Part shown: in pieces, positions 1-64,000 of the stretch
Layout of the letters: each line of letters begins with the position of its first letter
Numbering within the stretch: the first letter of the stretch is position 1
Assembly: GCF_022811705.1 (NCBI RefSeq)
Contig: NZ_CP094528.1
Span: 2,914,001 to 2,978,000 of the forward strand
DNA: 64,000 bases
Direction: 5' to 3'
Origin: Agromyces larvae
GTDB taxonomy: Bacteria > Actinomycetota > Actinomycetes > Actinomycetales > Microbacteriaceae
The notes under the pieces: model-generated
Told to the model about the DNA's origin: nothing
What the model saw: only the letters and a program-made list of their open reading frames with translations
Database searches by the model: none
Translations under genes and position numbers: made by a program

Positions 1-109
1 ACGCCTGGAGTTCGGCCTGGTCGATCGGCTGGATCAGGGCGCTGGCGTCGAAGGGAACGGGTGCCGGCGGCACCGCAGTCTCGGGCAGTCGTTGCGCAGG
101 GGTCGTCAT
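1..109 (-). CDS. Hypothetical protein, N-terminal fragment cut by window edge
   Basis: Only the first 36 codons are present; the rest lies left of the window. The ATG at 109 has a good ribosome binding site, GAGGTG, five bases upstream. The visible start reads MTTPAQRLPETAVPPAP and is rich in proline and alanine, with no membrane segment or signal peptide. It follows the nucleoside deaminase gene on the same strand after 62 bases and may be co-transcribed with it. I do not recognise the family from this fragment. Confidence 0.6.
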   Translation of the reverse strand, partial: MTTPAQRLPETAVPPAPVPFDASALIQPIDQAELQA

Positions 110-171
110 CTCATCACCTCGGGTTCCGCTGCCATCCTCCCCCACCTGGGGGCGGCTGCGTGCATCCGGCG

Positions 172-765
172 TCAGCGTTCGTCGCGGGCGTTGTAGACCA
201 CGGCGTCGGAGGCGCCGAACGCGCGGAACACGTCGACCGCTTCGTCGCGCCGCGGCCCGATCGTCACCCGGATGCCGCGCCGCTCGAACTGCTCGATCCA
301 GTCGGGATGCATCGGGCCCTCGTCGAATCCGGTGAGCTCCTCGCACTCGGGGCCGTCGCCGGCGATGGTGAGCCCGCGCACCCCGGACCACATGGTCGCC
401 CCGTAGCACATGACGCATGGTCGCCAGTTGACGACCAGTTCGAGGTCGGCGCCGTCGCCCAGATCCCACCGGCCGAGGCGGGTCTGGGCGAGGCTCAGCG
501 CCATGACCTCGGCATGCACCGAGCTGAGCCCGGTCGACAGCACGACGTTCACCCCGATCGACACGAGTTCGCCCGTCGCCGGGTCGACGACGATCGCCGC
601 GAACGGTCCGCCGTTGCCGGCCCGCCAGTTGCGGTCGGCGAGTTCGTTGACGAGATCCGTGCGCTGTTCGGGTGTGGCGAGCTCGCGTGCGGCGTAGGCG
701 TGCGGGTCGGCGACGAGCCAGCCCGGCAGCGGCGCCGAGAATGCGGTCGCGAGCGCGGCATCCAT
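172..765 (-). CDS. Nucleoside/cytidine deaminase-like zinc hydrolase
   Basis: A 197-residue member of the cytidine/deoxycytidylate deaminase fold, which hydrolyses the amino group of a nucleobase or nucleoside using zinc. The two zinc motifs are intact: H84-A-E86 (water activation by Glu) and P-C117-V-M-C120. The W-R-P-C-V-M-C-Y-G context resembles guanine deaminase-type and general nucleoside deaminases, so the substrate cannot be fixed. The ATG at 765 lies inside a perfect 15-bp inverted repeat (763-795), and the AGG-rich stretch before it is very close to the start. A GTG further upstream is an alternative start. It follows a TetR gene on the same strand. Confidence 0.8.
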   Translation of the reverse strand: MDAALATAFSAPLPGWLVADPHAYAARELATPEQRTDLVNELADRNWRAGNGGPFAAIVVDPATGELVSIGVNVVLSTGLSSVHAEVMALSLAQTRLGRWDLGDGADLELVVNWRPCVMCYGATMWSGVRGLTIAGDGPECEELTGFDEGPMHPDWIEQFERRGIRVTIGPRRDEAVDVFRAFGASDAVVYNARDER

Positions 766-795
766 CCTTCCATCGTGCACCACGATGGAAGGATG
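763..795. repeat. Perfect 15-bp inverted repeat overlapping the deaminase start
   Basis: Arms catccttccatcgtg (763-777) and cacgatggaaggatg (781-795) are exact reverse complements around a 3-base spacer. The left arm contains the complement of the deaminase start codon, and the right arm ends nine bases before the TetR stop. No U-tract follows, so a plain intrinsic terminator is unlikely. An operator, or an mRNA hairpin masking the deaminase start, fits better. Confidence 0.7.
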
Positions 796-803
796 CGGCC
801 TCG

Positions 804-1481
804 TCAGGACCGCATCGCGGCTCCGGGCTGCAGCACCAGGTCGGCGATCGCCGGGTCGGCGCCCAGCGCGATGAGGCGCGCGCGGTACGCGGTGCGGGCG
901 CGCCGGTACGGTTCGTCGGTGTCTCGGATGACGGCGAGCAGGTTCATCCACTCGAAGGTGCCCTGGAGCTCGAATCCGAGCTGATCGGGATCGTCCAGGC
1001 CCGGCAGTTCGCCCTGCTCGGCCGCGTGACGCGCCTGCACCGCGAGGTAGCCCACCCACCGGTCGAGCACGGCGGCCAGGGCTTCGCGCACCTCGCCCGG
1101 TTTGGCATGGAAGTCGGCGGCGGCGGCGGAGAAGAAGCATCCGCCGGGGAAGACGCGGTCTTCCGAGTAGGCGACGACCCGGTCCAGCAGGGCGGTGAGG
1201 CGCCGGATGCCGCGAGGGTGCGCCGCACGCGCCGGTTCGATGACCGTGGCGAGGAACCGCTCGCGTGCGGCCTCGACGGCGGCGAGCTGCAGCCGCTCCT
1301 TGCTGCCGAAGAGCGTCGCCACGTTCGACTTGCTGACCATGGAGACGGCGGCGATGCGACCGATGGAGAGGTGGTCGAGCCCTTCGACGGATGCGAGATC
1401 GACGGCGACGGCGAGCACCGCGCGACGCGAAGCATCCCCTCGGAGCCTCCGCCCGTCGACGATGTCAGCCGGAATCTGCAT
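804..1481 (-). CDS. TetR/AcrR family transcriptional regulator
   Basis: A 225-residue one-component repressor. Residues about 15-60 form the TetR helix-turn-helix (reads ASVEGLDHLSIGRIAAV then a VSKSNVATLFGSKERL recognition region); the rest is the helical ligand-binding domain. The ATG at 1481 is preceded by an AGGGGG ribosome binding site. It diverges from an alpha/beta hydrolase gene, and the intergenic space holds two related palindromic sites (1491-1544). This is the usual layout for autoregulation plus control of the divergent gene. The ligand is unknown. Confidence 0.9.
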   Translation of the reverse strand: MQIPADIVDGRRLRGDASRRAVLAVAVDLASVEGLDHLSIGRIAAVSMVSKSNVATLFGSKERLQLAAVEAARERFLATVIEPARAAHPRGIRRLTALLDRVVAYSEDRVFPGGCFFSAAAADFHAKPGEVREALAAVLDRWVGYLAVQARHAAEQGELPGLDDPDQLGFELQGTFEWMNLLAVIRDTDEPYRRARTAYRARLIALGADPAIADLVLQPGAAMRS

Positions 1482-1490
1482 CCCCCTAGT

Positions 1491-1544
1491 GTACGCACGA
1501 ACGATCGTATACTCTGTGGTCTGTTATACGAACGATCGTTCGTA
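1491..1544. promoter_or_regulatory. Twin TetR operator and divergent promoters
   Basis: Bases 1527-1544 form a perfect 18-bp palindrome, tacgaacgatcgttcgta. Bases 1498-1508 repeat its core acgaacgatcgt but are less symmetric. TATACT (1508-1513) is a plausible -10 for the hydrolase gene, and TATAAC on the minus strand (1528-1523) one for the tetR gene, so a bound repressor would cover both. Confidence 0.7.
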
Positions 1545-1611
1545 CAGATGGACGGCTCAGAGCTGGTGCGCCGCGCGCGCACGCTGCGTCACCGAAGATC
1601 CGGAGGTTCCG

Positions 1612-2511
1612 ATGCATCCCACCGTCGTTGCCGTGCTGGCCACCGCGCGCACGGCCGAACGCGTCTCGCCCGTGCTCGCCGCGCGCGTCGCGCAGCCGCT
1701 GTTCACCGCCACCCGGCCGCCGATGCGCGTGCGCGACGGCGACCGGGCGGTGCACGCCGCGGCCCGCATCACCCGCCTGCGCGTCCGCGATCGCGACGCG
1801 CTCGTCTACGAGTGGGGTCACGGCGCCGAGGTCGTACTGCTCGCGCACGGATGGCGCGGGCGGGCATCGCAGTTCGGATCCATCGTGCGCGAACTGCGCT
1901 CCGACGGGTACCGGGTCGTCGCCTTCGACGCGCCCGCGAACGGCGACGCACCCGGTCGGCGCGCCGACATCCGCGACTGGCTCGCCGTCATCGAGGAACT
2001 GCAACGCCGCCACGGCCGGTTCCGCGCGATCGTCGGGCACTCGTTCGGCGCAGTCGCCGCGCACACCGCGGTACGCGAGGGCGTCGCGACCGGCGGCGTC
2101 GTCGCGATCGCCGGCATGTCCGCCGCGCGGTTCGTGGTCGACGCCTTCGCCGCGGGCGTCGGTCTCGGCACCCCCACCGCCGATCAGCTCGCATCCCGCT
2201 TCGCCCGCATCGTGCTGGGTGACGACGACGCGAGGCTCCGGCGGTTCGATGACGTCGCGAACCCGCTGCCGAGCGACGTGCCGCTGCTGCTGGTGCACGA
2301 CCGCGACGACCGCGAGGTGCCGGTCGGAGAGGCCGTGCGCGTGCACGAGGCCCACGGCGAACGCTCCCGACTCGTGGTCACGACCGGCGGCGGCCACAAC
2401 CGCGTCCTCGGGCTCGATGCCACCCTCGACGCGGTCAACGCGTTCGTCGCCGGCGGGCTCGACGCGGTCGACGCCTCGGGCCCGCGGCAGCCGGCGGCGG
2501 TGCACGGCTGA
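1612..2511 (+). CDS. Alpha/beta hydrolase
   Basis: A 299-residue serine hydrolase. The nucleophile elbow is G-H-S144-F-G. The acid is in the V-H-D-R-D-D segment after strand 7, and the catalytic histidine in T-T-G-G-G-H-N near the end. H-G-W-R-G-R (about residue 80) supplies the oxyanion hole. The ATG at 1612 is chosen because CGGAGG lies six bases upstream; longer reading frames run back through the operator. It has no signal peptide, so it acts in the cytoplasm. It is divergent from the tetR gene and probably repressed by it. The substrate is not predictable. Confidence 0.85.
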   Translation: MHPTVVAVLATARTAERVSPVLAARVAQPLFTATRPPMRVRDGDRAVHAAARITRLRVRDRDALVYEWGHGAEVVLLAHGWRGRASQFGSIVRELRSDGYRVVAFDAPANGDAPGRRADIRDWLAVIEELQRRHGRFRAIVGHSFGAVAAHTAVREGVATGGVVAIAGMSAARFVVDAFAAGVGLGTPTADQLASRFARIVLGDDDARLRRFDDVANPLPSDVPLLLVHDRDDREVPVGEAVRVHEAHGERSRLVVTTGGGHNRVLGLDATLDAVNAFVAGGLDAVDASGPRQPAAVHG

Positions 2512-2562
2512 GCGGGCGCACTGCGGCTGAGCCGGCGGATCCTGCCCGCCCGCGCTCAGCCG
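2505..2562. terminator. Convergent terminator with duplicated left arm
   Basis: CGGCTGAGC occurs at 2505-2513 and again at 2524-2532, and cgctcagccg at 2553-2562 can pair with either copy. It sits between the ends of the hydrolase gene and the convergent membrane-protein gene, so it probably terminates in both directions. Confidence 0.6.
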
Positions 2563-2578
2563 CGACGAGGCGTGCCGA

Positions 2579-2935
2579 TCAGCTGAAGAAGCGGTTCGCC
2601 GGCTTCGTGTAGAGCAGCAGGATTCCGACCAGCGCGAGCAGCCCCGAGAACAGCGACGACCAGAACGACGACGGCGCCGCGAACAGCAGGAAGAACGCCG
2701 ACACGAGGTTGATCGCGAACACGATCGTCACGATGATGCGCGACACGTTCGAGCCGCGGAACAGCCCGAGGCTGACCACGATCGTGATGGCGCCGATGAT
2801 GATGGCCCACACGCCCGCGCCGAAGTTCTGGCCGCCCGGGAACAGTTGGATGACGCCCCCGATGATCTGCAGCGCCCCCGAGATCCAGGCGATCACTGCG
2901 ACGAGCGTCACGCCGCCGGGTCGTGGTCCGGTCAT
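2579..2935 (-). CDS. Small four-helix membrane protein
   Basis: 118 residues with about four hydrophobic helices starting at V-T-L-V-A-V-I-A-W-I-S. There is no enzyme motif. The ATG at 2935 follows a strong GGGGGAGGA ribosome binding site. A TACCGT -10 element lies about 50 bases upstream (2989-2984 on the minus strand), so it has its own promoter just after the truncated ligase gene. Similar small proteins are common in Microbacteriaceae, with no known function. Confidence 0.75.
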   Translation of the reverse strand: MTGPRPGGVTLVAVIAWISGALQIIGGVIQLFPGGQNFGAGVWAIIIGAITIVVSLGLFRGSNVSRIIVTIVFAINLVSAFFLLFAAPSSFWSSLFSGLLALVGILLLYTKPANRFFS

Positions 2936-2983
2936 GTCGGTCCTCCCCCATCTCGTGCGGCGCGGTGGCCGCCTCTGCTCGCC

Positions 2984-2989
2984 ACGGTA
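2984..2989 (-). promoter_or_regulatory. Probable -10 element of membrane-protein gene
   Basis: TACCGT on the minus strand, 48 bases before the ATG at 2935, fits the actinobacterial TANNNT -10 pattern. Confidence 0.4.
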
Positions 2990-3028
2990 GCGCGCACCGG
3001 ATGCAACGGGAAGGCGCCGCACGCAACG

Positions 3029-3712
3029 TCACGCAGACCGCGGCGGTGGACCGGCGAACAGGGCGCGCAGCGCGGGCGCCCCTCCGGCGGCGAGCTCGGC
3101 GAGCCGCCGGTCGTAGTCGGCCTCGTCGGCGAACCGCGCCGGGATGCCGTGCGTCGTCCACCGCCGCAGCACCACCGTGCGCCAGCTCGCGAACCCGCTG
3201 TCCGCGCCGCGGTGGAACGGCGCGTTCGCGGCGAGCGCGGTGAGCATCGGCGTCCACGCCCGCAGCCCGTTCAGCACCCGCACCCGGTCGGCACGGTCGG
3301 CGATGCCGACGTGCACGTGCAGGCCGCACACCTGGTGGTCGGCGATCATCGCGCCGATGTCGTCGTGGACGCGCGCGTACCGCGCCTCGGGGAACACCTC
3401 GGGATCGTCGCCGCTGTCGAACGGCGTCCCCGTCGACGCCGCGACGACGCCGAACCCGTCGGCGATGCCGGCGAGCACGCTGCGGAAGCGCGCGAGCTCG
3501 GCCGTCGCCTCCGCACCGTCGCGGAACACGGGGCTGGCGAACTCGACCTGCGACGCGAGGAACTCCGACGTCGCGGTCTCGAATCCGGCGGCCCGCAGTC
3601 GGGCGAGCACCTCGGGCCCGACCGGCGCCGGGCGCAGGGTCTCGGGGTCGAGGAGCACGAACTCCTCTTCGATGCCGAAGCCGGTCGCGTCCGGAGCGGC
3701 GGCGTCCGTCAC
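3029..3712 (-). CDS. C-terminally truncated carboxylate-amine ligase (YbdK/GCS2 family)
   Basis: 227 residues matching the N-terminal part of the YbdK-type glutamate-cysteine ligase family, whose members usually have about 370 residues. Seen motifs are G-F-G-I-E-E-E-F near residue 11 and C-G-L-H-V-H-V-G around 110. The reading frame then stops after A-L-R-A-L-F-A-G-P-P-P-R-S-A, before the R-F-P-T-x-E-V-R type region that completes the ATP/metal site. No other frame downstream restores it. The GTG at 3712 overlaps the cinA stop in a GTGA junction, implying translational coupling. It is probably inactive or a decaying gene. Confidence 0.75.
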   Translation of the reverse strand: MTDAAAPDATGFGIEEEFVLLDPETLRPAPVGPEVLARLRAAGFETATSEFLASQVEFASPVFRDGAEATAELARFRSVLAGIADGFGVVAASTGTPFDSGDDPEVFPEARYARVHDDIGAMIADHQVCGLHVHVGIADRADRVRVLNGLRAWTPMLTALAANAPFHRGADSGFASWRTVVLRRWTTHGIPARFADEADYDRRLAELAAGGAPALRALFAGPPPRSA

Positions 3713-4197
3713 GCGGGCGCCTCGAGTTCGGCGAGCAGGGCGTGCAGCGCCGCCTCGACGGTCTGGTGCACGACCTCGCTCGGGTCGCCGTCGAACCGGT
3801 GCTCGTCGACGGCGGCGCGCGGCGGAGCATCCGGATGCCCCACCCGTGCGTGCGCGATGAAGACCGTGCCCGCCGGTTCGCCCTCTTCGGGGCCCGGCCC
3901 GCCCGCCCCCGTGACCGCGACCACCGCTTCGACGGGCATGAGGTGCAGCAGCCCCTCGGCCATCTGCCGGGCGGCCTTCGCCGTGATGACCGGCCCGCGG
4001 TCGACGCCCAGCACCGCGAACTTCACCTCGGCGTCGTAGGCGACCACCCCGCCCGAGAACCACTCGCTCGCTTCGGGCGCTTTGCCGAGCGTGGTCGCGA
4101 TCGCCCCGCTCGTGAGCGATTCGGCGACGGCGACCCGCACGCCCGCCGCGAGCGCGGCACGCGCGCAGGCTTCGGCGAGCGCGTCGATCGATGACAT
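3709..4197 (-). CDS. CinA family C-terminal domain protein, nicotinamide-nucleotide amidase (PncC-like)
   Basis: 162 residues, the stand-alone CinA C-terminal domain, which deamidates nicotinamide mononucleotide in NAD salvage. Diagnostic segments are V-A-E-S-L-T-S-G (about residues 23-30), F-S-G-G-V-V-A-Y and V-T-G-A-G-G-P-G-P-E-E-G-E-P-A-G-T-V. The length is normal for the stand-alone form. The AGGAGG before the ATG at 4197 is only one base away, so a slightly different start cannot be excluded. Its stop overlaps the GTG of the truncated ligase. Confidence 0.88.
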   Translation of the reverse strand: MSSIDALAEACARAALAAGVRVAVAESLTSGAIATTLGKAPEASEWFSGGVVAYDAEVKFAVLGVDRGPVITAKAARQMAEGLLHLMPVEAVVAVTGAGGPGPEEGEPAGTVFIAHARVGHPDAPPRAAVDEHRFDGDPSEVVHQTVEAALHALLAELEAPA

Positions 4198-4290
4198 GCC
4201 TCCTGCCTATCGGCTCACCGGCCGGCGGGGCGAGGGGTTGACGGAGTGTCGACGGGAGCGGGCGAGCGGGCGGACGCGGGTGCCGCAGCC

Positions 4291-4869
4291 TCAGCGCGCC
4301 GAGTCGGCTCCGGCGATGAGCGCGAGCAGCGCGCGCAGCCGCACGTCGCGGTCACCTGGGATGCGCTGGCTGCGCTGCAGCAGGGTCAGCCCGTGCAGGC
4401 TCGCCCAGAGCAGCTCGGCGAGGGTGTCGGGGTCGTCGGCGAACGGCTCGACCGCGCCGCGGAGTTCGGCGAATCCCGCACGCAGTTCGGGCTCGGTGCG
4501 TTCGTCGGCGAACGCGAGGGCGGTGCCGCGAACGAACATCGCGTCGTACATGGCCGGGTGGGCGTCGGCGTAGCCGAGGTAGGCGCGGCTCGCGGCTTCG
4601 AGGGCGCCGCGGTCGTCGGATGCCTCGGAGCGGGCGTCGGCGAGAGCTCGTGCCAGCTCGGCGAACCCCTCGACCGCGACCGCGTCGATGACCGCGTCCA
4701 TCGAGTCGAAGTGCGAGTAGATGACCGGCTGGGTGTAGTCGATCGCGTCGGCCAGACGCCGCGAGGTGACCGCCTGCCACCCCTCGGTCTCGGCGAACTC
4801 GCGTGCGGCGGCCAGAATCGCGAGCCGCCGCTGTTCGCGACGCCGCGCCATCCGTTCACTGGTTGCCAC
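4291..4869 (-). CDS. TetR family transcriptional regulator
   Basis: 192 residues. The N-terminal helix-turn-helix covers about residues 12-60 (R-R-L-A-D-A-I-D-Y-T-Q-P-V-I-Y-S-H-F). The remainder is a ligand-binding domain with the W-A-S-L-H-G-L type motif seen in WHG-domain TetR proteins. The GTG at 4869 is chosen because a TAGGGT -10 lies seven bases upstream and no ribosome binding site is present, pointing to a leaderless mRNA. It diverges from a DUF4267 gene across a region with two small palindromes. Confidence 0.88.
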   Translation of the reverse strand: MATSERMARRREQRRLAILAAAREFAETEGWQAVTSRRLADAIDYTQPVIYSHFDSMDAVIDAVAVEGFAELARALADARSEASDDRGALEAASRAYLGYADAHPAMYDAMFVRGTALAFADERTEPELRAGFAELRGAVEPFADDPDTLAELLWASLHGLTLLQRSQRIPGDRDVRLRALLALIAGADSAR

Positions 4870-4876
4870 GAATCCA

Positions 4877-4882
4877 ACCCTA
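4877..4882 (-). promoter_or_regulatory. -10 element of leaderless tetR transcript
   Basis: TAGGGT on the minus strand ends seven bases before the GTG at 4869; there is no Shine-Dalgarno sequence. Confidence 0.5.
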
Positions 4883-4902
4883 GCGCCGCGATGAAAGAGA
4901 TG

Positions 4903-4924
4903 CTAGCGTCGCTAGAAATATTTC
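4903..4924. promoter_or_regulatory. Candidate TetR operator
   Basis: ctagcgtcgctag (4903-4915) is a 13-bp palindrome, and gaaatatttc (4915-4924) an adjoining 10-bp one. Both lie between the divergent tetR and DUF4267 genes, in the only A/T-rich patch of the spacer. Confidence 0.5.
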
Positions 4925-4954
4925 AGTGAAAGAATCCCTACGAAAGGCCCCGAA

Positions 4955-5347
4955 TTGGATCTCACGCAGTTCACCCCCGCCACCTGGATCGGCGCCGTCC
5001 TCGCCATGCTGCCCACGCTCGGCATCATCCTCATCGGCATCAGCTACGCCATCGCCCCGACCGCGATCTCCCGCGGGTTCGGGTTCACGAGCGAGATCAC
5101 ACCCGAGGTGACCCCGTGGCAGCACATCAAGGGGCCGCGCGACATCGTGACGGGGCTGCTCGTCATCGTGATCCTGATCGGCTTCGGCCCCGCAGCCGCA
5201 GGTGTCGCACTGCTCGTCGAGACGCTCATTCCGATCGGCGACGGCGTGATGATCCTCCGCAATCGCGGTCGGGTCGCCACAGCGGTCGGCGTGCACTTCG
5301 CCACCGCCGCGCTCATGATCGTCGCGGGCGTGCTGCTGCTGGTGTAG
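4955..5347 (+). CDS. DUF4267 family membrane protein
   Basis: 130 residues with four hydrophobic helices and the family segment G-F-T-S-E-I-T-P-E-V-T-P-W-Q-H-I-K-G-P-R-D-I-V-T between helices one and two. Function is unknown. The TTG at 4955 is preceded by GAAAGG with a normal gap, and no ATG or GTG upstream fits. It is divergent from a tetR gene, which suggests inducible expression. TetR-DUF4267 pairs are common in actinobacteria. Confidence 0.8.
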   Translation: MDLTQFTPATWIGAVLAMLPTLGIILIGISYAIAPTAISRGFGFTSEITPEVTPWQHIKGPRDIVTGLLVIVILIGFGPAAAGVALLVETLIPIGDGVMILRNRGRVATAVGVHFATAALMIVAGVLLLV

Positions 5348-5389
5348 CCCGCGCCGGACGACGCGCCCGGCGAGGCATCCGTTCGGTGG

Positions 5390-5995
5390 TTACGCGCCCG
5401 TCGCGCCCGCATCCGTGACGCTCACATCGGTGCGGTGGAAGTTCTGGAACGATCGCGACGCCGTCGGCCCGCGCTGCCCCTGGTAGCGGCTCGAGTAGTC
5501 GGCCGAACCGTACGGCTTCTCGGCCGGCGACGACAGCCGGAAGAAGCACATCTGGCCGATCTTCATGCCCGGCCACAGCTTGATCGGCAGCGTCGCGACG
5601 TTCGAGAGCTCGAGCGTCACATGGCCCGTGAACCCCGGGTCGATGAAGCCCGCGGTCGAGTGCGTGAGCAGGCCGAGCCGGCCCAGCGAGCTCTTGCCCT
5701 CGAGTCGCGCGGCGACGTCGTCGGGCAGGGTGACCGCCTCGAACGTCGACGCCAGCACGAACTCGCCCGGGTGCAGGATGAACGGCTCGTCGGGCCGCAC
5801 CTCGATGAGGTGGGTCAGCTCAGGCTGGTCTTCAGCCGGATCGATGAACGGGTACTTGTGGTTGTCGAAGAGCCGGAAGTACCGGTCGAGCCGCACGTCG
5901 ACGCTGCTGGGCTGCAGCATGCTCGGCTCGGACGGCTCGAGTCGGATGCGGCCGCGGTCGAGCTCGGCCCGGATGTCACGGTCTGAGAGCAGCAC
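5390..5995 (-). CDS. dcd: dCTP deaminase (possibly bifunctional with dUTPase)
   Basis: 201 residues, full length. It converts dCTP to dUTP; the actinobacterial form, characterised in Mycobacterium, continues to dUMP. The conserved core [11 protein letters not shown] is followed by [13 protein letters not shown], which carries the catalytic and substrate-binding residues, then H-V-T-L-E-L-S-N. The C-terminal Y-Q-G-Q-R-G-P segment closes over the triphosphate. The GTG at 5995 is preceded by TAGGCT seven bases upstream with no ribosome binding site, so the mRNA is probably leaderless. It is a single gene, convergent with the DUF4267 gene. Confidence 0.95.
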
Positions 5996-6002
5996 GGCAG
6001 CC

Positions 6003-6008
6003 AGCCTA
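6003..6008 (-). promoter_or_regulatory. -10 element of leaderless dcd transcript
   Basis: TAGGCT on the minus strand ends seven bases before the dcd GTG. Confidence 0.5.
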
Positions 6009-6025
6009 GCCAGCGCTCGCGGATC

Positions 6026-6880
6026 TCAGTGCGTCGTCGGGAACTCGGTGCGCAACGCCGTCTCGGGCCGGCAGCCCAGCTCGCCCGGCTGCAGCAGGAT
6101 CCGCTGCACGTGGATCCGCTCGGCGACCCCGCCCTCGGCGCGAACCAGCAGGCAGTCGCGTGCGTCGCCCATCGCGAGGCCGACCCGATCGCCGTCGCGG
6201 AGCACGCGCACCTCGGCGACCGGGCGACCGTCGGGGTCGGGCGGCAGCTGCGCGGCGATCGTGGCGGCAAGCTCGTCGGCCGAGGCATCCGTCATCGTCG
6301 TCGTTGCCGCGGCGAGCGCCGCGACCGCGACCGCCTCGGCGGACTCGGGCACGACAGCGCGCGGATCCGGGGGCGGCGCGACCTCGGTGAGCGGGTCGGG
6401 GCACGCGGTGCCGTGCACCGACCCCTCGATCCACCCCCACCGGTCGAACTCGACCCGCACGCAGTGGTCGTAGGGAGCTCGGTCGCGGTCCGAGGCGACG
6501 GTCAGCCGGCTGGCGAGCACCAGCGCGCCGACCGGCGCATCCCACGCCGCATCGGTGCGCGGCTCGATCGCGACGAGTCGCAACGGCTCGGCGCTGTCGG
6601 GCGAACCCGGGATCCAGCCCGAGTCGCCCCGCGGTTCCACGCCGGTGCCGACCAGTTCGTCCTGGATGCTCCGCGCGTACGCGCCGATCGCATCCGCCGG
6701 CGCCTCAAGCCCCGGCGACTGGGAGACGAACCCGGCGCCGTCGGCCGCAGCGGCGACCTGCTCCTGGATGGCGTGCTCGAGTCGCTGCTGCCCCGGTGAC
6801 GCGCATCCGGCGAGCGACGCGGTCGCGGCGAGCGCGATGCACACGGCGACGATGCGGTGTCGAAGATCGATGGCCCCCAT
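6026..6880 (-). CDS. Secreted lipoprotein of unknown function
   Basis: 284 residues. The N-terminus has a positively charged start, a hydrophobic stretch and the lipobox L-A-G-C26, so it is lipidated at Cys26 and anchored outside the membrane. The mature part has no recognised domain. It contains two Cys residues that could pair (C-V-R-V-E-F and T-A-C-P) and an Ala-rich linker. The ATG at 6880 is chosen because it begins the signal peptide and has GAGAGG upstream; the longer frame adds a charged, unlikely extension. It is monocistronic and transcribed away from the tRNA. Confidence 0.75.
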   Translation of the reverse strand: MGAIDLRHRIVAVCIALAATASLAGCASPGQQRLEHAIQEQVAAAADGAGFVSQSPGLEAPADAIGAYARSIQDELVGTGVEPRGDSGWIPGSPDSAEPLRLVAIEPRTDAAWDAPVGALVLASRLTVASDRDRAPYDHCVRVEFDRWGWIEGSVHGTACPDPLTEVAPPPDPRAVVPESAEAVAVAALAAATTTMTDASADELAATIAAQLPPDPDGRPVAEVRVLRDGDRVGLAMGDARDCLLVRAEGGVAERIHVQRILLQPGELGCRPETALRTEFPTTH

Positions 6881-6997
6881 GGGGTCAGCCTCTCGCAGGC
6901 CGTATGCGCGACGCGGCACGTTCGTCGTGTGGCGGGCCGGATGCGGGATTCGGCGACGGCGTTGTTAGGATGATTCGACGCCGCGATTGCGGCGAAC

Positions 6998-7071
6998 GCC
7001 GATGTAGTTCAATGGTAGAACTTCTGCTTCCCAAGCAGACAGCGCGGGTTCGATTCCCGTCATCGGCTCCA
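6998..7071 (+). tRNA. tRNA-Gly (anticodon CCC)
   Basis: A 74-base cloverleaf. The acceptor arms GCCGATG and CATCGGC pair, followed by T and an encoded CCA. The D-arm contains tagttcaatggta, the anticodon stem tctgc/gcaga encloses ttcccaa (anticodon CCC), and the T-arm is cgggttcgattcccg. It serves the GGG codon. TAGGAT at about 6966 could be its -10. Confidence 0.96.
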
Positions 7072-7140
7072 CCTCTGGCCCGCTCGGACGCATTCGCCGA
7101 CCAGTCTTCTTCGCGCTGCTTGTGTGCCCGCACGCGGCTC

Positions 7141-7227
7141 CGGCAGTGATGCGTCTGTGGCATACGGCGCCCGCCGGTGCGCGCGCCTCCGGCACTGATG
7201 CCACAGGCGCATCAGTGCCGGAGGCGC
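7141..7227. repeat. Long hairpin with a third, competing arm
   Basis: gcgcctccggcactgatg (7183-7200) and its exact complement (7210-7227) form an 18-bp stem with a 9-base loop. A further copy, cggcagtgatgcg followed by tctgtggcat (7141-7163), matches the complement of 7197-7220 except at two positions, so two alternative stems are possible. It lies between the tRNA and the hpaD stop. It may be the hpaD terminator, but it is more elaborate than needed for that. Confidence 0.7.
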
Positions 7228-7268
7228 CGGAGAGGTGTGCCAGGAACCGGGCGCGACGGGCACCCCGC

Positions 7269-8264
7269 TCAGTGGATCCCGAGGTAGTCCTCCAGCGTGT
7301 CGGGGTTCGCCGTCAGCAGCGGCTCGTGCACCTCCTCGCCGGGGAACTCGCTGGCCTCGAAGAACCAGCGGCGCGAGGCGGGCATGCCCCACAGCTGCGC
7401 CCGGCGCGGGTCGGTGACGTCCCACCGGATCGGCGGGGTCTCGAGGTCGATGAACTGGTAGTGCGTGTTGAACAGTTCGACCCGGTGCTGGTCGGGGTCG
7501 CGCAGGTAGAGGAACAGCGCGTTCGAGATGCCGTGCCGCCCCGGTCCGCGGTCGATCTCGTTGCCCGCGCCGAGCGCGCCGGCGACGTCGGCGGCGTGGA
7601 TGAGCGACGTCGCGTCGGGCACGGCGAACGCGAAGTGGTGCAGCCGCGGGCCGCGACCGTTCGTGAACACCAGGTCGTGGGTGTTGCCCTTGACCTCCAT
7701 CCACGAGCCCCAGAGCTCGTCGGTGCCGTCCTTCGCGGTGTACTCCGACATCCGCATGCCGAGGCTCGTCCAGAAGTCGGTCGCCTTCTGCACGTCGTAG
7801 GTGACGACCTGGTAGTGGTCGATGCGCTGCGGGGCGCCCGAACGGTACTCGTCGTAGCGCTGCATCTTGCGCTCGACGACGTCCATCTCGCTGGTGAACT
7901 CCATGAGTGTGCCGACGGGGTCGCGGAACTGCAGCGTCGGGCCCTGGTGGTCGCGCTCGACGCGCTGGAACTCGATGTCGTTGGCCTTGAAGAACCGCTC
8001 GGCGAACACGATGTCCTGCTCGCTGCGCACTCGAAGTCCGACACGACGCGCCTGCGCGACATCCGATTGCTCGAGGATCAGGCTGTGATGCGCTGCCTCC
8101 TCGAGACCGCGCAGATAGATCGCGTCGCTCGTCTCCTCGGTCACCACGAGTCCGACGACGTCGCGGTAGAAGTCGCGGCTCTTGGCGAGGTCGGTGACCG
8201 CCATCGTGACGTGGCTCGCACGCGTGATCTGAAAGGGCGGGTTCGGGTTGGTGACCGGCAGCAT
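7269..8264 (-). CDS. hpaD: Type I extradiol dioxygenase, homoprotocatechuate 2,3-dioxygenase-like
   Basis: 331 residues, two vicinal-oxygen-chelate domains. It closely follows the Brevibacterium fuscum enzyme that cleaves 3,4-dihydroxyphenylacetate. Residues matching its active site are all present: metal ligands H150, H210 and E263, acid/base H196 (in N-T-H-D-L) and Y253 (in F-L-Y-L-R-D-P-D). The segment G-P-G-R-H-G-I-S-N-A is diagnostic. It is shorter at the C-terminus than the 365-residue Brevibacterium protein. The ATG at 8264 has GGAGA upstream. It diverges from a lysR gene with a dyad between them. The usual partner genes hpaE, hpaF and hpaH are not adjacent, so another catecholic substrate is possible. 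Confidence 0.85.
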   Translation of the reverse strand: MLPVTNPNPPFQITRASHVTMAVTDLAKSRDFYRDVVGLVVTEETSDAIYLRGLEEAAHHSLILEQSDVAQARRVGLRVRSEQDIVFAERFFKANDIEFQRVERDHQGPTLQFRDPVGTLMEFTSEMDVVERKMQRYDEYRSGAPQRIDHYQVVTYDVQKATDFWTSLGMRMSEYTAKDGTDELWGSWMEVKGNTHDLVFTNGRGPRLHHFAFAVPDATSLIHAADVAGALGAGNEIDRGPGRHGISNALFLYLRDPDQHRVELFNTHYQFIDLETPPIRWDVTDPRRAQLWGMPASRRWFFEASEFPGEEVHEPLLTANPDTLEDYLGIH

Positions 8265-8337
8265 CGGCGTCTCCAATCGATCGGATGTCTCGCAGCCAGC
8301 GTCACACCGCAGGGCCGCCGGCGGAACTACCGTCTCA

Positions 8338-8359
8338 CTCTGGTCGCCATACACCAGAG
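8338..8359. promoter_or_regulatory. LysR-type operator
   Basis: ctctggt (8338-8344) and accagag (8353-8359) form an exact 7-bp dyad with an 8-base centre containing the T-N11-A pattern. It is placed 34-55 bases before the lysR start and about 75-95 bases before hpaD. Confidence 0.65.
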
Positions 8360-8379
8360 CTATATCGGATGCCACGAAC

Positions 8380-8385
8380 TAGTCT
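8380..8385 (+). promoter_or_regulatory. -10 element of leaderless lysR transcript
   Basis: TAGTCT ends seven bases before the ATG at 8393; no ribosome binding site is visible. Confidence 0.5.
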
Positions 8386-8392
8386 GCTTCCT

Positions 8393-9331
8393 ATGGAACT
8401 GCGCGAGCTCCGCTACTTCGCCGCCGTGGTCGAGGCGGGCTCGCTCACCGCGGCCGCGGCTCGCCTGCACATGTCCCAGCCACCGCTCAGCGTGGCGATC
8501 GCGAAGCTCGAAACCGAACTCGGGGTGCGACTGCTCGTGCGTTCGTCGCGCGGCGTCGAGCCGACCAGCGCCGGGCGGTACCTGCTGGATGCCTCGACCC
8601 GCGTGCTGGGCGAGGTCGACGAGATCGTCGCGACCATCCGCCGCTCCGCTGGCGGGGCGAGCGGCACCCTCACCCTCGCCGCGGTGCCCGTGCTCATGTG
8701 GCACCGCATCCCGTCGCTCGTCCGCGCGCACGCGGCCGTCGCGCCCGACATCGAGATCCGGCTCGTCGACCCGCCGCCGTGGACCGCACTCGACCTGCTC
8801 GCCCAGCGCCGCGTCGACCTCGCCGCGATCATGGTCGCCGACCACGGCCGCTTCATCGCGCGGCACCGCGACGCGTACGACATCGTCGACTGGGGCGACG
8901 TGCCGCTCGTCGCGGCGCTGCCGCCGGGCTCCGAGGCATCCGACCGCGTCGCCCTGCGCGACTTCGACGACCAGATCGTGTTCCTGCCCCAGCGGACCGC
9001 CGCCGTGCCGAGCCTGCCTGAACTCGTCGACGCCGCGTTCCTCCGGCACGGCATCGTGCCGCGCGACGTGCGCACCGTCGGCACCATCCAGACGATCGTG
9101 CCGCTCATCGAAGCCGGCGTCGGCCGTGCCCTCCTGCCCGACCCCGATCGCGCCAGCCTCGGCAGATTCGACCTCACGGTGCGGCCGGTGCATCCCGATC
9201 CGGGCGCGCTGCGCGTGCTCGTGCTCACCGGGCGGGGCGGGTCATCCGACCCTGCCGTGCGCGGGCTGCTCGACCTGATCGGCGCACCCGGCGCACCGGC
9301 CGCGAGCGAGCCGGTCGCAGATCGTGTGTGA
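8393..9331 (+). CDS. LysR family transcriptional regulator
   Basis: 312 residues. The winged helix-turn-helix at residues 1-60 reads LRYFAAVVEAGSLTAAAARL then H-M-S-Q-P-P-L-S-V-A-I. The periplasmic-binding-like effector domain fills the rest. It is divergent from hpaD, with a dyad in between, so it is probably the activator of hpaD and represses itself, responding to an aromatic acid or cleavage product. A longer frame starts upstream inside the operator; the ATG at 8393 is preferred because the conserved M-E-L-R-E-L-R-Y-F start is there and a -10 precedes it. The last codons overlap the first operator of the neighbouring gntR gene. Confidence 0.9.
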   Translation: MELRELRYFAAVVEAGSLTAAAARLHMSQPPLSVAIAKLETELGVRLLVRSSRGVEPTSAGRYLLDASTRVLGEVDEIVATIRRSAGGASGTLTLAAVPVLMWHRIPSLVRAHAAVAPDIEIRLVDPPPWTALDLLAQRRVDLAAIMVADHGRFIARHRDAYDIVDWGDVPLVAALPPGSEASDRVALRDFDDQIVFLPQRTAAVPSLPELVDAAFLRHGIVPRDVRTVGTIQTIVPLIEAGVGRALLPDPDRASLGRFDLTVRPVHPDPGALRVLVLTGRGGSSDPAVRGLLDLIGAPGAPAASEPVADRV

Positions 9332-9344
9332 TTTCCCATACAAT
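9321..9344. promoter_or_regulatory. Operator A of the predicted GntR regulon
   Basis: Starts ATCGTGTGTGATT and ends CATACAAT, with imperfect dyad symmetry between the ends. The same 24-base pattern recurs at 16620-16643 and, inverted, at 20552-20575. It ends 25 bases before the gntR start codon and overlaps the lysR stop, so autoregulation is likely. Confidence 0.7.
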
Positions 9345-9369
9345 CGACGAACGCACGAGAGGACCGAGG

Positions 9370-10050
9370 ATGCCACCGAGCAAGGCCGAGCAGTCGTACG
9401 TCATTCTCAAGGCGCGCATCATGGACGGCACCTACGGCCCCGGCTACCGCCTCGTGATCGACCAGCTCGCCCGTGAACACGGCATCAGTTCGGTGCCCTG
9501 GCGCGAATCGCTGCGCCGGCTCGAGGCCGAGGGCTGGGTCGACATCATCCAGAACGTCGGCGCGGTCGTGCGCACCTTCGACGCGCACGCGTTCGAGCGC
9601 ACCATCCGACTGCTCTCCCGCCTCGAGGGCCTCGCCACCTCGCTGTCGGCACCGCACCTCACGGCCGACGACCTCGCCGCGGCGCGCTCGCTGAACGAGC
9701 AGATGGGCGAAGCGCTCGCGAACCTCGACACCAACCTCTTCGGCGTGCTCAACCGGCGTTTCCACCAGCTGCTGTGCTCGAAGTGCGACGACGACCGGCT
9801 CAACGACCTCGTCACGAACGAGTGGGCGCGGCTCGACTTCATCCGCCGGTCGGCGTACTGGTATGCACCCGGTCGCGCCCAGGCATCGGTCGTCGAGCAC
9901 GGCGAACTCCTCGACCTCATCGAGTCGGGCGCCGATGCCGACACCATCGAGACCGCCGCGCGCCAGCACGAGGTCAACACCCTCGCCGCCGTGACGACCT
10001 ACGATGCGGCCCTCGCGGGCCACGCCCCGAGCGAGTCCGAGCTCGCCTGA
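9370..10050 (+). CDS. GntR family regulator with FCD domain
   Basis: 226 residues. The winged helix-turn-helix at about residues 5-70 includes R-L-V-I-D-Q-L-A-R-E-H-G-I-S-S-V-P-W-R-E-S-L-R-R-L. The C-terminal all-helical FCD effector domain (about 80-215) keeps the H-x-x-x-H-type metal/ligand positions (N-R-R-F-H and the later V-V-E-H-G, A-R-Q-H-E). FCD regulators typically sense organic acids. The ATG at 9370 has GAGAGG at a proper distance; the longer frame starting at 9328 overlaps lysR. It is the best candidate to bind the three shared sites and control the neighbouring catabolic genes. Confidence 0.9.
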   Translation: MPPSKAEQSYVILKARIMDGTYGPGYRLVIDQLAREHGISSVPWRESLRRLEAEGWVDIIQNVGAVVRTFDAHAFERTIRLLSRLEGLATSLSAPHLTADDLAAARSLNEQMGEALANLDTNLFGVLNRRFHQLLCSKCDDDRLNDLVTNEWARLDFIRRSAYWYAPGRAQASVVEHGELLDLIESGADADTIETAARQHEVNTLAAVTTYDAALAGHAPSESELA

Positions 10051-10097
10051 GCGCCGCCTCCCGCCCCCGCCGCCCGCCCTCCGCCCTTCACCCCGAT

Positions 10098-10159
10098 CAA
10101 GGTCGATGCGTGCGTCCACGCCCGCCCCGGGGCATCCGTGGACGCCCATCGCGACCTTG
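10098..10159. repeat. Long hairpin, 23-base arms and 16-base loop (left flank)
   Basis: Arms 10098-10120 and 10137-10159 pair over 8 outer (CAAGGTCG) and 9 inner (GCGTCCACG) bases, with a 6-base internal mismatch. The loop contains gccccggggc. The geometry and outer sequence are the same as the hairpin at 11247-11308 on the other side of the AbiEi-like gene. Confidence 0.75.
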
Positions 10160-10279
10160 ACGACGGATGAGCCGCGGCCGCCGGCGAGCGCTCCTCCCCA
10201 CCTGCTGCGGGCGCATGGTTCTCCACGGAACGAATGAGCGCCCCATCGCCGGCGCTGCGCAGTGATGGAAGCTGCGGCG

Positions 10280-11242
10280 ATGGATCCCCGTCTCGTCCCC
10301 GGGCCGCACGGCCTCATCCTCACCAGAGACGCCCGAGACCTCGGCCTGGACGCCGCCCTTCGAGCGGCTCGCCGGGCCGGTGAGATCGAGCGCGTACGCC
10401 CGGGCGCCTACCGTGTCGTCTCCGATCGGCCCGCGCGCTTTCCGAGCCAGCGGCACGCACAACTGGTCCGAGCCGCCGCCGTGACCCTCGAGCGACCGAT
10501 CTTCACGTCGTACTCGGCCGCGGCGGTGCTCGGGCTGCCGATCATCGGGCGCTGGCCCGACGACGTGGTGCTGCTCGGCGCGACCCGCAACGGCCATCGA
10601 CGTCGTGGCGTCGTCGAAGTGTCACGCATCGGCGAACCCGCCATCGTGGAGGTGGGCGGCATCCTCATGACGAGCATCGAGTACACGCTGATCCAGCTGT
10701 GCCGTGCGGCTCCCGTCGCAGACGCACTCGCCGCCGTCGATGCGGCGCTTCGCGCCCCTCGCCACCCCAAGGACCGTCCGGCACTCACGACGATCGAGCG
10801 GCTCCGCGCAGAACACGAACGGATGCTTCCGTACCGCGGGAGCCGGCGCACCGAAGCCGTGCTCGAGCGTGCCACCGATCGCTGCGACAGCGTGCTCGAG
10901 ACGGCGAGCCGGCTGCTGTTCGAGCGCCACGGCTTCGCCGAGCCCGAACTGCAGCACTCGCTGTACCTCGACGAGCTCGGCATCACCGCCCAGGTGGACT
11001 TCTTCTGGCGCGACGTCGAGGCGGGCGCCGAAGCGGACGGACGCGGCAAGTACCGCCGAGCCGACATCGCGGAGTCGGCGGAGACGGTCATCGCCGAGAA
11101 GGATCGTGAGAACGCGCTTCGCCGGCGTCTGCGTGCCTTCGACCGATGGGACTGGCGCGATTGCCGCGCCGAGACGCCCGTCGTGCGCCGCCTCGACGCG
11201 ATGGGCGTCCCGCGCACCCGTCGACCCCGGTCGCTCGGGTGA
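10280..11242 (+). CDS. AbiEi-type antitoxin-domain protein with C-terminal nuclease-like domain
   Basis: 320 residues. The first 60 residues (L-I-L-T-R-D-A-R-D-L-G-L then R-V-R-P-G-A-Y) resemble the AbiEi antitoxin winged helix. The last 100 residues (A-Q-V-D-F-F-W-R-D, E-A-D-G-R-G-K-Y, A-E-K-D-R-E-N-A-L-R-R) look like the DUF559/Vsr-like restriction-endonuclease fold, with acidic and lysine residues in suitable order. Such proteins are frequent orphans in actinobacteria. No AbiEii nucleotidyltransferase toxin lies beside it. The ATG at 10280 has GGAAG at a good distance; an in-frame ATG at 10262 is an alternative. The gene is bracketed by two matching long hairpins. Confidence 0.7.
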   Translation: MDPRLVPGPHGLILTRDARDLGLDAALRAARRAGEIERVRPGAYRVVSDRPARFPSQRHAQLVRAAAVTLERPIFTSYSAAAVLGLPIIGRWPDDVVLLGATRNGHRRRGVVEVSRIGEPAIVEVGGILMTSIEYTLIQLCRAAPVADALAAVDAALRAPRHPKDRPALTTIERLRAEHERMLPYRGSRRTEAVLERATDRCDSVLETASRLLFERHGFAEPELQHSLYLDELGITAQVDFFWRDVEAGAEADGRGKYRRADIAESAETVIAEKDRENALRRRLRAFDRWDWRDCRAETPVVRRLDAMGVPRTRRPRSLG

Positions 11243-11246
11243 CCTC

Positions 11247-11308
11247 CAAGGTCGTTCTGTGCGTGCGAGTGCCCGAGCGGGCGACCTCGCATGCACAGAT
11301 CGACCTTG
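11247..11308. repeat. Long hairpin, 23-base arms and 16-base loop (right flank)
   Basis: Arms 11247-11269 and 11286-11308 match at 21 of 23 positions. The outer eight bases are again CAAGGTCG, and the loop contains gcccgagcgggc. It begins four bases after the AbiEi-like stop codon and precedes a G-rich tract (11314-11355). Confidence 0.8.
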
Positions 11309-11355
11309 CTGCGGGGGGGGCGGAGGCGGGGGGCGGGGCGGGGGGCGGGGGCGGG

Positions 11356-12693
11356 TTAGGCGCGGGCGCGGGCGCGCCATTGCGCCAGGTAGGCGCGGGC
11401 GTAGTCGTTGCCGTTGGGCAGGCGGAGGGTCGTGTGCACGTGGAAGCGCGCGGGCAGGCGGTTGCTGAGCCAGACGCCGGCGTGGTTGTCGAGCTCGGCG
11501 AGGATCACGGGGCTCTGCACACGGAAGTACACCGGCTGCGTGCCGTCGGTCGCGCCGTACCACGAGAACCACGTCTCATCGAGGTACGCGTCGTACCGTT
11601 CGAGCGCACGCCGCCTCGACGGCTCGCGCAGCAGCAGCAGGAAGTCCTCGACGATCCGGCGCAGCAGGGCGCGCTGGCGCTCGTCGAGCCGCGACACCGG
11701 GATGCCCTCGTACGGCACCACCCGGTTGTCCTGGAACGCCCCGGCGACATGGCGCTCGTCGGCCGGGTGCAGCCTGCCCTCGGGCATGGCGGGGTCGAGC
11801 ACCGAGGCGTAGACGACGGCCTCGGCGCGCTGGGCGGGCGTGAGCGAGGCGGCGAGCTCGAGGGCGAGCCGCTCGCGCTCGTCGAACAAGGGCGGCCGCG
11901 CGCCATCGGAGAGCGCCGGCTCGGCACCGATGAAGACCGGCGCGATGACGTCGACCCCGGCCACGGTCGCGAAGTTGACCGCTACGTGGTGGCCGAACAG
12001 CTGCCAGCCCCACGGGGCATCCGTCGACGGGTCGCCGAACAGGCTGAACCAGTAGCTGCGCTCGTTCATGATCGTCGGCAGCTCGGTGAGTTCGCCGAGG
12101 AACCCGTTCAGCGCCATCGCCTCGCGCACGCGCGTGTATCCCTCAGGGCTGAGCGAGGCCTCGACGACCGCGAGGATCGCCTCGACCTGCGGCTCGGCGA
12201 GGTCTTCGAGGCGGAGCCCGTTGCGGTGGAAGACGAACTCGGGGTTGCTCCAGCCGCGCCAGTCGGGCGCGTCCATCGGGTAGCGCAGGCGGTCGAGCTG
12301 GTCGGGCGCGAGCGTCGCGAGCAGGTGCCGAGCGGATGCCACGAGCGAACCGTCGCCCGCGGCGCCGGCGTCGGCATCCGCGTCGGCGCCCGCGTCGCCG
12401 CCCGCATCGGGGAGCGGCCAGACCTCGTCGCGCACCACCCCGTCGGCGGTGACGCCGCGGAACGGCTCGGCGTAGCGCGCATCCCAGTCGGCGAGCAGCT
12501 CGCGCAGGAACTCGTTGCCCTGCCGGGCCGCGGTGAACTCCTCGTACGACATGCCGCGCCAGGGCGCGAGCTCGTCGTCGTCGAGCGCGTAGAGGTACTG
12601 CCGGTAGCTCGCGGCGTCGAGGGTGACCGCCTCGTCGCGACCGCTCACCCGTGCGGTCGAGAAGAACCCGTCGATGTCGCGGTCGTCAGTCAT
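11356..12693 (-). CDS. DUF3500 domain protein
   Basis: 445 residues matching the DUF3500 family. Segments such as F-S-W-Y-G-A-T-D, P-V-Y-F-R-V-Q-S-P-V-I-L-A-E-L-D and H-V-H-T-T-L-R-L-P-N-G-N-D-Y are typical, as is the late conserved His pair. No reaction is established for the family. The ATG at 12693 overlaps the end of the ABC ATPase gene by eight bases and has GAGG upstream, so it is the last gene of the transporter operon. That suggests a role in handling the imported compound. Residues about 105-130 are a D/A-rich low-complexity insert made of GAT-GCC codon pairs. Confidence 0.8.
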   Translation of the reverse strand: MTDDRDIDGFFSTARVSGRDEAVTLDAASYRQYLYALDDDELAPWRGMSYEEFTAARQGNEFLRELLADWDARYAEPFRGVTADGVVRDEVWPLPDAGGDAGADADADAGAAGDGSLVASARHLLATLAPDQLDRLRYPMDAPDWRGWSNPEFVFHRNGLRLEDLAEPQVEAILAVVEASLSPEGYTRVREAMALNGFLGELTELPTIMNERSYWFSLFGDPSTDAPWGWQLFGHHVAVNFATVAGVDVIAPVFIGAEPALSDGARPPLFDERERLALELAASLTPAQRAEAVVYASVLDPAMPEGRLHPADERHVAGAFQDNRVVPYEGIPVSRLDERQRALLRRIVEDFLLLLREPSRRRALERYDAYLDETWFSWYGATDGTQPVYFRVQSPVILAELDNHAGVWLSNRLPARFHVHTTLRLPNGNDYARAYLAQWRARARA

Positions 12694-14353
12694 GCGGAGC
12701 ATCCTCGTGCGATCCGGCCGACGGCTCCGACAGCGGGGCGCGCTGGCGGAGCTTCGCCCGCGACCCGTCGGCGTAGATGGCGCCGACGATGTCGTCGGGG
12801 CTCATGGGGGCGGTGAGCTCCTGCCGCACCGCGCCGTCGGCGAACACGAGCACCCGGTCGCAGACGAGCGAGAGCTCGTTCTCGTCGGAGCCGGCGACGA
12901 GCACGAACGTGCCGTCGGCGGCGGCCCGCCGGATGGCGTCCGCGATGACGTGCCTGGCGCCGATGTCGACCGCCTGGGTCGGTTCGTGCAGCAGCAGGAG
13001 GTCGGGGTCCGTCGCGAGCCACTTGGCGACGAAGACCTTCTGCTGGTTGCCGCCGCTCAGCGTCGCGACGGGCACGTCGGGGCGCGGCGGTCGCACGTCG
13101 AGCCGTTCGATCCACCGCTCCGCGAGGGCTCGCTCGCCGCGGATCGAGAACGGCATCAGCTGGCGGCGCGCGCGCGACGTCTGCGGGAACGCGACGTTCT
13201 CGGCGACCGAGAGCGTGCCGGCGATGCCGGCGTGTTCGCGCCCTTCGGGGATGAGCGAGATACCGGCGGCGATCGCGTCGCTCGGGGACAGGCCGGGCAG
13301 CCGGATGTCACGAGCGGATGCCTGGGCGCCGGTCGACTCCGCGGCGGGAATCGTGACCGACCCCGCCGATGCGGGGGACACGCCGGCGAGCAGGTACGGC
13401 ACGTCGTCGTACCCCGAGCCCGCCAGGCCGGTCAGGCCGAGCACCTCGCCGGGGCGGATCTCGAAGCCGATGTCGTGCACGCCGAGCCCGGTGACGCCCT
13501 CGACCCGCACCGGTGCGCCGTTGCCGGCGGCGGGCCGGTCGTGCTCGCCGAGCTCGATGAGGTCGCGACCGAGGATGAGGGTGGTGAGCGTCGCCTCGGT
13601 CATGCCGGCGACCTCGCGGCCGGACTCGACGACGGCGCCGTCGCGCAGGATCGTCACCCGATCGGCCGCGTCGACGACCTCCTCGAGGCGGTGCGTGATG
13701 AGCAGCACGGCGGTGCCGGTGGCGACGATCTCGTCGAGCAGGGTGAAGAAGCTCTCGAGTGCTCGCCGGCCGAGCGCGCGGGTCGACTCGTCGAAGATGA
13801 TGAGACCGTTGCCCGGCGTGGCATCCTGCAGGGCGCGCGCGATCGCGACGACCGCGCGTTCCTCCTCGTTCAGCGATCCGACGCGCGCGTCGAGCGGGAC
13901 GTCGCGGTGGATGCGGTCGAAGACCGCCTTCGCGGCGGCGCGTTCGCGCTTCCAGTCGACCCGGCGGAACGGGCCGGTCGCTTCGAGCCGGCCGACCCGC
14001 AGGTTGTCGAGCACCGTGAACTCGTCGACGAGTCCGAGGCTCTGGTGCACGATCGCCATGCCGCGAGTGCGGGCGTCGAGCGGGGTCACGGGCAGGTCGA
14101 AGGGGCGCCCGTCGAACGAGACCACCCCGCCCGGGTCGGGAGTGTAGAGCCCCGAGAGGATCTTCGCCACCGTCGATTTGCCCGAGCCGTTCTGGCCGAC
14201 GAGGGCGTGCACCTCGCCGGCGCGGACGTCGAACGAGATGTCCTTCAGCACTCGGCTGCGGCCGAACGTCTTCGACAGCGAGTCGACCGCGAGCCGGGTG
14301 CCCCGGGGTGCGGGCGTCTCCGCCCGCACCCCGTCGATGGTGCCGAGGGTCAC
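12686..14353 (-). CDS. Sugar-type ABC transporter ATP-binding protein (two ATPase domains)
   Basis: 555 residues, two fused ABC domains as in RbsA/MglA. Domain 1 has Walker A G-Q-N-G-S-G-K-S-T and Walker B L-I-I-F-D-E-S-T, with a degenerate signature L-N-E-E-E-R. Domain 2 has an altered Walker A (G-L-A-G-S-G-Y-D-D), an intact signature L-S-G-G-N-Q-Q-K and Walker B L-L-L-L-H-E-P-T where Asp is replaced by His. Such asymmetry is usual for the CUT2 family. The GTG at 14353 overlaps the binding-protein stop (GTGA). It energises uptake together with the adjoining permease. Confidence 0.9.
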   Translation of the reverse strand: MTLGTIDGVRAETPAPRGTRLAVDSLSKTFGRSRVLKDISFDVRAGEVHALVGQNGSGKSTVAKILSGLYTPDPGGVVSFDGRPFDLPVTPLDARTRGMAIVHQSLGLVDEFTVLDNLRVGRLEATGPFRRVDWKRERAAAKAVFDRIHRDVPLDARVGSLNEEERAVVAIARALQDATPGNGLIIFDESTRALGRRALESFFTLLDEIVATGTAVLLITHRLEEVVDAADRVTILRDGAVVESGREVAGMTEATLTTLILGRDLIELGEHDRPAAGNGAPVRVEGVTGLGVHDIGFEIRPGEVLGLTGLAGSGYDDVPYLLAGVSPASAGSVTIPAAESTGAQASARDIRLPGLSPSDAIAAGISLIPEGREHAGIAGTLSVAENVAFPQTSRARRQLMPFSIRGERALAERWIERLDVRPPRPDVPVATLSGGNQQKVFVAKWLATDPDLLLLHEPTQAVDIGARHVIADAIRRAAADGTFVLVAGSDENELSLVCDRVLVFADGAVRQELTAPMSPDDIVGAIYADGSRAKLRQRAPLSEPSAGSHEDAPHD

Positions 14354-15519
14354 GCAACACCCCACAGCGCGAGGAAGTCGTCGCGGAAGGTGGTCGGACC
14401 GAACCACTCGCCCGACGCCTCGGCCTCCTCGGTCAGCTCGATCGAGTCGATGTTGTCGCGGGTGAAGAGGCGCACGGGGATGGTGTACTCGGGTGCCGGC
14501 GTCCCGGTGATGAGGCGCAGCGCCAGGTCGGCTTCGACCCAGCCCTGGTAGGCGTTCGCCTGACCGGTGGCGGCGTAGAGGTAGGTGCCCGAGGCGAGGG
14601 CCTGCAGGCCGCCGACGCCGACGGAGCCGGTGACGCCCTTGACCGAGTCGATCATGCCGGCCGCCTGCACGCCGCCCTGGGTGGGCTGGAGGAACTGCGC
14701 GAAGTCGTTCACGACGTAGCCGATGGTCGGGTCGTTCAGCAGGGCGGCGCTCACCGACGGCGTCACCTGCGGGAAGTTCGACGACGAGACGTCGTTGATC
14801 GTGACCGTGCAGTCGGGGCAGATCTGCTCGAGCTCGTCGAGGCCGGCCTGCACGTAGGCCTTCTGCGAGGGGCCGTCGGCGGTGCGGTTCATGAGGATGT
14901 TGGCCGTGCCGTCCGAGTCCTTGGTGATCCACTGCGCGATCGCGACCTCCTGGTCGGAGCCGCCCGCGGGCACGAAGCCGAGGGTCTCGGAGGTGGGGTG
15001 GTTCTCGTCGGCGATCTGGTTGGCGATGATCACCGGGATCCCGGCGGCCTGCGCCGCGTCGAGCGCGTTCGCGGCGAGCCCGTACGGCACCGCGTCGGTG
15101 ACGATGGCGGCGGCGCCGGCCTGGGTGCCCTGGCCGATGCAGGAGCCGATGTCGCTCGGGTTGCCCTTGCCGTCGCAGACCTGCACGTCGATGCCGACGT
15201 TGCCGAGGGCCTCGGTGAGCTGGGCGCTCACGATCGAGAACTGCGGCGACTGGAGGGTGATCGGCACGTAGTAGACGGTCTGGCCGGCGAGGTCGGCGAC
15301 GCCGTCGATCGGCTCGGAGGGGATGGGGTACGCGTCGAGCGGCGACGAGACGGCCTCGAGGGCCGCGTCGAGCGACGAGTCGACGTTGCTCTCGCTGCCG
15401 GTGGTGGCCGCGGGCGGCTCGGCGCCGGCCTCGCTGCACCCGACGAGGGCTGCGGCGGTCACGGCGATGGCACCGGCGGCGAGGATGCCCCGGGCGCGAC
15501 GTGCGGTGATGGTGTTCAT
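14350..15519 (-). CDS. Sugar-type ABC transporter substrate-binding lipoprotein
   Basis: 389 residues. The signal peptide ends at lipobox L-V-G-C28, so the protein is tethered outside the membrane. The mature part is a periplasmic-binding-protein type 1 fold (V-Y-Y-V-P-I-T-L-Q-S-P-Q-F near the start, G-I-P-V-I-I-A-N-Q in the middle). Homologues bind sugars, but also autoinducers, nucleosides or aromatic glycosides. Its neighbours are aromatic-catabolism genes, so the ligand need not be a sugar. It is the second gene of the transporter operon. Confidence 0.9.
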   Translation of the reverse strand: MNTITARRARGILAAGAIAVTAAALVGCSEAGAEPPAATTGSESNVDSSLDAALEAVSSPLDAYPIPSEPIDGVADLAGQTVYYVPITLQSPQFSIVSAQLTEALGNVGIDVQVCDGKGNPSDIGSCIGQGTQAGAAAIVTDAVPYGLAANALDAAQAAGIPVIIANQIADENHPTSETLGFVPAGGSDQEVAIAQWITKDSDGTANILMNRTADGPSQKAYVQAGLDELEQICPDCTVTINDVSSSNFPQVTPSVSAALLNDPTIGYVVNDFAQFLQPTQGGVQAAGMIDSVKGVTGSVGVGGLQALASGTYLYAATGQANAYQGWVEADLALRLITGTPAPEYTIPVRLFTRDNIDSIELTEEAEASGEWFGPTTFRDDFLALWGVA

Positions 15520-15584
15520 GCTGTGGGTTCCTTACTCGGCATCGTTGACAGTTCGGATTGCGGTGGTGCGCCTGCGCCCCCGGG

Positions 15585-16598
15585 CTACCTCGCCCGGCGG
15601 TGGAGGATCGTGGAGATCGTGACGGCGATGACGAGCACACCGCCGTAGAAGATGTTCGAGATGGCGGGGCTCGCGCCGAGGAACTTCAGGCCGAGCACGC
15701 CGGTCGCGAGGAAGTAGACCGCGACGAGGGTGCCGAGCGGGTTGAAGCGCCCGGGCTGGAAGATCGCGGTGCCGAGGAACGTCGCCGCGAACATGGGCAG
15801 CAGGTAGGTCTGCGAGGTCATGGCCTCGGCGCCGCCGAAGTAGGCGGCCGAGAGCACGCCGCCGATGCCGGCGATGAGTCCGGCGAAGGTGAAGGCGCCG
15901 ACGCGGATGCGGTTCACCCGGACGCCCGCGAGCCGGCTGACCTCGCGGTTCTCGCCGACGAACCGCATGTTGCGCCCGAGCGGGGTGAACTGCAGCAGGT
16001 AGGCGAAGACGAGCATGAGCGCGACCGCGAGGTAGAACGTGATCGGCAGCCCGCCGATGCGGGTGGTCGCGACGCTGGAGAACTCGGGGGGCAGGCCGCT
16101 CACCGGCTGCAGGTTGCTCACCCAGCTGGCGATGCCGAGCAGCACGGTGCCCATGCCCAGGGTGACCACGATGGTGTTCACGCCGACTCGGACGACGAGC
16201 AGACCGTTGATGATGCCGGCGAGCGTCGACACGGCGATCGCCACGAGTGCGGCGATCCAGACGTTCCATCCGTGCGTGACGTTCAGCACGACCACGAGGA
16301 TGGCTGCGAGCCCGAAGTTCGAGGCGACGGACATGTCGACGAACTCGCCGACGATGATCGTGCAGAGCAGCGCGGCCGAGAGGAAGACCAGGTCGGATTG
16401 GCCGCCGAAGATGGAGCCCCAGGTGCCGGGGTGGAACATGTTCTGCGGGCGCAGCACCATGAACAGCCCGATGAGGAGGATCCACACGGCGATCACGGCG
16501 AAGCGTGAGGATGCCCAGCCGAACCACGAGTGGGGTTCGGCCTCCCGTGCCGCGGCGACCGCCACGGTCTCGTTGGGAATCGTCTTGGTGTCGGTCAT
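15585..16598 (-). CDS. Sugar-type ABC transporter permease (RbsC-like)
   Basis: 337 residues with about eight to ten hydrophobic helices and the family loop L-G-R-N-M-R-F-V-G-E-N-R-E-V-S-R-L-A-G-V-R-V (about residues 215-240), the site that contacts the ATPase. It is the first gene of the importer operon (permease, binding protein, ATPase, DUF3500). The ATG at 16598 has GGAGG about eleven bases upstream; an in-frame ATG at 16613 is possible. A 24-bp operator lies only 22 bases before the start. Confidence 0.9.
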   Translation of the reverse strand: MTDTKTIPNETVAVAAAREAEPHSWFGWASSRFAVIAVWILLIGLFMVLRPQNMFHPGTWGSIFGGQSDLVFLSAALLCTIIVGEFVDMSVASNFGLAAILVVVLNVTHGWNVWIAALVAIAVSTLAGIINGLLVVRVGVNTIVVTLGMGTVLLGIASWVSNLQPVSGLPPEFSSVATTRIGGLPITFYLAVALMLVFAYLLQFTPLGRNMRFVGENREVSRLAGVRVNRIRVGAFTFAGLIAGIGGVLSAAYFGGAEAMTSQTYLLPMFAATFLGTAIFQPGRFNPLGTLVAVYFLATGVLGLKFLGASPAISNIFYGGVLVIAVTISTILHRRAR

Positions 16599-16619
16599 CG
16601 CGGGTCCATCCTCCATTGG

Positions 16620-16643
16620 ATCGTGTGCGACATCATATGCGAT
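16620..16643. promoter_or_regulatory. Operator B of the predicted GntR regulon
   Basis: Begins ATCGTGTGCGAC and ends TATGCGAT, with outer ATCG/CGAT symmetry. It shares ten of the first eleven bases with sites A and C. It sits in the 64-base gap between the Rid gene and the permease start, so the importer operon can be controlled separately from the enzymes upstream. Confidence 0.7.
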
Positions 16644-16662
16644 ATCTCGCTGGATTGTTCGG

Positions 16663-17067
16663 TCATCGCCGATGCTCTCGCGCATCCGCCGCGAGCACGG
16701 CCACGACGTCGCACTGCACGAGTGCCCCGCGGTCGAGTCGGGCGGCCATCACCTGGCGTGCGGGCCGGTCGGCCGGGTCGGGGAACATGGCGACCCACTC
16801 GCGGTTGATCGCGGTGCGGTCGCGGAGCTCGGACACCCAGAAGGTCAGCTTCACGATGTCGCCGGTGCCGCCGCCGGCGGCGGCCATCAGCTCCCTGATG
16901 CGCTCGAACACGACGGCGACCTGCTCGTCGAGCCCCTCCGGGATCTCCTTCGTGCGCGGGTCGCGCGCGGTGAGCACGCCCGAGTACAGGTACGGCCCGA
17001 TCCGGGATGCCACGGGCACCGGGTTCTCGTGCGCGAACGACTCGAGGTGGATGCTGGTGCGGGTCAT
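16663..17067 (-). CDS. Rid family (YjgF/YER057c) protein, enamine/imine deaminase-like
   Basis: 134 residues. Rid proteins hydrolyse reactive enamines and imines; one branch is 2-aminomuconate deaminase. The typical G-P-Y-L-Y-S-G-V start and the later D-I-V-K-L-T-F-W-V-S-E-L-R are present. The usual catalytic Arg region reads R-P-A-R-Q-V-M-A-A-R. The start overlaps the FAH gene stop by ATGA. Its place between a ring-catabolic hydrolase and an importer suggests a nitrogen-containing intermediate. Confidence 0.85.
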   Translation of the reverse strand: MTRTSIHLESFAHENPVPVASRIGPYLYSGVLTARDPRTKEIPEGLDEQVAVVFERIRELMAAAGGGTGDIVKLTFWVSELRDRTAINREWVAMFPDPADRPARQVMAARLDRGALVQCDVVAVLAADAREHRR

Positions 17068-17924
17068 GGCAGCACCTCGTCGACGACGCGGTTCTCGATC
17101 GCGCCGAGCCCTTCGATCTCGGCGCGCACGACGTCGCCGGCCTTCAGGAACCGGCCGGTCGGCGCGCCGATGCCGGCGGGTGTACCGGTGGCGAGGAGGT
17201 CGCCCGGCATGAGCGTCATGACCGTCGACAGATACTCGATCTGCTCGTAGACGTCGTAGATCATGTCGTTCGTGCGGAAGTCCTGCCGCACCTCGCCGTT
17301 CACGGTCAGCCGCATGGCGAGATCGAGCGGGTCGTCGATCTCGTCGTCGGTCGTGAGCCACGGGCCGATGGGGCCGTGCGTGTCGAACGACTTGCCCAGC
17401 GTGAACGTGGGCGAGCGCTTCTGCAGCCAGTCGCGCACCGAGACGTCGTTCGCGACGAGGTAGCCGGCGATGAACGAGCGCGCATCGGCGGCGCGCACGT
17501 GCCGGGCGGGCCGGCCGATGACCACGCCGAGCTCGATCTCGTAGTCGAGCTGGTCGCTCACCGCGGGCTTCACGATGTCGGCGTGCGGGCCCACGATGCA
17601 GGAGACCTGCTTGTTGAACCACAGCTGGCTCGTGGGCGTCGGGATGCCGGCCTGGCGCGCCTCTTCGGCGTGCTCCTTGTAGTTCATGCCGATGCCGAGG
17701 TATTTCTGCGGCGCGTCGATCGGCGCCTCCAGCACGACCTCGGCGAGCGCGTGGCGCGGGCCGTCGGCGGCTCGGATCGCGGGCGCGAGTTCGGCCAGGT
17801 CGGGCAGGATGCTCCGCAGCGACGTGCCGACGCCCGGCACCGCCGACACGTCGACGAGGGTGTCGCCGTCGACGCGGCCGATGCGGGCGGATCCGTCGCC
17901 GACGCGGAATCGGGCGAGCCTCAT
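17064..17924 (-). CDS. Fumarylacetoacetate hydrolase family protein
   Basis: 286 residues. Family members hydrolyse, decarboxylate or hydrate 2-oxo acids formed after ring cleavage. The metal site is seen as Y-K-E-H-A-E-E (about 80), D-Y-E-I-E-L-G-V-V-I-G (E and D ligands, about 130) and later S-F-D-T-H-G-P-I-G-P-W. G-D-L-L-A-T-G-T-P-A-G-I-G is the family signature near the end. Start and stop both overlap neighbours by ATGA, so four genes (monooxygenase, NTF2-like, FAH, Rid) are tightly coupled. It could be a COHED decarboxylase or oxalocrotonate-type enzyme. Confidence 0.9.
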   Translation of the reverse strand: MRLARFRVGDGSARIGRVDGDTLVDVSAVPGVGTSLRSILPDLAELAPAIRAADGPRHALAEVVLEAPIDAPQKYLGIGMNYKEHAEEARQAGIPTPTSQLWFNKQVSCIVGPHADIVKPAVSDQLDYEIELGVVIGRPARHVRAADARSFIAGYLVANDVSVRDWLQKRSPTFTLGKSFDTHGPIGPWLTTDDEIDDPLDLAMRLTVNGEVRQDFRTNDMIYDVYEQIEYLSTVMTLMPGDLLATGTPAGIGAPTGRFLKAGDVVRAEIEGLGAIENRVVDEVLP

Positions 17925-18391
17925 CGCGCCGCCTCCTCGGTGTTCGCGCTCTGCGCGGCCGACGCGGCCTGCTCGGACGGGAGCTTGCCCCAGACCTCCT
18001 CGCCGAGCGGCGTGAGCTGGAAGTTCAGGAACCGCCAGTCGTCGCCGTCGCGGACGAGCACCTGCGTGACGACGCCGCGCTGGGTGCGGGCGGAGCCGTC
18101 GGGGTTGCGCAGTTCGTTCACGATGGGGCCGGTCGCGATGGCGAGGTCGCCGACGACCCGGATCGCGAGCTCGCCGCGCTCGATCGACAGGTACGCGCGG
18201 CGGGTGCCGACGTGTTCGAGCAGCATCCGCTTGTCGTGCACGACGCCGGGCGCGTGGATGTGCACGAGCCGGTCGTCGAAGATGCGGGCGAGGGTGTCGA
18301 GGTCGCCGTCGATGAGGGCCGCCTGTCGGGCGGCCTCGACGGCCAGGATCGCGGTGCGCTCGTCGGGGGTGGCGTCGCGGATGTCACTCAT
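17921..18391 (-). CDS. NTF2-like/SnoaL-fold protein (DUF4440-like)
   Basis: 156 residues with an NTF2-like cone fold pattern: an N-terminal helix with A-R-Q-A-A-L-I-D-G-D-L-D-T-L, then F-D-D-R-L-V-H-I-H-A-P-G-V, and a last strand V-L-V-R-D-G-D-D-W-R-F-L-N-F-Q. Such proteins act as small isomerases, cyclases or hydrolases, or as subunits. The ATG at 18391 overlaps the monooxygenase end by eight bases (ATGAGTGA). The tail after residue 130 is Ala/Ser-rich and probably disordered. The exact role is unknown. Confidence 0.75.
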   Translation of the reverse strand: MSDIRDATPDERTAILAVEAARQAALIDGDLDTLARIFDDRLVHIHAPGVVHDKRMLLEHVGTRRAYLSIERGELAIRVVGDLAIATGPIVNELRNPDGSARTQRGVVTQVLVRDGDDWRFLNFQLTPLGEEVWGKLPSEQAASAAQSANTEEAAR

Positions 18392-19691
18392 GGACGCCCC
18401 CGGCCTCGCTGCCGCCGACCCGCACCCCGTCGACCTGCCAGGTGCGGAAGCCCGTCGCCTCGCCGGCCTCGTGGCCGGGGCGCGGGGCGCCGACGAGCGC
18501 GTGGTACTTCGAGAAGATGGCGTCGGCCTCGGCCAGCGGCAGCACGGCTTCGATGTCATCGAACGGCTTGCCGTCGGTGCGCTCGGCGACGATCCGCCTG
18601 ATGACCTCGTACCCCTCGCCGCGCATGTTGTCGGCGATGCGGTTCACGATCTCGCGCCGGTCGGCGTCGTAGGCGGCGAACGCGTCGCGCGGGTCGCCGT
18701 GCTGCGTGAGGTGCTCGGCGAGGACGCGGGCGTCGAGCATCGCCTGCGTGATGCCGTTGCCGCCGCGGGGGTACATGGCGTGCGCGGCGTCGCCGAGCAG
18801 CACGACGCGGCCGTCGACCCAGCTATCGAGCGGGAAGTGGCGGATGAGCGGGAAGAGGTAGACCTCGCGCGCGTCGCGGATCAGCTGCTGCACGTCGAGG
18901 AAGGGCAGTTCGAGGGTGTCGAACGCGGGGATGATCTGTTCGGGGTCGGCGACCTGGTTCCAGTCCTCGACGGTCTCTTCGCCGTTCGTCTCGACCACCC
19001 AGTTGATGAGGTCGAGACCGGTTCCCTCGAAGTTCTCGGCGATCGGGTACACGATCATCGTCGACACCCGCGGGTCGCCGAGGTGCAGGATGGTGTGCCC
19101 GCCGCGGATGGGCTCGCGCAGCGTCGTGCCGCGCCACATCGTGATGCCCGAGAACTCGGGCTCGGCCTGCTGGGGGTGCATCTGGCGGCGGACGGCCGAC
19201 TTGATCCCGTCTGCGGCGATGACGGCGTCGTGGCGCACCTGTTCGGTGCGGCCGTCCCGGTGCTCGAGGTCGAGCGTCACGCCGTCGGCGTCCTGCGCGT
19301 AGGCGGCGACGCGCGCGCCGAGGACGACCGATTCGGCGCCGAGGCGCTCGAGCACCGTGCGGAACAGCAGCATCTGGAGGATGCCCCGGTGCACGAAGCG
19401 CTGCTCGTGCAGGTAGCCCATGTGCACGCCGCACTTCTCGGCGTAGATCTCCTGGCCGTAGTGGTTGAAGAAGATCGAGTCCTCGGCGTCGACCGAGATC
19501 GCGCGGAACTCGTCGAGCAGGCCGAGGTCGTCGAGTTCGCGGGTGCCGACCGTCTTGATGTCGACGCCGACGCCGAGCGGCTTCAGCTCGGGCACGGTCT
19601 CGTAGATCGTGGGCCGGAACCCGGCCTGGTGCAGACGCAGTGCGGTGACGAGCCCGCCGGGCCCGGCGCCGATGATGGCGATATCGGTCAT
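18384..19691 (-). CDS. FAD-dependent aromatic-ring monooxygenase (PHBH-like)
   Basis: 435 residues of the group A flavoprotein hydroxylases. The nucleotide-binding G8-A-G-P-G-G13 follows the first strand. The D-G motif (V-I-A-A-D-G-I-K-S-A-V-R) lies in the middle, and G-D-A-A-H-A-M-Y-P-R-G-G-N-G (about 300) binds the FAD ribityl chain. The last motif resembles PhzS-type enzymes that hydroxylate N-heterocycles or carboxylated rings. It would introduce a hydroxyl before ring opening. The ATG at 19691 has AGGGA upstream. It follows dienelactone hydrolase by 17 bases. Confidence 0.88.
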   Translation of the reverse strand: MTDIAIIGAGPGGLVTALRLHQAGFRPTIYETVPELKPLGVGVDIKTVGTRELDDLGLLDEFRAISVDAEDSIFFNHYGQEIYAEKCGVHMGYLHEQRFVHRGILQMLLFRTVLERLGAESVVLGARVAAYAQDADGVTLDLEHRDGRTEQVRHDAVIAADGIKSAVRRQMHPQQAEPEFSGITMWRGTTLREPIRGGHTILHLGDPRVSTMIVYPIAENFEGTGLDLINWVVETNGEETVEDWNQVADPEQIIPAFDTLELPFLDVQQLIRDAREVYLFPLIRHFPLDSWVDGRVVLLGDAAHAMYPRGGNGITQAMLDARVLAEHLTQHGDPRDAFAAYDADRREIVNRIADNMRGEGYEVIRRIVAERTDGKPFDDIEAVLPLAEADAIFSKYHALVGAPRPGHEAGEATGFRTWQVDGVRVGGSEAGGVHE

Positions 19692-19708
19692 GGATGTCCC
19701 TGCTTCTC

Positions 19709-20476
19709 TTACGCGCCGGTGGACGACGACTTCGGGGCCTCGGCGAACAGCTCGCCGAGGAAGCTGACGGTGCGGGCCCATGCTCGGGCGGCGCTGCGGG
19801 CGTCGTAGGCCGCACCCGGCATGCCGAGGGCATCGGCCTTCGGGTTGGTGAAGGCGTGCTGCGCACCGCTGTAGAGGTCGAACTCCCAGTCGATGCCCGC
19901 GTCGGTGAGCCCCGCCTTGATCGGCTGCCAGTGCCGGGGTGCGGCCATCGGGTCGGCGGCGCCGGTGCAGAGCAGCACGCTCGCCGTGCTCGTCGCGGCC
20001 GACCAGTCGCCGGCGACGAGGTCGAGGCCGCCGTGGATGCTGACGGCTCCGGCGACGTCGCCACCGGTGCGCACGTACTCGAGGGCGGATGACCCGCCGA
20101 CGCAGTATCCGACGACGGCGATGCGCGCGGCGTCGACTTCGGGCTGAGCGGCGGCGGCCAGGTGGGCGGCGCGGATGCGCGACATCCATTCGTCCCGGTC
20201 GCCGGCCATCGACCCGATCAGCCGGCCGATCTGCTCGCCCGTGGTCGGCTGGAACCGCTCGCCCCACACGTCGGCGGCGAACACCGTGTAGCCGAGGGCG
20301 GCGTAGCGCTCGGCGAGCGCGACGAGGTCGGCGGTGAGCCCGAAGGCGTCGTGGACGAGCAGGATGCCAGGGCGCGCGCCGACGGCATCCCCGGCGCGGG
20401 CACCGGCCAGGAGGCATCCGAGCATGCGGGTGTCCGCGTGCCGGTACGCGATGTCGCGGGTGATCGTGTGGGCCAT
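19709..20476 (-). CDS. Dienelactone hydrolase family protein
   Basis: 255 residues, alpha/beta hydrolase fold with a cysteine nucleophile. G-Y-C125-V-G-G is the elbow, D175 (in T-G-A-A-D-P) and H207 (in G-A-Q-H-A-F) complete the triad, and E-type loop residues are near 45. Dienelactone hydrolases open lactones formed in catechol degradation, though many family members act on other esters. It is the first gene of the minus-strand catabolic unit; the start at 20476 lacks a clear ribosome binding site. Operator C lies about 75 bases upstream. Confidence 0.85.
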   Translation of the reverse strand: MAHTITRDIAYRHADTRMLGCLLAGARAGDAVGARPGILLVHDAFGLTADLVALAERYAALGYTVFAADVWGERFQPTTGEQIGRLIGSMAGDRDEWMSRIRAAHLAAAAQPEVDAARIAVVGYCVGGSSALEYVRTGGDVAGAVSIHGGLDLVAGDWSAATSTASVLLCTGAADPMAAPRHWQPIKAGLTDAGIDWEFDLYSGAQHAFTNPKADALGMPGAAYDARSAARAWARTVSFLGELFAEAPKSSSTGA

Positions 20477-20551
20477 GCGCCGTCGTTTCTGCTGAGGTGG
20501 ATCGGGACTCCTCGAGTCGACGACGTGCGCTCGACCCTGAGGCGTGACATG

Positions 20552-20575
20552 ATCCTACATGGAATCACACACGAT
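20552..20575. promoter_or_regulatory. Operator C of the predicted GntR regulon
   Basis: On the minus strand it reads ATCGTGTGTGATT then CCATGTAGGAT. The first 13 bases are identical to operator A. It lies between the divergent dienelactone hydrolase and amidohydrolase genes and could control both. Confidence 0.7.
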
Positions 20576-20627
20576 TTAGAACGCGATTCGATTTCCCCGC
20601 GATGACGCGAGACAGGAGCACCAGACC

Positions 20628-21683
20628 ATGACGGTCGTCGACATCAACATCCACCACCTGCCCGAGGACCTCTTCAGCAACGAGGCCATCCTGCGCGGCT
20701 TCCTCGACAGCGCGCCGCGCGGCTTCGGCGAGATCGCCCGCGTCATCGAGATGGAGAGCGGCAAGCAGCAGCTCGTGCTCGAGAAGCCGAAGGGCTACCA
20801 GAACCTCAACTACGTCGACGGCGACTACTCCGCCGAGGCGAAGCTCGCCGCGATGGACGAAGCCGGCGTCGACTACGGCATCATGCGCGTGCCGGTGTGG
20901 CAGGAGTGGCTGCCGCTCGAGACCTGCAAGGCGGTCAACGACAACGCCGCCGACATCGTCGCGCGGTCGGGCGGCCGCCTGTTCTCGACCGCCTGCGTGC
21001 CGCCGTGGGGTGACAAGCAGAGCATCTACGAACTCGAGCGCTGCGTGAAGGAGCTCGGCGTCGTCGGCGTGCAGCTCGCCTGCCACTACGGGCAGCTCTA
21101 CCTCGACGACGAGGCGTTCGACCCGTACCTCAAGGTGCTGAACGACCTCGAGATCCCGGTGATCGTGCACCACACGCCGCTGCCCGTCGAGTGGAAGTCG
21201 GTCATCGACTACACGAACCTCCGCCGCGAGTACGGCCGGATCATCGACCAGGGCATCGCCGTCGGCCGCGAGCTGTTCAGCGGCATGTTCGACAAGTACC
21301 CCAACCTGCGGTTCATCCACACCATGCTCGGCGGCAACTGGTTCGCCAACACCGCGCTGCTCACCCCACACGCCTCCCCCAAGAAGGAGGCGATGCAGCG
21401 GCTCGAGTCGACCGGCGGCGAGAAGATCCAGCAGTACCTGCGCGAGAACATCTTCTTCGACCTCACCCACCCGCACTCCTGGGGCAAGACGCAGGTCGAG
21501 GCGGCGCTCGAGATCAACGGCGCCGACCACTACCTGTTCGGCTCGTCGTTCCCCGTGTTCTACAGCTGGATGGGCCAGGGCGTCGAGTTCGTGCAGAACG
21601 AGCTCGAGATCAGCGACGCCGACCGCGAACTCGTGCTCGCCGGCAACGCCAAGCGGCTGTTCGACCTGCCGATCGAGCTCTGA
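20628..21683 (+). CDS. Amidohydrolase_2 (ACMSD-like) family protein with altered metal site
   Basis: 351 residues of the TIM-barrel family that includes 2-amino-3-carboxymuconate semialdehyde decarboxylase. The strand-1 motif H-x-H is replaced by N7-I-H9. H182 (V-I-V-H-H-T-P) and H231 (F-I-H-T-M-L-G-G-N) are kept. The strand-8 Asp of G-S-D-Y-P is Ser307 (F-G-S-S-F-P). Metal binding or the reaction must therefore differ from the norm. The ATG at 20628 has AGGAG upstream. It is divergent from dienelactone hydrolase, with an operator shared with the importer operon. It may be a decarboxylase or hydrolase of the pathway, or a non-catalytic relative. Confidence 0.8.
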   Translation: MTVVDINIHHLPEDLFSNEAILRGFLDSAPRGFGEIARVIEMESGKQQLVLEKPKGYQNLNYVDGDYSAEAKLAAMDEAGVDYGIMRVPVWQEWLPLETCKAVNDNAADIVARSGGRLFSTACVPPWGDKQSIYELERCVKELGVVGVQLACHYGQLYLDDEAFDPYLKVLNDLEIPVIVHHTPLPVEWKSVIDYTNLRREYGRIIDQGIAVGRELFSGMFDKYPNLRFIHTMLGGNWFANTALLTPHASPKKEAMQRLESTGGEKIQQYLRENIFFDLTHPHSWGKTQVEAALEINGADHYLFGSSFPVFYSWMGQGVEFVQNELEISDADRELVLAGNAKRLFDLPIEL

Positions 21684-21769
21684 TCCGCGAAGGTGCGGCG
21701 CTCCCGCGTGCCTCGTACGCTGGGAGCGTCGCACCGTTCGGCGCGGCGGAGTCCACGGAGGGGACGACG

Positions 21770-22120
21770 ATGGCGCGCAACATCTTCCGCCTGAGCTTCG
21801 CGAGCATCTACCCGCTCTACGTCGAGAAGGTCGAGCGCAAGCAGCGCACCCGTGAGGAGCTCGACGAGGTCATCGAGTGGCTCACCGGCTACGACGAGGC
21901 CGGCCTCCAGCGCGTCATCGCCGACGGGGTCGACCTCGAGACCTTCTTCGAGCAGGCGCCCGCGTTCAATCCGAACGCGTCGCTCATCACGGGCGTGATC
22001 TGCGGCGTGCGGGTCGAGCAGATCGAAGACCCGCTGATGCAGAAGGTCCGCTACCTCGACAAGCTCGTCGACGAGGTCGCCCGCGGAAAGAAGATGACGT
22101 CGATCCTGCGCACCGCGTAA
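21770..22120 (+). CDS. DUF2200 domain protein
   Basis: 116 residues matching DUF2200 throughout: F-R-L-S-F-A-S-I-Y-P-L-Y-V-E-K-V-E-R-K, then I-E-W-L-T-G-Y, and G-V-I-C-G-V-R-V-E-Q-I-E-D-P-L-M-Q. Small soluble protein of unknown function. The ATG at 21770 follows GGAGGGG. It lies 86 bases after the amidohydrolase gene; this may be coincidence, since DUF2200 genes occur in many contexts. Confidence 0.88.
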   Translation: MARNIFRLSFASIYPLYVEKVERKQRTREELDEVIEWLTGYDEAGLQRVIADGVDLETFFEQAPAFNPNASLITGVICGVRVEQIEDPLMQKVRYLDKLVDEVARGKKMTSILRTA

Positions 22121-22139
22121 CACCGCCGGTGCGTGCGGC

Positions 22140-22145
22140 TAAGGT
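22140..22145 (+). promoter_or_regulatory. -10 element of leaderless ridA transcript
   Basis: TAAGGT ends six bases before the ATG at 22152; no ribosome binding site. Confidence 0.5.
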
Positions 22146-22151
22146 CGGCCT

Positions 22152-22535
22152 ATGACCCGCTCGCACATCATCGCGGTGGATGCTCCAGCCGCCGTCGGCC
22201 CGTACTCGCACGCGATGACCGCCGGAGAGGTCGTGTTCCTGTCGGGGCAGACGCCGATCGTTCCGGCGACCGGCGCCCTCGTCGAGGGCGACGTCACGGC
22301 GCAGGCTCGTCAGGTGTTCGCGAACCTCGGGGCGGTGCTCGCCGCTGCCGGTCTCGGCTTCGCCGACGCGGTGAAGGTGAACGTGTTCCTCACCGACATG
22401 GACGACTTCGCGGCGATGAACGCGGTCTACGAGACCGTCTTCCCCCAGCCGTTCCCGGCCCGCACGACGGTGGCCGTCGCGGGCCTGCCGCTCGGAGCGC
22501 GGATCGAGATCGAGCTCACCGCGCTGCGCCGCTGA
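22152..22535 (+). CDS. RidA family enamine/imine deaminase
   Basis: 127 residues, a canonical RidA. G-P-Y-S-H-A-M, F-L-S-G-Q-T-P-I and the C-terminal F-P-A-R-T-T-V-A-V-A-G-L-P-L-G-A-R-I-E-I-E include the catalytic Arg and Glu. It detoxifies 2-aminoacrylate-like intermediates from PLP enzymes. Its own -10 element immediately before the ATG implies a leaderless mRNA separate from the DUF2200 gene. It is closer to standard RidA than the Rid protein at 16663-17067. Confidence 0.92.
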   Translation: MTRSHIIAVDAPAAVGPYSHAMTAGEVVFLSGQTPIVPATGALVEGDVTAQARQVFANLGAVLAAAGLGFADAVKVNVFLTDMDDFAAMNAVYETVFPQPFPARTTVAVAGLPLGARIEIELTALRR

Positions 22536-22625
22536 CCGCCTTCCTCACTACACTCGACGGCGAACCCACCTCACCCGCGGCCGCCGCGACGGTCGTGTGT
22601 GCCACGACTCGAGAGGGGGCATCCG

Positions 22626-23747
22626 ATGGCCCAGCGCCGAAGCGAATCGACCCCGTTCCGCCGGCTCGACCCCCTGCGCCGCCGCACCGGCGCGCCCAGG
22701 CCGGACACCGCGACCGAACCGCAGCCGCCGAAGCTGATGCGCTACGTGACCGCCGGTGAGGCGACGCACGCCCCGGCGAGTGCGAGCGTCGCCGACGGGC
22801 TCGAGTTCGCCGACGCGGCGCCCGACCATCTGACGATCTTCTTCTACCCGTCGCCCACCCCCGCCGCGGTGCGCGAGTTCGCCGACGCCTGGGAGCTGCA
22901 CCCGCTGCTGGTCGAGGACCTGCTGCACGCGGGGCAGCGGCCGAAGCTCGAGCGCTACGGCGACGTGCTCTTCCTGGTGGTGCGGTCGGCGCGGTACATC
23001 GACGAAGACGAGGAGGTCGACTTCGCCGAGTTCCACATCGTCGTGGGGCAGCGCGCGGTCGCCCTGTTCTGTCAGGACAGGCGCTGGATCGACGGCACCG
23101 ACGGCACGTCGTTCGACGACGAGGAGCTCACCGGCAACGATCGCCGCGAGCGCACGCTCACCGACGAGCACCTGCTGCAGCTCGGGCCCGAGGCGGTGGT
23201 CTACCGCCTGCTCGACGAGATCGTCGACGGGTACGCCCCCGTGCTCAAGGGCATCGCGATCGACAAGGAGCAGATCGAGCGCCAGGTGTTCAGCGGCGAC
23301 CCCGCGGTCGCCGAGCGCATCTACCGGCTGAGCCAAGAGGTCATCGACATGCAGCACACGACGGCGTCGCTGACCGAGGTGCTCGACCGGCTGCGCGGCG
23401 GCTTCGGCAAGTACGGCATCCCCGACGAGCTCCAGGCGTACCTGCAGGATGTCTCGGATCACCTCGCCCGCGCGAACGCGCAGGTCGCCGAGTACCGCGA
23501 CGCGCTGTCGCAGATCCTGAGCGTGAACTCGACGCTGGTCGCGCAGCGGCAGAACGAGGACATGAAGAAGATCTCGGGCTGGGCGGCGATCCTGTTCGCG
23601 CCGACGCTGATCGCCGCGATCTACGGCATGAACTTCGACTGGATGCCCGAACTGCACTGGGCGTTCGGGTACCCGTTGGCGCTGGCGCTGATGGTCGGCT
23701 TCGCGCTGGTGCTGTACTGGATCTTCAAGCGCAGCAAGTGGATGTAG
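22626..23747 (+). CDS. corA: CorA-type magnesium/cobalt transporter
   Basis: 373 residues. A long cytoplasmic alpha/beta and coiled helical domain is followed by two C-terminal membrane helices. The selectivity signature Y-G-M-N-F lies between them and a basic tail ends the protein, as in CorA pentamers. The N-terminal 50 residues are charged and variable. The ATG at 22626 has GAGAGGGGG eight bases upstream. It is convergent with a membrane-protein gene 14 bases away. Confidence 0.93.
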   Translation: MAQRRSESTPFRRLDPLRRRTGAPRPDTATEPQPPKLMRYVTAGEATHAPASASVADGLEFADAAPDHLTIFFYPSPTPAAVREFADAWELHPLLVEDLLHAGQRPKLERYGDVLFLVVRSARYIDEDEEVDFAEFHIVVGQRAVALFCQDRRWIDGTDGTSFDDEELTGNDRRERTLTDEHLLQLGPEAVVYRLLDEIVDGYAPVLKGIAIDKEQIERQVFSGDPAVAERIYRLSQEVIDMQHTTASLTEVLDRLRGGFGKYGIPDELQAYLQDVSDHLARANAQVAEYRDALSQILSVNSTLVAQRQNEDMKKISGWAAILFAPTLIAAIYGMNFDWMPELHWAFGYPLALALMVGFALVLYWIFKRSKWM

Positions 23748-23761
23748 CGGCGCCGGCCGTC

Positions 23762-24160
23762 TCAGAAGAGCGAGTACACCGCGCCCTGGAGCGCCCCGAC
23801 CCCCACCTCGACGACGACGACCGCGCCGATCGCGGTGCCGGCGGCGGCGAAGCCGCGCGGTGCCCCGCGGCGCACCAGGCCGACGATGCCCAGCACCACG
23901 GCGACGAGCGCGAGCAGGAATCCGACCGTCGAGGTCGCGAACGACGCCACCTGGTAGACGCCGTACGCGCCGTCGGCCGCGAGGATCGCGGGAACGCTCA
24001 GCCCGAACCCGACGCCTACGAGCTTGGATGCCACGCCGACGATGAAAGCGGCGATGCCGACGACGTTGCGCGGGCGGGCCGGCGCCGTGCCGTACGGTGA
24101 CGGCGCGGGGTTCGGTGACGGCGCGGGGGCGGACGGGGACAGGGGGGCGGATTCGGTCAT
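23762..24160 (-). CDS. Small membrane protein with proline-rich N-terminus
   Basis: 132 residues. The first 35 are Pro/Ser/Ala-rich and presumably cytoplasmic; three hydrophobic helices follow. It resembles the widespread DUF4190-like small membrane proteins, but I cannot assign a family. The ATG at 24160 is chosen as the first in-frame ATG (M-T-E-S) after upstream sequence that lacks coding character. It is convergent with corA. Confidence 0.65.
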   Translation of the reverse strand: MTESAPLSPSAPAPSPNPAPSPYGTAPARPRNVVGIAAFIVGVASKLVGVGFGLSVPAILAADGAYGVYQVASFATSTVGFLLALVAVVLGIVGLVRRGAPRGFAAAGTAIGAVVVVEVGVGALQGAVYSLF

Positions 24161-24232
24161 CCAGTCAGGATGCCGCATCCGCACGCGCGGTGGCCAGCCC
24201 GTCCGCCGGGCCGGCCGCCGCGCGACGGCGGC

Positions 24233-24511
24233 TCACTCCGCCACGTACTGCTCGCGGAACAGTCGGCCGAGGTTCATCGAGTCGTCGACCTCGGTGTCGA
24301 CGGCCGGAGCCTGCTGCGGTGCGCGGCTCGCGCAGACGCCTTCGGGTGCCCGCTCGCGGATGTACGACGGGCCGCTGCATGCGCCCGTGTTGTAGACGAC
24401 CTCGCGGTTCGCGCCGCCCTGCTTCGCCGACGGCGCGGTCGACCCGCAGCCGGCGAGCAGCAGGCCCGCCACCGCGAGCGGCACCGCCCAGACGGCCCTT
24501 CGTGCGTTCAT
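24233..24511 (-). CDS. Small lipoprotein of unknown function
   Basis: 92 residues. The signal peptide ends in L-L-L-A-G-C22, so lipidation at Cys22 is expected. The mature part is short and polar, with two further Cys (N-T-G-A-C-S-G and E-G-V-C-A-S) that could form a disulfide. The ATG at 24511 has GGGGGAC upstream. It is divergent from the LuxR-type regulator gene. No known family is recognised. Confidence 0.7.
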   Translation of the reverse strand: MNARRAVWAVPLAVAGLLLAGCGSTAPSAKQGGANREVVYNTGACSGPSYIRERAPEGVCASRAPQQAPAVDTEVDDSMNLGRLFREQYVAE

Positions 24512-24665
24512 GATGTCCCCCAGACGATCGACGTGGATGTCGACCGTTCGCGACGCTACGCAGCACCCGGATGCCCCGCATGACGAGGGTTGCCCATCTT
24601 GCGCGCACGGGTTCCCGGGCACCGGATAGGCAATTCCGACCATTCGGCGAACCGGCCGCGGGCGC

Positions 24666-24671
24666 TAACGT
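24666..24671 (+). promoter_or_regulatory. -10 element of leaderless luxR-type transcript
   Basis: TAACGT ends six bases before the ATG at 24678; the ggag between them is too close to act as a ribosome binding site. Confidence 0.5.
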
Positions 24672-24677
24672 GGAGCC

Positions 24678-27563
24678 ATGCGGACCGGTTCCGCGCTCGC
24701 ACTGCCGTCGACTTGGACGACACCCGGCATCCCGCCCATCGTGGCCCGACGCGCCGAGTTGCGCGCCCTCCGCGCCGCGCTCGACGCGGCGATCGGGGGC
24801 GACGGCCGAGCCGTGTTCGTGACCGGTGAACCGGGCGGCGGCAAGTCGCGCCTGCTCGTCGCCATCGGGCTCGAGGCGCACGCGCGGGGTGCGACCGTGC
24901 TGACCGGGACCTGCATCGAAGAGCTCGGCCGACCGCTCGAGCCGTTCGACACGGCGATCCAGCAGCTGCTGCGGCTGCCCGTCGCCCCGGGTGGATCGGC
25001 CGACGCCGTCGCCGCACTGGAGAGCGCCTTCGGGCCCTCGGGCGACGCGCGGGCGATCGGTCGCGAGCAGTTGTACGACGCCGTCGTCGATGCGGTGCGC
25101 GACGCGGCTGCGCGGAACCCGCTCGTCGTCGTCCTCGACGACCTGCACTGGGCCGGCGCCGACGCGGTGCGGCTGCTCGAGCGGCTGGCGATCGGCATCG
25201 CCGACGCGCCCGTGCTGGTGGTCGCCGCCAGTCGGTCCGCCCCGCCCGATCGGTCGGCCGCGCTGGTCGGGGCGGTCGGTCGGGTCGCACGCCTGGCCCA
25301 CGTGAGCCGGATCGCCCTCGCACCGTTCACGCACGACGAGCTGATCGAATACCTGGGCGAACGTGCCGGGCTCCCGCCCGATCGTGCTGCGGGCCCGGCG
25401 CGCGCGCTGCGCACGATCACGGGCGGCAACCCGTTCCTCGTCGGCGAGGCGTGGCCCCGGCTGCTCGCCGCGATGGAGACCGGCGAACCCGCGTTCGAGA
25501 TGCCCGAGACGAGCGCCGACCTGCTGCGACCGCGCATCGCGATGCTCGACGGCGACGCCCTCGCCGTGCTGCAGGTCGCCGCGGTGAGCGGGCACACCGT
25601 CGACCCGGCCGAACTCCTCGCCACCGTCGAGGCGCCGCGCGAGGTCGCGCTGCGCGCGCTCGACGACATCGTTCGAGCCGGGTTGCTCGAACGGCACGCC
25701 GACGACTCGGGTTACGCGTTCCCGCACGCGATCGCCCGGCAGGCCGTGCTCGACCTCGTGCCGCCCTCGGAGGCGATGCGCCTGCACGCGCGCATCGCCG
25801 AGACGCTCGAGGCACGCTTCCCCTCGGCTCCCCGGCTGGTGCAGCGACTCGCGCACCACTACGACGCCGCCCGCGCGCTCGGGTACGGCGACCTCGCGGT
25901 GACCTACCTCATCCGCGCCGCGGAGTCCGCGGATCGGCGCCTCGCGCATCAGCAGTCGGCGGCGTTGCTCGAGCGGGCCTCCGCGGTCACGTCGCGCAGC
26001 GACGAGGCCGACCGGCTGCGGGCGCGGGCCGCACGCAGCTGGGGCCTCGCCGCCGACTTCGCGCGGGCACGCGCGCTCCACGAGCTCAACCTCGAGTCGG
26101 CGGATCCGCGTACGCGCGTGCGCGCGGCGATCGGCTTCGAGGACGCGTCGTGGCGGCCCGGGCTGATCGGCGTTCGGGCGGCGGAACTGCTCGGGGCGGC
26201 GCTGGCCGGCATCGACGCCGACGTGCGCGACCCGCTCTACATCGAGGCGCTCGCGAGCCGCGGGCGCGCACTGGCGTTCACCGGCGACGTCGACGGCGGC
26301 GCCGCGGACGGCGATCTCGCCATCCGCCTCGCACGTGCGATCGGCGACGAGCGCACGCTCGCATCGACGCTGCGGGCGCGCATCGCCCAGCCCGACCGCA
26401 TCGGAGAGCTCCGCGAGCGGCTCGATCAGGCCGAGGAGCTCGCCCGGCTCGCGACCGGCGTCGACGAGGACTGGGCCGGTGCCGCGGGCATGGCCGGAGC
26501 GCACACGGCCTACGTGCTCGGTGACGCCGAGCACCTCGCGGCCGCTGAGCGGAGGCTGGCCGAGTCGAGTCTGCGCTGGAGCGCGTACTGGCGGTACTGG
26601 CACGCCTGCGCCGGCTTCGGTCGCGCGTTCTCGGAGGCGCGGTTCGAACTCGCCGCCGCGCGGCTCGCCGAGCTGGAGGCGATCGAGGCCGACTTCCGAT
26701 CGGATGCCTCGTCGGCGGTGTCGGCCACGCAGACGTTCATGCTCCGGCGCGAGACGGGCCGGCTCGGGCCGGCGCTGCGGCTGCTCACCGGCGACGAATC
26801 GCCTGCGGCGAACTGGGCGCCCGGCCTGATGGCGCTCTACGTCGAGGCCGGGATGCTCGACGCGGCGCGCCGGGTCCTGCACTGGCTGCTCGAGCACGAC
26901 GCTCCCGCGCGGCATGTCTCCACCGATTGGCCCGGACGCCTCGCCCTCATGGCCGAGGCGGCGCTCGGGTGCCGCGACGTCGACGCGGCGCGCGCGATCC
27001 GCCCGCTCATGGCCGAGTTCGCGGGCTGCAACCTGCTGCTCGGGTTCTTCGTCGCGCCGTTCGGGCCCGCCGACCGGTATCTCGGCGAGCTCGACGCGTT
27101 CACCGGCGATGCCGACCCAGGCGCGCACTTCGTCGCCGCGATCGAGCTGGCCGAACGCATCGGGGCGTCGCTGCACCTGGCCTACTCGCTCGCCGCCTCG
27201 GCGGAATGGTCGCGTGCGACCGGCGACCGCGCCACCGCGTCGAAGCTGACGGCCCGAGCCCGTCGGCTCGCCGGCGAACGGATGACCCGCCTGCTCGCGA
27301 TCCTCGACGCGGCACCCGAGGCGGTGGAGTCGGTCGACGCCGCACCCGAGGCATCCGACGATCTCGGTGACGGCCCGCTCACGCACCGCGAGACCGAGGT
27401 GCTCCGGCTCGTGGCCGACGGACTCAGCAACCGCGAGATCGCCCGCCGGCTGGTGATCAGCGAGCACACTGCGGCCAACCACGTGCGGAGCATCCTCATG
27501 AAGACGGGCATGCCGAACCGCACGAGTGCGGCGCGCTACGCGCGCGAGCGCGGGCTGGTCTGA
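24678..27563 (+). CDS. LuxR-family regulator with AAA ATPase domain (LAL/MalT-like)
   Basis: 961 residues. An N-terminal STAND/AAA ATPase has Walker A G50-E-P-G-G-G-K-S57 and Walker B L-V-V-V-L-D-D-L-H-W (about 150). A long helical, TPR-like middle follows. The C-terminal LuxR helix-turn-helix (about 895-955) reads LTHRETEVLRLVADGLSNRE with the recognition helix E-H-T-A-A-N-H-V. Such large regulators switch on secondary metabolism or carbohydrate genes after ligand and ATP binding. The target is not evident. It is divergent from a small lipoprotein gene. Confidence 0.92.
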   Translation: MRTGSALALPSTWTTPGIPPIVARRAELRALRAALDAAIGGDGRAVFVTGEPGGGKSRLLVAIGLEAHARGATVLTGTCIEELGRPLEPFDTAIQQLLRLPVAPGGSADAVAALESAFGPSGDARAIGREQLYDAVVDAVRDAAARNPLVVVLDDLHWAGADAVRLLERLAIGIADAPVLVVAASRSAPPDRSAALVGAVGRVARLAHVSRIALAPFTHDELIEYLGERAGLPPDRAAGPARALRTITGGNPFLVGEAWPRLLAAMETGEPAFEMPETSADLLRPRIAMLDGDALAVLQVAAVSGHTVDPAELLATVEAPREVALRALDDIVRAGLLERHADDSGYAFPHAIARQAVLDLVPPSEAMRLHARIAETLEARFPSAPRLVQRLAHHYDAARALGYGDLAVTYLIRAAESADRRLAHQQSAALLERASAVTSRSDEADRLRARAARSWGLAADFARARALHELNLESADPRTRVRAAIGFEDASWRPGLIGVRAAELLGAALAGIDADVRDPLYIEALASRGRALAFTGDVDGGAADGDLAIRLARAIGDERTLASTLRARIAQPDRIGELRERLDQAEELARLATGVDEDWAGAAGMAGAHTAYVLGDAEHLAAAERRLAESSLRWSAYWRYWHACAGFGRAFSEARFELAAARLAELEAIEADFRSDASSAVSATQTFMLRRETGRLGPALRLLTGDESPAANWAPGLMALYVEAGMLDAARRVLHWLLEHDAPARHVSTDWPGRLALMAEAALGCRDVDAARAIRPLMAEFAGCNLLLGFFVAPFGPADRYLGELDAFTGDADPGAHFVAAIELAERIGASLHLAYSLAASAEWSRATGDRATASKLTARARRLAGERMTRLLAILDAAPEAVESVDAAPEASDDLGDGPLTHRETEVLRLVADGLSNREIARRLVISEHTAANHVRSILMKTGMPNRTSAARYARERGLV

Positions 27564-27593
27564 GCCCGACCGCCCGACCGCCCCGCGCTCCGG

Positions 27594-27866
27594 CTACTCG
27601 ACCGCCGCGAGCACGCCCGTCGGCATCACTCGGCCGTCGACCTCGGTGATGACGTCGTACGGCATGCCGGCACGCTCCGCGGCCGCGATGATCGCCTCGG
27701 CCGATGCCGCCTCGTAGAGGCAGTAGGTGCGTCGGCGATCGACGGACAGGAACGAGTACACCCAGCGCACGTCCTCCTCATCGTTGATGAGGTTGATGCC
27801 GGGCGCCGCCTCGATCGGCGGATCGAGCTGCTCGACGAAGTTGCGTTCGATGATGTAGAAGGGCAC
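27594..27866 (-). CDS. DUF4242 family protein (nickel-responsive-like small protein)
   Basis: 90 residues, a ferredoxin-like small domain: M-P-F-Y-I-I-E-R-N-F start, V-R-W-V-Y-S-F-L-S-V-D-R-R-R-T-Y-C-L-Y-E-A and S-A-E-A-I-I-A-A-A-E-R-A-G-M-P. Streptomyces homologues bind nickel, but that property cannot be read from this sequence. The GTG start at 27866 has GGGAGG upstream. It is convergent with the LuxR-type gene. Confidence 0.82.
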   Translation of the reverse strand: MPFYIIERNFVEQLDPPIEAAPGINLINDEEDVRWVYSFLSVDRRRTYCLYEAASAEAIIAAAERAGMPYDVITEVDGRVMPTGVLAAVE

Positions 27867-27973
27867 GGTGCCTCCCGGGATGGGAGTAGTGGATTCCCGG
27901 TGGGATCGTACTCCCGGCCGCCGCAGACCGCACTCGATCGTGGTCGCATGGGTGCCGGCCGCCCGCCGGCCGA

Positions 27974-28357
27974 CTAGAACTTCGAGCCGAGCGCCTTCGC
28001 CTTGATCGCCTCGAACTCGCCCGGCGTGATCGTGCCCGCGTCGCGCAGCGCGGCCGCCTTCGCGATCTCGTCGGCCGGGTTCTGGAACGACTGCGAACGG
28101 ATGGCCGCGACATCCTCATCGGGGTACTCGACCTGCTGGCGCGCCCAGCGCTGCGACAGGCCGCCCCCGCGGGCGATGAGGTACACCAGCCCGGTGAGGA
28201 ACGGCACGAACAGCAGGAAGAGCAGCCAGAGCGCCTTCCACCACCCGTTCAGCGAGCGGTCGCGGAAGATGTCGATGATGATGAAGATGATCACGCACAG
28301 GTACGCCGCGTAGACGAAGACCCAGAACATCCACCAGAACCAGTCCCAGACGTTCAT
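27974..28357 (-). CDS. Membrane protein with PLDc_N-like helices and SHOCT domain
   Basis: 127 residues. Two membrane helices rich in Trp and Phe (F-W-W-M-F-W-V-F-V and W-K-A-L-W-L-L-F-L-L-F-V-P) form a PLDc_N-like hairpin. The C-terminal 30 residues, with L-R-D-A-G-T-I-T-P-G-E-F-E-A-I-K-A-K, are a SHOCT domain, a short oligomerisation module. Function is unknown. The ATG at 28357 is preceded by GGGGGGAG. Confidence 0.85.
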   Translation of the reverse strand: MNVWDWFWWMFWVFVYAAYLCVIIFIIIDIFRDRSLNGWWKALWLLFLLFVPFLTGLVYLIARGGGLSQRWARQQVEYPDEDVAAIRSQSFQNPADEIAKAAALRDAGTITPGEFEAIKAKALGSKF

Positions 28358-28385
28358 CGCGTGCTCCCCCCTCGTCGCACCGCCC

Positions 28386-29216
28386 TCAGCGGGAGCCTAT
28401 CGCCGCGGACGCCCGGCGGCGAGGCTGCGACACGCGCGCGACCGGCGCGGATGCCACGACGTACGACGGCAGCCCGCGGCGCCGGATCAACCACTCGGCG
28501 ACCACGACGTTCGGCAGCCAGCACAGGAACGGCACCGCTGCGTAGGCGTTCGCGAACGACGCGTCGAAGTCGAACCCGCCCTCCCCCGCGAACGGGATCT
28601 GCAGCACCAGCAGCGCGGGGACCCACAGTCGCAGCATCACGGCCGAGTACGTGAAGGCGAAGTTGCGCATCATCCAGGCGCGGTGGTTCGCGACATCCCC
28701 GCGTCGGATCGCGCGATAGCCGCGCCATCCGCTCACGAGCCAGAGCACCGCGAGCGCGCCGAAGCCGAAGAAGCCGACGAGGCCCGCCTGGCTGAAGGGC
28801 GCGATCGCCAGGCCCGCGAGGCCGCCCACCCCGACGGCGCCCAGGTAGGCGCGGCCGACCCAGCGGTGCAGTCGGGGCATCCGGTCGCGGAGGCCGCGCC
28901 AGAACTGCAGCGGGCCGGTGACCAGCGCGAACCCGCCGAACACGATGTGCACGGAGAAGGCGACCTGCACGAACGCGGGCTGCCCGTCGTAGTGGCCGGC
29001 CAGACCGGTGCCCGCCTCGCCGAGTTCGCGCAGCGATGCCGTCAGGTAGGGCGTCACCGCGAACGCGGCGATGCCGATGGACGAGAGCAGCACCCAGGCC
29101 CAGCCGATGCGAGCGCCGGGCGACGGTCGCGCGACGGTCGCGGCTCCTTCATGAACGGATGCTCCGGTGGCGGATGTCCCGGTGGCGGATGTCTCGGGTG
29201 TCGATGCGGTGGGCAT
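28386..29216 (-). CDS. DUF2306 family membrane protein
   Basis: 276 residues with seven or eight hydrophobic helices. Family features include H-I-V-F-G-G-F-A-L-V-T-G-P-L-Q-F-W, L-H-R-W-V-G-R-A-Y and N-H-R-A-W-M-M-R-N-F, with histidines placed like haem ligands. Function is unknown. The N-terminal 30 residues are an S-A-T-G repeat built on ggatgtc units. An ATG at 29216 with TACCGT seven bases upstream suggests a leaderless transcript; the GTG at 29225 falls inside that -10 and is rejected. Confidence 0.82.
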   Translation of the reverse strand: MPTASTPETSATGTSATGASVHEGAATVARPSPGARIGWAWVLLSSIGIAAFAVTPYLTASLRELGEAGTGLAGHYDGQPAFVQVAFSVHIVFGGFALVTGPLQFWRGLRDRMPRLHRWVGRAYLGAVGVGGLAGLAIAPFSQAGLVGFFGFGALAVLWLVSGWRGYRAIRRGDVANHRAWMMRNFAFTYSAVMLRLWVPALLVLQIPFAGEGGFDFDASFANAYAAVPFLCWLPNVVVAEWLIRRRGLPSYVVASAPVARVSQPRRRASAAIGSR

Positions 29217-29296
29217 GCCCCGCACGGTAGCGACGCGGGGGCATCGCCCGTCATGGGGCTATCCCCCCTTCCGCCCGGGGGCAGCCACCGTGCCGT

Positions 29297-30136
29297 TCAG
29301 CCCGCCAGAAACGGCTCCTGCCGGAAATCGCCGCCGGGGCCGATGACCACGAGGGTCGCCTCCGGCACCTCGACGAACGCCCCGGGCAGGTCGGTGAGCG
29401 GCTCCGACACGACCACGCGCGCGGTCGGACCGAACGTGTCGAGCCGCTCGAAGTCGGGGTACAGCTCGCGCAGCGACGGGATGTCGATCGAGTGGAACAG
29501 CGAGCGCGAGCGCCCCGAGCTGGAGTAGCGGAACGCCCAGATCGTCGAGCCGTCGGTGACCGCGACCGTGCCCTGCATCGGGTCGGGAACGCGGTGCGCC
29601 CGGCCGGCGGCCTCGACCCGGCGGATGGCCCGACCCACCGCGGCGACCGGATCCTGTTCGAGCCCGTACGTGAGCGCGAGATGGAACAGCACCTCGGAGT
29701 CGGTGGTGCCGCGGATCAGCGGGAACAGCTCGGGGTCGACCTCGAGCATCAGATCGCGCCGGTACCGGTGGAACTCGGCGAGCGCGCCGTTGTGCATGAA
29801 CAGCCAGCGGCCGTGCCGGAACGGGTGGCAGTTCGTCTGCTGGATCGGCGGCCCGGCGGCCGCGCGCACATGCGCGAAGAACAGCTCGGTCTCGATCGCC
29901 TGGGTGAGCTCGCGCAGGTTCTCGTCCCACCAGGCGGGCTCGATGCTGCGGAACAGCGCCGGGCTGCCGGCCGCGTCGGCGCCCATCGGGTACCAGCCGA
30001 GCCCGAAGCCGTCGCCGTTCACCGTTTCGGCGCCGAGCGGCGAGTTCAGCGACTGCGCGACGAGCGAGTGCGCGGTGTCGAGCACCAGCGACGACGGATG
30101 CAGGGATTCACCCGAATACGCCAACCACCTGCACAT
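29297..30136 (-). CDS. Class II glutamine amidotransferase (EgtC/YafJ-like)
   Basis: 279 residues. Cys2, exposed after removal of Met, is the Ntn nucleophile; M-C-R-W-L-A-Y is the family start. N-G-D-G-F-G-L-G-W-Y, H-V-R-A-A, N-C-H-P-F-R-H-G-R-W-L-F-M-H-N-G and T-D-S-E-V complete the glutaminase site. EgtC, the ergothioneine enzyme, has this layout, but no other egt gene is near, so the acceptor is unknown. It follows a beta-lactamase-fold lipoprotein gene on the same strand by 27 bases. Confidence 0.88.
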   Translation of the reverse strand: MCRWLAYSGESLHPSSLVLDTAHSLVAQSLNSPLGAETVNGDGFGLGWYPMGADAAGSPALFRSIEPAWWDENLRELTQAIETELFFAHVRAAAGPPIQQTNCHPFRHGRWLFMHNGALAEFHRYRRDLMLEVDPELFPLIRGTTDSEVLFHLALTYGLEQDPVAAVGRAIRRVEAAGRAHRVPDPMQGTVAVTDGSTIWAFRYSSSGRSRSLFHSIDIPSLRELYPDFERLDTFGPTARVVVSEPLTDLPGAFVEVPEATLVVIGPGGDFRQEPFLAG

Positions 30137-30163
30137 CGTGCACCTCGATTCGGCCGGGCCGGT

Positions 30164-31528
30164 TCAGCCCTCGGCGGGCGGTTCCTCGGCGGGCGGTTCC
30201 TCGGCCGGCGGTTCTTCGACGGGCGCCTCCGGCGCGGTCTCGATCGGGCATCTCGCGAGCGCGTGCAGCTGCTCGGTGGCCTGCTCGGCCGACCACGGCA
30301 GCTCGATGAGGGGGCGTTCCTCGTCGGCCACGGGCGTCGCCTTCGAGCCCAGCGAGGCGAACGCGAACGCCGCTTCGCGCACGAACGCGGCACCCGAGGT
30401 GGAGTTGTTCAGGACGATCACCACGGTGAGCCCGCTCTTCGGGTCGGTCAGACCTGCCGTGAGCATGCCCGGCGATTCGCTCACGACCCCGCGCATGGGG
30501 CCGTACTGCATGCCGCCGATGCCCTGCGTCTGCCAGGCGGGCGCGTCGGCGGAGGTGGGAGTCGTCGTCCACTGCTGCTGTTCGACGTGCTCGCCGACCA
30601 GCGCACCGGTCGCGAACGCCTCGTTCAGCCGGGCGGCGTCGGCGAGGGTGGACACCGCGCCGGCGGCTTCGCCGCCGATCGAGCTCGACTGCCGCGAGAC
30701 ATCCGCCCTGGCCGCGCAGTCGGGTGACCCGTCGCCGCCCGGGAGCGCCGCGTACGCACCGAGCGTGCCCTCGGCGACCTGCGCCGTGGGCGACGGCAGC
30801 GAGGTGTGCGACAGCCCGAGCGGGCCGAGCACGTACTCGGCGGCGAGGTCGTTCCAGCTGCGATGCGTCGCGCGCTCGGCGGCGAGCGCGGCGAGCAGGA
30901 TGTTGGTTCGCGAAGGCGACCAGGTCTGGCCGGGCGCTCCGACCCGGTCGGATGCCAGCGACGACGCGATGAGCTCGCCCTCGGGCCAGACCCGTTCGGG
31001 GTTCCGGAGGAAGTGCGGGCCCAGGGCCCGGGTGTAGTCGGTGAGGCCCGCGGTGTCGCGGCACAGCTGTTCGAGGGTGATGCCGTCGAGGCCGGGGATG
31101 TCCTCGACGTACTGCGACACCTCGTCGTCGAGGGCGAGCTGACCGGTCTCCGAGAGCCGCAGCAGCAGCAGGCACGTGATCTCGCCGGTCAGCCGCCCCA
31201 TCCGGAACGGCGTCTCGGTGCTCACCGGCGCGGCGCCCTCGTCGAATCCGACCGTGCCGACCGCACCCGACCACTGCCCGGCCCACGGCGCCGACACGGT
31301 CGCGAGCCCGCCGCTCGCACCGGCGAGCGCGACCGTCTCGGTGAGCATCGCGTCGAGGCGGTCGGCGAGGTCGTCGGTGAACGCGGTCTCGACCCCGCCG
31401 AGACCCTCGGTGGGATCGACGGATCCCGTACAGCCCGAGAACGCGAGCGCCGTCACGACGCCCACGGCGGCCGCGGCCACGATGGCCCGCGCCGCTCGAC
31501 GTCGACCGATGCCCAGACCTGCTGACAC
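30164..31528 (-). CDS. Serine beta-lactamase-fold lipoprotein lacking catalytic residues
   Basis: 454 residues. A GTG start with GGGGGGAG upstream leads to a signal peptide ending F-S-G-C33, a lipoprotein. The body aligns with class C beta-lactamase/DD-peptidases, yet S-x-x-K is R112-L-T-G115 (usual G-S-V-T-K becomes G-R-L-T-G). The Y-x-N motif (usual Y-S-N-T-N) is P205-S-R207-T-N, and the third H/K-x-G motif is not recognisable. It therefore cannot acylate like family enzymes. The C-terminus is a repeated E-E-P-P-A tail, probably a wall spacer. It may be a peptidoglycan- or ligand-binding sensor. Confidence 0.8.
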   Translation of the reverse strand: MSAGLGIGRRRAARAIVAAAAVGVVTALAFSGCTGSVDPTEGLGGVETAFTDDLADRLDAMLTETVALAGASGGLATVSAPWAGQWSGAVGTVGFDEGAAPVSTETPFRMGRLTGEITCLLLLRLSETGQLALDDEVSQYVEDIPGLDGITLEQLCRDTAGLTDYTRALGPHFLRNPERVWPEGELIASSLASDRVGAPGQTWSPSRTNILLAALAAERATHRSWNDLAAEYVLGPLGLSHTSLPSPTAQVAEGTLGAYAALPGGDGSPDCAARADVSRQSSSIGGEAAGAVSTLADAARLNEAFATGALVGEHVEQQQWTTTPTSADAPAWQTQGIGGMQYGPMRGVVSESPGMLTAGLTDPKSGLTVVIVLNNSTSGAAFVREAAFAFASLGSKATPVADEERPLIELPWSAEQATEQLHALARCPIETAPEAPVEEPPAEEPPAEEPPAEG

Positions 31529-31576
31529 TCGAGCTCCCCCCAGCCGTGTGTGCAGCGATTCTAACCTGCGCCGTCG

Positions 31577-32899
31577 TTACGGCCGTGCCGCCTCCGCGGG
31601 CGGGCCGCCGATCGAGCGCACCGCACCCGACATGAACCGTTCGACGTTCGGGTCGACCATGATGTCGCTCGGCCGCAGCGGCCGGGTGAGGTACAGCCCC
31701 TCGAGCGACGTCAGCCGCGACAGGGCGACGTACGTCTGCCCCGGGCTGAACGCTCGCGGACCGAGGTCGACGATCGCGGTGTCGTAGCTCGCGCCCTGCG
31801 ACTTGTGGATGGTGACGGCCCACGCGAGTCGCAGCGGGAACTGCGTGAACTCGGCCACGATGTCCTTCGTGAGCCGCTTGCCGACCGGGTCCCACGAGTA
31901 GCGGAACCGCTCCCAGATCGCCGGTTCGACCTCGTGCTCGTCGCCGTCGACCTCGACCTTCAGTTCGCCCTGCAGCGAGGTGACCGTGCCGATCGTGCCG
32001 TTCACCCACCGCGGACCGTCGCCGCGCACCTGCGTGTCGTTGCGCAGGAACATCACCTGCGCGCCCACCTTCAGCTCGAGCCGCTCATCGGCCGGGTACG
32101 CACGACCGCCGAAGTCGCCGTTGATCTCGGCCTCGTTCGCGACCGACTGGCCCGGCAGGCGGTGCAGCTGGGTGCGGTTGATGCGGTTCACCGTGCTGTT
32201 CGTGGTCGCGAGGGTGATGGCGCCCTGCTCGGGCAGCGGGCGGCGCGCGCCCGTCTCGTTCAGCACGCCCGCGATCTCGGCGGTCACCTGCCCGTGCCGC
32301 ACCGCGTTCAGCATGTGCTTGAACGCGTCGTCGTGCTGGCGGTGCACCTCGCCGAGTTCGAAGATGCGCAGGTCGGCCTCCTGCCAGACCTTCGCGTCGA
32401 AGAACCACATCGACGCGTACGTGTCGGCGAAGTAGCGGCGCTCGTCGCCGTCGCCCGGCACCGGCGCCAGCTGGTACGGGTCGCCGAACAACACCACCTG
32501 CGAGCCGCCGAACGGCTCGGCCTTGCGCTGGCGCGCCTGGCGCAGCGACCGGTCCATCGCGTCCATCAGGTCGGCGTTCACCATCGACACCTCGTCGATG
32601 ACGAGCGTGTCCATCGCGTTCAGGATCTTGCGCACCGCATCGTTCTGCTCGATGTCGTGGTCGGCGATGACCCCGATCGGCAGGCGGAACAGCGAGTGGA
32701 TGGTCTGACCGCCCACGTTCAGCGCAGCGACCCCCGTCGGCGCGCAGATGACGATCTGTTTCTTCGTGCGCCAGTTCAGGTGGGTGAGCAGCGTCGACTT
32801 GCCGGTGCCCGCTCGGCCCGTCACGAAGACGTGGTCGCGGGTGTCCTCGATCGCCTGGAACACCGCCTGCTGCTCGGGCGTCAGGGTCACGTCGATCAC
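31577..32899 (-). CDS. PIF1/RecD-like DNA helicase (AAA family ATPase)
   Basis: 440 residues, a superfamily 1 helicase. Walker A is G28-R-A-G-T-G-K-S-T36 and Walker B L-V-I-D-E-V-S-M-V. Motif III is F-G-D-P-Y-Q-L-A-P-V. The C-terminal W-A-V-T-I-H-K-S-Q-G-A-S-Y-D motif and Y-V-A-L-S-R complete motifs V/VI. The GTG at 32899 is preferred: GAGAG precedes it, and the likely promoter (TACAGT, 32982-32977) lies downstream of the more upstream ATG at 33003. PIF1-like proteins unwind duplex DNA from a 5' tail. Confidence 0.88.
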   Translation of the reverse strand: MIDVTLTPEQQAVFQAIEDTRDHVFVTGRAGTGKSTLLTHLNWRTKKQIVICAPTGVAALNVGGQTIHSLFRLPIGVIADHDIEQNDAVRKILNAMDTLVIDEVSMVNADLMDAMDRSLRQARQRKAEPFGGSQVVLFGDPYQLAPVPGDGDERRYFADTYASMWFFDAKVWQEADLRIFELGEVHRQHDDAFKHMLNAVRHGQVTAEIAGVLNETGARRPLPEQGAITLATTNSTVNRINRTQLHRLPGQSVANEAEINGDFGGRAYPADERLELKVGAQVMFLRNDTQVRGDGPRWVNGTIGTVTSLQGELKVEVDGDEHEVEPAIWERFRYSWDPVGKRLTKDIVAEFTQFPLRLAWAVTIHKSQGASYDTAIVDLGPRAFSPGQTYVALSRLTSLEGLYLTRPLRPSDIMVDPNVERFMSGAVRSIGGPPAEAARP

Positions 32900-32976
32900 G
32901 GGTCGGCTCTCGCTGGCTGCGGATGCATCGGGCGAAGCGGCATCCGCTCGAAGCGCGCCCGTCGGGCGCGGCTCCC

Positions 32977-32982
32977 ACTGTA
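32977..32982 (-). promoter_or_regulatory. Probable -10 element of helicase gene
   Basis: TACAGT on the minus strand places transcription start near 32970 and supports the GTG at 32899 over upstream starts. Confidence 0.4.
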
Positions 32983-33027
32983 GCCGCGTGGCGAACGGAT
33001 GCATCGGGCCAGACGCCGACCGGTGCA

Positions 33028-33033
33028 TAGACT
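33028..33033 (+). promoter_or_regulatory. -10 element of leaderless transcript
   Basis: TAGACT ends six bases before the ATG at 33040; no ribosome binding site. Confidence 0.55.
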
Positions 33034-33039
33034 TGGCGC

Positions 33040-34086
33040 ATGGGGAGCACGGCCGAGCGAAGCGCACGCGTGTCGCCGCTCTCGGTCGTCGGCTGGGTCG
33101 GCCTCGCCGCCCTGCTCGCGTCCGGGTTCTTGGCCGCCCTCGGCGGCCTCAACCAGACGCTGTACGGGGCATCCTCGTTCGTGACCCGCTATCTCGAGCT
33201 CATCGCCGACGACGACATCGCCCTCGCCGCCGCGACGCCCGGCGTCTCGCTCGACCAGGCCGACCTGGCCGCGCTCGGCCTGCCCGCCGACGTGTCGACC
33301 GCGTTGCTGCGCAGCACCGTGGTCAGCGCGGCGCCCGAGTCCGTGCAGATCACCGCCGACGTCGCCCACGAAGACGGGTCGCACACGGTGACGGCGAGCT
33401 ACCGCCTCGGCACCGCGATCATCGACACCGAGTTCGAGGTGCGTCCGATCGCCCCGCTGTACGGGGTGCTCAACCGGTGGGAGTTCGCGGTGAGTCCGAT
33501 GGCGGTCATCGACGTCACCGCCGCGCACAACCCGTTCTTCCAGGTCGGCGCGCTCAACCTCGACACCCGCGCGCGCAAGAGCGGCGACGACCTGACCGCG
33601 TTCAGCCAGACCGCGCCGTACCTCGCGATCGCTCCCGCCGTGTACGAGTTCTCGTACGAGAGCGCGCTGCTCATCGCCCAGACCGTCGAGCTGCCCGCCG
33701 AACCCTCCAGCCGCCCCTCCGTGACCGTCGACGCGCAGCCGACCCCCGAGTTCGTCTCCCGGGTGCAGACGCAGCTCGACGCCTACCTCGACGGCTGCGC
33801 GACGCAGCAGGTGCTGCAGCCGACGAGCTGCCCGTTCGGGGAGGAGATCTCCGACCGCGTGCTCTCGGCGCCGCAGTGGAGCATCGTCTCCTACCCGACC
33901 GTCACGTTGAGCGCGGGCGAGACGGCGTTCGAGATGCCCCCGACCCCGGGCGTCGCGCACCTGTCGGTCGAGGTGCAGTCCCTCTTCGACGGCGAAGTCC
34001 AGCAGCTCGAGACCGACGAGACGTTCCAGGTCGCGCTGGACGCGAGCATCCAGCCCGACGGGTCGATCTCGGTGCAGCTCAAGTAG
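33040..34086 (+). CDS. Membrane-anchored protein of unknown function
   Basis: 348 residues. One hydrophobic helix near the start (W-V-G-L-A-A-L-L-A-S-G-F-L-A-A-L-G-G) anchors an otherwise extracellular, beta-rich, Thr/Ser-containing body. A pair of Cys (D-G-C-A-T-Q and T-S-C-P-F-G) probably forms a disulfide. No catalytic motif or known domain is recognised. The ATG at 33040 directly follows a -10 element, so the mRNA looks leaderless. It diverges from the helicase gene and is convergent with the CopD-CtaG gene. Confidence 0.75.
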   Translation: MGSTAERSARVSPLSVVGWVGLAALLASGFLAALGGLNQTLYGASSFVTRYLELIADDDIALAAATPGVSLDQADLAALGLPADVSTALLRSTVVSAAPESVQITADVAHEDGSHTVTASYRLGTAIIDTEFEVRPIAPLYGVLNRWEFAVSPMAVIDVTAAHNPFFQVGALNLDTRARKSGDDLTAFSQTAPYLAIAPAVYEFSYESALLIAQTVELPAEPSSRPSVTVDAQPTPEFVSRVQTQLDAYLDGCATQQVLQPTSCPFGEEISDRVLSAPQWSIVSYPTVTLSAGETAFEMPPTPGVAHLSVEVQSLFDGEVQQLETDETFQVALDASIQPDGSISVQLK

Positions 34087-34096
34087 CGGTCGTCGC

Positions 34097-36061
34097 CTAC
34101 GCGTTGTCGCGGTCGGCGAGCGCGGCCAGCCGGGCGTTGTACTCGGCGAGCTCGGCATCGCCCGTGCGGTCGGCGTGCCGGTCGCGGCGCTTCGACTCCT
34201 TCTCGTCGCTGCGCGACCATTGGAACGCGACCGTGATCGCCAGCGCCACCGTCGGGATCTCGCCGATCGACCACGCGATCCCGCCGCCGAGCTGCTGGTC
34301 GACGAGCGCGTCGGTTCCCCAGCCCATCGCGCCGTACCAATCGGCGAGCAGCAGCCCGGTGCCCACCATGATCGCGAGGCCGAAGAACGCGTGGAACGCC
34401 ATCGTGCCGAGCAGCAGCAGCAGCCGGAACGGGTACGGCAACCGGTACGGCACGGGGTCGATGCCGATGAGCGACTGCACGAACAGGTACCCGGTGATCA
34501 GGAAGTGCGCGATCATCCACTCGTGTCCGATGTGGTCGAGCATCGTCCAGCGGAACAGCGGCGAGTAGTAGAACACCCAGAGCGACCCGGCGAACAGCAC
34601 CGCGGCCACGATCGGGTTCGCGATGAGCTGCGCGAACCTCGAGTGCACCGCGAGCAGGATCCACTCGCGGCCGCCGCGCGAGCCGTCCTTGCGAGCGTGG
34701 ATCGCGCGCGCCGCGAGCGTGACCGGCGCGCCCGGCACGAGCAGCACCGGCACGGTCATGGTCAGCGCCATATGCCCCAGCATGTGCGCCGAGAACAGGT
34801 ACGACTCGTACGCGTTCACCCCGCCGTTCGTGATGAACGCGAGCAGGAGCAGGCCCGCCACCCAGAGCACCGTGCGATAGATCGGCCAGTGGTCGCCGCG
34901 ACGGCGCAGCCGGATGACACCCGCGAGGTAGAAGAAGATGCCGAACCCGCACGCGAAGAGCCAGATCAGGTCGGGGCGCCACTCGGTGAAGTACCGCCAC
35001 CATTCGGGCCAGGGCGGCAGCGGTTCGCCGGTGAGCAGCTCGGCGGGCGTCGGCACCGTCGGGAGTTGCTCGGCGACCGGCGGCGCAGTGCGCCCGAGCG
35101 CGGCGGCCACGCCCGACGCGATGCCCATGAACGCGAGCTCCAGCACGACGAACGTCCAGAACGAGCGGGTCGCGGACGTCGCGCTCCGCGACATCCGGCC
35201 GATCAGCCAGCGGCGCTGCGCTGCGCCGAACAGCCCGAGCGCGACCAGCGCGACCGCCTTGGCGACCACGAGGGCACCGTACGGGGTCGCGAGATCGGGC
35301 CAGTCGCCGATGCGCAGCGCCGCGCTCGCGTACCCCGAGACCGCGACGACGATGAAGCAGACCAGCGCGGCGGTCGAGTACCGGGCGAGGACGACCGGCA
35401 GCCGATCGCGACCGAGGGCGCGCTGCAGCAGCACGATCGTGACGAGCCCGCCGAGCCAGACCGCGGCGAACACGAGGTGCAGCCCGAGCGCGGTGATCGC
35501 GGCGTCATGCCCCGCCGTGCCGGCGGCGTGGCCCTGCTGCGCCAGCGGCACGAGGCTCGCGACCGCCAGCACCGCGACGAACACCAGCGCGGTGTGGTTG
35601 CGCACCGCGAAGCACAGCACGGTGACGGCCGCCGCGACCAGCGTCGTGATCAGCCAGGCCTGCCCCAGTTCGATGGTCGAGATGAACTGACCGAGCTTGC
35701 GGCCGAACAGATCGTCGAACGCGAGCGATTCGCCGGTGACGTCGAGGAAGGTGATGAGGCCTGCGGCGCCGCTCGCGACGGTCATCACGGCTGCGGATGC
35801 TGCGGCCACGTCGAGGGCCGCATCGAACTCGGGATGCTTCGGGCTGAGCGCCCACACAGCCAGCGCCAGGGCGCCGATCATGCCGGCCGCGCCCAGGTTG
35901 ACGAGCAGCTTGGCGACCGGCAGACCCCAGCGGACCACCGGACCGGGATCCTGGATCGCGAGCGGGTCGGCACCGCCGCCGACGACGAGTCCGCCGATCA
36001 GCGCGACGAGCGCGACGGCGAGCAGCACGGCAGGGCCGAGCACGCGGACGGAGCGGGGCAC
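34097..36061 (-). CDS. CopD-CtaG fusion: copper import/cytochrome c oxidase assembly membrane protein
   Basis: 654 residues with about 15 hydrophobic helices. The N-terminal half carries a CopD domain (H-L-V-F-A-A-V-W-L-G-G-L, with conserved His for copper). The C-terminal half is the caa3-type CtaG domain (S-A-H-M-L-G-H-M-A-L-T-M-T-V-P and D-H-I-G-H-E-W-M). The fusion is common in actinobacteria and probably supplies copper to cytochrome c oxidase. The GTG at 36061 follows TAGGCT by six bases, a leaderless start. The tail after residue 620 is highly charged. Confidence 0.9.
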   Translation of the reverse strand: MPRSVRVLGPAVLLAVALVALIGGLVVGGGADPLAIQDPGPVVRWGLPVAKLLVNLGAAGMIGALALAVWALSPKHPEFDAALDVAAASAAVMTVASGAAGLITFLDVTGESLAFDDLFGRKLGQFISTIELGQAWLITTLVAAAVTVLCFAVRNHTALVFVAVLAVASLVPLAQQGHAAGTAGHDAAITALGLHLVFAAVWLGGLVTIVLLQRALGRDRLPVVLARYSTAALVCFIVVAVSGYASAALRIGDWPDLATPYGALVVAKAVALVALGLFGAAQRRWLIGRMSRSATSATRSFWTFVVLELAFMGIASGVAAALGRTAPPVAEQLPTVPTPAELLTGEPLPPWPEWWRYFTEWRPDLIWLFACGFGIFFYLAGVIRLRRRGDHWPIYRTVLWVAGLLLLAFITNGGVNAYESYLFSAHMLGHMALTMTVPVLLVPGAPVTLAARAIHARKDGSRGGREWILLAVHSRFAQLIANPIVAAVLFAGSLWVFYYSPLFRWTMLDHIGHEWMIAHFLITGYLFVQSLIGIDPVPYRLPYPFRLLLLLGTMAFHAFFGLAIMVGTGLLLADWYGAMGWGTDALVDQQLGGGIAWSIGEIPTVALAITVAFQWSRSDEKESKRRDRHADRTGDAELAEYNARLAALADRDNA

Positions 36062-36067
36062 CGCAAC

Positions 36068-36073
36068 AGCCTA
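36068..36073 (-). promoter_or_regulatory. -10 element of leaderless copD-ctaG transcript
   Basis: TAGGCT on the minus strand ends six bases before the GTG at 36061. Confidence 0.5.
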
Positions 36074-36106
36074 GGCGAGCACCCTGAGAGCGGATGCCTC
36101 GGGGCC

Positions 36107-36169
36107 GGGGAACGGCGAAGGGCACCGGGGAACGGCGAAGGGCACCGGCCAACGGCCGGCGCCCTTCGC
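36107..36169 (-). terminator. HU gene terminator with duplicated arm
   Basis: 36154-36169 pairs with 36135-36150 (15 of 16 bases, 3-base loop). A 20-base direct repeat (36107-36126 and 36127-36146, ggggaacggcgaagggcacc) supplies a second copy of the downstream arm. It lies 15 bases after the HU stop codon. Confidence 0.75.
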
Positions 36170-36183
36170 TCGCGGTGGTGGGA

Positions 36184-36471
36184 CTACTTGGCAGCAGCCT
36201 TGAGCTTCGAGCCCGCCGAGACCTTGACCGAGTAGCCGGCCGGGATCTCGATGGTGGCGCCGGTCTGCGGGTTGCGGCCCGTGCGGGCGGCGCGGTGGGT
36301 GCGCTCGACGGCGAGCCAGCCCGGGATCGACACCTTGGTGCCCGAGCCGACGGCCTCACCGAGGGCGTCGAAGAGCCCGCCGAGCACGCTGTCGACGGTG
36401 GCCTGGCTCTGACCGGTCGACGCGGCGATCTTCGCGACGAGTTCGGTCTTGTTCAGCGACTTGTCAGCCAT
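36184..36471 (-). CDS. hup: HU family DNA-binding protein
   Basis: 95 residues, the short HU form without a lysine-rich tail. It starts M-A-D-K-S-L-N-K-T-E-L-V-A-K-I-A and has the arm motif G-R-N-P-Q-T-G-A-T-I-E-I-P-A. It bends and compacts DNA as a dimer. The ATG at 36471 has a strong GAGGAGGA site. The upstream TACATT (36578-36573) gives a leader of about 100 bases. A strong hairpin follows the stop. It is a single-gene unit. Confidence 0.95.
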   Translation of the reverse strand: MADKSLNKTELVAKIAASTGQSQATVDSVLGGLFDALGEAVGSGTKVSIPGWLAVERTHRAARTGRNPQTGATIEIPAGYSVKVSAGSKLKAAAK

Positions 36472-36572
36472 TGAGTGTCCTCCTCGGACGTTCGCTGTCT
36501 TCTGCAGCTGGTTCAGTGAAATGCATGGGAAACGATCGTCGAACCGCCCCCCTGGCCGATCAGGCCGCCTCG

Positions 36573-36578
36573 AATGTA
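36573..36578 (-). promoter_or_regulatory. Probable -10 element of HU gene
   Basis: TACATT on the minus strand, about 100 bases before the HU ATG. Confidence 0.45.
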
Positions 36579-36668
36579 GCACCGTTCCGCGGAATCACGC
36601 GGATTTCCGGGGCATTCGTGCACTTCGAGGCATCCGATCGGCCTTGACGACGACGCGTCGGGCCGCGC

Positions 36669-37904
36669 TCAGAACTCGACCGGCTGTCGCGAGATCGGGC
36701 AGGTCATGCAGTGCCCGCCGCCGCGTCCGCGCCCGAGCTCCGCCCCGACGATCGTGATCACCTCGACGCCGGCCTTGCGCAGCAGCGTGTTGACGTGCGT
36801 GTTGCGGTCGTAGGTGAAGACGACGCCGGGCTCCACCGCCACCGCGTTGTTGCCGCTGTCCCACTGCTGACGCTCCCCCGCGTACCATCCGCCGCCGGGC
36901 TCCACCGTGCGCAGCTTCGGCAGGCCGAGCGCGTGGGCGACCACGTCGACGAACGGATCCTTCTCGGCGGTCACCTCGACGCTGCCGTCGTCGGCGGGCC
37001 GCAGCGAGAACGTGTCGATGCCGTCGACGATGTCGGGGTAGTAGGTGACGAGGTCGCGGTCCGCGAACGTGAACACGGTGTCCAGGTGCATCGCGGCGCG
37101 CAGCTTCGGCATGCCGGCGACGATCACCCGCTCGGCCGCACCGGCATCGAACAACTTCGCCGCGACCTGGCTGATCGCCTGCCGCGAGGTGCGCTCGCTC
37201 ATGCCGATCAGCACGGCGCCGTTGCCGATCGGCATGACGTCGCCGCCCTCGAGCGTGGCCTGGCCCCACTCCTCTTCGGGGTCGCCCCACCAGATCGTGT
37301 TGCCGACGAAGTCGGGGTGGTACTCGTAGATCGCCTTCATCAGCAGGGTCTCATCGTGCCGCGCCGGCCAGAAGAGCGGGTTCAGGGTCACGCCGCCGTA
37401 GATCCAGCAGGTCGTGTCCCGGGTGTAGATCGTGTTCGGCAGCGGCGGCATCAGGTAGTCGTTGACGCCTGCGTCGTCGCGGGTGAGCGCGAGGTACGAC
37501 GACCGGAACTCCTCGGGCAGCTCGCGCGACGAGAGCCCGCCGATGAGCAGCTCGGCGAGCGGCGCGTCCCCGAGGCTCGCCAGGTAGGCGCGGGTGTCGT
37601 CGACGAGGCCGAGGCCGACCTCGTTGGCCGTGATCTTGCGGTCGAGCAGCCACTCCTTCGCACCCGGCACGGCCAGGGTCTGCGCCAGCAGGTCGTGCAG
37701 TTCGACCACCTCGACGCCGCGATCCTGCAGCTTCAGCACGAAGTCGTGGTGGTCGCGTTTGGCGTTCTGCACCCACAGCACGTCGTCGAAGAGCAGGTCG
37801 TCGTTGTTGCTGGGCGTCAGCCGCTCGTGGGCGAGGCCGGGTCGGCACACCAGCACCTTCTCGAGCTTGCCGACTTCGGAATGGACGCCGTACGTGTTCG
37901 ACAT
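36669..37904 (-). CDS. arcA: Arginine deiminase
   Basis: 411 residues, full length. It hydrolyses arginine to citrulline and ammonia. Catalytic elements are F-T-Y-D-R-N-T-H (substrate Asp/Arg), the H-L-D-T-V-F-T region containing the catalytic His, and the nucleophile Cys399 in [10 protein letters not shown]. It lies 29 bases after a basic amino-acid antiporter gene on the same strand, forming a two-gene arginine unit. No arcB or arcC is present in the window, so ATP generation by the full pathway would need genes elsewhere. It may serve acid tolerance. Confidence 0.95.
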
Positions 37905-37933
37905 GGAACTCCCTGTCTGGTTCGGAGCGGATT

Positions 37934-39409
37934 TCAGATCTGCACGAAGCCGGTCGCGAGCAGCACGATGCCGATGACGGCGAACACGACGATCACGATG
38001 AACGTCACGAGGCCCGGCCGCGTGAAGATGCGCGCCTGCTGCTCTCGGCGAGCGAAGAAGTACAGCACCGTCGCGGGTGCCAGCAGCAGGCAGGCGAGGA
38101 AGAGGAAGACGTAGCCCGCCGCCCACATCAGGAAGAGGGTGTACGCGGTCGAGATGATCGCGATGATCAGCTCGCGGGTGCGCACCCGCGGCTGCTCGCC
38201 GTCGTATCCGTCGCGGGTGATCGCGATCTTCACCGCGTACGCGCTCGCGAGCGCGTAGGGCGCGAGCGCCAGGGCCGCGGTGAGATCGAGCGTGAAGTCG
38301 AGCGCGTTGCCGACGAACTGCACCGCGAAGAGGATGACGGTCACGAGGATCGAGGTCCACAGCACGGCGTTGTTCGGCACGTCGCGGCTGTTGAGCCGGG
38401 CGAACTGGTGCGGCAGGTCGTTGTCCTTGGCGGCCGCGTAGACCACGTCCGCGGCGAGCAGCTGCCAGGCGAGGTAGGCGCCGAGCACCGAGACGATGAG
38501 CCCGATGCGGATGAAGGCGCCGCCCCACGGCCCCACCGCGGCCTCGAGCACGCTGCCGACCGACGGCTGCGCCAGCGTGGCGAGCTCGTCCCGCGGCAGG
38601 ATCCCGTACGACAGGATCGAGATCGACGCGAACAGCGCGAGCACGGCGAGGAACCCCAGCACCGTGGCCTTGCCGACGTCCTTGCGCCGCTTCGCATGCC
38701 GCGAGTACACGCTGGCGCCCTCGATGCCGAGGAACACGAACACGGTGATGAGCATCGTGCCCTGCACCTGGAGGAACAGCGAGTCGCCGCCGGGCAGGTC
38801 GTAGCCGCCGGTGAGGTTCGCGGCGAACACGTCCCATCGCACGAAGAACAGCACGAGCACGAGGAACAGCAGCAGCGGCACGACCTTCGCGACCGTCACG
38901 ATGAAGTTGATCGCCGCGGCCTCCTTCACCCCGCGACGGATGAGGAAGTAGAACCCCCACACCGCCGCGGTGGACACCCCGAACGCGATCCAGGTGTCGC
39001 CCTGCCCGAGCCACGGCTCGAGCTCGGGGAAGAGCTGGCTCATCGTGGTCATGATGAGCACCCAGTAGAAGGCGTTGCCCGCGCACGCGGACGCCCAGAA
39101 GCCGACCGCGGAGAGGAAACCGGGATACACCCCGAATCCCTCGCGGGCGTACACGTACACCCCGTTGTCGAGCTTCGGCTTGCGGTTCGCGAGCGACTGG
39201 AACACGAGCGCGAGCGTCAGCATGCCGAGCCCCGCGATGCCCCACGCGATGAGGGCTCCGTACACGCCGGTCTGCGTCGCGAATCGTGCGGGCAGCTGGA
39301 ACACGCCCGCCCCCACCATCGAACCCACGACCATCGCGGTCAGTGCGGGCAGTGCGAGCTTCGCGGTCGTGGGCTGAGATTGCGTCTGCGTGTCGGTGTC
39401 CGTTGCCAC
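37934..39409 (-). CDS. arcD: Basic amino acid/polyamine antiporter (arginine:ornithine type)
   Basis: 491 residues with twelve or so helices of the APC superfamily. [12 protein letters not shown] in helix 1 is the backbone-binding loop of the substrate site, and [11 protein letters not shown] in helix 6 holds the family Glu. The GTG at 39409 has GGGGG upstream; longer frames lack support. It is co-transcribed with arcA, so arginine/ornithine or arginine/citrulline exchange is the likely role. Confidence 0.9.
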
Positions 39410-39582
39410 GTGAGCCCCCAAGCGGATCGCGATCGAGGCATCCGAGGTGATGTCCCGCCGACCCCCTTCCGTGTGTAGTCGCTTCTGCGCAGCGGGGCAA
39501 GGGCGGGATCGTGAGGATGCCTCGGGCCGACGCCTGCGCACGCGCGACGCGCGACCTCCGCAGGACGGGCGTCCGCGTGGTC

Positions 39583-39588
39583 TATGGT
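39583..39588 (+). promoter_or_regulatory. -10 element of leaderless surface-protein transcript
   Basis: TATGGT ends six bases before the ATG at 39595; no ribosome binding site. Confidence 0.5.
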
Positions 39589-39594
39589 TTCGCC

Positions 39595-42500
39595 ATGGGG
39601 TGGGTGGGACGCGCGACCGCACTGGTCGCCACAGGGGTACTGGTCGGCGGCGCACTCGGCATGGCTCCGATCAATCCACCAGACCCGGCTCACGCTGCGC
39701 CGGTGGCGAGTTTTGGCGCACTGCAGGACGCGTTCACGAACCCCGCCTCGGTCGGCGGCACGGCATCGCTCACCGGTGCGCTGACCGGATCCACCCTCGC
39801 GTTGGCAGCGGGCACCGCGCTCACGCTCGACCTCGCGACCTACACGCTCGAGGTCACGAACATCAGCCTCGGCAGCGGATCGTCGCTGAGGATCACGACC
39901 GCTGACTCCGCGCGCACCAACCGGTTGACCGCGACCGGCGGCATCCTGACGTCGGGTGCGTCCCTGCTCATCGACGGCTATGCGCAGGTGACGGCGAACG
40001 GAGGATCCGCGAACTCCGCCGCGATCGGCGGCGGCGACCAGCAGAGCGGCGGCACGATCACGATCCGGGGCTTCGCGGATGTCACGGCGACAGCTCCGAC
40101 ATCGGGAGATTACAACGGGGCAGCCATCGGCGGAGGCAAGAATGGCGCGGGCGGCACGATCACGATCGACGGGCAGGCGACCGTGACGGCGCGCGCGCCG
40201 AGTACCCTGTACTCGCTGGGCGCCGCGATCGGCGGCGGCGGGAACTCCAACGCGCATGGCGGTTCGGGCGGCGTCATCACCATCGGCGGGAGCGCCGTCG
40301 TCACCGCCCAGAGTGCGAACGGCGGGGCGGCGATCGGTGGGGGCGACGGCGGATCGCCGGGAACCATCCTGATCCAGGACTCGGCTACCGTGAATGCGAC
40401 CGGCGGCCGTTGGGGTTCGGCGATCGGCGGCGGCGGGGTGGAGGGAGGCGACGTGGCACCCGGCGGCGACATCACGATCGCCGGTTCCGCCACAGTGACG
40501 GCGACGGCGACCGCGGGGGGCACGTACGTGGCTGGCATCGGCGCAGGAAGCGGCAACGGCGGTGCCGTCCGCATTCTGGGCGGCAGCGTGTCGATCTCCG
40601 CGACGTACGCCCTCGGCGCCCGGCCGGGCAGGTCGTTCGGCACGGTCGAGATCGGGGCCGGCGCCACGGTCAGCCTCTCGGCGTCATCGACCATCACGGT
40701 CACGGACGGCGGATCCGTCGTAAACGCGGGCGTGGTGACCGGCACAGGTCGCCTGGCAGGCGTTGGGTTGTTCACGAACACCGGCGCGGTCACGCTTGCG
40801 ACGGCGAACGTGGCCTACGCGACCCTCGGCGTGCTTCCGAACAACTACCTCGTCACGTTCGACCGCAATTACCCCGGGGGCCCGACCTCCACCGAACGTG
40901 TCTTCGCGCCGACCTTCACCGCCGGAGCCCGGTCGTTCCCGGCCACACCAACGCGACCGGGCTACACGTTCCTCGGCTGGAACACTGCTGCGGGCGGCGG
41001 CGGCGCGACGTTCACCACCTCGACCGTGATCACCGCGAGCATGACGGTGTACGCGATCTGGAGTCCCGCGACGACCGCCACCACCGTCTCCGCGATCGGC
41101 ATCCCAGCCGAGAATCGGCCGACGCCGATGCAGGCGAGCGTGGCGAACACCCTCGCGCCCAGTGACATCCCACAGGGCAGCGTGACGGTGACCGTCGACG
41201 GGGGGCCGGTGGGCACCTTCCCGCTGTCCGGCGGCACGGCCGCGTTCACCCTCCCGGCCCTGCCCGCCGGCCCGCACTTGGTCGTGGCCGTATACGCGCC
41301 GAGCGGCGGATGGGCCCCGTCGACCGGCAGCACCACCGTGACCGTACTGACGACCTCCGCGGCCGCGACCACGCTGACGATCACCCCGAGCACAACGACA
41401 CCGGTGCAGGGCGCCACAGTGACGCTGACGGCGACCGCGTTCGACGCCCAGGGCGCGAGCCTCGGCAACGTGACCGCCCTCACGACCTTCACCAGCTCCG
41501 CCGCCGCCGACACCGTCGCCGGCAACGCGGTCACCACCCACGGCGCCGGAGCCCGCACCGTCACCGGCACGTTCGGCGCCGTGAGTGGAGGCGCCGTCGT
41601 GACGGCGTCCGCCGCACCCGCGACCGTGACCGTGACGCCGCAGGGCATCCCGGTCGAGGGCCGAGCCATCACCGTGCACGCCGCCGTGGTCGCCGCGGCG
41701 TCCGCCGGAACGCCGCAGGGAACAGTGCAACTGCGGATCGGCGGAGTGGATGTCGGCGCCCCGGTCGCGCTCAGCGGCGGACAGGCCGACCTGACCTGGC
41801 CATCGCCCACGGCCGGCGGCACGACGATCGAAGTCGTGTACACGCCTGCGCCCGCCGACTGGGCGGCAGCGACCGGGTCGGCGACCGTGACGGTGCTCAC
41901 GGTCACCGACGCGGCCGCGACGCTGACGATCACGCCGAGCACCGCGACGCCGGTGCAGGGCGACACGGTGACGCTGACGGCGACCGCGTTCGACGCCCAG
42001 GGCGCGAGCCTCGGCGACGTGACCTCGCTGACGACCTTCACCAGCTCCGCCGCCGCCGACACCGTCACCGGCAACGCGGTCACCACCCACGGCGCCGGAG
42101 CCCGCACCGTCACCGGCACCCTCGGCGCCGCGGGAGACACCGCCACGATCACGGCGACGCCCGCAGCCACGACGGTGACGGCGACGCCGCAGGGCATCCC
42201 AGTCGAGGGGCGTGCGATCGACGTGGCCGCGACGGTCGCCACCGCGGCCACGGCCGGTACTCCGGCGGGCCGGGTCCAACTGGTGGTCGACGGCGAGCCG
42301 ATCGGCCCCGCGGTCGATCTGACAGCCGGCGCGGCGACCCTCACCTGGCCGTCGCCGACCGCTGGGGCACACGACATCGAGGTGCAGTACCTCCCCGAGC
42401 CCGGCGACTGGATCGCGAACAGCGGCGAGATCGAGGTCACGGTGCTCGACATCCCGACCGCGACGGCGAGCCTCGTCGTCACGGCTGGTGCGGATCCCGT

Positions 42501-43398
42501 GTTCGTGGGCGACGAGGTGCCGTTCACCGCGGTCGCATTCGACGCCGACGGCGTCGAGATCGGCGATGTCAGCGCAGATACAGCGTTCACCAGCAGCGAC
42601 CCGGTCGATGCCGTGTCGGGTGCAACGGTCGCGTTCACCACGGCAGGCACGCGCACCATCACCGGGACGTTCGCGACGACATCTGGCACGGTCGGAGTGG
42701 AGGTCGGGCCCGCGGCGAGCACCACGGTCGTCGCCCCGCTCACCGCGGTGCCCGTCGCGGGCCGTGCGCTGCCGATCCCCGTGCAGATCACGGCCGATCA
42801 GCCGAATGCCCCGGTCCCGCAGGGGATGGTGCAGCTCCTGGTCGACGGCGCGCCGGTCGGGCTACCCGTCGTCCTCGATGCATCCGGCGCTGCGACCCTC
42901 GTCTGGGCTGTGCCGGTGATCGGCGACCACACGGTCTCCGTCCTCTACAACCCGTCCCCCGAGCATTGGCTCGCGTCCGAGACCGCACTCGACCTGAGCG
43001 TGCTCTCCGTGCTCGAGGCCGTGGTGTCGATTCGCATCACGCCCGACGCGCTGGTCGTCCCGCAGGGCGGCGCCGTCACGCTCACCGTCGAGGGGTTCGA
43101 TGCAAACGGAGACTCGCTCGGCGATGTCACGTCTGCGACCCGATTTACGAGCAGCGTCGCGTCCGACATCATCGACGGCGCCCGAGTCACGTTCCCGAGT
43201 GCGTCGCCCCACCGGATCACGGGCACGGTCGGCGATGCGTCCGACTCGGTCGTCATCCAGGTGATGCCTCAGCTCGCCGGCACTGGCTTCGATCCATCAG
43301 CCGCACTGTTCGCCGTGGTGCTGCTGGCCGGCGCCGGCGGCGTCCTGGTACGCCGGCGGCGCTGGAACGATCACCGGGCGCACCGCACCATCCCCTGA
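39595..43398 (+). CDS. Large repeat-rich surface protein with LAGTG sorting signal
   Basis: 1267 residues. A signal peptide ends at A-H-A. Residues about 110-360 hold glycine-rich A-A-I-G-G-G repeats alternating with G-G-T-I-T-I-x-G strands, suggesting a beta-helix. An InlB-type repeat follows (P-G-Y-T-F-L-G-W-N-T then Y-A-I-W-S). After it come about four repeats of a two-part Ig-like unit. The C-terminus is L-A-G-T-G, a hydrophobic helix and R-R-R-R, a class E sortase LAxTG signal for covalent wall attachment. No sortase gene is in the window. Probably an adhesin or stalk. Lower local GC regularity reflects the repeats. Confidence 0.88.
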   Translation: MGWVGRATALVATGVLVGGALGMAPINPPDPAHAAPVASFGALQDAFTNPASVGGTASLTGALTGSTLALAAGTALTLDLATYTLEVTNISLGSGSSLRITTADSARTNRLTATGGILTSGASLLIDGYAQVTANGGSANSAAIGGGDQQSGGTITIRGFADVTATAPTSGDYNGAAIGGGKNGAGGTITIDGQATVTARAPSTLYSLGAAIGGGGNSNAHGGSGGVITIGGSAVVTAQSANGGAAIGGGDGGSPGTILIQDSATVNATGGRWGSAIGGGGVEGGDVAPGGDITIAGSATVTATATAGGTYVAGIGAGSGNGGAVRILGGSVSISATYALGARPGRSFGTVEIGAGATVSLSASSTITVTDGGSVVNAGVVTGTGRLAGVGLFTNTGAVTLATANVAYATLGVLPNNYLVTFDRNYPGGPTSTERVFAPTFTAGARSFPATPTRPGYTFLGWNTAAGGGGATFTTSTVITASMTVYAIWSPATTATTVSAIGIPAENRPTPMQASVANTLAPSDIPQGSVTVTVDGGPVGTFPLSGGTAAFTLPALPAGPHLVVAVYAPSGGWAPSTGSTTVTVLTTSAAATTLTITPSTTTPVQGATVTLTATAFDAQGASLGNVTALTTFTSSAAADTVAGNAVTTHGAGARTVTGTFGAVSGGAVVTASAAPATVTVTPQGIPVEGRAITVHAAVVAAASAGTPQGTVQLRIGGVDVGAPVALSGGQADLTWPSPTAGGTTIEVVYTPAPADWAAATGSATVTVLTVTDAAATLTITPSTATPVQGDTVTLTATAFDAQGASLGDVTSLTTFTSSAAADTVTGNAVTTHGAGARTVTGTLGAAGDTATITATPAATTVTATPQGIPVEGRAIDVAATVATAATAGTPAGRVQLVVDGEPIGPAVDLTAGAATLTWPSPTAGAHDIEVQYLPEPGDWIANSGEIEVTVLDIPTATASLVVTAGADPVFVGDEVPFTAVAFDADGVEIGDVSADTAFTSSDPVDAVSGATVAFTTAGTRTITGTFATTSGTVGVEVGPAASTTVVAPLTAVPVAGRALPIPVQITADQPNAPVPQGMVQLLVDGAPVGLPVVLDASGAATLVWAVPVIGDHTVSVLYNPSPEHWLASETALDLSVLSVLEAVVSIRITPDALVVPQGGAVTLTVEGFDANGDSLGDVTSATRFTSSVASDIIDGARVTFPSASPHRITGTVGDASDSVVIQVMPQLAGTGFDPSAALFAVVLLAGAGGVLVRRRRWNDHRAHRTIP
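41371..42468 (+). repeat. 549-bp tandem duplication inside the surface-protein gene
   Basis: Two adjacent 183-codon units are close to identical in their first third; for example ctcggc at 41461 recurs at 42010, with the following roughly 100 bases almost unchanged. Diverged third and partial fourth units follow. Near-identity implies recent duplication or gene conversion. Confidence 0.8.
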
Positions 43399-43415
43399 GC
43401 GCAGGCGCCGCCGGC

Positions 43416-43432
43416 GGAGCCCAGGTGGCTCC
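43416..43432 (+). terminator. Small hairpin after surface-protein gene
   Basis: ggagcc (43416-43421) pairs with ggctcc (43427-43432), 18 bases after the stop. It is weak but well placed. Confidence 0.4.
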
Positions 43433-43452
43433 CGGCGGAGCGGAGACGCGAA

Positions 43453-43482
43453 GGAGGGCGCCGGCCGAAGCCGACGCCCTCC
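43453..43482 (-). terminator. Terminator of the rpmB-rpmG-rpsN operon
   Basis: On the minus strand GGAGGGCGTCGGC, loop TTCG, then GCCGGCGCCCTCC: a 13-bp stem with one G-U pair closed by a stable UUCG tetraloop, 24 bases after the rpsN stop. Confidence 0.85.
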
Positions 43483-43505
43483 TGGACGTGCTGTGCGCGA
43501 GCGGG

Positions 43506-43811
43506 TTACCAGCTCGACTTGGTGATGCCGGGCAGCTCGCCGCGGTGCGCCATCTCACGGAAGCGGACACGCGAGATGCCGAACTTCGTGAGGACGCCAC
43601 GGGGGCGGCCGTCGATGGCGTCACGCGAGCGCACACGAACCGGCGACGCGTTGCGGGGCAGCTTCTGCAGACCCACGCGAGCGGCCTCGCGGCTCTCGTC
43701 GGTGCCGTTCGGGTCGACGAGCGCCTTCTTCAGCTCGAGGCGCTTGGCCGCGTAGCGGTCGACGACCACCTTGCGCTGGTCGTTGCGCGCGATCTTGCTC
43801 TTCTTGGCCAT
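43506..43811 (-). CDS. rpsN: 30S ribosomal protein S14 (zinc-independent type)
   Basis: 101 residues. It is the long S14 form lacking the C-x-x-C zinc knuckle: [10 protein letters not shown] start and [18 protein letters not shown] end. It belongs to the small-subunit head. It is the last gene of a three-gene operon of cysteine-free paralogues, which in many actinobacteria replace zinc-containing versions under zinc limitation. It starts two bases after the rpmG stop. Confidence 0.96.
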
Positions 43812-43813
43812 GC

Positions 43814-43981
43814 TTAGCGCTCCTCTCGGAAGTCGACGTGCTTGCGGACCACCGGGTCGTACTTCTTGAGCACGAGGCGGTCGGGGGTGTTGCGACGGTT
43901 CTTGCGGGTCACGTAGGTGTACCCGGTGCCGGCCGTCGAACGGAGCTTGATGATGGGACGGATGTCCTGCTGCTTCGCCAT
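43814..43981 (-). CDS. rpmG: 50S ribosomal protein L33 (zinc-independent type)
   Basis: 55 residues: [20 protein letters not shown] start, [16 protein letters not shown] centre and F-R-E-E-R end. There is no cysteine, so it is the C-minus form. Its ATG overlaps the rpmB TAA by one base (TAATG), and its stop is two bases before rpsN. It is easily missed because of its size, but the sequence match is unambiguous. Confidence 0.95.
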
Positions 43982-44217
43982 TAGAGCTTCACCCCGCGAG
44001 CCTTGAGGTCCTTCACGACGGCTTCGATGCCACGGGCATCGATGACCTTGATGCCCTTCGCCGACAGGGTCAGCGTGACGTTACGGCGAAGCGACGGAAC
44101 GTAGTACGTCTTCTTCTGGATGTTCGGGTCGAAGCGACGCTTCGTACGCCGGTGCGAGTGCGAGATGTTGTGACCGAAGCCGGGAACGGCGCCGGTCACC
44201 TGGCACACTGCTGCCAT
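43981..44217 (-). CDS. rpmB: 50S ribosomal protein L28 (zinc-independent type)
   Basis: 78 residues. [28 protein letters not shown] is the E. coli-like form, with a single Cys instead of the paired C-x-x-C. It is the first gene of the operon. The ATG at 44217 has GGAGG upstream; the longer frame to 44256 is not needed. A promoter-like TAGACT (44357-44352) gives a leader of about 130 bases carrying a hairpin just before the ribosome binding site. Confidence 0.96.
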
Positions 44218-44234
44218 TGGTTTCCTCCAATACC

Positions 44235-44252
44235 GAGGGGCGGATGCCCCTC
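44235..44252 (-). promoter_or_regulatory. Hairpin in the rpmB leader
   Basis: gaggggc (44235-44241) and gcccctc (44246-44252) form a perfect 7-bp stem with a 4-base loop, ending 18 bases before the rpmB start, next to the GGAGG site. It might modulate translation of the operon. Confidence 0.45.
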
Positions 44253-44351
44253 CCAAGGTCTCTTGTCTGCAGACGAGCCCCTCCGGTTGCCCGGTGAGAT
44301 ACAGGGGATTCGTCTACGGTCTGGGCAGTGGAAGTACCCAGCCAAACGTCG

Positions 44352-44357
44352 AGTCTA
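44352..44357 (-). promoter_or_regulatory. Probable -10 element of rpmB operon
   Basis: TAGACT on the minus strand, about 135 bases before rpmB. No Zur-like AT-rich dyad is visible near it. Confidence 0.4.
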
Positions 44358-44442
44358 TCAGACCGGCAGGTGAGCCCCGAATTCGCGGGCCTCGGCCGGA
44401 TGCCCCGCGCGGATGCCGCGGCCGGATGCCTCGCGCCCGAGC

Positions 44443-45813
44443 TCAATGGTGGAACGCCGGACCCAGCCCCGGATGCGGGATCGGCGCGGGCAGCGATTCG
44501 AGCAGCGCGGTCTCGGTTCGGATGTCGCGCAGCAGGTCTTCGGCGAGGTCGCGGCTGAGGCCGTTGCGGCACACGATGCGCATCACGGTCTGGTCGGCGA
44601 GCTCGCCCGAGAGCGGGTACGCGGGGACGAGCCATCCGCGCACCCGCAGCCGTTCGCTCAGGTGGGAGAGCGTCCACTTGTCGGTGTGCCCCGGCTTCAG
44701 GCGCCACGCGAACACCGGGATGTCCGAGCCGTCCGTCACGAGCTCGTAGGGCGCGAGCGCGGCGACCCCGTCGGCGAGGTACCGGGCGACCTGCTGCGAC
44801 TCCCGCTGGATCGCCGTGTACCCGCGCCGCCCCAGCCGCAGGAACCGGTAGTACTGCAGCAGCACCTGCGCCCCCGGCCGGGAGAAGTTCAGTGCGAACG
44901 TCGGCATCTCGCCGCCGAGGTAGCTCACCCGGAAGACGAGGTCCTCGGGCAGCGACGCGGTCGACCGCCACACGACCCACCCGACGCCCGGGTACACGAG
45001 CCCGTACTTGTGCCCCGACGTATTGATCGACGCCACCCGCGGCAGCCGGAAGTCCCACTCGAGGTCGGGCTGCAGGAACGGCGCGATCATGGCCCCGGAT
45101 GCCCCGTCGACGTGGATCGGCACATCGAGGCCCGTCGTCGCCTGGATCCCGTCGAGGATGCCGGCGATCTTCGCGACCGGCTCGTACGCGCCCGTGTACG
45201 TCACCCCCATGAGGGCGACCACCCCGATGGTGTGCTCGTCGACCGTCTCGGCGAGCCCTTCGCCGTCGAAGACCGGGTGCTCGGGAGTGGTCGGGATGAC
45301 CCGCATCTCGACGTCGAAGTAGTTGCAGAACTTTTCCCAGCAGACCTGCACGGCGCTCGACATGATCAGGTTCGGCTTCTCGGCGGGCAGTCCGGCCGCC
45401 CGGCGCGCGTGCTGCCAGCGCCGCTTCAACGCGAGCCCGCCGAGCATGCACGCCTCGCTCGACCCGATCGTCGAGGTGCCGATCACGTCGTCGGGGTTCG
45501 GCGCGTTCCACAGGTCGGCGAGGATGCGCCAGCAGTACTCCTCGATCGCGGCCGTCGCCGGGTATTCGTCCTTGTCGATCAGGTTCTTGTCGAACGAGTC
45601 GGCGTAGAGCCGCTGGGCGTGATCGTCCATCCAGGTGCCGACGAAGGTCGCGAGGTTCAGGCGCGCGTTGCCGTCGAGCATCGTCTCGTCGCGCACCATG
45701 CGGTACGCCGTGTCGGGCAGCATCTCGCCCTCGGGCAGCTTCGTGTAGCGGGCGGTGGTGGCCTCGCCGAAGCGCGTGAAGATCGGCTCGAGCTCGTCGT
45801 CGAGTCCGGACAT
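44443..45813 (-). CDS. gadB: Glutamate decarboxylase
   Basis: 456 residues, full length. It is PLP-dependent and converts glutamate to GABA while consuming a proton. The PLP lysine is in N-T-S-G-H-K-Y-G-L-V-Y-P-G. Upstream, H-V-D-G-A-S-G-A-M provides the PLP Asp and G-S-S-E-A-C-M-L-G-G binds the phosphate. The ATG at 45813 has GGGGGA upstream. No GABA antiporter is adjacent, so it is not the usual acid-resistance pair. Together with arcA it could support pH homeostasis. Confidence 0.94.
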   Translation of the reverse strand: MSGLDDELEPIFTRFGEATTARYTKLPEGEMLPDTAYRMVRDETMLDGNARLNLATFVGTWMDDHAQRLYADSFDKNLIDKDEYPATAAIEEYCWRILADLWNAPNPDDVIGTSTIGSSEACMLGGLALKRRWQHARRAAGLPAEKPNLIMSSAVQVCWEKFCNYFDVEMRVIPTTPEHPVFDGEGLAETVDEHTIGVVALMGVTYTGAYEPVAKIAGILDGIQATTGLDVPIHVDGASGAMIAPFLQPDLEWDFRLPRVASINTSGHKYGLVYPGVGWVVWRSTASLPEDLVFRVSYLGGEMPTFALNFSRPGAQVLLQYYRFLRLGRRGYTAIQRESQQVARYLADGVAALAPYELVTDGSDIPVFAWRLKPGHTDKWTLSHLSERLRVRGWLVPAYPLSGELADQTVMRIVCRNGLSRDLAEDLLRDIRTETALLESLPAPIPHPGLGPAFHH

Positions 45814-45830
45814 GCAGTCCCCCTCTGTTC

Positions 45831-45859
45831 GACCGGCCCGGCATGCCCCGGGCCGGGTC
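45831..45859 (-). terminator. Terminator of the znu-zur operon
   Basis: GC-rich hairpin gacc-ggcccgg/ccgggcc-gggtc around catgccc, overlapping the zur stop and 18 bases before gadB begins. Confidence 0.6.
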
Positions 45860-46328
45860 AGTGCGTGTGCGGCTCGGGCTGCGAGGCATCCGATCGCTTC
45901 GAAGCATCCGGATGCTGCGTGGCATCCGATCGCGGCCCGTCGATCGCGGCCGAGCAGGACGCGCACAACCCGAACACGTCGACGACGTGGGCTGCACGCG
46001 TGAAGCCGTGCTCGCCCGCGACCCGCTTCGCCCACGCCTCGACCTCGTCGGCGGCGATCTCGACCGTGAGCCCGCAGGTGCGGCAGATCAGGTGGTGGTG
46101 GTGACCGGTCGTCGAGCAGGCGCGGTAGATCGCCTCGCCCTCGGGCGACTGCAGCGAGTCGGCCTCCCCCGCCGCGGCCAGGTCGCCGAGCGCGCGGTAG
46201 ACGGTGGCGAGCCCGATCGGCGACCCGCTCGCGTGCAGCGCGGAGTGCAGCGCCTGCGCGCTGATGAATCCGTCGGTGCTGTCGAGCGCCTCGCGGACGG
46301 CCTCGCGCTGCCAGGTGTTGCGCTTCAT
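45858..46328 (-). CDS. zur: Fur family regulator, probably the zinc repressor Zur
   Basis: 156 residues. The winged helix covers residues 1-80 (R-E-A-V-R-E-A-L, I-G-L-A-T-V-Y-R-A-L-G-D-L). The dimer domain has H-H-H-H-L-I-C-R-T-C and C-A-S-C, the structural zinc site. Position after four zinc-uptake genes makes it Zur rather than Fur. The ATG overlaps the permease stop (ATGA). The last 25 residues are an unusual S-D-A/P-D-A-S tail made of GAT-GC codon pairs. The target box is seen before znuA. Confidence 0.9.
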   Translation of the reverse strand: MKRNTWQREAVREALDSTDGFISAQALHSALHASGSPIGLATVYRALGDLAAAGEADSLQSPEGEAIYRACSTTGHHHHLICRTCGLTVEIAADEVEAWAKRVAGEHGFTRAAHVVDVFGLCASCSAAIDGPRSDATQHPDASKRSDASQPEPHTH

Positions 46329-47170
46329 GCGAGCCTCGCCTCCTCCGCGGTTTCGACGGGGATGTCCCGTCTCCACGGTAGCCGCCTCGCGCGTCGCGCG
46401 AGCAGGGCGATGACGAAGAACGCAGTCGCCGCGAGCACGATCGACGGTCCTGCGGCGACGGCGAGCGCCCGCGAGGCGAGGACGCCGAGGATGCCCGAGG
46501 CGGCGCCGATCGCCGCCGACGCGATGAGGATGCCGCGGAACGACCCGAGCACCAGCCGGGCCGCCGCCGCCGGCGCTGCGATGAGCGCGATCGCGAGGAT
46601 CGCGCCGACCGCGGGCAGTGCGGTCACGACGGTCGCGGCGGTGAGGGCGAGCACGAGCAGCTCGGTGGGCCAGGCGCGGTAGCCCGCGGCCCGGTAGCCG
46701 GCCGGGTCGAACGTCGAGAACGCGAGCTCCTTGCCGAAGGCGGCGACCGCGACGATCGCGATCGCGAACACGGATGCCGCGAGCAGCACATCCCCGGTCG
46801 TGACCGTCAGGATCGAGCCGACGAGCAGCGACTCGGCCCGCACCGGGATGCCCGGGATCGCCGCCTGCAGCAGCGCCCCCGCCGCGAACCCGCCGGTCAG
46901 CACGATGCCGGCCGCGACCTGCGCGCCCTGGCGGCGGGTGCGGGCGACGAACTGCATGATCGCGACGATGACGACGGATGCCACGGCCGCCCCCAACGGA
47001 ACGCTGACGCCGATCGCGGCGGCGACCACCGCTCCCGGGTAGGTGGCGTGCGTGAGCGCCTGCGCGAAGAACGTGCGGCGGCGCAGCACGACGAGGGCGC
47101 CGACGAAGCCGCTGCCGGCGCCGATCACCGTGGCCGCGATGAGCGCGAGCTCGAAGTACCCGCCGGTCAT
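46325..47170 (-). CDS. znuB: Zinc ABC transporter permease (second)
   Basis: 281 residues, about eight helices of the ABC-3 family that import zinc or manganese. Family features are [18 protein letters not shown] and [22 protein letters not shown]. It overlaps the preceding permease gene by ATGA. Two different permease genes in one zinc operon suggest a heterodimeric channel. The tail after residue 255 is basic and cytoplasmic. Confidence 0.9.
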
Positions 47171-48138
47171 GCTCGACCGCCGTTCAGGAAGAATTCCGCG
47201 ACACGCCGCCCGGCGCCCGCTCGTGCCGGCCTGTCGCCCCGATCTTCCTGATCGCGTGACGCCGCCGCACCGGAGCGCACCCTGGTGGACCGCACCCCGG
47301 CGGACAGGGAGGTGGCGCCGAGCACCAGCGCGTAGAGCGCGACGAACATCGCGACGACGGTCGGTCCGGTCGGCAGGTCCACGCCGGCCCCGACCGACAC
47401 CGCGAACCCCGTGGCGAGGCCCAGCCACGACGCCAGCGCGGCGAACCCGGCGGCGACGGGGAAGAGCAGCCACAGCCGACGGGTCACGAGCCGGGCCGAG
47501 GCGCCGGGCACGATGAGCAGCGCGAGCACCAGCAGCGACCCGACCGTCGCCGCCGCGGCCACGACGACCAGCGCGATCGCCGCGTTCAGCACGAGATCGA
47601 GTACCAGCCCCGGGTCTCCCGCGGCCCGACTCCCCCGCGCGTCGAACGCGCGGAACACCTGCTGCTTCAGCGTCACGCCGACCGCGACCAGCGCGACCGC
47701 GCACACCACGACGAGCGGCACGACCTGACCGGGCGGAATCGTCAGCACCCGCCCGAACAGCAGCGCCTCGAGCTCGCCCGCGTAGTCGTCGCTACGCGAC
47801 ACCACGAGCACGCCGACGCCGAACGTCGCCGTCAGCACGATGGCGATCGCGGCATCCGAGGCGATGCCCGCGCGCGCGAGCCAGGTGAGCACGATCGCCG
47901 CCGCGAGCGCCGCGAGCGCCGCACCCGGCAGCAGGCCCGCCGACCCGCCGACCGCGAGCCCGATCGCGAGCCCCGGGAACACCGCGTGCGTCAGCCCGTC
48001 GCTGATGAACTCGAGCCCGCGCAGGTTCACGAGCACGCCCACCACGCCCGCGACGACCGCGAGCACGAGCAGCACCACGAGGGCGCGCGCCATGAACGGC
48101 AGCGCGAACGCGCCGAACAGCGCATCGGCGAGGTTCAC
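47167..48138 (-). CDS. znuB: Zinc ABC transporter permease (first)
   Basis: 323 residues of the ABC-3 permease family with about eight helices; [19 protein letters not shown] contains the loop touching the ATPase. A C-terminal 45-residue charged, Arg-rich extension is not typical of the family. The GTG at 48138 starts 23 bases after znuC. It overlaps the next permease gene. Confidence 0.9.
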
Positions 48139-48160
48139 GGGCGCCCCTCCCCCACCGCGG

Positions 48161-49009
48161 TCAGCGCAGCCCCTCGCGCGCGGCGTAGCTCTCGTGGTCG
48201 TCGTGCCCTTCGTGCCCGGGCACCACGAGCGTGTGCTCGTCGAGCTCGACCTCGACGCCCTCGAAGCAGTCCTGCACGTTGCCGAGCGTGAGCACGTCGT
48301 CGACCGAGCCGAACGCCCGCTGGTCGCCGTTCACGAGCAGCACCAGGTCGCAGACCTCGCGGGCGAGTTCGAGGTCGTGCGTCGACACCAGCACCGCGAC
48401 ACCGCGCGCCTTCAGCGTGCGCAGCGTCTCGATGAGCGCGTCGCGGTTCGGCTGGTCGAGTCCGTTGAACGGTTCGTCGAGCAGCAGCAGCGCGGGATCG
48501 GATGCCAGGGCGCGCGCGAGCAGCCCGCGCTGGCGCTGCCCGCCCGAGAGCTCGCCGAACTGGTGCTTCGCGAGGTCGGCGAGGCCGACGGCGTCGAGCG
48601 CCGCCCGCACCGCCGCGCGGTCGGCCCGTCCGGGCCAGCGCAGCCAGCCGAGCCGCCGATACCGCCCCTGCATCACGACCTGCTCGAGCGAGATCGGGAA
48701 GTCGGGGTCGAGCTCGACGGTCTGCGGCAGGAAGCCCAGCTCGCCGCGGCCGGCGCGGCTGCGATCGGATGCCTCGGAGCCCGCGAACCGCACCGTGCCC
48801 GCCGTGCGCGGCACGAGCCCGAGCAGGCCCTGCAGGAGCGTCGACTTGCCGGCGCCGTTCGGCCCGATCAGCGCCACGGCCTCGCCCGGCGCGATCGAGA
48901 ACGTCAGCCCGTGCACACCCGACCCGCCGGGATGCGTGAACGCGGCGCCGTCGAGCGCGAGCACCGGTCGTGGCATCCGTGCGCCCTGCTCCCCCGCTGC
49001 GTCGTTCAC
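48161..49009 (-). CDS. znuC: Zinc ABC transporter ATP-binding protein
   Basis: 282 residues. Walker A is G-P-N-G-A-G-K-S-T, the signature L-S-G-G-Q-R-Q-R and Walker B A-L-L-L-L-D-E-P, with H-loop V-S-T-H-D. The C-terminal end is His/Asp/Glu-rich ([16 protein letters not shown]), perhaps a zinc sensor. The GTG at 49009 is five bases after the znuA stop with GAGGA upstream; an internal ATG at about 48976 is the alternative. Confidence 0.93.
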
Positions 49010-49013
49010 GGCG

Positions 49014-50108
49014 TCATCCTCGCAGGGACGCGGGCGGGTCGGAAGCCTCGACGCCCCACGACGCGAGCATGAGACGCACATTGTGCACCGTCGACCCGAT
49101 GTAGGTCGCCCCCTCGGTTCCGGCCGCGCCGAGCGCGTCGCCGTACAGCGCGTCGTCGCCCGAGTACACCGTCACGCCCGACTCGCGGGCGATGGTCGCC
49201 GCGGTCTTCGGCGAGATCGCCTGCTCGGCGAACACCGCCCGCACCCCGGTCGCGCGGATCTTCGCGACGAGCTCGTCGATCTCTGCGGCGCTCGGCTCGG
49301 CGTTGTCGTCGAAGCTCGGGATGACGCTGCCGACCAGCGTGATGTCGTACTCGTGGAGGAAGTAGGTGAACGCGTCGTGGTTGGTCACGAGCAGGCGCTG
49401 CTCGACCGGCACCTGGGCGATGTTCTCGCGGATCCAGGCGTCGAGATCGGCGAGCCGAGCGGTGTAACCGGCTTCGGCGGTTCGCACCGCGTCGGCGTCG
49501 ATGCCCGGGATCTCGGCGAGGCCGTCGGCCAGATTCTCGACCATGCGTGTCGCGTTCGCGGGCGAGGTCCAGATGTGCGGGTTGCCGTCGGCGTGGTCGT
49601 GGTCGGCGTCGTGATCGTCGGGATCGGATGCCTCGTCGGCGTGCTCGTCGCCGTCCTCGGCGTGCGCATCGTCGGCGTGCGCATCCTCGCCGTGCTCGTG
49701 GTCGTCGGTGCCGAACAGCTCGATGCCCTGCGAGGCATCCACGACCGGGCCGTCGAAGCCGGCCGAATCGAGCGCATCGTCGAGCCAGCTCTCGAGCCCG
49801 GCGCCGTTGACGAGCACCGCGTCGGCCCGCGAGATCGCGAGCAGCTGCCCCGCCGAGGGATCGAACGAGTGCGCGCTCTGCCCCGGCTCGAGCAACTGGA
49901 CGACCTCGGCCTGGTCGCCGACCAGTTCACGCGCGAAGTCGGCGATCTGAGTGGTGGTCGCGACGATCTGCGGCCGATCGTCGGACGCATCGGATGCCCC
50001 GCCGCCGGCGCACCCGGACAGCACGAGCAGGCCGGCGCCGGCCGCCGCAGCGAGCACGAGCGGTCGGATGCGGAACGGTGCGCGGGCACGGGATCGGAAC
50101 GAGGCCAT
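49014..50108 (-). CDS. znuA: Zinc ABC transporter substrate-binding lipoprotein
   Basis: 364 residues of the ZnuA/cluster A-1 family. The lipobox L-S-G-C33 anchors it outside. A long His/Asp/Glu-rich loop (about 128-170, with H-E-H-G-E-D-A-H-A-D-D-A-H) and G-N-P-H-I-W are the hallmarks of zinc binders. Further His ligands are in V-T-N-H-D-A-F. The ATG at 50108 is chosen because a -10 lies six bases before it; the longer frame would begin inside the Zur box. It heads the operon znuA-znuC-znuB-znuB-zur. Confidence 0.94.
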   Translation of the reverse strand: MASFRSRARAPFRIRPLVLAAAAGAGLLVLSGCAGGGASDASDDRPQIVATTTQIADFARELVGDQAEVVQLLEPGQSAHSFDPSAGQLLAISRADAVLVNGAGLESWLDDALDSAGFDGPVVDASQGIELFGTDDHEHGEDAHADDAHAEDGDEHADEASDPDDHDADHDHADGNPHIWTSPANATRMVENLADGLAEIPGIDADAVRTAEAGYTARLADLDAWIRENIAQVPVEQRLLVTNHDAFTYFLHEYDITLVGSVIPSFDDNAEPSAAEIDELVAKIRATGVRAVFAEQAISPKTAATIARESGVTVYSGDDALYGDALGAAGTEGATYIGSTVHNVRLMLASWGVEASDPPASLRG

Positions 50109-50114
50109 ACCCCC

Positions 50115-50144
50115 AGCGTACGGCTTATTGATAATGATTGTCAA
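50115..50144 (-). promoter_or_regulatory. znuA promoter with overlapping Zur box
   Basis: Minus-strand -35 TTGACA (50144-50139), an 18-base spacer and -10 TACGCT (50120-50115), then six bases to the ATG, so the transcript is leaderless. The dyad ttgataatgattgtcaa (50128-50144) covers the -35 and matches the Zur consensus with one mismatched pair. Confidence 0.85.
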
Positions 50145-50240
50145 AACCATCTAGGTGGAGACTCTGCGCATCCTCAGGATCTGCCGAACACCTGTGGACA
50201 GGGCTGGCGTGTCGTCGCGGTCGATGAGAAGGTGAACCAC

Positions 50241-50723
50241 GTGGAAGCCACCACGGTCCCCCTGACCCTGCACCCCTTCACCGTCGCCGATGCCGAGCGC
50301 CTGCTCGCGGGCGAGGTCGATCTGACCGACGGCTGGGAGGGCGGCTATTCGTTCATCGACGAGCCCGAACTGATCGACGAGTACCTCGGCGCCGTCCGCG
50401 AAGGCGGCGATCCGGCCCCGTTCGGCCCGTACATCGTGCGGCGCGGTGCCGACGGCGCCGCGATCGGCGGTGTCAACCTGTTCGCCACCGACGACCCCCG
50501 CGTCGTCGAGTTCGTGTTCGGCCTCGTCCCCGCCGCGCGCGGCGAGGGGCTCGGCACGCACACCGTGCACGCGGCGCTCGCGCTCATCCGTTCGGTCGGC
50601 GCCGAGATCGCCCGCGCCGAGTGCGAGGTCGCCAACCTCTCGGCGCGACGCGCGCTCACGGCCGCCGGCATGCTCGAGGCCGCGCGCACCGACGACGCCG
50701 TCATCTACGAACTGCGCGTCTGA
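50241..50723 (+). CDS. GNAT family acetyltransferase
   Basis: 160 residues. The GNAT core shows I-G-G-V-N-L-F (strand 4), V-E-F-V-F-G-L-V-P-A-A-R-G-E-G-L-G-T (the acetyl-CoA loop R-x-x-G-x-G) and A-N-L-S-A-R-R-A-L-T-A-A-G-M, the N-x-x-S-x-x-x-x-x-x-x-G-F type end of RimJ-like enzymes. The GTG at 50241 has AGAAGG upstream; another GTG lies three codons earlier. The substrate is unknown. It is divergent from znuA, 100 bases from the Zur box. Confidence 0.87.
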   Translation: MEATTVPLTLHPFTVADAERLLAGEVDLTDGWEGGYSFIDEPELIDEYLGAVREGGDPAPFGPYIVRRGADGAAIGGVNLFATDDPRVVEFVFGLVPAARGEGLGTHTVHAALALIRSVGAEIARAECEVANLSARRALTAAGMLEAARTDDAVIYELRV

Positions 50724-50775
50724 GCACCCCACCCCCAGCCCCGCCACCCGCTGCACCCCGCACCACGCGCCGCAC

Positions 50776-50870
50776 ACAGGTACGCAATTCAGGTCCACGC
50801 ACGGCGTGTCGCCCGAAAACAGCCCCTGAACCCGCCCCGACACACCTCCGAACCTGAATTGCGTCCCTGT
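50776..50870. repeat. Inverted repeat with long loop
   Basis: acaggtacgcaattcaggt (50776-50794) and its complement (50852-50870) match at 18 of 19 positions across a 57-base loop that holds a weaker inner pairing (gcgtgtcg/cgacacac). It lies between the convergent acetyltransferase and E2 genes. The arms are unusually AT-rich for this genome. Confidence 0.75.
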
Positions 50871-50904
50871 CGAGGGGTTGCGCGGGGGGTGGGAGGGGCG
50901 CGGG

Positions 50905-52368
50905 TTACTCCAGCAGGAGTGCGGGCTCCTCGATGATCGAGGCGACGTCGGCGAGGAACCGGCTCGCGACGTCGCCGTCGACCACGCGGTGGTCGAACGA
51001 CCCGCCGATGGTCGTCACGAACCGGGGGCGGACCTCGCCGTCGACGACCCACGGCTTCTGCTTGATGGTGCCGAGCGCGACGATGCCGACCTCCCCCGGG
51101 TTCAGGATCGGCGTGCCGGTGTCCATGCCGAACACGCCGATGTTCGTCACCGTGATGGTGCCGCCCTGCATCTCGGCTGGCTGGGTCTTGCCCTCTCGTG
51201 CGGTGAGCGTCAGCTGCTCGAGCGCGGTGGCGAGTTCGACCAGCGACATCGCCTGCGCCTCCTTCACGTTCGGCACGATCAGCCCGCGGGGCGTCGCCGC
51301 CGCGATGCCGAGGTTCACGAAGTGCTTCACGATGATCTCGTCATCGGTCCACTGCGCGTTCACCGTGGGGTTGCGCCGAACCGCCCAGATGATCGCCTTG
51401 GCCATGATGAGCAGCGGCGAGACCTTGACGCCGGCGTAGTCGGGCGACGCCTTCAACCGCTTGATGTATTCCATCGTGCGCGTGGCGTCGACGTCGACGA
51501 ACACCGATACATGCGGCGCGGAGTATGCACTCTGCACCATCGCCTGCGCGATGGCCTTGCGCACGCCCTTCACTGGGATGCGCGTCTCGCGATCGGCGGG
51601 CAGGTCGGGCGTCTGGATGTTGCGGAAGACGCTGGCCTGGCTCGCCTCGCGGATGACGTCGTCGCGCGTGATGTCGCCGATCGGGCCGGTGCCGGTGACC
51701 CGGGACAGGTCGACGCCCAGGTCCTTCGCGAGCTTTCGGATCGGCGGCTTCGCGAGCACCGGCACGTGCGGCTCGGCGATGCGCGGCGACGGGGCCGCCG
51801 AAGCGGAGGGCGTGGCCGAGACGGATGCCGCGACCGCCGCAGCCCCGGTCGAGGCCGCCGGGGCGGCAGACGGCGGGGCCGGCACCGCGGCCAGGTGCTC
51901 GTGCGCCCCACCCGGCACCTCGTGGCGCCGGCGACGACTGCGTGCCGGACCCGAGCTACCATGGCCGACGAGCACGGCACCGCTCGAGTCATCAGCGGCC
52001 GGGGCAGCGGCGGCCGGCGGAGCGGGGACGGCGGGCGCCGCGGCCTCGGGCGCGGCCTCGGCGACCGCAGCGGCCGCGGCGGCGCTGCCACTACCCCCAG
52101 CACCCCCGGAAGACATGCCGCTCGAGGCATCCGTCTGGATCACGAGGATGGGCGTCCCGACCTCGACGGTCGCGCCCTCGTCGACGAGCAGCTCGGCGAC
52201 GACTCCGTCGAACGCACTCGGCAGTTCGACCAGCGATTTCGCGGTCTCGATCTCGACGAAGACCTGGTCGAGTTCGACCCGATCGCCGGGCGCGACGCGC
52301 CACTGCACGATCTCGGCCTCGGTGAGGCCCTCGCCGACGTCGGGGAGCGGGAAGCGGATCTCAGCCAT
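50905..52368 (-). CDS. bkdC: 2-oxoacid dehydrogenase E2 component (dihydrolipoamide acyltransferase)
   Basis: 487 residues. An N-terminal lipoyl domain carries Lys44 in E-T-A-K-S. A long Ala/Pro/Ser linker contains a basic patch R-R-R-R-H. A peripheral subunit-binding domain follows ([16 protein letters not shown]). The C-terminal acyltransferase domain has catalytic H460 and D464 in F-D-H-R-V-V-D-G-D. Its place after E1alpha and E1beta makes it the core of a branched-chain 2-oxoacid dehydrogenase complex. No E3 gene is nearby. The ATG at 52368 is the conserved start [14 protein letters not shown]. Confidence 0.93.
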
Positions 52369-52436
52369 CTGTTCAGCCTTTCAGCAGGTGCATCCGCGAA
52401 GCGGCATGTCTTCGAGCGTGGCAGCGGGCGCGGCGA

Positions 52437-53465
52437 TCAGTACGCGAGCGCCCGATCGACCGCCTCGAGCACCCGGTCGGGGCTCGGCAGGAACTCGGCC
52501 TCGAGCGCGGCCGGAGGGAACGGCGTGTCGAAGCCCGACACCCGCAGCACCGGCGCTTCGAGCGTGTAGAAGGCGCGCTCGGCGACGGTCGCCGCGATCT
52601 CGGAGCCGACGCTGACGTTGCCGTACGCCTCCTGCGCCACGACCAGCCGGCCCGTGCGGGCGACCGAGTCGAGGATGGGCCCGTAGTCGATCGGCGAGAT
52701 CGATCGCAGGTCGACGACCTCGAGGCTCGTGCCCTCCTCGGCGGCGATGTCGGCCGCCTGGAGCAGCGTCGCGACCATCGCGCCGTGTCCGACGACCGTG
52801 ACGTCGGTGCCCTCGCGCACGACGCGCGAGGCATGCAGCGGCAGCCCGGCGTGCTCGAGGTCGACCGGGCCTTTCGGCCAGTACCGGCTCTTCGGTTCGA
52901 AGTAGAGCACGGGGTCGTTCGAGGCGATCGCCTCCTGGATCATCCAATACGCGTCGTGCGGGTTCGACGGCGAGACCACCCGCAGGCCCGGGGTGTGGGC
53001 GAAGTAGGCCTCGGGGCTCTCCTGGTGGTGCTCGATCGACCCGATGTGCCCGCCGTACGGCACGCGGATGACGATCGGCATCGGCATGCCGCCGCCGTGC
53101 CGCAGGTTCTGCCGGGCGAGCTGCGTGGTGATCTGATCGAACGCGGGGAAGATGAACCCGTCGAACTGGATCTCGATGACCGGCCGGTAACCGCGCATCG
53201 CGAGCCCGATCGCCGTGCCGACGATGCCCGACTCGGCCAGCGGCGAGTCGAGCACCCGCCGTTCGCCGAACTCGGCCTGCAACCCTTCGGTCACGCGGAA
53301 CACGCCGCCGAGCTTGCCGATGTCCTCGCCCATGAGCAGCACCTTGGGGTCGGCGAGCATCGCCTCGCGCAGGCCGGCGTTGATCGCCTTGGCCATCGAC
53401 AGCGTGCGCACCCCGCGCAGTTCGTGGTTCGAGGCATCCACCGGCGCCCCCGTCGGATTGCTCAC
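52437..53465 (-). CDS. bkdB: 2-oxoacid dehydrogenase E1 component, beta subunit
   Basis: 342 residues, transketolase-like. M-G-E-D-I-G-K-L-G-G-V-F contacts the thiamine diphosphate pyrimidine through Glu. D-S-P-L-A-E-S-G-I-V-G, E-I-Q-F-D-G-F-I and the C-terminal V-S-G-F-D-T-P-F-P follow the branched-chain E1beta pattern. The GTG at 53465 has GAGGAG at a good distance; a GTG at 53498 overlapping the E1alpha stop is an alternative. It is the middle gene of the operon. Confidence 0.93.
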   Translation of the reverse strand: MSNPTGAPVDASNHELRGVRTLSMAKAINAGLREAMLADPKVLLMGEDIGKLGGVFRVTEGLQAEFGERRVLDSPLAESGIVGTAIGLAMRGYRPVIEIQFDGFIFPAFDQITTQLARQNLRHGGGMPMPIVIRVPYGGHIGSIEHHQESPEAYFAHTPGLRVVSPSNPHDAYWMIQEAIASNDPVLYFEPKSRYWPKGPVDLEHAGLPLHASRVVREGTDVTVVGHGAMVATLLQAADIAAEEGTSLEVVDLRSISPIDYGPILDSVARTGRLVVAQEAYGNVSVGSEIAATVAERAFYTLEAPVLRVSGFDTPFPPAALEAEFLPSPDRVLEAVDRALAY

Positions 53466-53494
53466 GCCGACCTCCTCATCGATCCCCGCCCCGT

Positions 53495-54628
53495 TCACGC
53501 TACGCCTCCGTCGAGGCTGCGCTCGAACGCGTCGAGCCACGCGTACTGCTCGCGCATCAGCGGGTGCGGCTCGGCGTACACGTGCTCGAAGATCACCTCG
53601 CGCGTGGGAGCGGGCATCTCGAGCGCGCGTCGGCGCACGTCGGACGCGACATCCTGCGCCTGTTCGTCGACCTCGGTGAAGAAGGCATCGGATGCTCCGC
53701 GGCCGGCCAGCCACGCTCGGTACCGTGTGATCGGATCGCGACGGGTCCACAGGTCGACCTCGTCCTGCGTGCGGTACTTCGTGGGATCGTCGGCCGTGGT
53801 GTGCGCGCCCATCCGGTAGGTGACCGCCTCGATGAAGCTCGGTCCCTCGCCCGAGCGCGCGTCTTCGAGCGCCTGCCGGCTGACGGCGTAGCTGATCAGC
53901 ACGTCGTTGCCGTCGATGCGCACGCCCGGCATGCCGAATCCGCCGCCGCGCAGCGCGATGGGGGAGCGGCTCTGCCGCTCGACCGGCACCGAGATCGCCC
54001 ACTGGTTGTTCTGCACGAAGAACACCTGCGGCGTCTGGTAGCTCGACGCGAAGACGAGGGCTTCGCTGGCATCGCCCTGCGAGGTCGAGCCGTCGCCGAA
54101 GTACACCAGCACCGCGGCATCCGTCTCGGGGTGGCCGGTCGCGGTGGCGCCGTCGAAGGCCAGGCCCATCGCGTAGCCGGTCGCGTGCAGCGTCTGCGAC
54201 GCGAGCACGAGCGTGTACAGGTGGAAGTTGCCGTTCTCGGCGGGGTCCCACCCGCCGAGGGTGGCGCCGCGCAGCAGGCCGAGGATCTTCACGGGGTCGA
54301 GCCCGCGGATCATGCCGACGATGTGCTCGCGGTACGACGGGAAGATGTGGTCCTGCGGGCGGGCCGCGCGCGCCGACCCGACCTGCGCGGCCTCCTGGCC
54401 GTGGCTCGGCACCCAGAGCGCGAGCTGACCCTGCCGTTGCAGGTTGGCGCCGGCGATGTCGACCCGCCGCGAGATCGCCATGTCACGGTAGAACTGCTCG
54501 AGCTCGGCGTCGGGCAGCGCGTCGACGATCGGCAGGAACGCTTCGGCTTCGGGCGTCGGCCGCAGCTCGCCCTCGGGCGTCAGCAACTGCAACGTGGGGG
54601 CGGAGAAATCTCGCTTGAGGGCTGCCAC
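53495..54628 (-). CDS. bkdA: 2-oxoacid dehydrogenase E1 component, alpha subunit
   Basis: 377 residues. The thiamine-diphosphate motif is G-D-G-S-T-S-Q-G-D-A-S-E-A-L, ending with the usual N-N-Q-W-A-I-S. S-H-G-Q-E-A-A-Q-V and the phosphorylation-loop region M-G-A-H-T-T-A-D-D-P-T-K-Y-R are those of branched-chain E1alpha. It makes branched-chain acyl-CoA, the primers of iso/anteiso fatty acids dominant in this group. The GTG at 54628 directly follows TAGCGT (six bases), a leaderless start. Confidence 0.93.
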   Translation of the reverse strand: MAALKRDFSAPTLQLLTPEGELRPTPEAEAFLPIVDALPDAELEQFYRDMAISRRVDIAGANLQRQGQLALWVPSHGQEAAQVGSARAARPQDHIFPSYREHIVGMIRGLDPVKILGLLRGATLGGWDPAENGNFHLYTLVLASQTLHATGYAMGLAFDGATATGHPETDAAVLVYFGDGSTSQGDASEALVFASSYQTPQVFFVQNNQWAISVPVERQSRSPIALRGGGFGMPGVRIDGNDVLISYAVSRQALEDARSGEGPSFIEAVTYRMGAHTTADDPTKYRTQDEVDLWTRRDPITRYRAWLAGRGASDAFFTEVDEQAQDVASDVRRRALEMPAPTREVIFEHVYAEPHPLMREQYAWLDAFERSLDGGVA

Positions 54629-54634
54629 CGTTCC

Positions 54635-54640
54635 ACGCTA
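54635..54640 (-). promoter_or_regulatory. -10 element of leaderless bkd operon
   Basis: TAGCGT on the minus strand ends six bases before the GTG at 54628. Confidence 0.5.
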
Positions 54641-54657
54641 AACCCCGTGGTCGACGC

Positions 54658-55785
54658 CTACGTTTGTGAACTTCCGACAAGCTGGCCCAGAATCTCGGTG
54701 ACAACCTCGACAGAGGACTCTTCGCCGACCGAGATACGGATGCCCTCGGGCGGGAACGCCCGCGCCACAACCCCGGCGTCGAACAGACCCTCGGCGACGG
54801 CCGCCGTCTGCTCGCCGGTGGGCAGCCACACGAAGTTGCCCTGCGCCTCGGGCACCGCCCAGCCCTGCGCGACGAGCGCGGCGCGCAGCCGGTCGCGCCG
54901 TTCGACGATGACGTCGACGCGACGGCGCAGTTCGGCCTCGGCCTCGGGGGCGAGCGAGGCGATCGCCGCGGCCGACGCCTGACCCGTGACGCCCAGCGGA
55001 ATGGCCGTCGCGCGGGCGGCGTCGAGGATCGACACCGGCCCGATCGCGTACCCCACGCGCAGCCCGGCCAGGCCGTACGCCTTCGAGAACGTGCGCAGGA
55101 TGACCAGGTTCGGGTAGCGGCCCAGCAGGGTCGCGCCGTCGACGGCGGCGCCCGGAGCCGCTCGATGGGATGCCTCGTCGCGGACGAACTCGATGTAGGC
55201 CTCGTCGAGCAGCACGAGCCGGTCGCTCGGCACCTTCGCCATGAACGCGGCGAACTCGTCGGCGGTGACGATCGGGCCGGTCGGGTTGTTGGGGGAGCAG
55301 ACGATGACGACCCGGGTGCGATCGGTGACGGCGTCGGCGAGGGCGTCGAGGTCGTGACCGTGATCGGGTCGGTTCGGCACCTGCACGCTCGTCGCGCCCG
55401 CGACGGTGCAGAGACCGGGGTACGCCTCGAACGAGCGCCACGAGTAGACGACCTCGTCGCCCGGCGCGCACGCGGCGAGGATGAACTGGGCGATGAGCGC
55501 GACCGAGCCGGCGCCGACGATCACCTCGTCGGATGTGACGCCGAATCGCTCGGCGAGCTTCTCGCGCAGCGCGAGCGCGGTCGCGTCGGGGTAGCGGTTG
55601 ACGGATGCCGCGGACGCGGCGATGGCGTCGACGACCGCGGGCAGCGGGTCGTGCGGGTTCTCGTTGCTCGACAGCTTGTAGCCGTCGGCCGGCGCCGGCC
55701 GACCCTGGCGATACGGGGGGAGTGCGGCGATCTCGGGTCGAAGGCGCACGGCGGTGTGCGGCGTCTCGGGTGCAGCTGGGGTCAC
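54658..55785 (-). CDS. hisC: Histidinol-phosphate/aromatic aminotransferase (HisC-like)
   Basis: 375 residues, PLP-dependent class [11 protein letters not shown] (substrate site), S-P-N-N-P-T-G (PLP Asn), L-L-D-E-A-Y-I-E-F (PLP Asp/Tyr) and [13 protein letters not shown] (PLP Lys) are all present. No his genes are adjacent, so it may act as an aromatic or branched-chain-linked aminotransferase. The GTG at 55785 follows TAGCGT by seven bases; an in-frame GTG at 55794 lies within that -10. It is upstream of the bkd operon on the same strand. Confidence 0.88.
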
Positions 55786-55792
55786 GTGATCC

Positions 55793-55798
55793 ACGCTA
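55793..55798 (-). promoter_or_regulatory. -10 element of leaderless hisC transcript
   Basis: TAGCGT on the minus strand ends seven bases before the GTG at 55785. Confidence 0.45.
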
Positions 55799-55825
55799 CC
55801 CCTACGGTCGTGGGAGCCGATCTGC

Positions 55826-55831
55826 CAGAGT
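55826..55831 (+). promoter_or_regulatory. Possible -10 element of leaderless transcript
   Basis: CAGAGT ends six bases before the ATG at 55838; it departs from the TANNNT pattern at the first base. Confidence 0.35.
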
Positions 55832-55837
55832 TGAGCC

Positions 55838-56221
55838 ATGCGATTCCTCCTGAAGGTCATCGTCTCGGCGTTCGCACTGTGGCTGACGACGCTCATCGTC
55901 GCGGGCGTGAACGTGGTCCCGTACGAGGAGACCACGCTGGCGACGGTGCTCACGTATCTGCTCATCGCGTTCATCTTCGGACTCGTGAACGCCGTCGTCG
56001 GCACGGCGATCCGCATCGTCGCGTTCCCGCTGTACGTCATCACGCTCGGGCTGGTGTCGTTCCTCGTGAACGGACTGCTGCTGCTCATCGTGGCGTGGTT
56101 CAGCGACCTGATGGGCTTCGGCCTCACCGTCGAGAGCTTCTGGTGGGGGGTGCTCGGCGCGCTCGTGCTGGGGCTCATCACCTGGCTCATCGGTCTGGTC
56201 GTCCGCCCCGGGCGGGACTGA
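55838..56221 (+). CDS. Phage-holin-family (YvlD-like) membrane protein
   Basis: 127 residues with four membrane helices and the YvlD/holin-4_superfamily pattern: [15 protein letters not shown] and [18 protein letters not shown]. Despite the family name it is a chromosomal housekeeping-type gene; nothing else phage-like is near. Function is unknown, perhaps envelope stress. Its end overlaps the convergent hydrolase gene by 35 bases. Confidence 0.85.
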
Positions 56222-57731
56222 CCGGCACGCACCGCCCCGCGGCGTCGTCGATGTCGCCGCCGGCGCCGGCGCGGTCGAGCCGCACCGCCGTCCACTCGGT
56301 GCGCACACCGGGCGCGCCCGCGGTGAACTCGCGCACGTACGTCTCGAACTCGACGACCTCGGGGGCGTCCGACGCATCGAGCAGCGCCAGCGTCTCGCGG
56401 TAGCGCGCGAGGTCGTGGCCGGGCAGCACCCCGTCGACCGGTTCGCCGCCGTCGACGGCCTGGCGCGTGACGACGAGTCGCTCGGCGCCGGACTGCTCGG
56501 GCCCGCCCAGCGCGGGCACCAGGTCGTCGCTGTGCTCGACCGACAGCATCGGCTTGCCGCCGAGGTCGGCCTGCGAGTTCGGGCCGCCGAGGTTGACCGC
56601 CCGTTCGACGTTCCAGGCTCCGTCGCCGAGCAGGTCGCCCGCCACGATGCCGCCGGCCGAGTACCCGACCGCGAGCACCGGGTCGGTCGAGGAGGCCCCG
56701 GCCCGGCTCAGCGCCTCGCGGACCGCACGCGACATCGCCGAGGCGTCCTCGCCGAGGCCGAGCACCTGCGCGAGCTCGGCCGACTCGGCCACCGCGGCGA
56801 CATCGTTGGTCAGGTCGAGCGGCTGGGATCCGGGCACCACCCCCGTGTCGACGGTGCCGGCGACGTACACGATGAACCGCGGCCCCTCGGCGGTGTCGTA
56901 GCGCTCGACCGCGATCTGCGGGTCGCCGTCCTGAGGTGACGGCAGGCGTCGGCCGAGTTCGCCGAGCCCGGCGGGCGGCGCCACCGGCGTCGATGCCGCG
57001 GCGCCGGCCGCGGTGGTGGCGGCCGGACGGACCCCGACCGGCGTCTCGACGAGGGCGCGGTTGCCGATCGCCGACGCGGCCTTCGCCAGCCCCATCAGCA
57101 CGGCCGTGTTCTCGGGCGTGCGAACCCGATCGCCCAGCGTCATCGCCAACGGCAAGGGCACCCCGGCCGCGCCGAGCAGCAGTTCGTCGAGCGCGCCGCC
57201 GGCCGCCCGTACGACCCGGATGAACCCGGCCGAGCCGAGCAGCCGGCGCAGGTCGCCCGAGGTGCCGTTCGGATCGACGGCCGAACGCACCCGGGCGCCG
57301 AGCGCGAGCAGCCCGGCGACGCCGCCCACGCCGAGGATCCCGAGCGGGCCGAGCATCATCGGCAGGCGCCCGCCGATCAGCCACGCCCCGACGCGGGTGC
57401 CGAAGTCCCACATCGCGCGGACCCGCTGCTCGGTCGCGCCGTAGGTGTCGGCGGCGCCGACGAGGGCCGCGCGAAGCCGTTCCGCACGATCGATCGCCCG
57501 TTCGAGCAGGTACCAGGCGTGCGCGAGGTCGTGCACGGGAGCGTTGGCTCCCCAGGCGCCGGGTTCGGCGTCGAGGTCGAGCGCCGCCAGCGTGCCGTGG
57601 ATCTGCCGCACCTGCGTTCGCCACTCGTCGGCGGCGTGGGCCAGCGCACCGAGGGCCGCGGCTTCGACCAGGAGGTCGTCGACGGCCACGGTGGACGCCG
57701 ACCCCGAGGTGATCGTGAGGTCGTCGCTCAC
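56187..57731 (-). CDS. Alpha/beta hydrolase with WXG-like helical N-terminal domain
   Basis: 514 residues. The first 130 residues are helical (W-R-T-Q-V-R-Q-I-H and [15 protein letters not shown]) like WXG100/LXG helical bundles. A hydrophobic Gly-rich segment (residues about 145-165) follows. The C-terminal half is an alpha/beta hydrolase with nucleophile elbow G-Y-S-A-G-G and a late G-H-D-L. The GTG at 57731 overlaps the preceding small WXG-like gene stop (GTGA). The pair resembles a polymorphic secreted effector with its partner, but no secretion ATPase is in the window. The substrate may be lipid or ester. Confidence 0.75.
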
Positions 57732-58039
57732 GGCGCCACCGTCGCGGACTCGAGCGCCCGGCGCATCGCCGCGATGCGCGCGACCAGGTGGTCGTGGGCC
57801 CGCTCGAGCTGGTCGCATCCGACCAGGACGGCGTTGCGCAGATCGCCGAGCTGCACGTCGTACTGCTCGGACGCGGCCGACCGCCAGGACGCCGGCCCCT
57901 GTTCGGGCAGGCCCGGTCGCAGCGCCCGCACCTCGTCGAGCAGCGCCGCGAGCCGTGCGCGTTCGCGTTCGGCGACCTCGAGCCGGTACGCCGTGTACGG
58001 GGTGGTCTCGGAGGCCTCGGCCGGTCGGTCATGGTACAT
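57728..58039 (-). CDS. WXG100-like small helical protein
   Basis: 103 residues, two long amphipathic helices ([17 protein letters not shown] and [18 protein letters not shown]) joined by P-A-S-W-R-S-A-A, a W-x-S/G-like turn. Size and layout match ESAT-6/WXG100 partners of type VII secretion substrates. The ATG at 58039 has only a weak ribosome binding site. It is translationally coupled to the following hydrolase gene. Confidence 0.65.
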
Positions 58040-58132
58040 GCGCTCGAGTCTCGCGGCCGGCGCCGCCGCCACGGCGCGGCGACGAGGCATCCGTGCGAAC
58101 TCCCCCGGCGAGCCGGCGCTGGGGAGGAGCAG

Positions 58133-59161
58133 TCAGCGCGCCTCGGCGACGACCTCGGCGAGCGCGTGCGCCCCGATGCGCCCGACGCGCCCGTCGACGC
58201 CGACCGCGGTCACGATCGCGAGTCCGAGCGCGACGGCCCAGCCGCGTGCGCGGCGCCAGTCCGCGGCATCCGTCTCGCGTCGGGCCTCGATCGCGGCGCG
58301 GAACCTCGCCCGTCCGGCCGCGTCGAACGTGAGCCAGCCGGTCGCGAGATCGCAGGCCGGGTCGCCCAAGGTGAGGTCGCCGAAGTCGAGCACCGCGGCC
58401 AGCGACCCGGATGCCTCGAGCAGCAGATTCGCCGGATGCGGATCGCCGTGCACCCACACGGGCGGCCCGGCCCAGACGGGCGCGGCGAGCGCGTCGGCGC
58501 GCACCGCATCGAGCACGGCTGCGGCGGATGCATCGACGAGCCCCTGCGCCACGGCCGCGTCGATGCGCTCGCGCGTGATCGGGTCGCGGTCGACGAGCGG
58601 CACGCCGCGGTACGGGTTGGCGGGGGCATCGGCCGGCGCGGGAGCGCGGGGATCGCCGAGGGCCGCGAGGAAGCCGGCGAGCCCGTCGGCCGCCTCGCCG
58701 CGGTCGGCGGGGGCGACGGATGCCGCGTCCACGCCGTCGAACCAGGGCACGATGCTCCACGGGTACGGGTAGCCGAGCGCCGGCCGACCGACGCGGACCG
58801 GTGCGGGCACCGGCGCCGGCAGGCGCGGGGCGAGTTCGGGCAGCCAGCGCTGCTCGCCGGCGACGAGGTGCGCCCCGAGCTCGCGGCGCGGCATCCGCAC
58901 CGCCAGGCGCTCGCCCAGCCGGAAGACCGTGTTGTCCCACCCGCTCGCGACCTCGCGCACCGGGCCCGCCAGATCGGGATGCTGCGCCGCGACGAGCGCG
59001 GCGACGAGCGACGGGTCCGACGCGACATCGGCCGGGGGAGCATCGGGCGCCTGCCGCACCGGCGAGGCACCCGTCGCCGACATCGGCGAGGCATCCGTCG
59101 CCGACGCCGGCACCGAGGCATCCGTCGCCATGCCCGGCCGTGAGGCATCCCAACCCGACAT
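58133..59161 (-). CDS. Aminoglycoside phosphotransferase family protein
   Basis: 342 residues, a kinase-like fold. The catalytic loop [11 protein letters not shown] and the metal-binding D-F-G-D are intact, and W-D-N-T-V-F-R-L near 75 is the nucleotide-binding start. Homologues phosphorylate antibiotics, choline or homoserine; the substrate cannot be read. The ATG at 59161 has GGAGG upstream. The first 40 residues are a T-D-A-S/D-A-S repeat encoded by gaggcatccgtcgcc units, absent from typical family members and probably disordered. Confidence 0.85.
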
Positions 59162-59223
59162 CCCGCCTCCGCACCCCGGCCGCGCCCGCCGAACTCGCCG
59201 CTGCGCGGGCGCTCGATCTCCAC

Positions 59224-59229
59224 CAGAAT
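59224..59229 (+). promoter_or_regulatory. Possible -10 element of leaderless transcript
   Basis: CAGAAT ends seven bases before the ATG at 59237; no ribosome binding site is visible. Confidence 0.35.
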
Positions 59230-59236
59230 AGGGCTC

Positions 59237-59764
59237 ATGACCCGAGCGGAACCCGTGGGGGACGCCGCTGTGCCCTTCCGGATCAGCTTCGTGTGCACCG
59301 GCAACATCTGCCGCTCACCGATGGCCGAAGTGGTGCTGCGATCCCTCGCCGAGCACGCGGGGCTCGACGGCGCGCTCGCGATCGAGTCGGCCGCGACCGG
59401 CGACTGGCACGTCGGCGAGCAGGCCGACCAGCGCACCATCGACGCACTCGACCGCGCGGGCTACGACGGCTCGAAGCACCGGGCACGGCAGTTCGACCCG
59501 ACGAACTTCGGCGAGCTCGACCTCGTGGTCGCGTTCGACCGCGGGCAGGCCCGCATCCTGCGCAACTGGGCGACGAACGCGACCGACCAGCACAAGGTGC
59601 GCCTGCTGCTCGAATTCGAGCCCGAACTGGCGCCGTTGCAGGACGTGCCCGACCCCTACTACTCGGATGCGGAAACCTTCGATCGAGTTCTTGGGATGAT
59701 AGAGCGGTCGACCAAGGCGCTCTTCCGGCAACTCGCGCCGGCTCTCAGACAAGGAATCCGATGA
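59237..59764 (+). CDS. Low-molecular-weight protein tyrosine phosphatase
   Basis: 175 residues. The P-loop C20-T-G-N-I-C-R26-S supplies the nucleophile and phosphate-binding Arg, and the general acid is D139 in D-P-Y-Y. It dephosphorylates tyrosines on proteins or polysaccharide kinases. Its stop overlaps the purB ATG (ATGA), so the two are translationally coupled, a pairing worth noting because the functions are unrelated. Confidence 0.95.
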   Translation: MTRAEPVGDAAVPFRISFVCTGNICRSPMAEVVLRSLAEHAGLDGALAIESAATGDWHVGEQADQRTIDALDRAGYDGSKHRARQFDPTNFGELDLVVAFDRGQARILRNWATNATDQHKVRLLLEFEPELAPLQDVPDPYYSDAETFDRVLGMIERSTKALFRQLAPALRQGIR

Positions 59765-61152
59765 CTTCGCTGCCTCCCCAGCCGCTCAGCCCGCTCGATG
59801 GACGCTACCGCGCGGCGGTCGGGTCGCTGGGCGAGCATCTCTCCGAGGCCGGGCTCAATCGCGCGCGCATCCACGTCGAGGTCGAGTGGCTGATCGCCCA
59901 GACCGACCGCGGCTTCTTCGGCACGCAGCCGCTCACGCCCTCGCAGAAGGACGCCCTCCGCGCGGTCGTGACCGACTTCGGCCAGGCCGACATCGACGAG
60001 CTCGCCGCGCTCGAGGCGACGACCCGGCACGACGTGAAGGCCGTCGAGTACTACGTGCGCCGGCGGCTCGAGCTACTCGGCCTCGACTCGATCGCCGAGC
60101 TCACCCACTTCGCGTGCACGAGCGAAGACATCAACAACCTCTCGTACGCGATCACCGTGCGCGATGCGGTGCAGCAGATCTGGCTGCCGAAGCTCGGTCT
60201 CGTGATCTCACGCTTGACCGAGCTCGCCGAGGAGCACCGGGATGCCTCGATGCTCTCGCGCACGCACGGCCAGCCCGCGACGCCCACCACGATGGGCAAA
60301 GAGCTCGCGGTGTTCGCGCACCGGCTGCAGCGCATCGCCCGGCAGGTCGAGGCGACCGAGTACCTGGGCAAGTTCTCGGGCGCGACCGGCACGTTCTCGG
60401 CGCACGTCGTCGCGGTGCCGGATGTCTCGTGGCCCGACGTGTCGCGCGAGTTCGTCGAGTCGCTCGGGCTCACCTGGAACCCGCTCACCACGCAGATCGA
60501 ATCGCACGACTGGCAGGCCGAGCTCTACGGCCGCGTCTCGCACGCCAACCGCGTGCTGCACAACCTCGCGACCGACATCTGGACCTACATCTCGCTCGGC
60601 TACTTCCGGCAGATCCCGGCCGCCGGCGCGACCGGCTCATCGACGATGCCGCACAAGGTCAACCCGATCCGGTTCGAGAACGCCGAGGCGAACCTCGAGC
60701 TCTCGAGCGCCGTGCTCGACTCGCTCGCCGCGACCCTCGTCACCTCGCGGCTGCAGCGCGACCTCACCGACTCGTCGGCGCAGCGCAACATCGGCGTCGG
60801 GTTCGGGCACTCGCTGCTCGCGCTCGACAACCTGCTGCGCGGGCTCGGCGAGATCGACCTCGACCGGGCGCTGCTGCTCGACGACCTCGACCACAACTGG
60901 GAGGTGCTGGGCGAGGCGATCCAGACCGTCATCCGCGGCGAGGTCGTCGCGGGCCGGTCGACGATCAGCGACCCGTACGCGCTGCTCAAGGAGCTCACGC
61001 GCGGCAAGCGGGTCGGTGCGGCCGAGCTGGCGGCCTTCGTGTCGTCGCTCGAGATCGGGGATGCCGCGACGCAGCGGCTGCTCGCGCTCACGCCCGCGTC
61101 GTACGTGGGCCTGGCCGACGAACTCGTCGACCGGCTGGCGCCGCACGACTGA
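59761..61152 (+). CDS. purB: Adenylosuccinate lyase
   Basis: 463 residues, fumarase/aspartase superfamily. T-S-E-D-I-N-N-L, R-T-H-G-Q-P-A-T-P-T-T-M-G-K and the signature S-S-T-M-P-H-K-V-N-P (catalytic Ser loop) are intact. It releases fumarate at two steps of purine synthesis. The N-terminus L-S-P-L-D-G-R-Y marks the E. coli-like PurB type. The ATG at 59761 overlaps the phosphatase stop. Confidence 0.97.
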   Translation: MTSLPPQPLSPLDGRYRAAVGSLGEHLSEAGLNRARIHVEVEWLIAQTDRGFFGTQPLTPSQKDALRAVVTDFGQADIDELAALEATTRHDVKAVEYYVRRRLELLGLDSIAELTHFACTSEDINNLSYAITVRDAVQQIWLPKLGLVISRLTELAEEHRDASMLSRTHGQPATPTTMGKELAVFAHRLQRIARQVEATEYLGKFSGATGTFSAHVVAVPDVSWPDVSREFVESLGLTWNPLTTQIESHDWQAELYGRVSHANRVLHNLATDIWTYISLGYFRQIPAAGATGSSTMPHKVNPIRFENAEANLELSSAVLDSLAATLVTSRLQRDLTDSSAQRNIGVGFGHSLLALDNLLRGLGEIDLDRALLLDDLDHNWEVLGEAIQTVIRGEVVAGRSTISDPYALLKELTRGKRVGAAELAAFVSSLEIGDAATQRLLALTPASYVGLADELVDRLAPHD

Positions 61153-61231
61153 GGTCGATTTGCGCGTATGAGCCTGGCCTGGCCGAGCCTCAGTCGCTCA
61201 GATCGACCTCAGTCGCTCAGATCGACCTCAG
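61149..61231. repeat. Hairpin with tandemly duplicated right arm
   Basis: ctgaggtcgatttgcgcg (61149-61166) is complementary at 16 of 18 positions to 61195-61212 and also to 61214-61231. The two right arms belong to a perfect 19-base direct repeat, tcgctcagatcgacctcag (61194-61212 and 61213-61231). It starts at the purB stop codon and probably acts as the terminator between purB and the convergent gene. AGGTCGAT also occurs in the hairpins at 10098 and 11247. Confidence 0.8.
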
Positions 61232-61253
61232 TCGCGAGCGAGGCAGCGGCGGG

Positions 61254-61529
61254 CTAGTGCAGGCCCGGGCGGTCCTCGGTGTGCTCGTCGGGGCCGTCGC
61301 CCTCGAGTTCGGCGCGCTCGGACGCGTCGGGCTTGATCGCCATCTGCAGCAGCGCGAGCACGACCAGCACGACGATGAACACGCCGCCGGTGCCGATGAG
61401 CGCGGTGATCCAGTCGTGCGTGCCGGCCAGCACGATCACGCCGACGAAGATCGCGGCGATCGCGGCGCCGCCGACGTACTCGGCGGGGCGCAGCACATCG
61501 CGCTTGCTCGGCTTGTAGGGATCGGTCAC
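61254..61529 (-). CDS. Small membrane protein
   Basis: 91 residues. Two membrane helices (A-A-I-A-A-I-F-V-G-V-I-V-L-A and V-F-I-V-V-L-V-V-L-A-L-L) are followed by an acidic cytoplasmic tail E-L-E-G-D-G-P-D-E-H-T-E-D. The GTG at 61529 overlaps the upstream membrane-protein stop (GTGA). Function is unknown; probably an accessory of its operon partner. Confidence 0.75.
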   Translation of the reverse strand: MTDPYKPSKRDVLRPAEYVGGAAIAAIFVGVIVLAGTHDWITALIGTGGVFIVVLVVLALLQMAIKPDASERAELEGDGPDEHTEDRPGLH

Positions 61530-62152
61530 GACTGCTCCGTTTCGGGTGCGGATGCCTCAGGGGATGCCGCGGTCGGGCTCGCCTGCGGAGCATCCGGGGC
61601 CGGGCGGCTCGCCGCCCATTTCAGCGAGAAGCCGCCGATGAGCAGGGCCACGCCGACGATCACGAAATACGCGCCGAGGAATCCGACCGCGGTGACGGCG
61701 TCGGGCGGCAGCAGGAGGAAGAGGATCGCCAGCAGCGCGGTGAACGCGCCGACCGTCATCCAGTCGCGTGCTTCGGGCGCCCGGCCGCGCCCGCGCAGAC
61801 CGAGGTAGAGCTCGGTGAAGCCGGTGACGGCCGCCCAGACGCTGACCAGGTACAGCAGCACGGGCAGGCTCGACGGCAAGGTGAGCGCCAGGACGCCGGC
61901 GACGACGGTGACCACCGCGGTCACGGCGGAGACGCCCCGAACGACCCGGTCGGGCTGGAGCCGCAGGGCGAGCGCGCCGACGACGGCGCCGGCCACGACG
62001 GCCCACCAGCCGAACACGCCCAGGCCGAGCGCGGGGGAGTGGTCCTGGTTGAACGTGATCACCACGGCGGGCACGAGAGCGAGGATGCCTCGCACGACGG
62101 GGACGACCCAGGAGCCGGCCGTGCTCGGCGCAGCGTCGTGGACCTCGGCCAC
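61526..62152 (-). CDS. HdeD/DUF308-like membrane protein
   Basis: 208 residues with six hydrophobic helices in three pairs, the HdeD/DUF308 layout (V-V-R-G-I-L-A-L-V-P-A, G-V-F-G-W-W-A-V-V-A-G). The GTG at 62152 has AAAGAGG five bases upstream; a GTG at 62167 without a site would add five residues. A TAGGAT -10 lies at 62193-62188. The C-terminal 30 residues are an Ala/Ser/Pro tail. HdeD relatives help acid resistance, but the role here is unproven. Confidence 0.8.
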   Translation of the reverse strand: MAEVHDAAPSTAGSWVVPVVRGILALVPAVVITFNQDHSPALGLGVFGWWAVVAGAVVGALALRLQPDRVVRGVSAVTAVVTVVAGVLALTLPSSLPVLLYLVSVWAAVTGFTELYLGLRGRGRAPEARDWMTVGAFTALLAILFLLLPPDAVTAVGFLGAYFVIVGVALLIGGFSLKWAASRPAPDAPQASPTAASPEASAPETEQS

Positions 62153-62270
62153 CGGGACCTCTTTCACGTCAGGAGGGATACCGACCCATCCTACGCGCGG
62201 GCTCGCTGGGAGGCGGCTGCGTCACGACCAGGCCGGCCGGTCCGTCGTCGAGTCGCGGGCGTGCGCCGAG

Positions 62271-62340
62271 CGTAGGAGTTGGCGGCCGACACGCCGGAGG
62301 CCGCGCCGCCCCGTCGGCGTGTCGCCGCGCGAGTCCTACG
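62271..62340. repeat. Long imperfect hairpin, 26-base arms
   Basis: Arms 62271-62296 and 62315-62340 match at 20 of 26 positions: exact outer (cgtagga) and inner (gacacgccg) blocks with a mismatched middle, and an 18-base loop. It is 27 bases beyond the end of the FMN-monooxygenase gene, probably its terminator, with the same block-mismatch-block layout as the hairpin at 10098. Confidence 0.7.
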
Positions 62341-62366
62341 AGATGCACCGGCGACGTGGCATCCGA

Positions 62367-63728
62367 TCAGCTCGCGAGCGCTCGCGACCCGGCCCGCTCG
62401 CGCTCGTCCGCCTCGATCAGGTCGTGATGCGGCAGCCCGAGGTGATCGCGCAGCGTCGTGCCCTCGTACTCGTGCCGGAACAGTCCGCGACGGCGCAGTT
62501 CGGGCACGACGTGGTCGACGAAGATCTCGGCACCCGACGGGAACGCGTCGGGCATGATGTTGAACCCGTCTCCGGCACCCGCCCGGAACCACTGCTCGAG
62601 CGTGTCGGCGATCTGCTCGGGCGTGCCGACCGCGAGCCGGTGCCCGCTGCGGATGCGCTTCACGAGCTGACGCGGGGTCAGGTTCTCACGCCGCGCCAGG
62701 CTGAGCTGCGCCTCGAGGAAGCCGTGGCTGGTGCGGAACGAGTCATCGGGCTTCGGGAACTTCTCCCACGGCAGCGGCGCGTCGAGGTCGAGCTCCCGCA
62801 CGTCGACGCCGAGCCGCCCCGAGATCTGCGCGTACTCCTGTTCGAACGACAGGTGGGAGTCGAGTTCGTCCCAGCGTCGCTGCGCCTCCTCCTCGGTGGA
62901 GCCGATCACGGTCGAGAGACCGGGCAGGATGCGCACATGGTTCGGATTGCGGCCGAAGGCCGCGGCGCGGGCTCGGATGTCACGGGCGAACGCGATGCCG
63001 TCCTCCAGCGTCGTCTGCGCCGTGAAGATCGCGTCAGCCCACCTCGCGCCCAGGTTCTTGCCGCCCTCGGATGCGCCGGCCTGCACGATCACCGGTCGGC
63101 CCTGCGGAGTGCGGGGCAGGGTTCCCGCACCCTCGACCGAGAAGAACTCGCCCGTGTGGCCGATGGGCTGCACCGCGTCGGGGCGGCGATCGATGAGCCC
63201 GTCGGGTCCGAGCCGAGTCGCATCGGGCGCCCAACTGCCCCACGCCTTCGTCACGACGTCGATGAACTCGTCGGCGCGACGGTAGCGGTCGGAGTGGAAC
63301 GCGGCGCCGTCCTGCCCGAAGTTGCGGGCCGCGGCATCGCCCGCGGTGGTGACCGCGTTCCAGCCAGCCCGCCCGCGACTGATGTGGTCGAGCGACGCGA
63401 TCCGGCGGGCCAGGTTGTAGGGATGGTTGTACGACGTCGAGGCGGTCGCGATCACCCCGATGCGCTCGGTCGCGGCCGCCACCGCGGTCAGCAGCACGAT
63501 CGGGTCGAGCTTGCCGCCGCCCGCTCGCCCGCCCTGATACGCCGGGCCGTCGGCCAGGAAGATGCCGTCGAGCGCGCCGCGCTCGGAGATCTTCGCGATG
63601 TTCACGAAGTAGTCGACATCGGTGGTCGCCGTCGGCGGCACCTCGTGGAGATGGGCTGCGGCGGCGTGCCCGCCGAGCCCGAGGATGTTCATCCCGAGGC
63701 TCATGCTGCGAGGTCGGTCTGCGGTCAT
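62367..63728 (-). CDS. FMN-dependent monooxygenase, NtaA/SnaA/DszA family (LLM class)
   Basis: 453 residues of the bacterial luciferase-like family. [29 protein letters not shown] and R-A-G-W-N-A-V-T-T are the signature stretches of NtaA/DszA-type enzymes that oxidise nitrilotriacetate, sulfones or similar with FMNH2 from a separate reductase. The ATG at 63728 overlaps the ABC ATPase stop (ATGA). Coupling to a peptide/nickel-type importer suggests scavenging of an organosulfur or chelator compound. Confidence 0.9.
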
Positions 63729-64000
63729 CGTGGTGCGCCTTCCGTGGTGGTGGAGCTGGTGCGTCGGGCAGATGCAATGCTCGGAATCGCGTCGAGCAGG
63801 GCACGGGTGTACTGATGCGATGGACGGTGGAATACGGCGTCGGCCTCACCCGATTCGACGACGCGGCCGTCCTTCATGACGAGCACGCGGTCGGCGACGT
63901 GATGCACGACACCGAGGTCGTGCGAGATGAAGAGGTAAGCGACGCCGTACTCGCGCTGGATGTCCTCGAACAGGTCGAGGATCTGCGCCTGCACCGAGAC
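63725..64000 (-). CDS. ABC transporter ATP-binding protein (peptide/nickel type), C-terminal part
   Basis: Only the last 91 codons are in the window; the reading frame is open at the right edge. [11 protein letters not shown] directly follows the usual Walker B region of OppD/DppF-type ATPases. [18 protein letters not shown] is the H-loop and its follow-on. [16 protein letters not shown] is the oligopeptide-family C-terminal signature. The stop overlaps the monooxygenase start. Confidence 0.92.

Follow-up and report, generated by a model that had tools for sequence, protein, structure and literature searches.

The FadR subfamily of GntR-type regulators is described as recognizing operators with the consensus GT-N2/3-AC (Suvorova 2015, PMC4494728, in its passages on this subfamily). 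According to the same passages, its autoregulated catabolic repressors combine a GntR with an FCD domain, are encoded by genes adjoining their targets and bind short GT-centred dyads in divergent regions, with weaker extra boxes near the sites. NanR, another repressor of the GntR/FCD type, has the operator (GGTATA)3, in which short units are repeated over promoters (sections of PMC8012715).

The locus considered here, from an Agromyces soil bacterium, spans 8.3-21.7 kb of the window, by which we mean the whole analyzed stretch of 64,000 nucleotides. It shares with the FadR-subfamily systems the domain make-up, the position of the regulator gene beside its presumed targets, a site in a divergent region and a short GT-centred dyad, and its own gene as well as neighbouring target operons carry sites. 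The window boxes differ from the published consensus of the subfamily in having GT without a matching AC: the right half of the 12-bp box ATCGTGTGYGAW reads GYGA and lacks the second conserved AC. The protein has PWRE in place of the PVRE of aligned paralogs, and promoter hexamers flank the box at fixed distances, either on one side or on both. The GT-N2-AC form does occur in ATCGTGTACGAT, the sequence of one box at each of four loci, two from Streptomyces, one from Nocardioides and one from Cellulomonas. Compared with NanR, as presented in those sections of PMC8012715, the period here is 12 bp, -10/-35 hexamers account for many of the extra units, and the protein lacks a long N-terminal extension: its Pfam GntR domain begins about 7 residues in. 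Literature searches did not find GntR together with dienelactone hydrolase and FCD domain, or Agromyces together with GntR and operator; those for GntR/FCD with tandem repeat and for tetrahydroxybenzene with dienelactone returned nothing, and five forms of the box sequence led to no title concerning a GntR regulon.

The gene cluster and its three sites

The cluster opens on the plus strand with a LysR-type regulator gene (8285-9331), a frequent neighbour, and the gntR gene (9370-10050). Both Pfam domains of the GntR protein score above their cut-offs (PF00392, 46.7 bits, cut-off 27; PF07729, 72.6 bits, cut-off 24.3), which is the GntR plus FCD make-up of the FadR subfamily. An ORF of 326 aa (10262-11242) lies between gntR and the DUF3500 gene. 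On the minus strand follow the DUF3500 protein (11356-12702; PF12006, E 8e-96), a sugar-type ABC ATPase with an uncertain start codon (12686-14356), a substrate-binding protein (14350-15519; PF13407) and a permease (15585-16598; PF02653). The same strand then carries a RidA-like protein (16663-17067; PF01042), an FAA hydrolase nearest to HpaG/HpcE-type enzymes (17064-17924), a SnoaL/DUF4440 protein (17921-18391), an FAD monooxygenase (FMO; 18384-19691) and a dienelactone hydrolase family protein (dlh, 19709-20476; PF01738). The nearest solved chains of the monooxygenase are 2rgj and 3c96, a flavin-containing monooxygenase which we take to be PhzS. An amidohydrolase-2 gene (20628-21683, plus strand), whose closest relatives of solved structure are gamma-resorcylate and 5-carboxyvanillate decarboxylases, diverges from dlh. 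A second RidA-family gene (22152-22535) is found downstream of the amidohydrolase gene and a DUF2200 gene.

The preliminary description had placed three copies of one element at 9321-9344 (site A, plus strand, before gntR), at 16620-16643 (site B, plus strand, before the ABC permease) and, inverted, at 20552-20575 (site C, minus strand, in the dlh/amidohydrolase divergence). Pattern matching returned the same coordinates, the same start ATCGTGTG[T/C]GA[T/C] and final AT, and the same identity of sites A and C across 13 bases, and the distances to mapped starts agree with its assignment of each site to a promoter. Box A, a 12-bp putative operator (ATCGTGTGTGAT, 9321-9332, plus strand), stops 37 bp short of the gntR start codon (ATG, 9370). 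The lysR stop codon TGA (9329-9331) falls inside it, and thus box A also encodes the last LysR residues. Box B (ATCGTGTGCGAC, 16620-16631, plus strand) starts 21 bp upstream of the permease start, and box C (ATCGTGTGTGAT, 20564-20575, minus strand) lies within the 151-bp interval between dlh and the amidohydrolase gene. All are exact matches, and each putative operator is conserved at ortholog loci.

The complete genome (4,005,264 bases, one contig) was scanned with the reversed pattern as a control. With zero mismatches ATCGTGTGYGAY matches three times in the window and three times in the genome, each match being one of A, B and C, and its reversed control has no match in the complete genome. 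The 24-base ATCGTRTGYGATNTCNNATRCGAT with up to three mismatches again finds only A, B and C, the second of them on both strands. Patterns joining the box to a -10 hexamer, one for each strand of the hexamer, with one mismatch allowed, match only A and C, and only B and A, respectively. These scans gave no equally good match outside the cluster, whereas many such matches inside unrelated genes would have counted against the preliminary description. Since the exact, 24-base and both box-plus-hexamer scans are confined to the cluster, there is no sign of full-strength distant targets; weaker ones may exist elsewhere in the genome.

Conservation of the box in related genomes

Among 60 Agromyces genomes, the window's own included, four have a GntR match of at least 68% identity; the others, among the matches listed, reach at most 49%. 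The other three loci have the gene set in common with changed order and orientation, one of them (G005) without this importer, and their sites stand before gntR and before dlh, amidohydrolase or permease. The strict pattern ATCNTGTGYGAWN6TANNAT occurs in exactly the four ortholog-bearing genomes of the 60, with 7/7 matches in the cluster. In 398 genomes of the family it was found in ten, nine of them ortholog-bearing, with 17 of the 18 matches in the cluster and none for the control. The single box-plus-hexamer match outside known clusters (G420:C66:798-821) belongs to a genome with no GntR match at E 1e-60. Such matches are present in 15/398 family genomes, with up to seven candidates scored per genome, and the one in G141 is paralog-like, with PVRE and no cluster. 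Five ortholog-bearing family genomes lack the strict pattern (G147, G112, G310, G404 and G428), G147 having variant boxes. A matrix built from 12 sites of four genomes regained strong sites in eight further genomes; G310, G428, G404 and G112 have weak sites at the expected places, at scores also reached by background matches.

Further loci, among the best 80 of 92, come from Demequina, Leucobacter, Microbacterium, Streptomyces, Kitasatospora, Promicromonospora, Cellulomonas, Nocardioides, Actinoplanes and others. After removal of ten duplicates, 87 loci were examined, 51 with an ortholog (GntR identity of at least 55%) and 36 of the paralog type. The presence of GntR in this set proves nothing, as the ortholog served as the search bait, a bias that does not affect the pattern scans of the genus and the family. 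Ortholog loci contain DUF3500 in 46/51, the amidohydrolase in 42/51, the monooxygenase in 39/51 and the dienelactone hydrolase in 31/51 cases, many loci ending about 10 kb from gntR, whereas DUF3500, amidohydrolase and monooxygenase are each found in 0/36 paralog-type loci.

The 12-mer matrix was run on the 43 of 51 ortholog loci with at least two core genes, leaving out the other eight. At a score of at least 13.5 it gave 153 boxes, 146 outside mapped genes and seven inside; 126 lie no more than 400 bases from a mapped start and 27 are not near one. At a score of at least 18 there were 97 promoter boxes (95 distinct) in 38 of the 43 scanned loci. Boxes were found in 27/32 loci outside the matrix training, one of which (G326) is nearly identical to the training locus G286, and none reached the threshold in five of the 43 (G112, G310, G404, G428 and L110). 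The box thus recurs before gntR, permease and dlh/amidohydrolase genes in many actinobacterial genera and follows its promoters through rearrangement. This bears out what the preliminary description expected of orthologous loci, and its union of transporter, enzymes and regulator in one regulon is supported by cluster-confined sites, their conservation at the same promoters and ortholog co-occurrence. In the G147, G286 and G326 loci (L076-L081) the importer ATPase and permease are just 41-47% like those of the window, and the boxes stand before the ABC cassette, an importer swap that fits a pathway regulon with an exchangeable transporter.

Alignment of the regulator showed PWRE (W44) in 15/15 orthologs and PVRE in 5/5 relatives of 45-51% identity; judging from known structures, we take the PWRES segment of the window's protein to be the DNA-recognition helix. 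N128, H132, H177 and H200 are invariant in the same 15 orthologs and are candidate metal ligands. Near the gntR genes of distant relatives (35-46%) there are dyad-like sites at L136 9979 (GTCGTATATGATTTCATGTATGAA), L145 2537 and L164 9929, which hint at a wider operator family.

Register of promoter hexamers and alternative readings

For the register count, the 95 distinct boxes were picked by the 12-mer alone; the register had been spotted before counting, and related loci are non-independent. TANNNT stands at +19 in 43/95 boxes, and every other forward register outside the box has at most two. On the opposite strand it occupies positions 13-18 in 21/95, with at most five in other registers outside the box; registers overlapping the box reach 14. 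TTGAAA occurs solely at -4, at 15 boxes; a 17-base spacer, in which the box lies, separates it each time from a TANNNT (TACGAT in 11/15). A mapped gene lies in the promoter direction in 42/43 forward and 20/21 reverse cases; 32/95 boxes have neither -10 register. Held-out loci alone gave 23/59 boxes for the +19 register and 10/59 for the opposite strand. In the window, the putative -10 hexamers are TACAAT of the gntR promoter (9339-9344, plus strand, register +19 of box A), TATGAT of the permease promoter (16632-16637, minus strand), which abuts box B, and TAGGAT of the dlh promoter (20552-20557, minus strand). The last is preceded at 17-bp spacing by a weak -35-like TCTAAA (20575-20580, minus strand), and box C fills most of the spacer; many relatives have TTGAAA at the place of TCTAAA. 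The fixed -10/-35 register thus puts the box inside or against the core promoter, and the simplest reading would be that a short operator, bound by a dimer, is interwoven with the promoter, hence repression by occlusion.

These counts alter the picture of a 24-bp operator given in the preliminary description. We at first accepted that length as the functional unit and then rejected it: the conserved unit is the 12-bp ATCGTGTGYGAW, the other half is mostly promoter, and the symmetry and 12-bp periodicity are largely those of the -10/-35 hexamers. A true array of 12-bp units, 24 or 36 bp long and holding two or three adjacent GntR dimers in the manner of NanR, could explain why 33 distinct sites score 0.54 as a 24-bp dyad and 0.57 as a 12-bp direct repeat, values that column permutations reach in 1 and 0 of 2000, respectively. 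It would also accommodate the further 12-bp unit seen at some sites and the near-perfect 24-bp dyad of L120, whose right half is not -10-like, and it has a precedent in the three NanR repeats bound by three dimers (reported in part of PMC8012715). However, much of what stands out in the right half is TANNNT in fixed register, on whichever strand the promoter runs, and at 15 boxes a TTGAAA spaced 17 bp from the -10 hexamer makes up the third unit; we consider such an array rather unlikely. The argument that the three-site match is hardly due to chance holds for the exact form, which is unique to the three promoters, and not for forms with up to two mismatches, as common in the window (30 matches) as in shuffles (27 +/- 5.6). 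Near-matches are not rare genome-wide either, 102 being found with up to one mismatch against 17 for the reversed pattern. Such numbers would suit a coincidence or a functionless repeated element, but the exact uniqueness, the conservation at the same promoters across genera and the phylogenetic profile refute this reading, to which we give practically no credence.

Binding of the boxes by the neighbouring LysR regulator deserves more weight, as lysR directly precedes gntR, 36/51 ortholog loci and 0/36 paralog-type loci contain a LysR match of at least 40%, and ATC...GAT dyads are known for LysR proteins. Yet a close LysR homolog is missing in 7/7 tested genomes of other families that keep GntR and boxes, the best E values being 7e-18 to 1e-23 compared with 1e-222 for the window itself; these genomes (two Streptomyces, Kitasatospora, Nocardioides, two Actinoplanes and Mangrovihabitans) were picked for having no LysR mapped at the locus. 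In G147, a 65% LysR is encoded about 73 kb from gntR. The persistence of boxes without a close homolog makes LysR the less likely binder, and we rejected it as the main one, a quite improbable role for a regulator that is not present wherever the box is. A GntR paralog of about 45% identity, present in 53/60 Agromyces genomes (best or second match, E <1e-45), was also considered and judged unlikely to exert the control: at 17 loci inspected by eye, the roughly 150 bases before its gene are coding-like and hold no box. Against this rejection, a one-mismatch ATCGTGGGC occurs further upstream in 12/17 of these loci, and in the window's genome ATCGTGGGCGAC, 336 bases upstream of the paralog, was taken for coding sequence. 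The box-plus-hexamer pattern is missing from the 56/60 Agromyces genomes without the ortholog. The 46% paralog at G000:C1:183674-184315 is apparently within an operon.

Proposed regulation and a possible DUF3500 pathway

The uniqueness and conservation of the sites, their -10/-35-like register and their co-occurrence with the ortholog are observed; the binding protein, the operon structure, repression, the effector and the substrate are inferred. With considerable confidence, the three sites are operators at which the local GntR/FCD protein represses the regulator, importer and breakdown genes. If gene order reflects operons with the boxed genes, as it suggests, the regulon would also include DUF3500, RidA, the FAA hydrolase, the SnoaL-like protein and the FAD monooxygenase. 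A GntR/FCD dimer would occupy the 12-bp ATCGTGTGYGAW either within the spacer, immediately before the -10 hexamer (gntR and dlh), or immediately after that hexamer (permease), and since the box lies within the promoter itself, RNA polymerase would be blocked on binding. Without substrate, the protein would repress gntR itself, the operon of importer and DUF3500 genes, the dlh-FMO-SnoaL-FAA-RidA operon and, probably, the amidohydrolase gene that diverges from it; release would come from an intermediate of the pathway, probably a carboxylate bound at the metal site of the FCD domain. The GntR protein may instead activate these genes rather than repress them. Either way, the sequence evidence indicates that it very probably switches a single, poorly understood local pathway on and off.

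The gene content of the regulon suggests polyhydroxybenzene breakdown. DUF3500, hydroxylase and dienelactone hydrolase occur together in the window cluster. An Aspergillus nidulans DUF3500 protein is proposed, in part of a review, to convert 1,2,3,5-tetrahydroxybenzene to 5-hydroxydienelactone (PMC12388069), so the company of DUF3500, dienelactone hydrolase and hydroxylase genes suggests a related route. The fungal pathway, likened here by description in that part of the review, has both DUF3500 and a hydroxylase, and its proposed dienelactone product matches the dienelactone hydrolase of the cluster; unlike it, the present system is bacterial and clustered, with an importer, a decarboxylase-like amidohydrolase and an FAA hydrolase. 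In a table of a Rhodococcus study, consecutive locus tags belong to a DUF3500 gene and a gene with an FCD domain (PMC8416521). DUF3500 is rarely named in the literature searched, where the fungal function is the only one proposed, and among 1486 matches of 8000 scored candidates, the 120 homologs listed give no function by name or alignment. Tentatively, the regulon could be a bacterial counterpart of the fungal pathway, in which the monooxygenase and the amidohydrolase would make a polyhydroxybenzene, DUF3500 would open the ring to a hydroxydienelactone, the dienelactone and FAA hydrolases would finish the breakdown, and GntR would sense an intermediate via an operator in the -35/-10 spacer.

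The regulon is of an ordinary kind and its substance is well supported; what makes it useful is that it connects DUF3500, an enzyme family about which little is known, with a testable regulator. It provides such a regulator, an operator and a gene set for a catabolic pathway kept across many actinobacterial genera, including Agromyces, Leifsonia, Leucobacter, Microbacterium, Streptomyces and Actinoplanes. The promoter architecture is a ready reporter for substrate identification, and searches with the conserved box can locate this pathway, transporters included, in other genomes.
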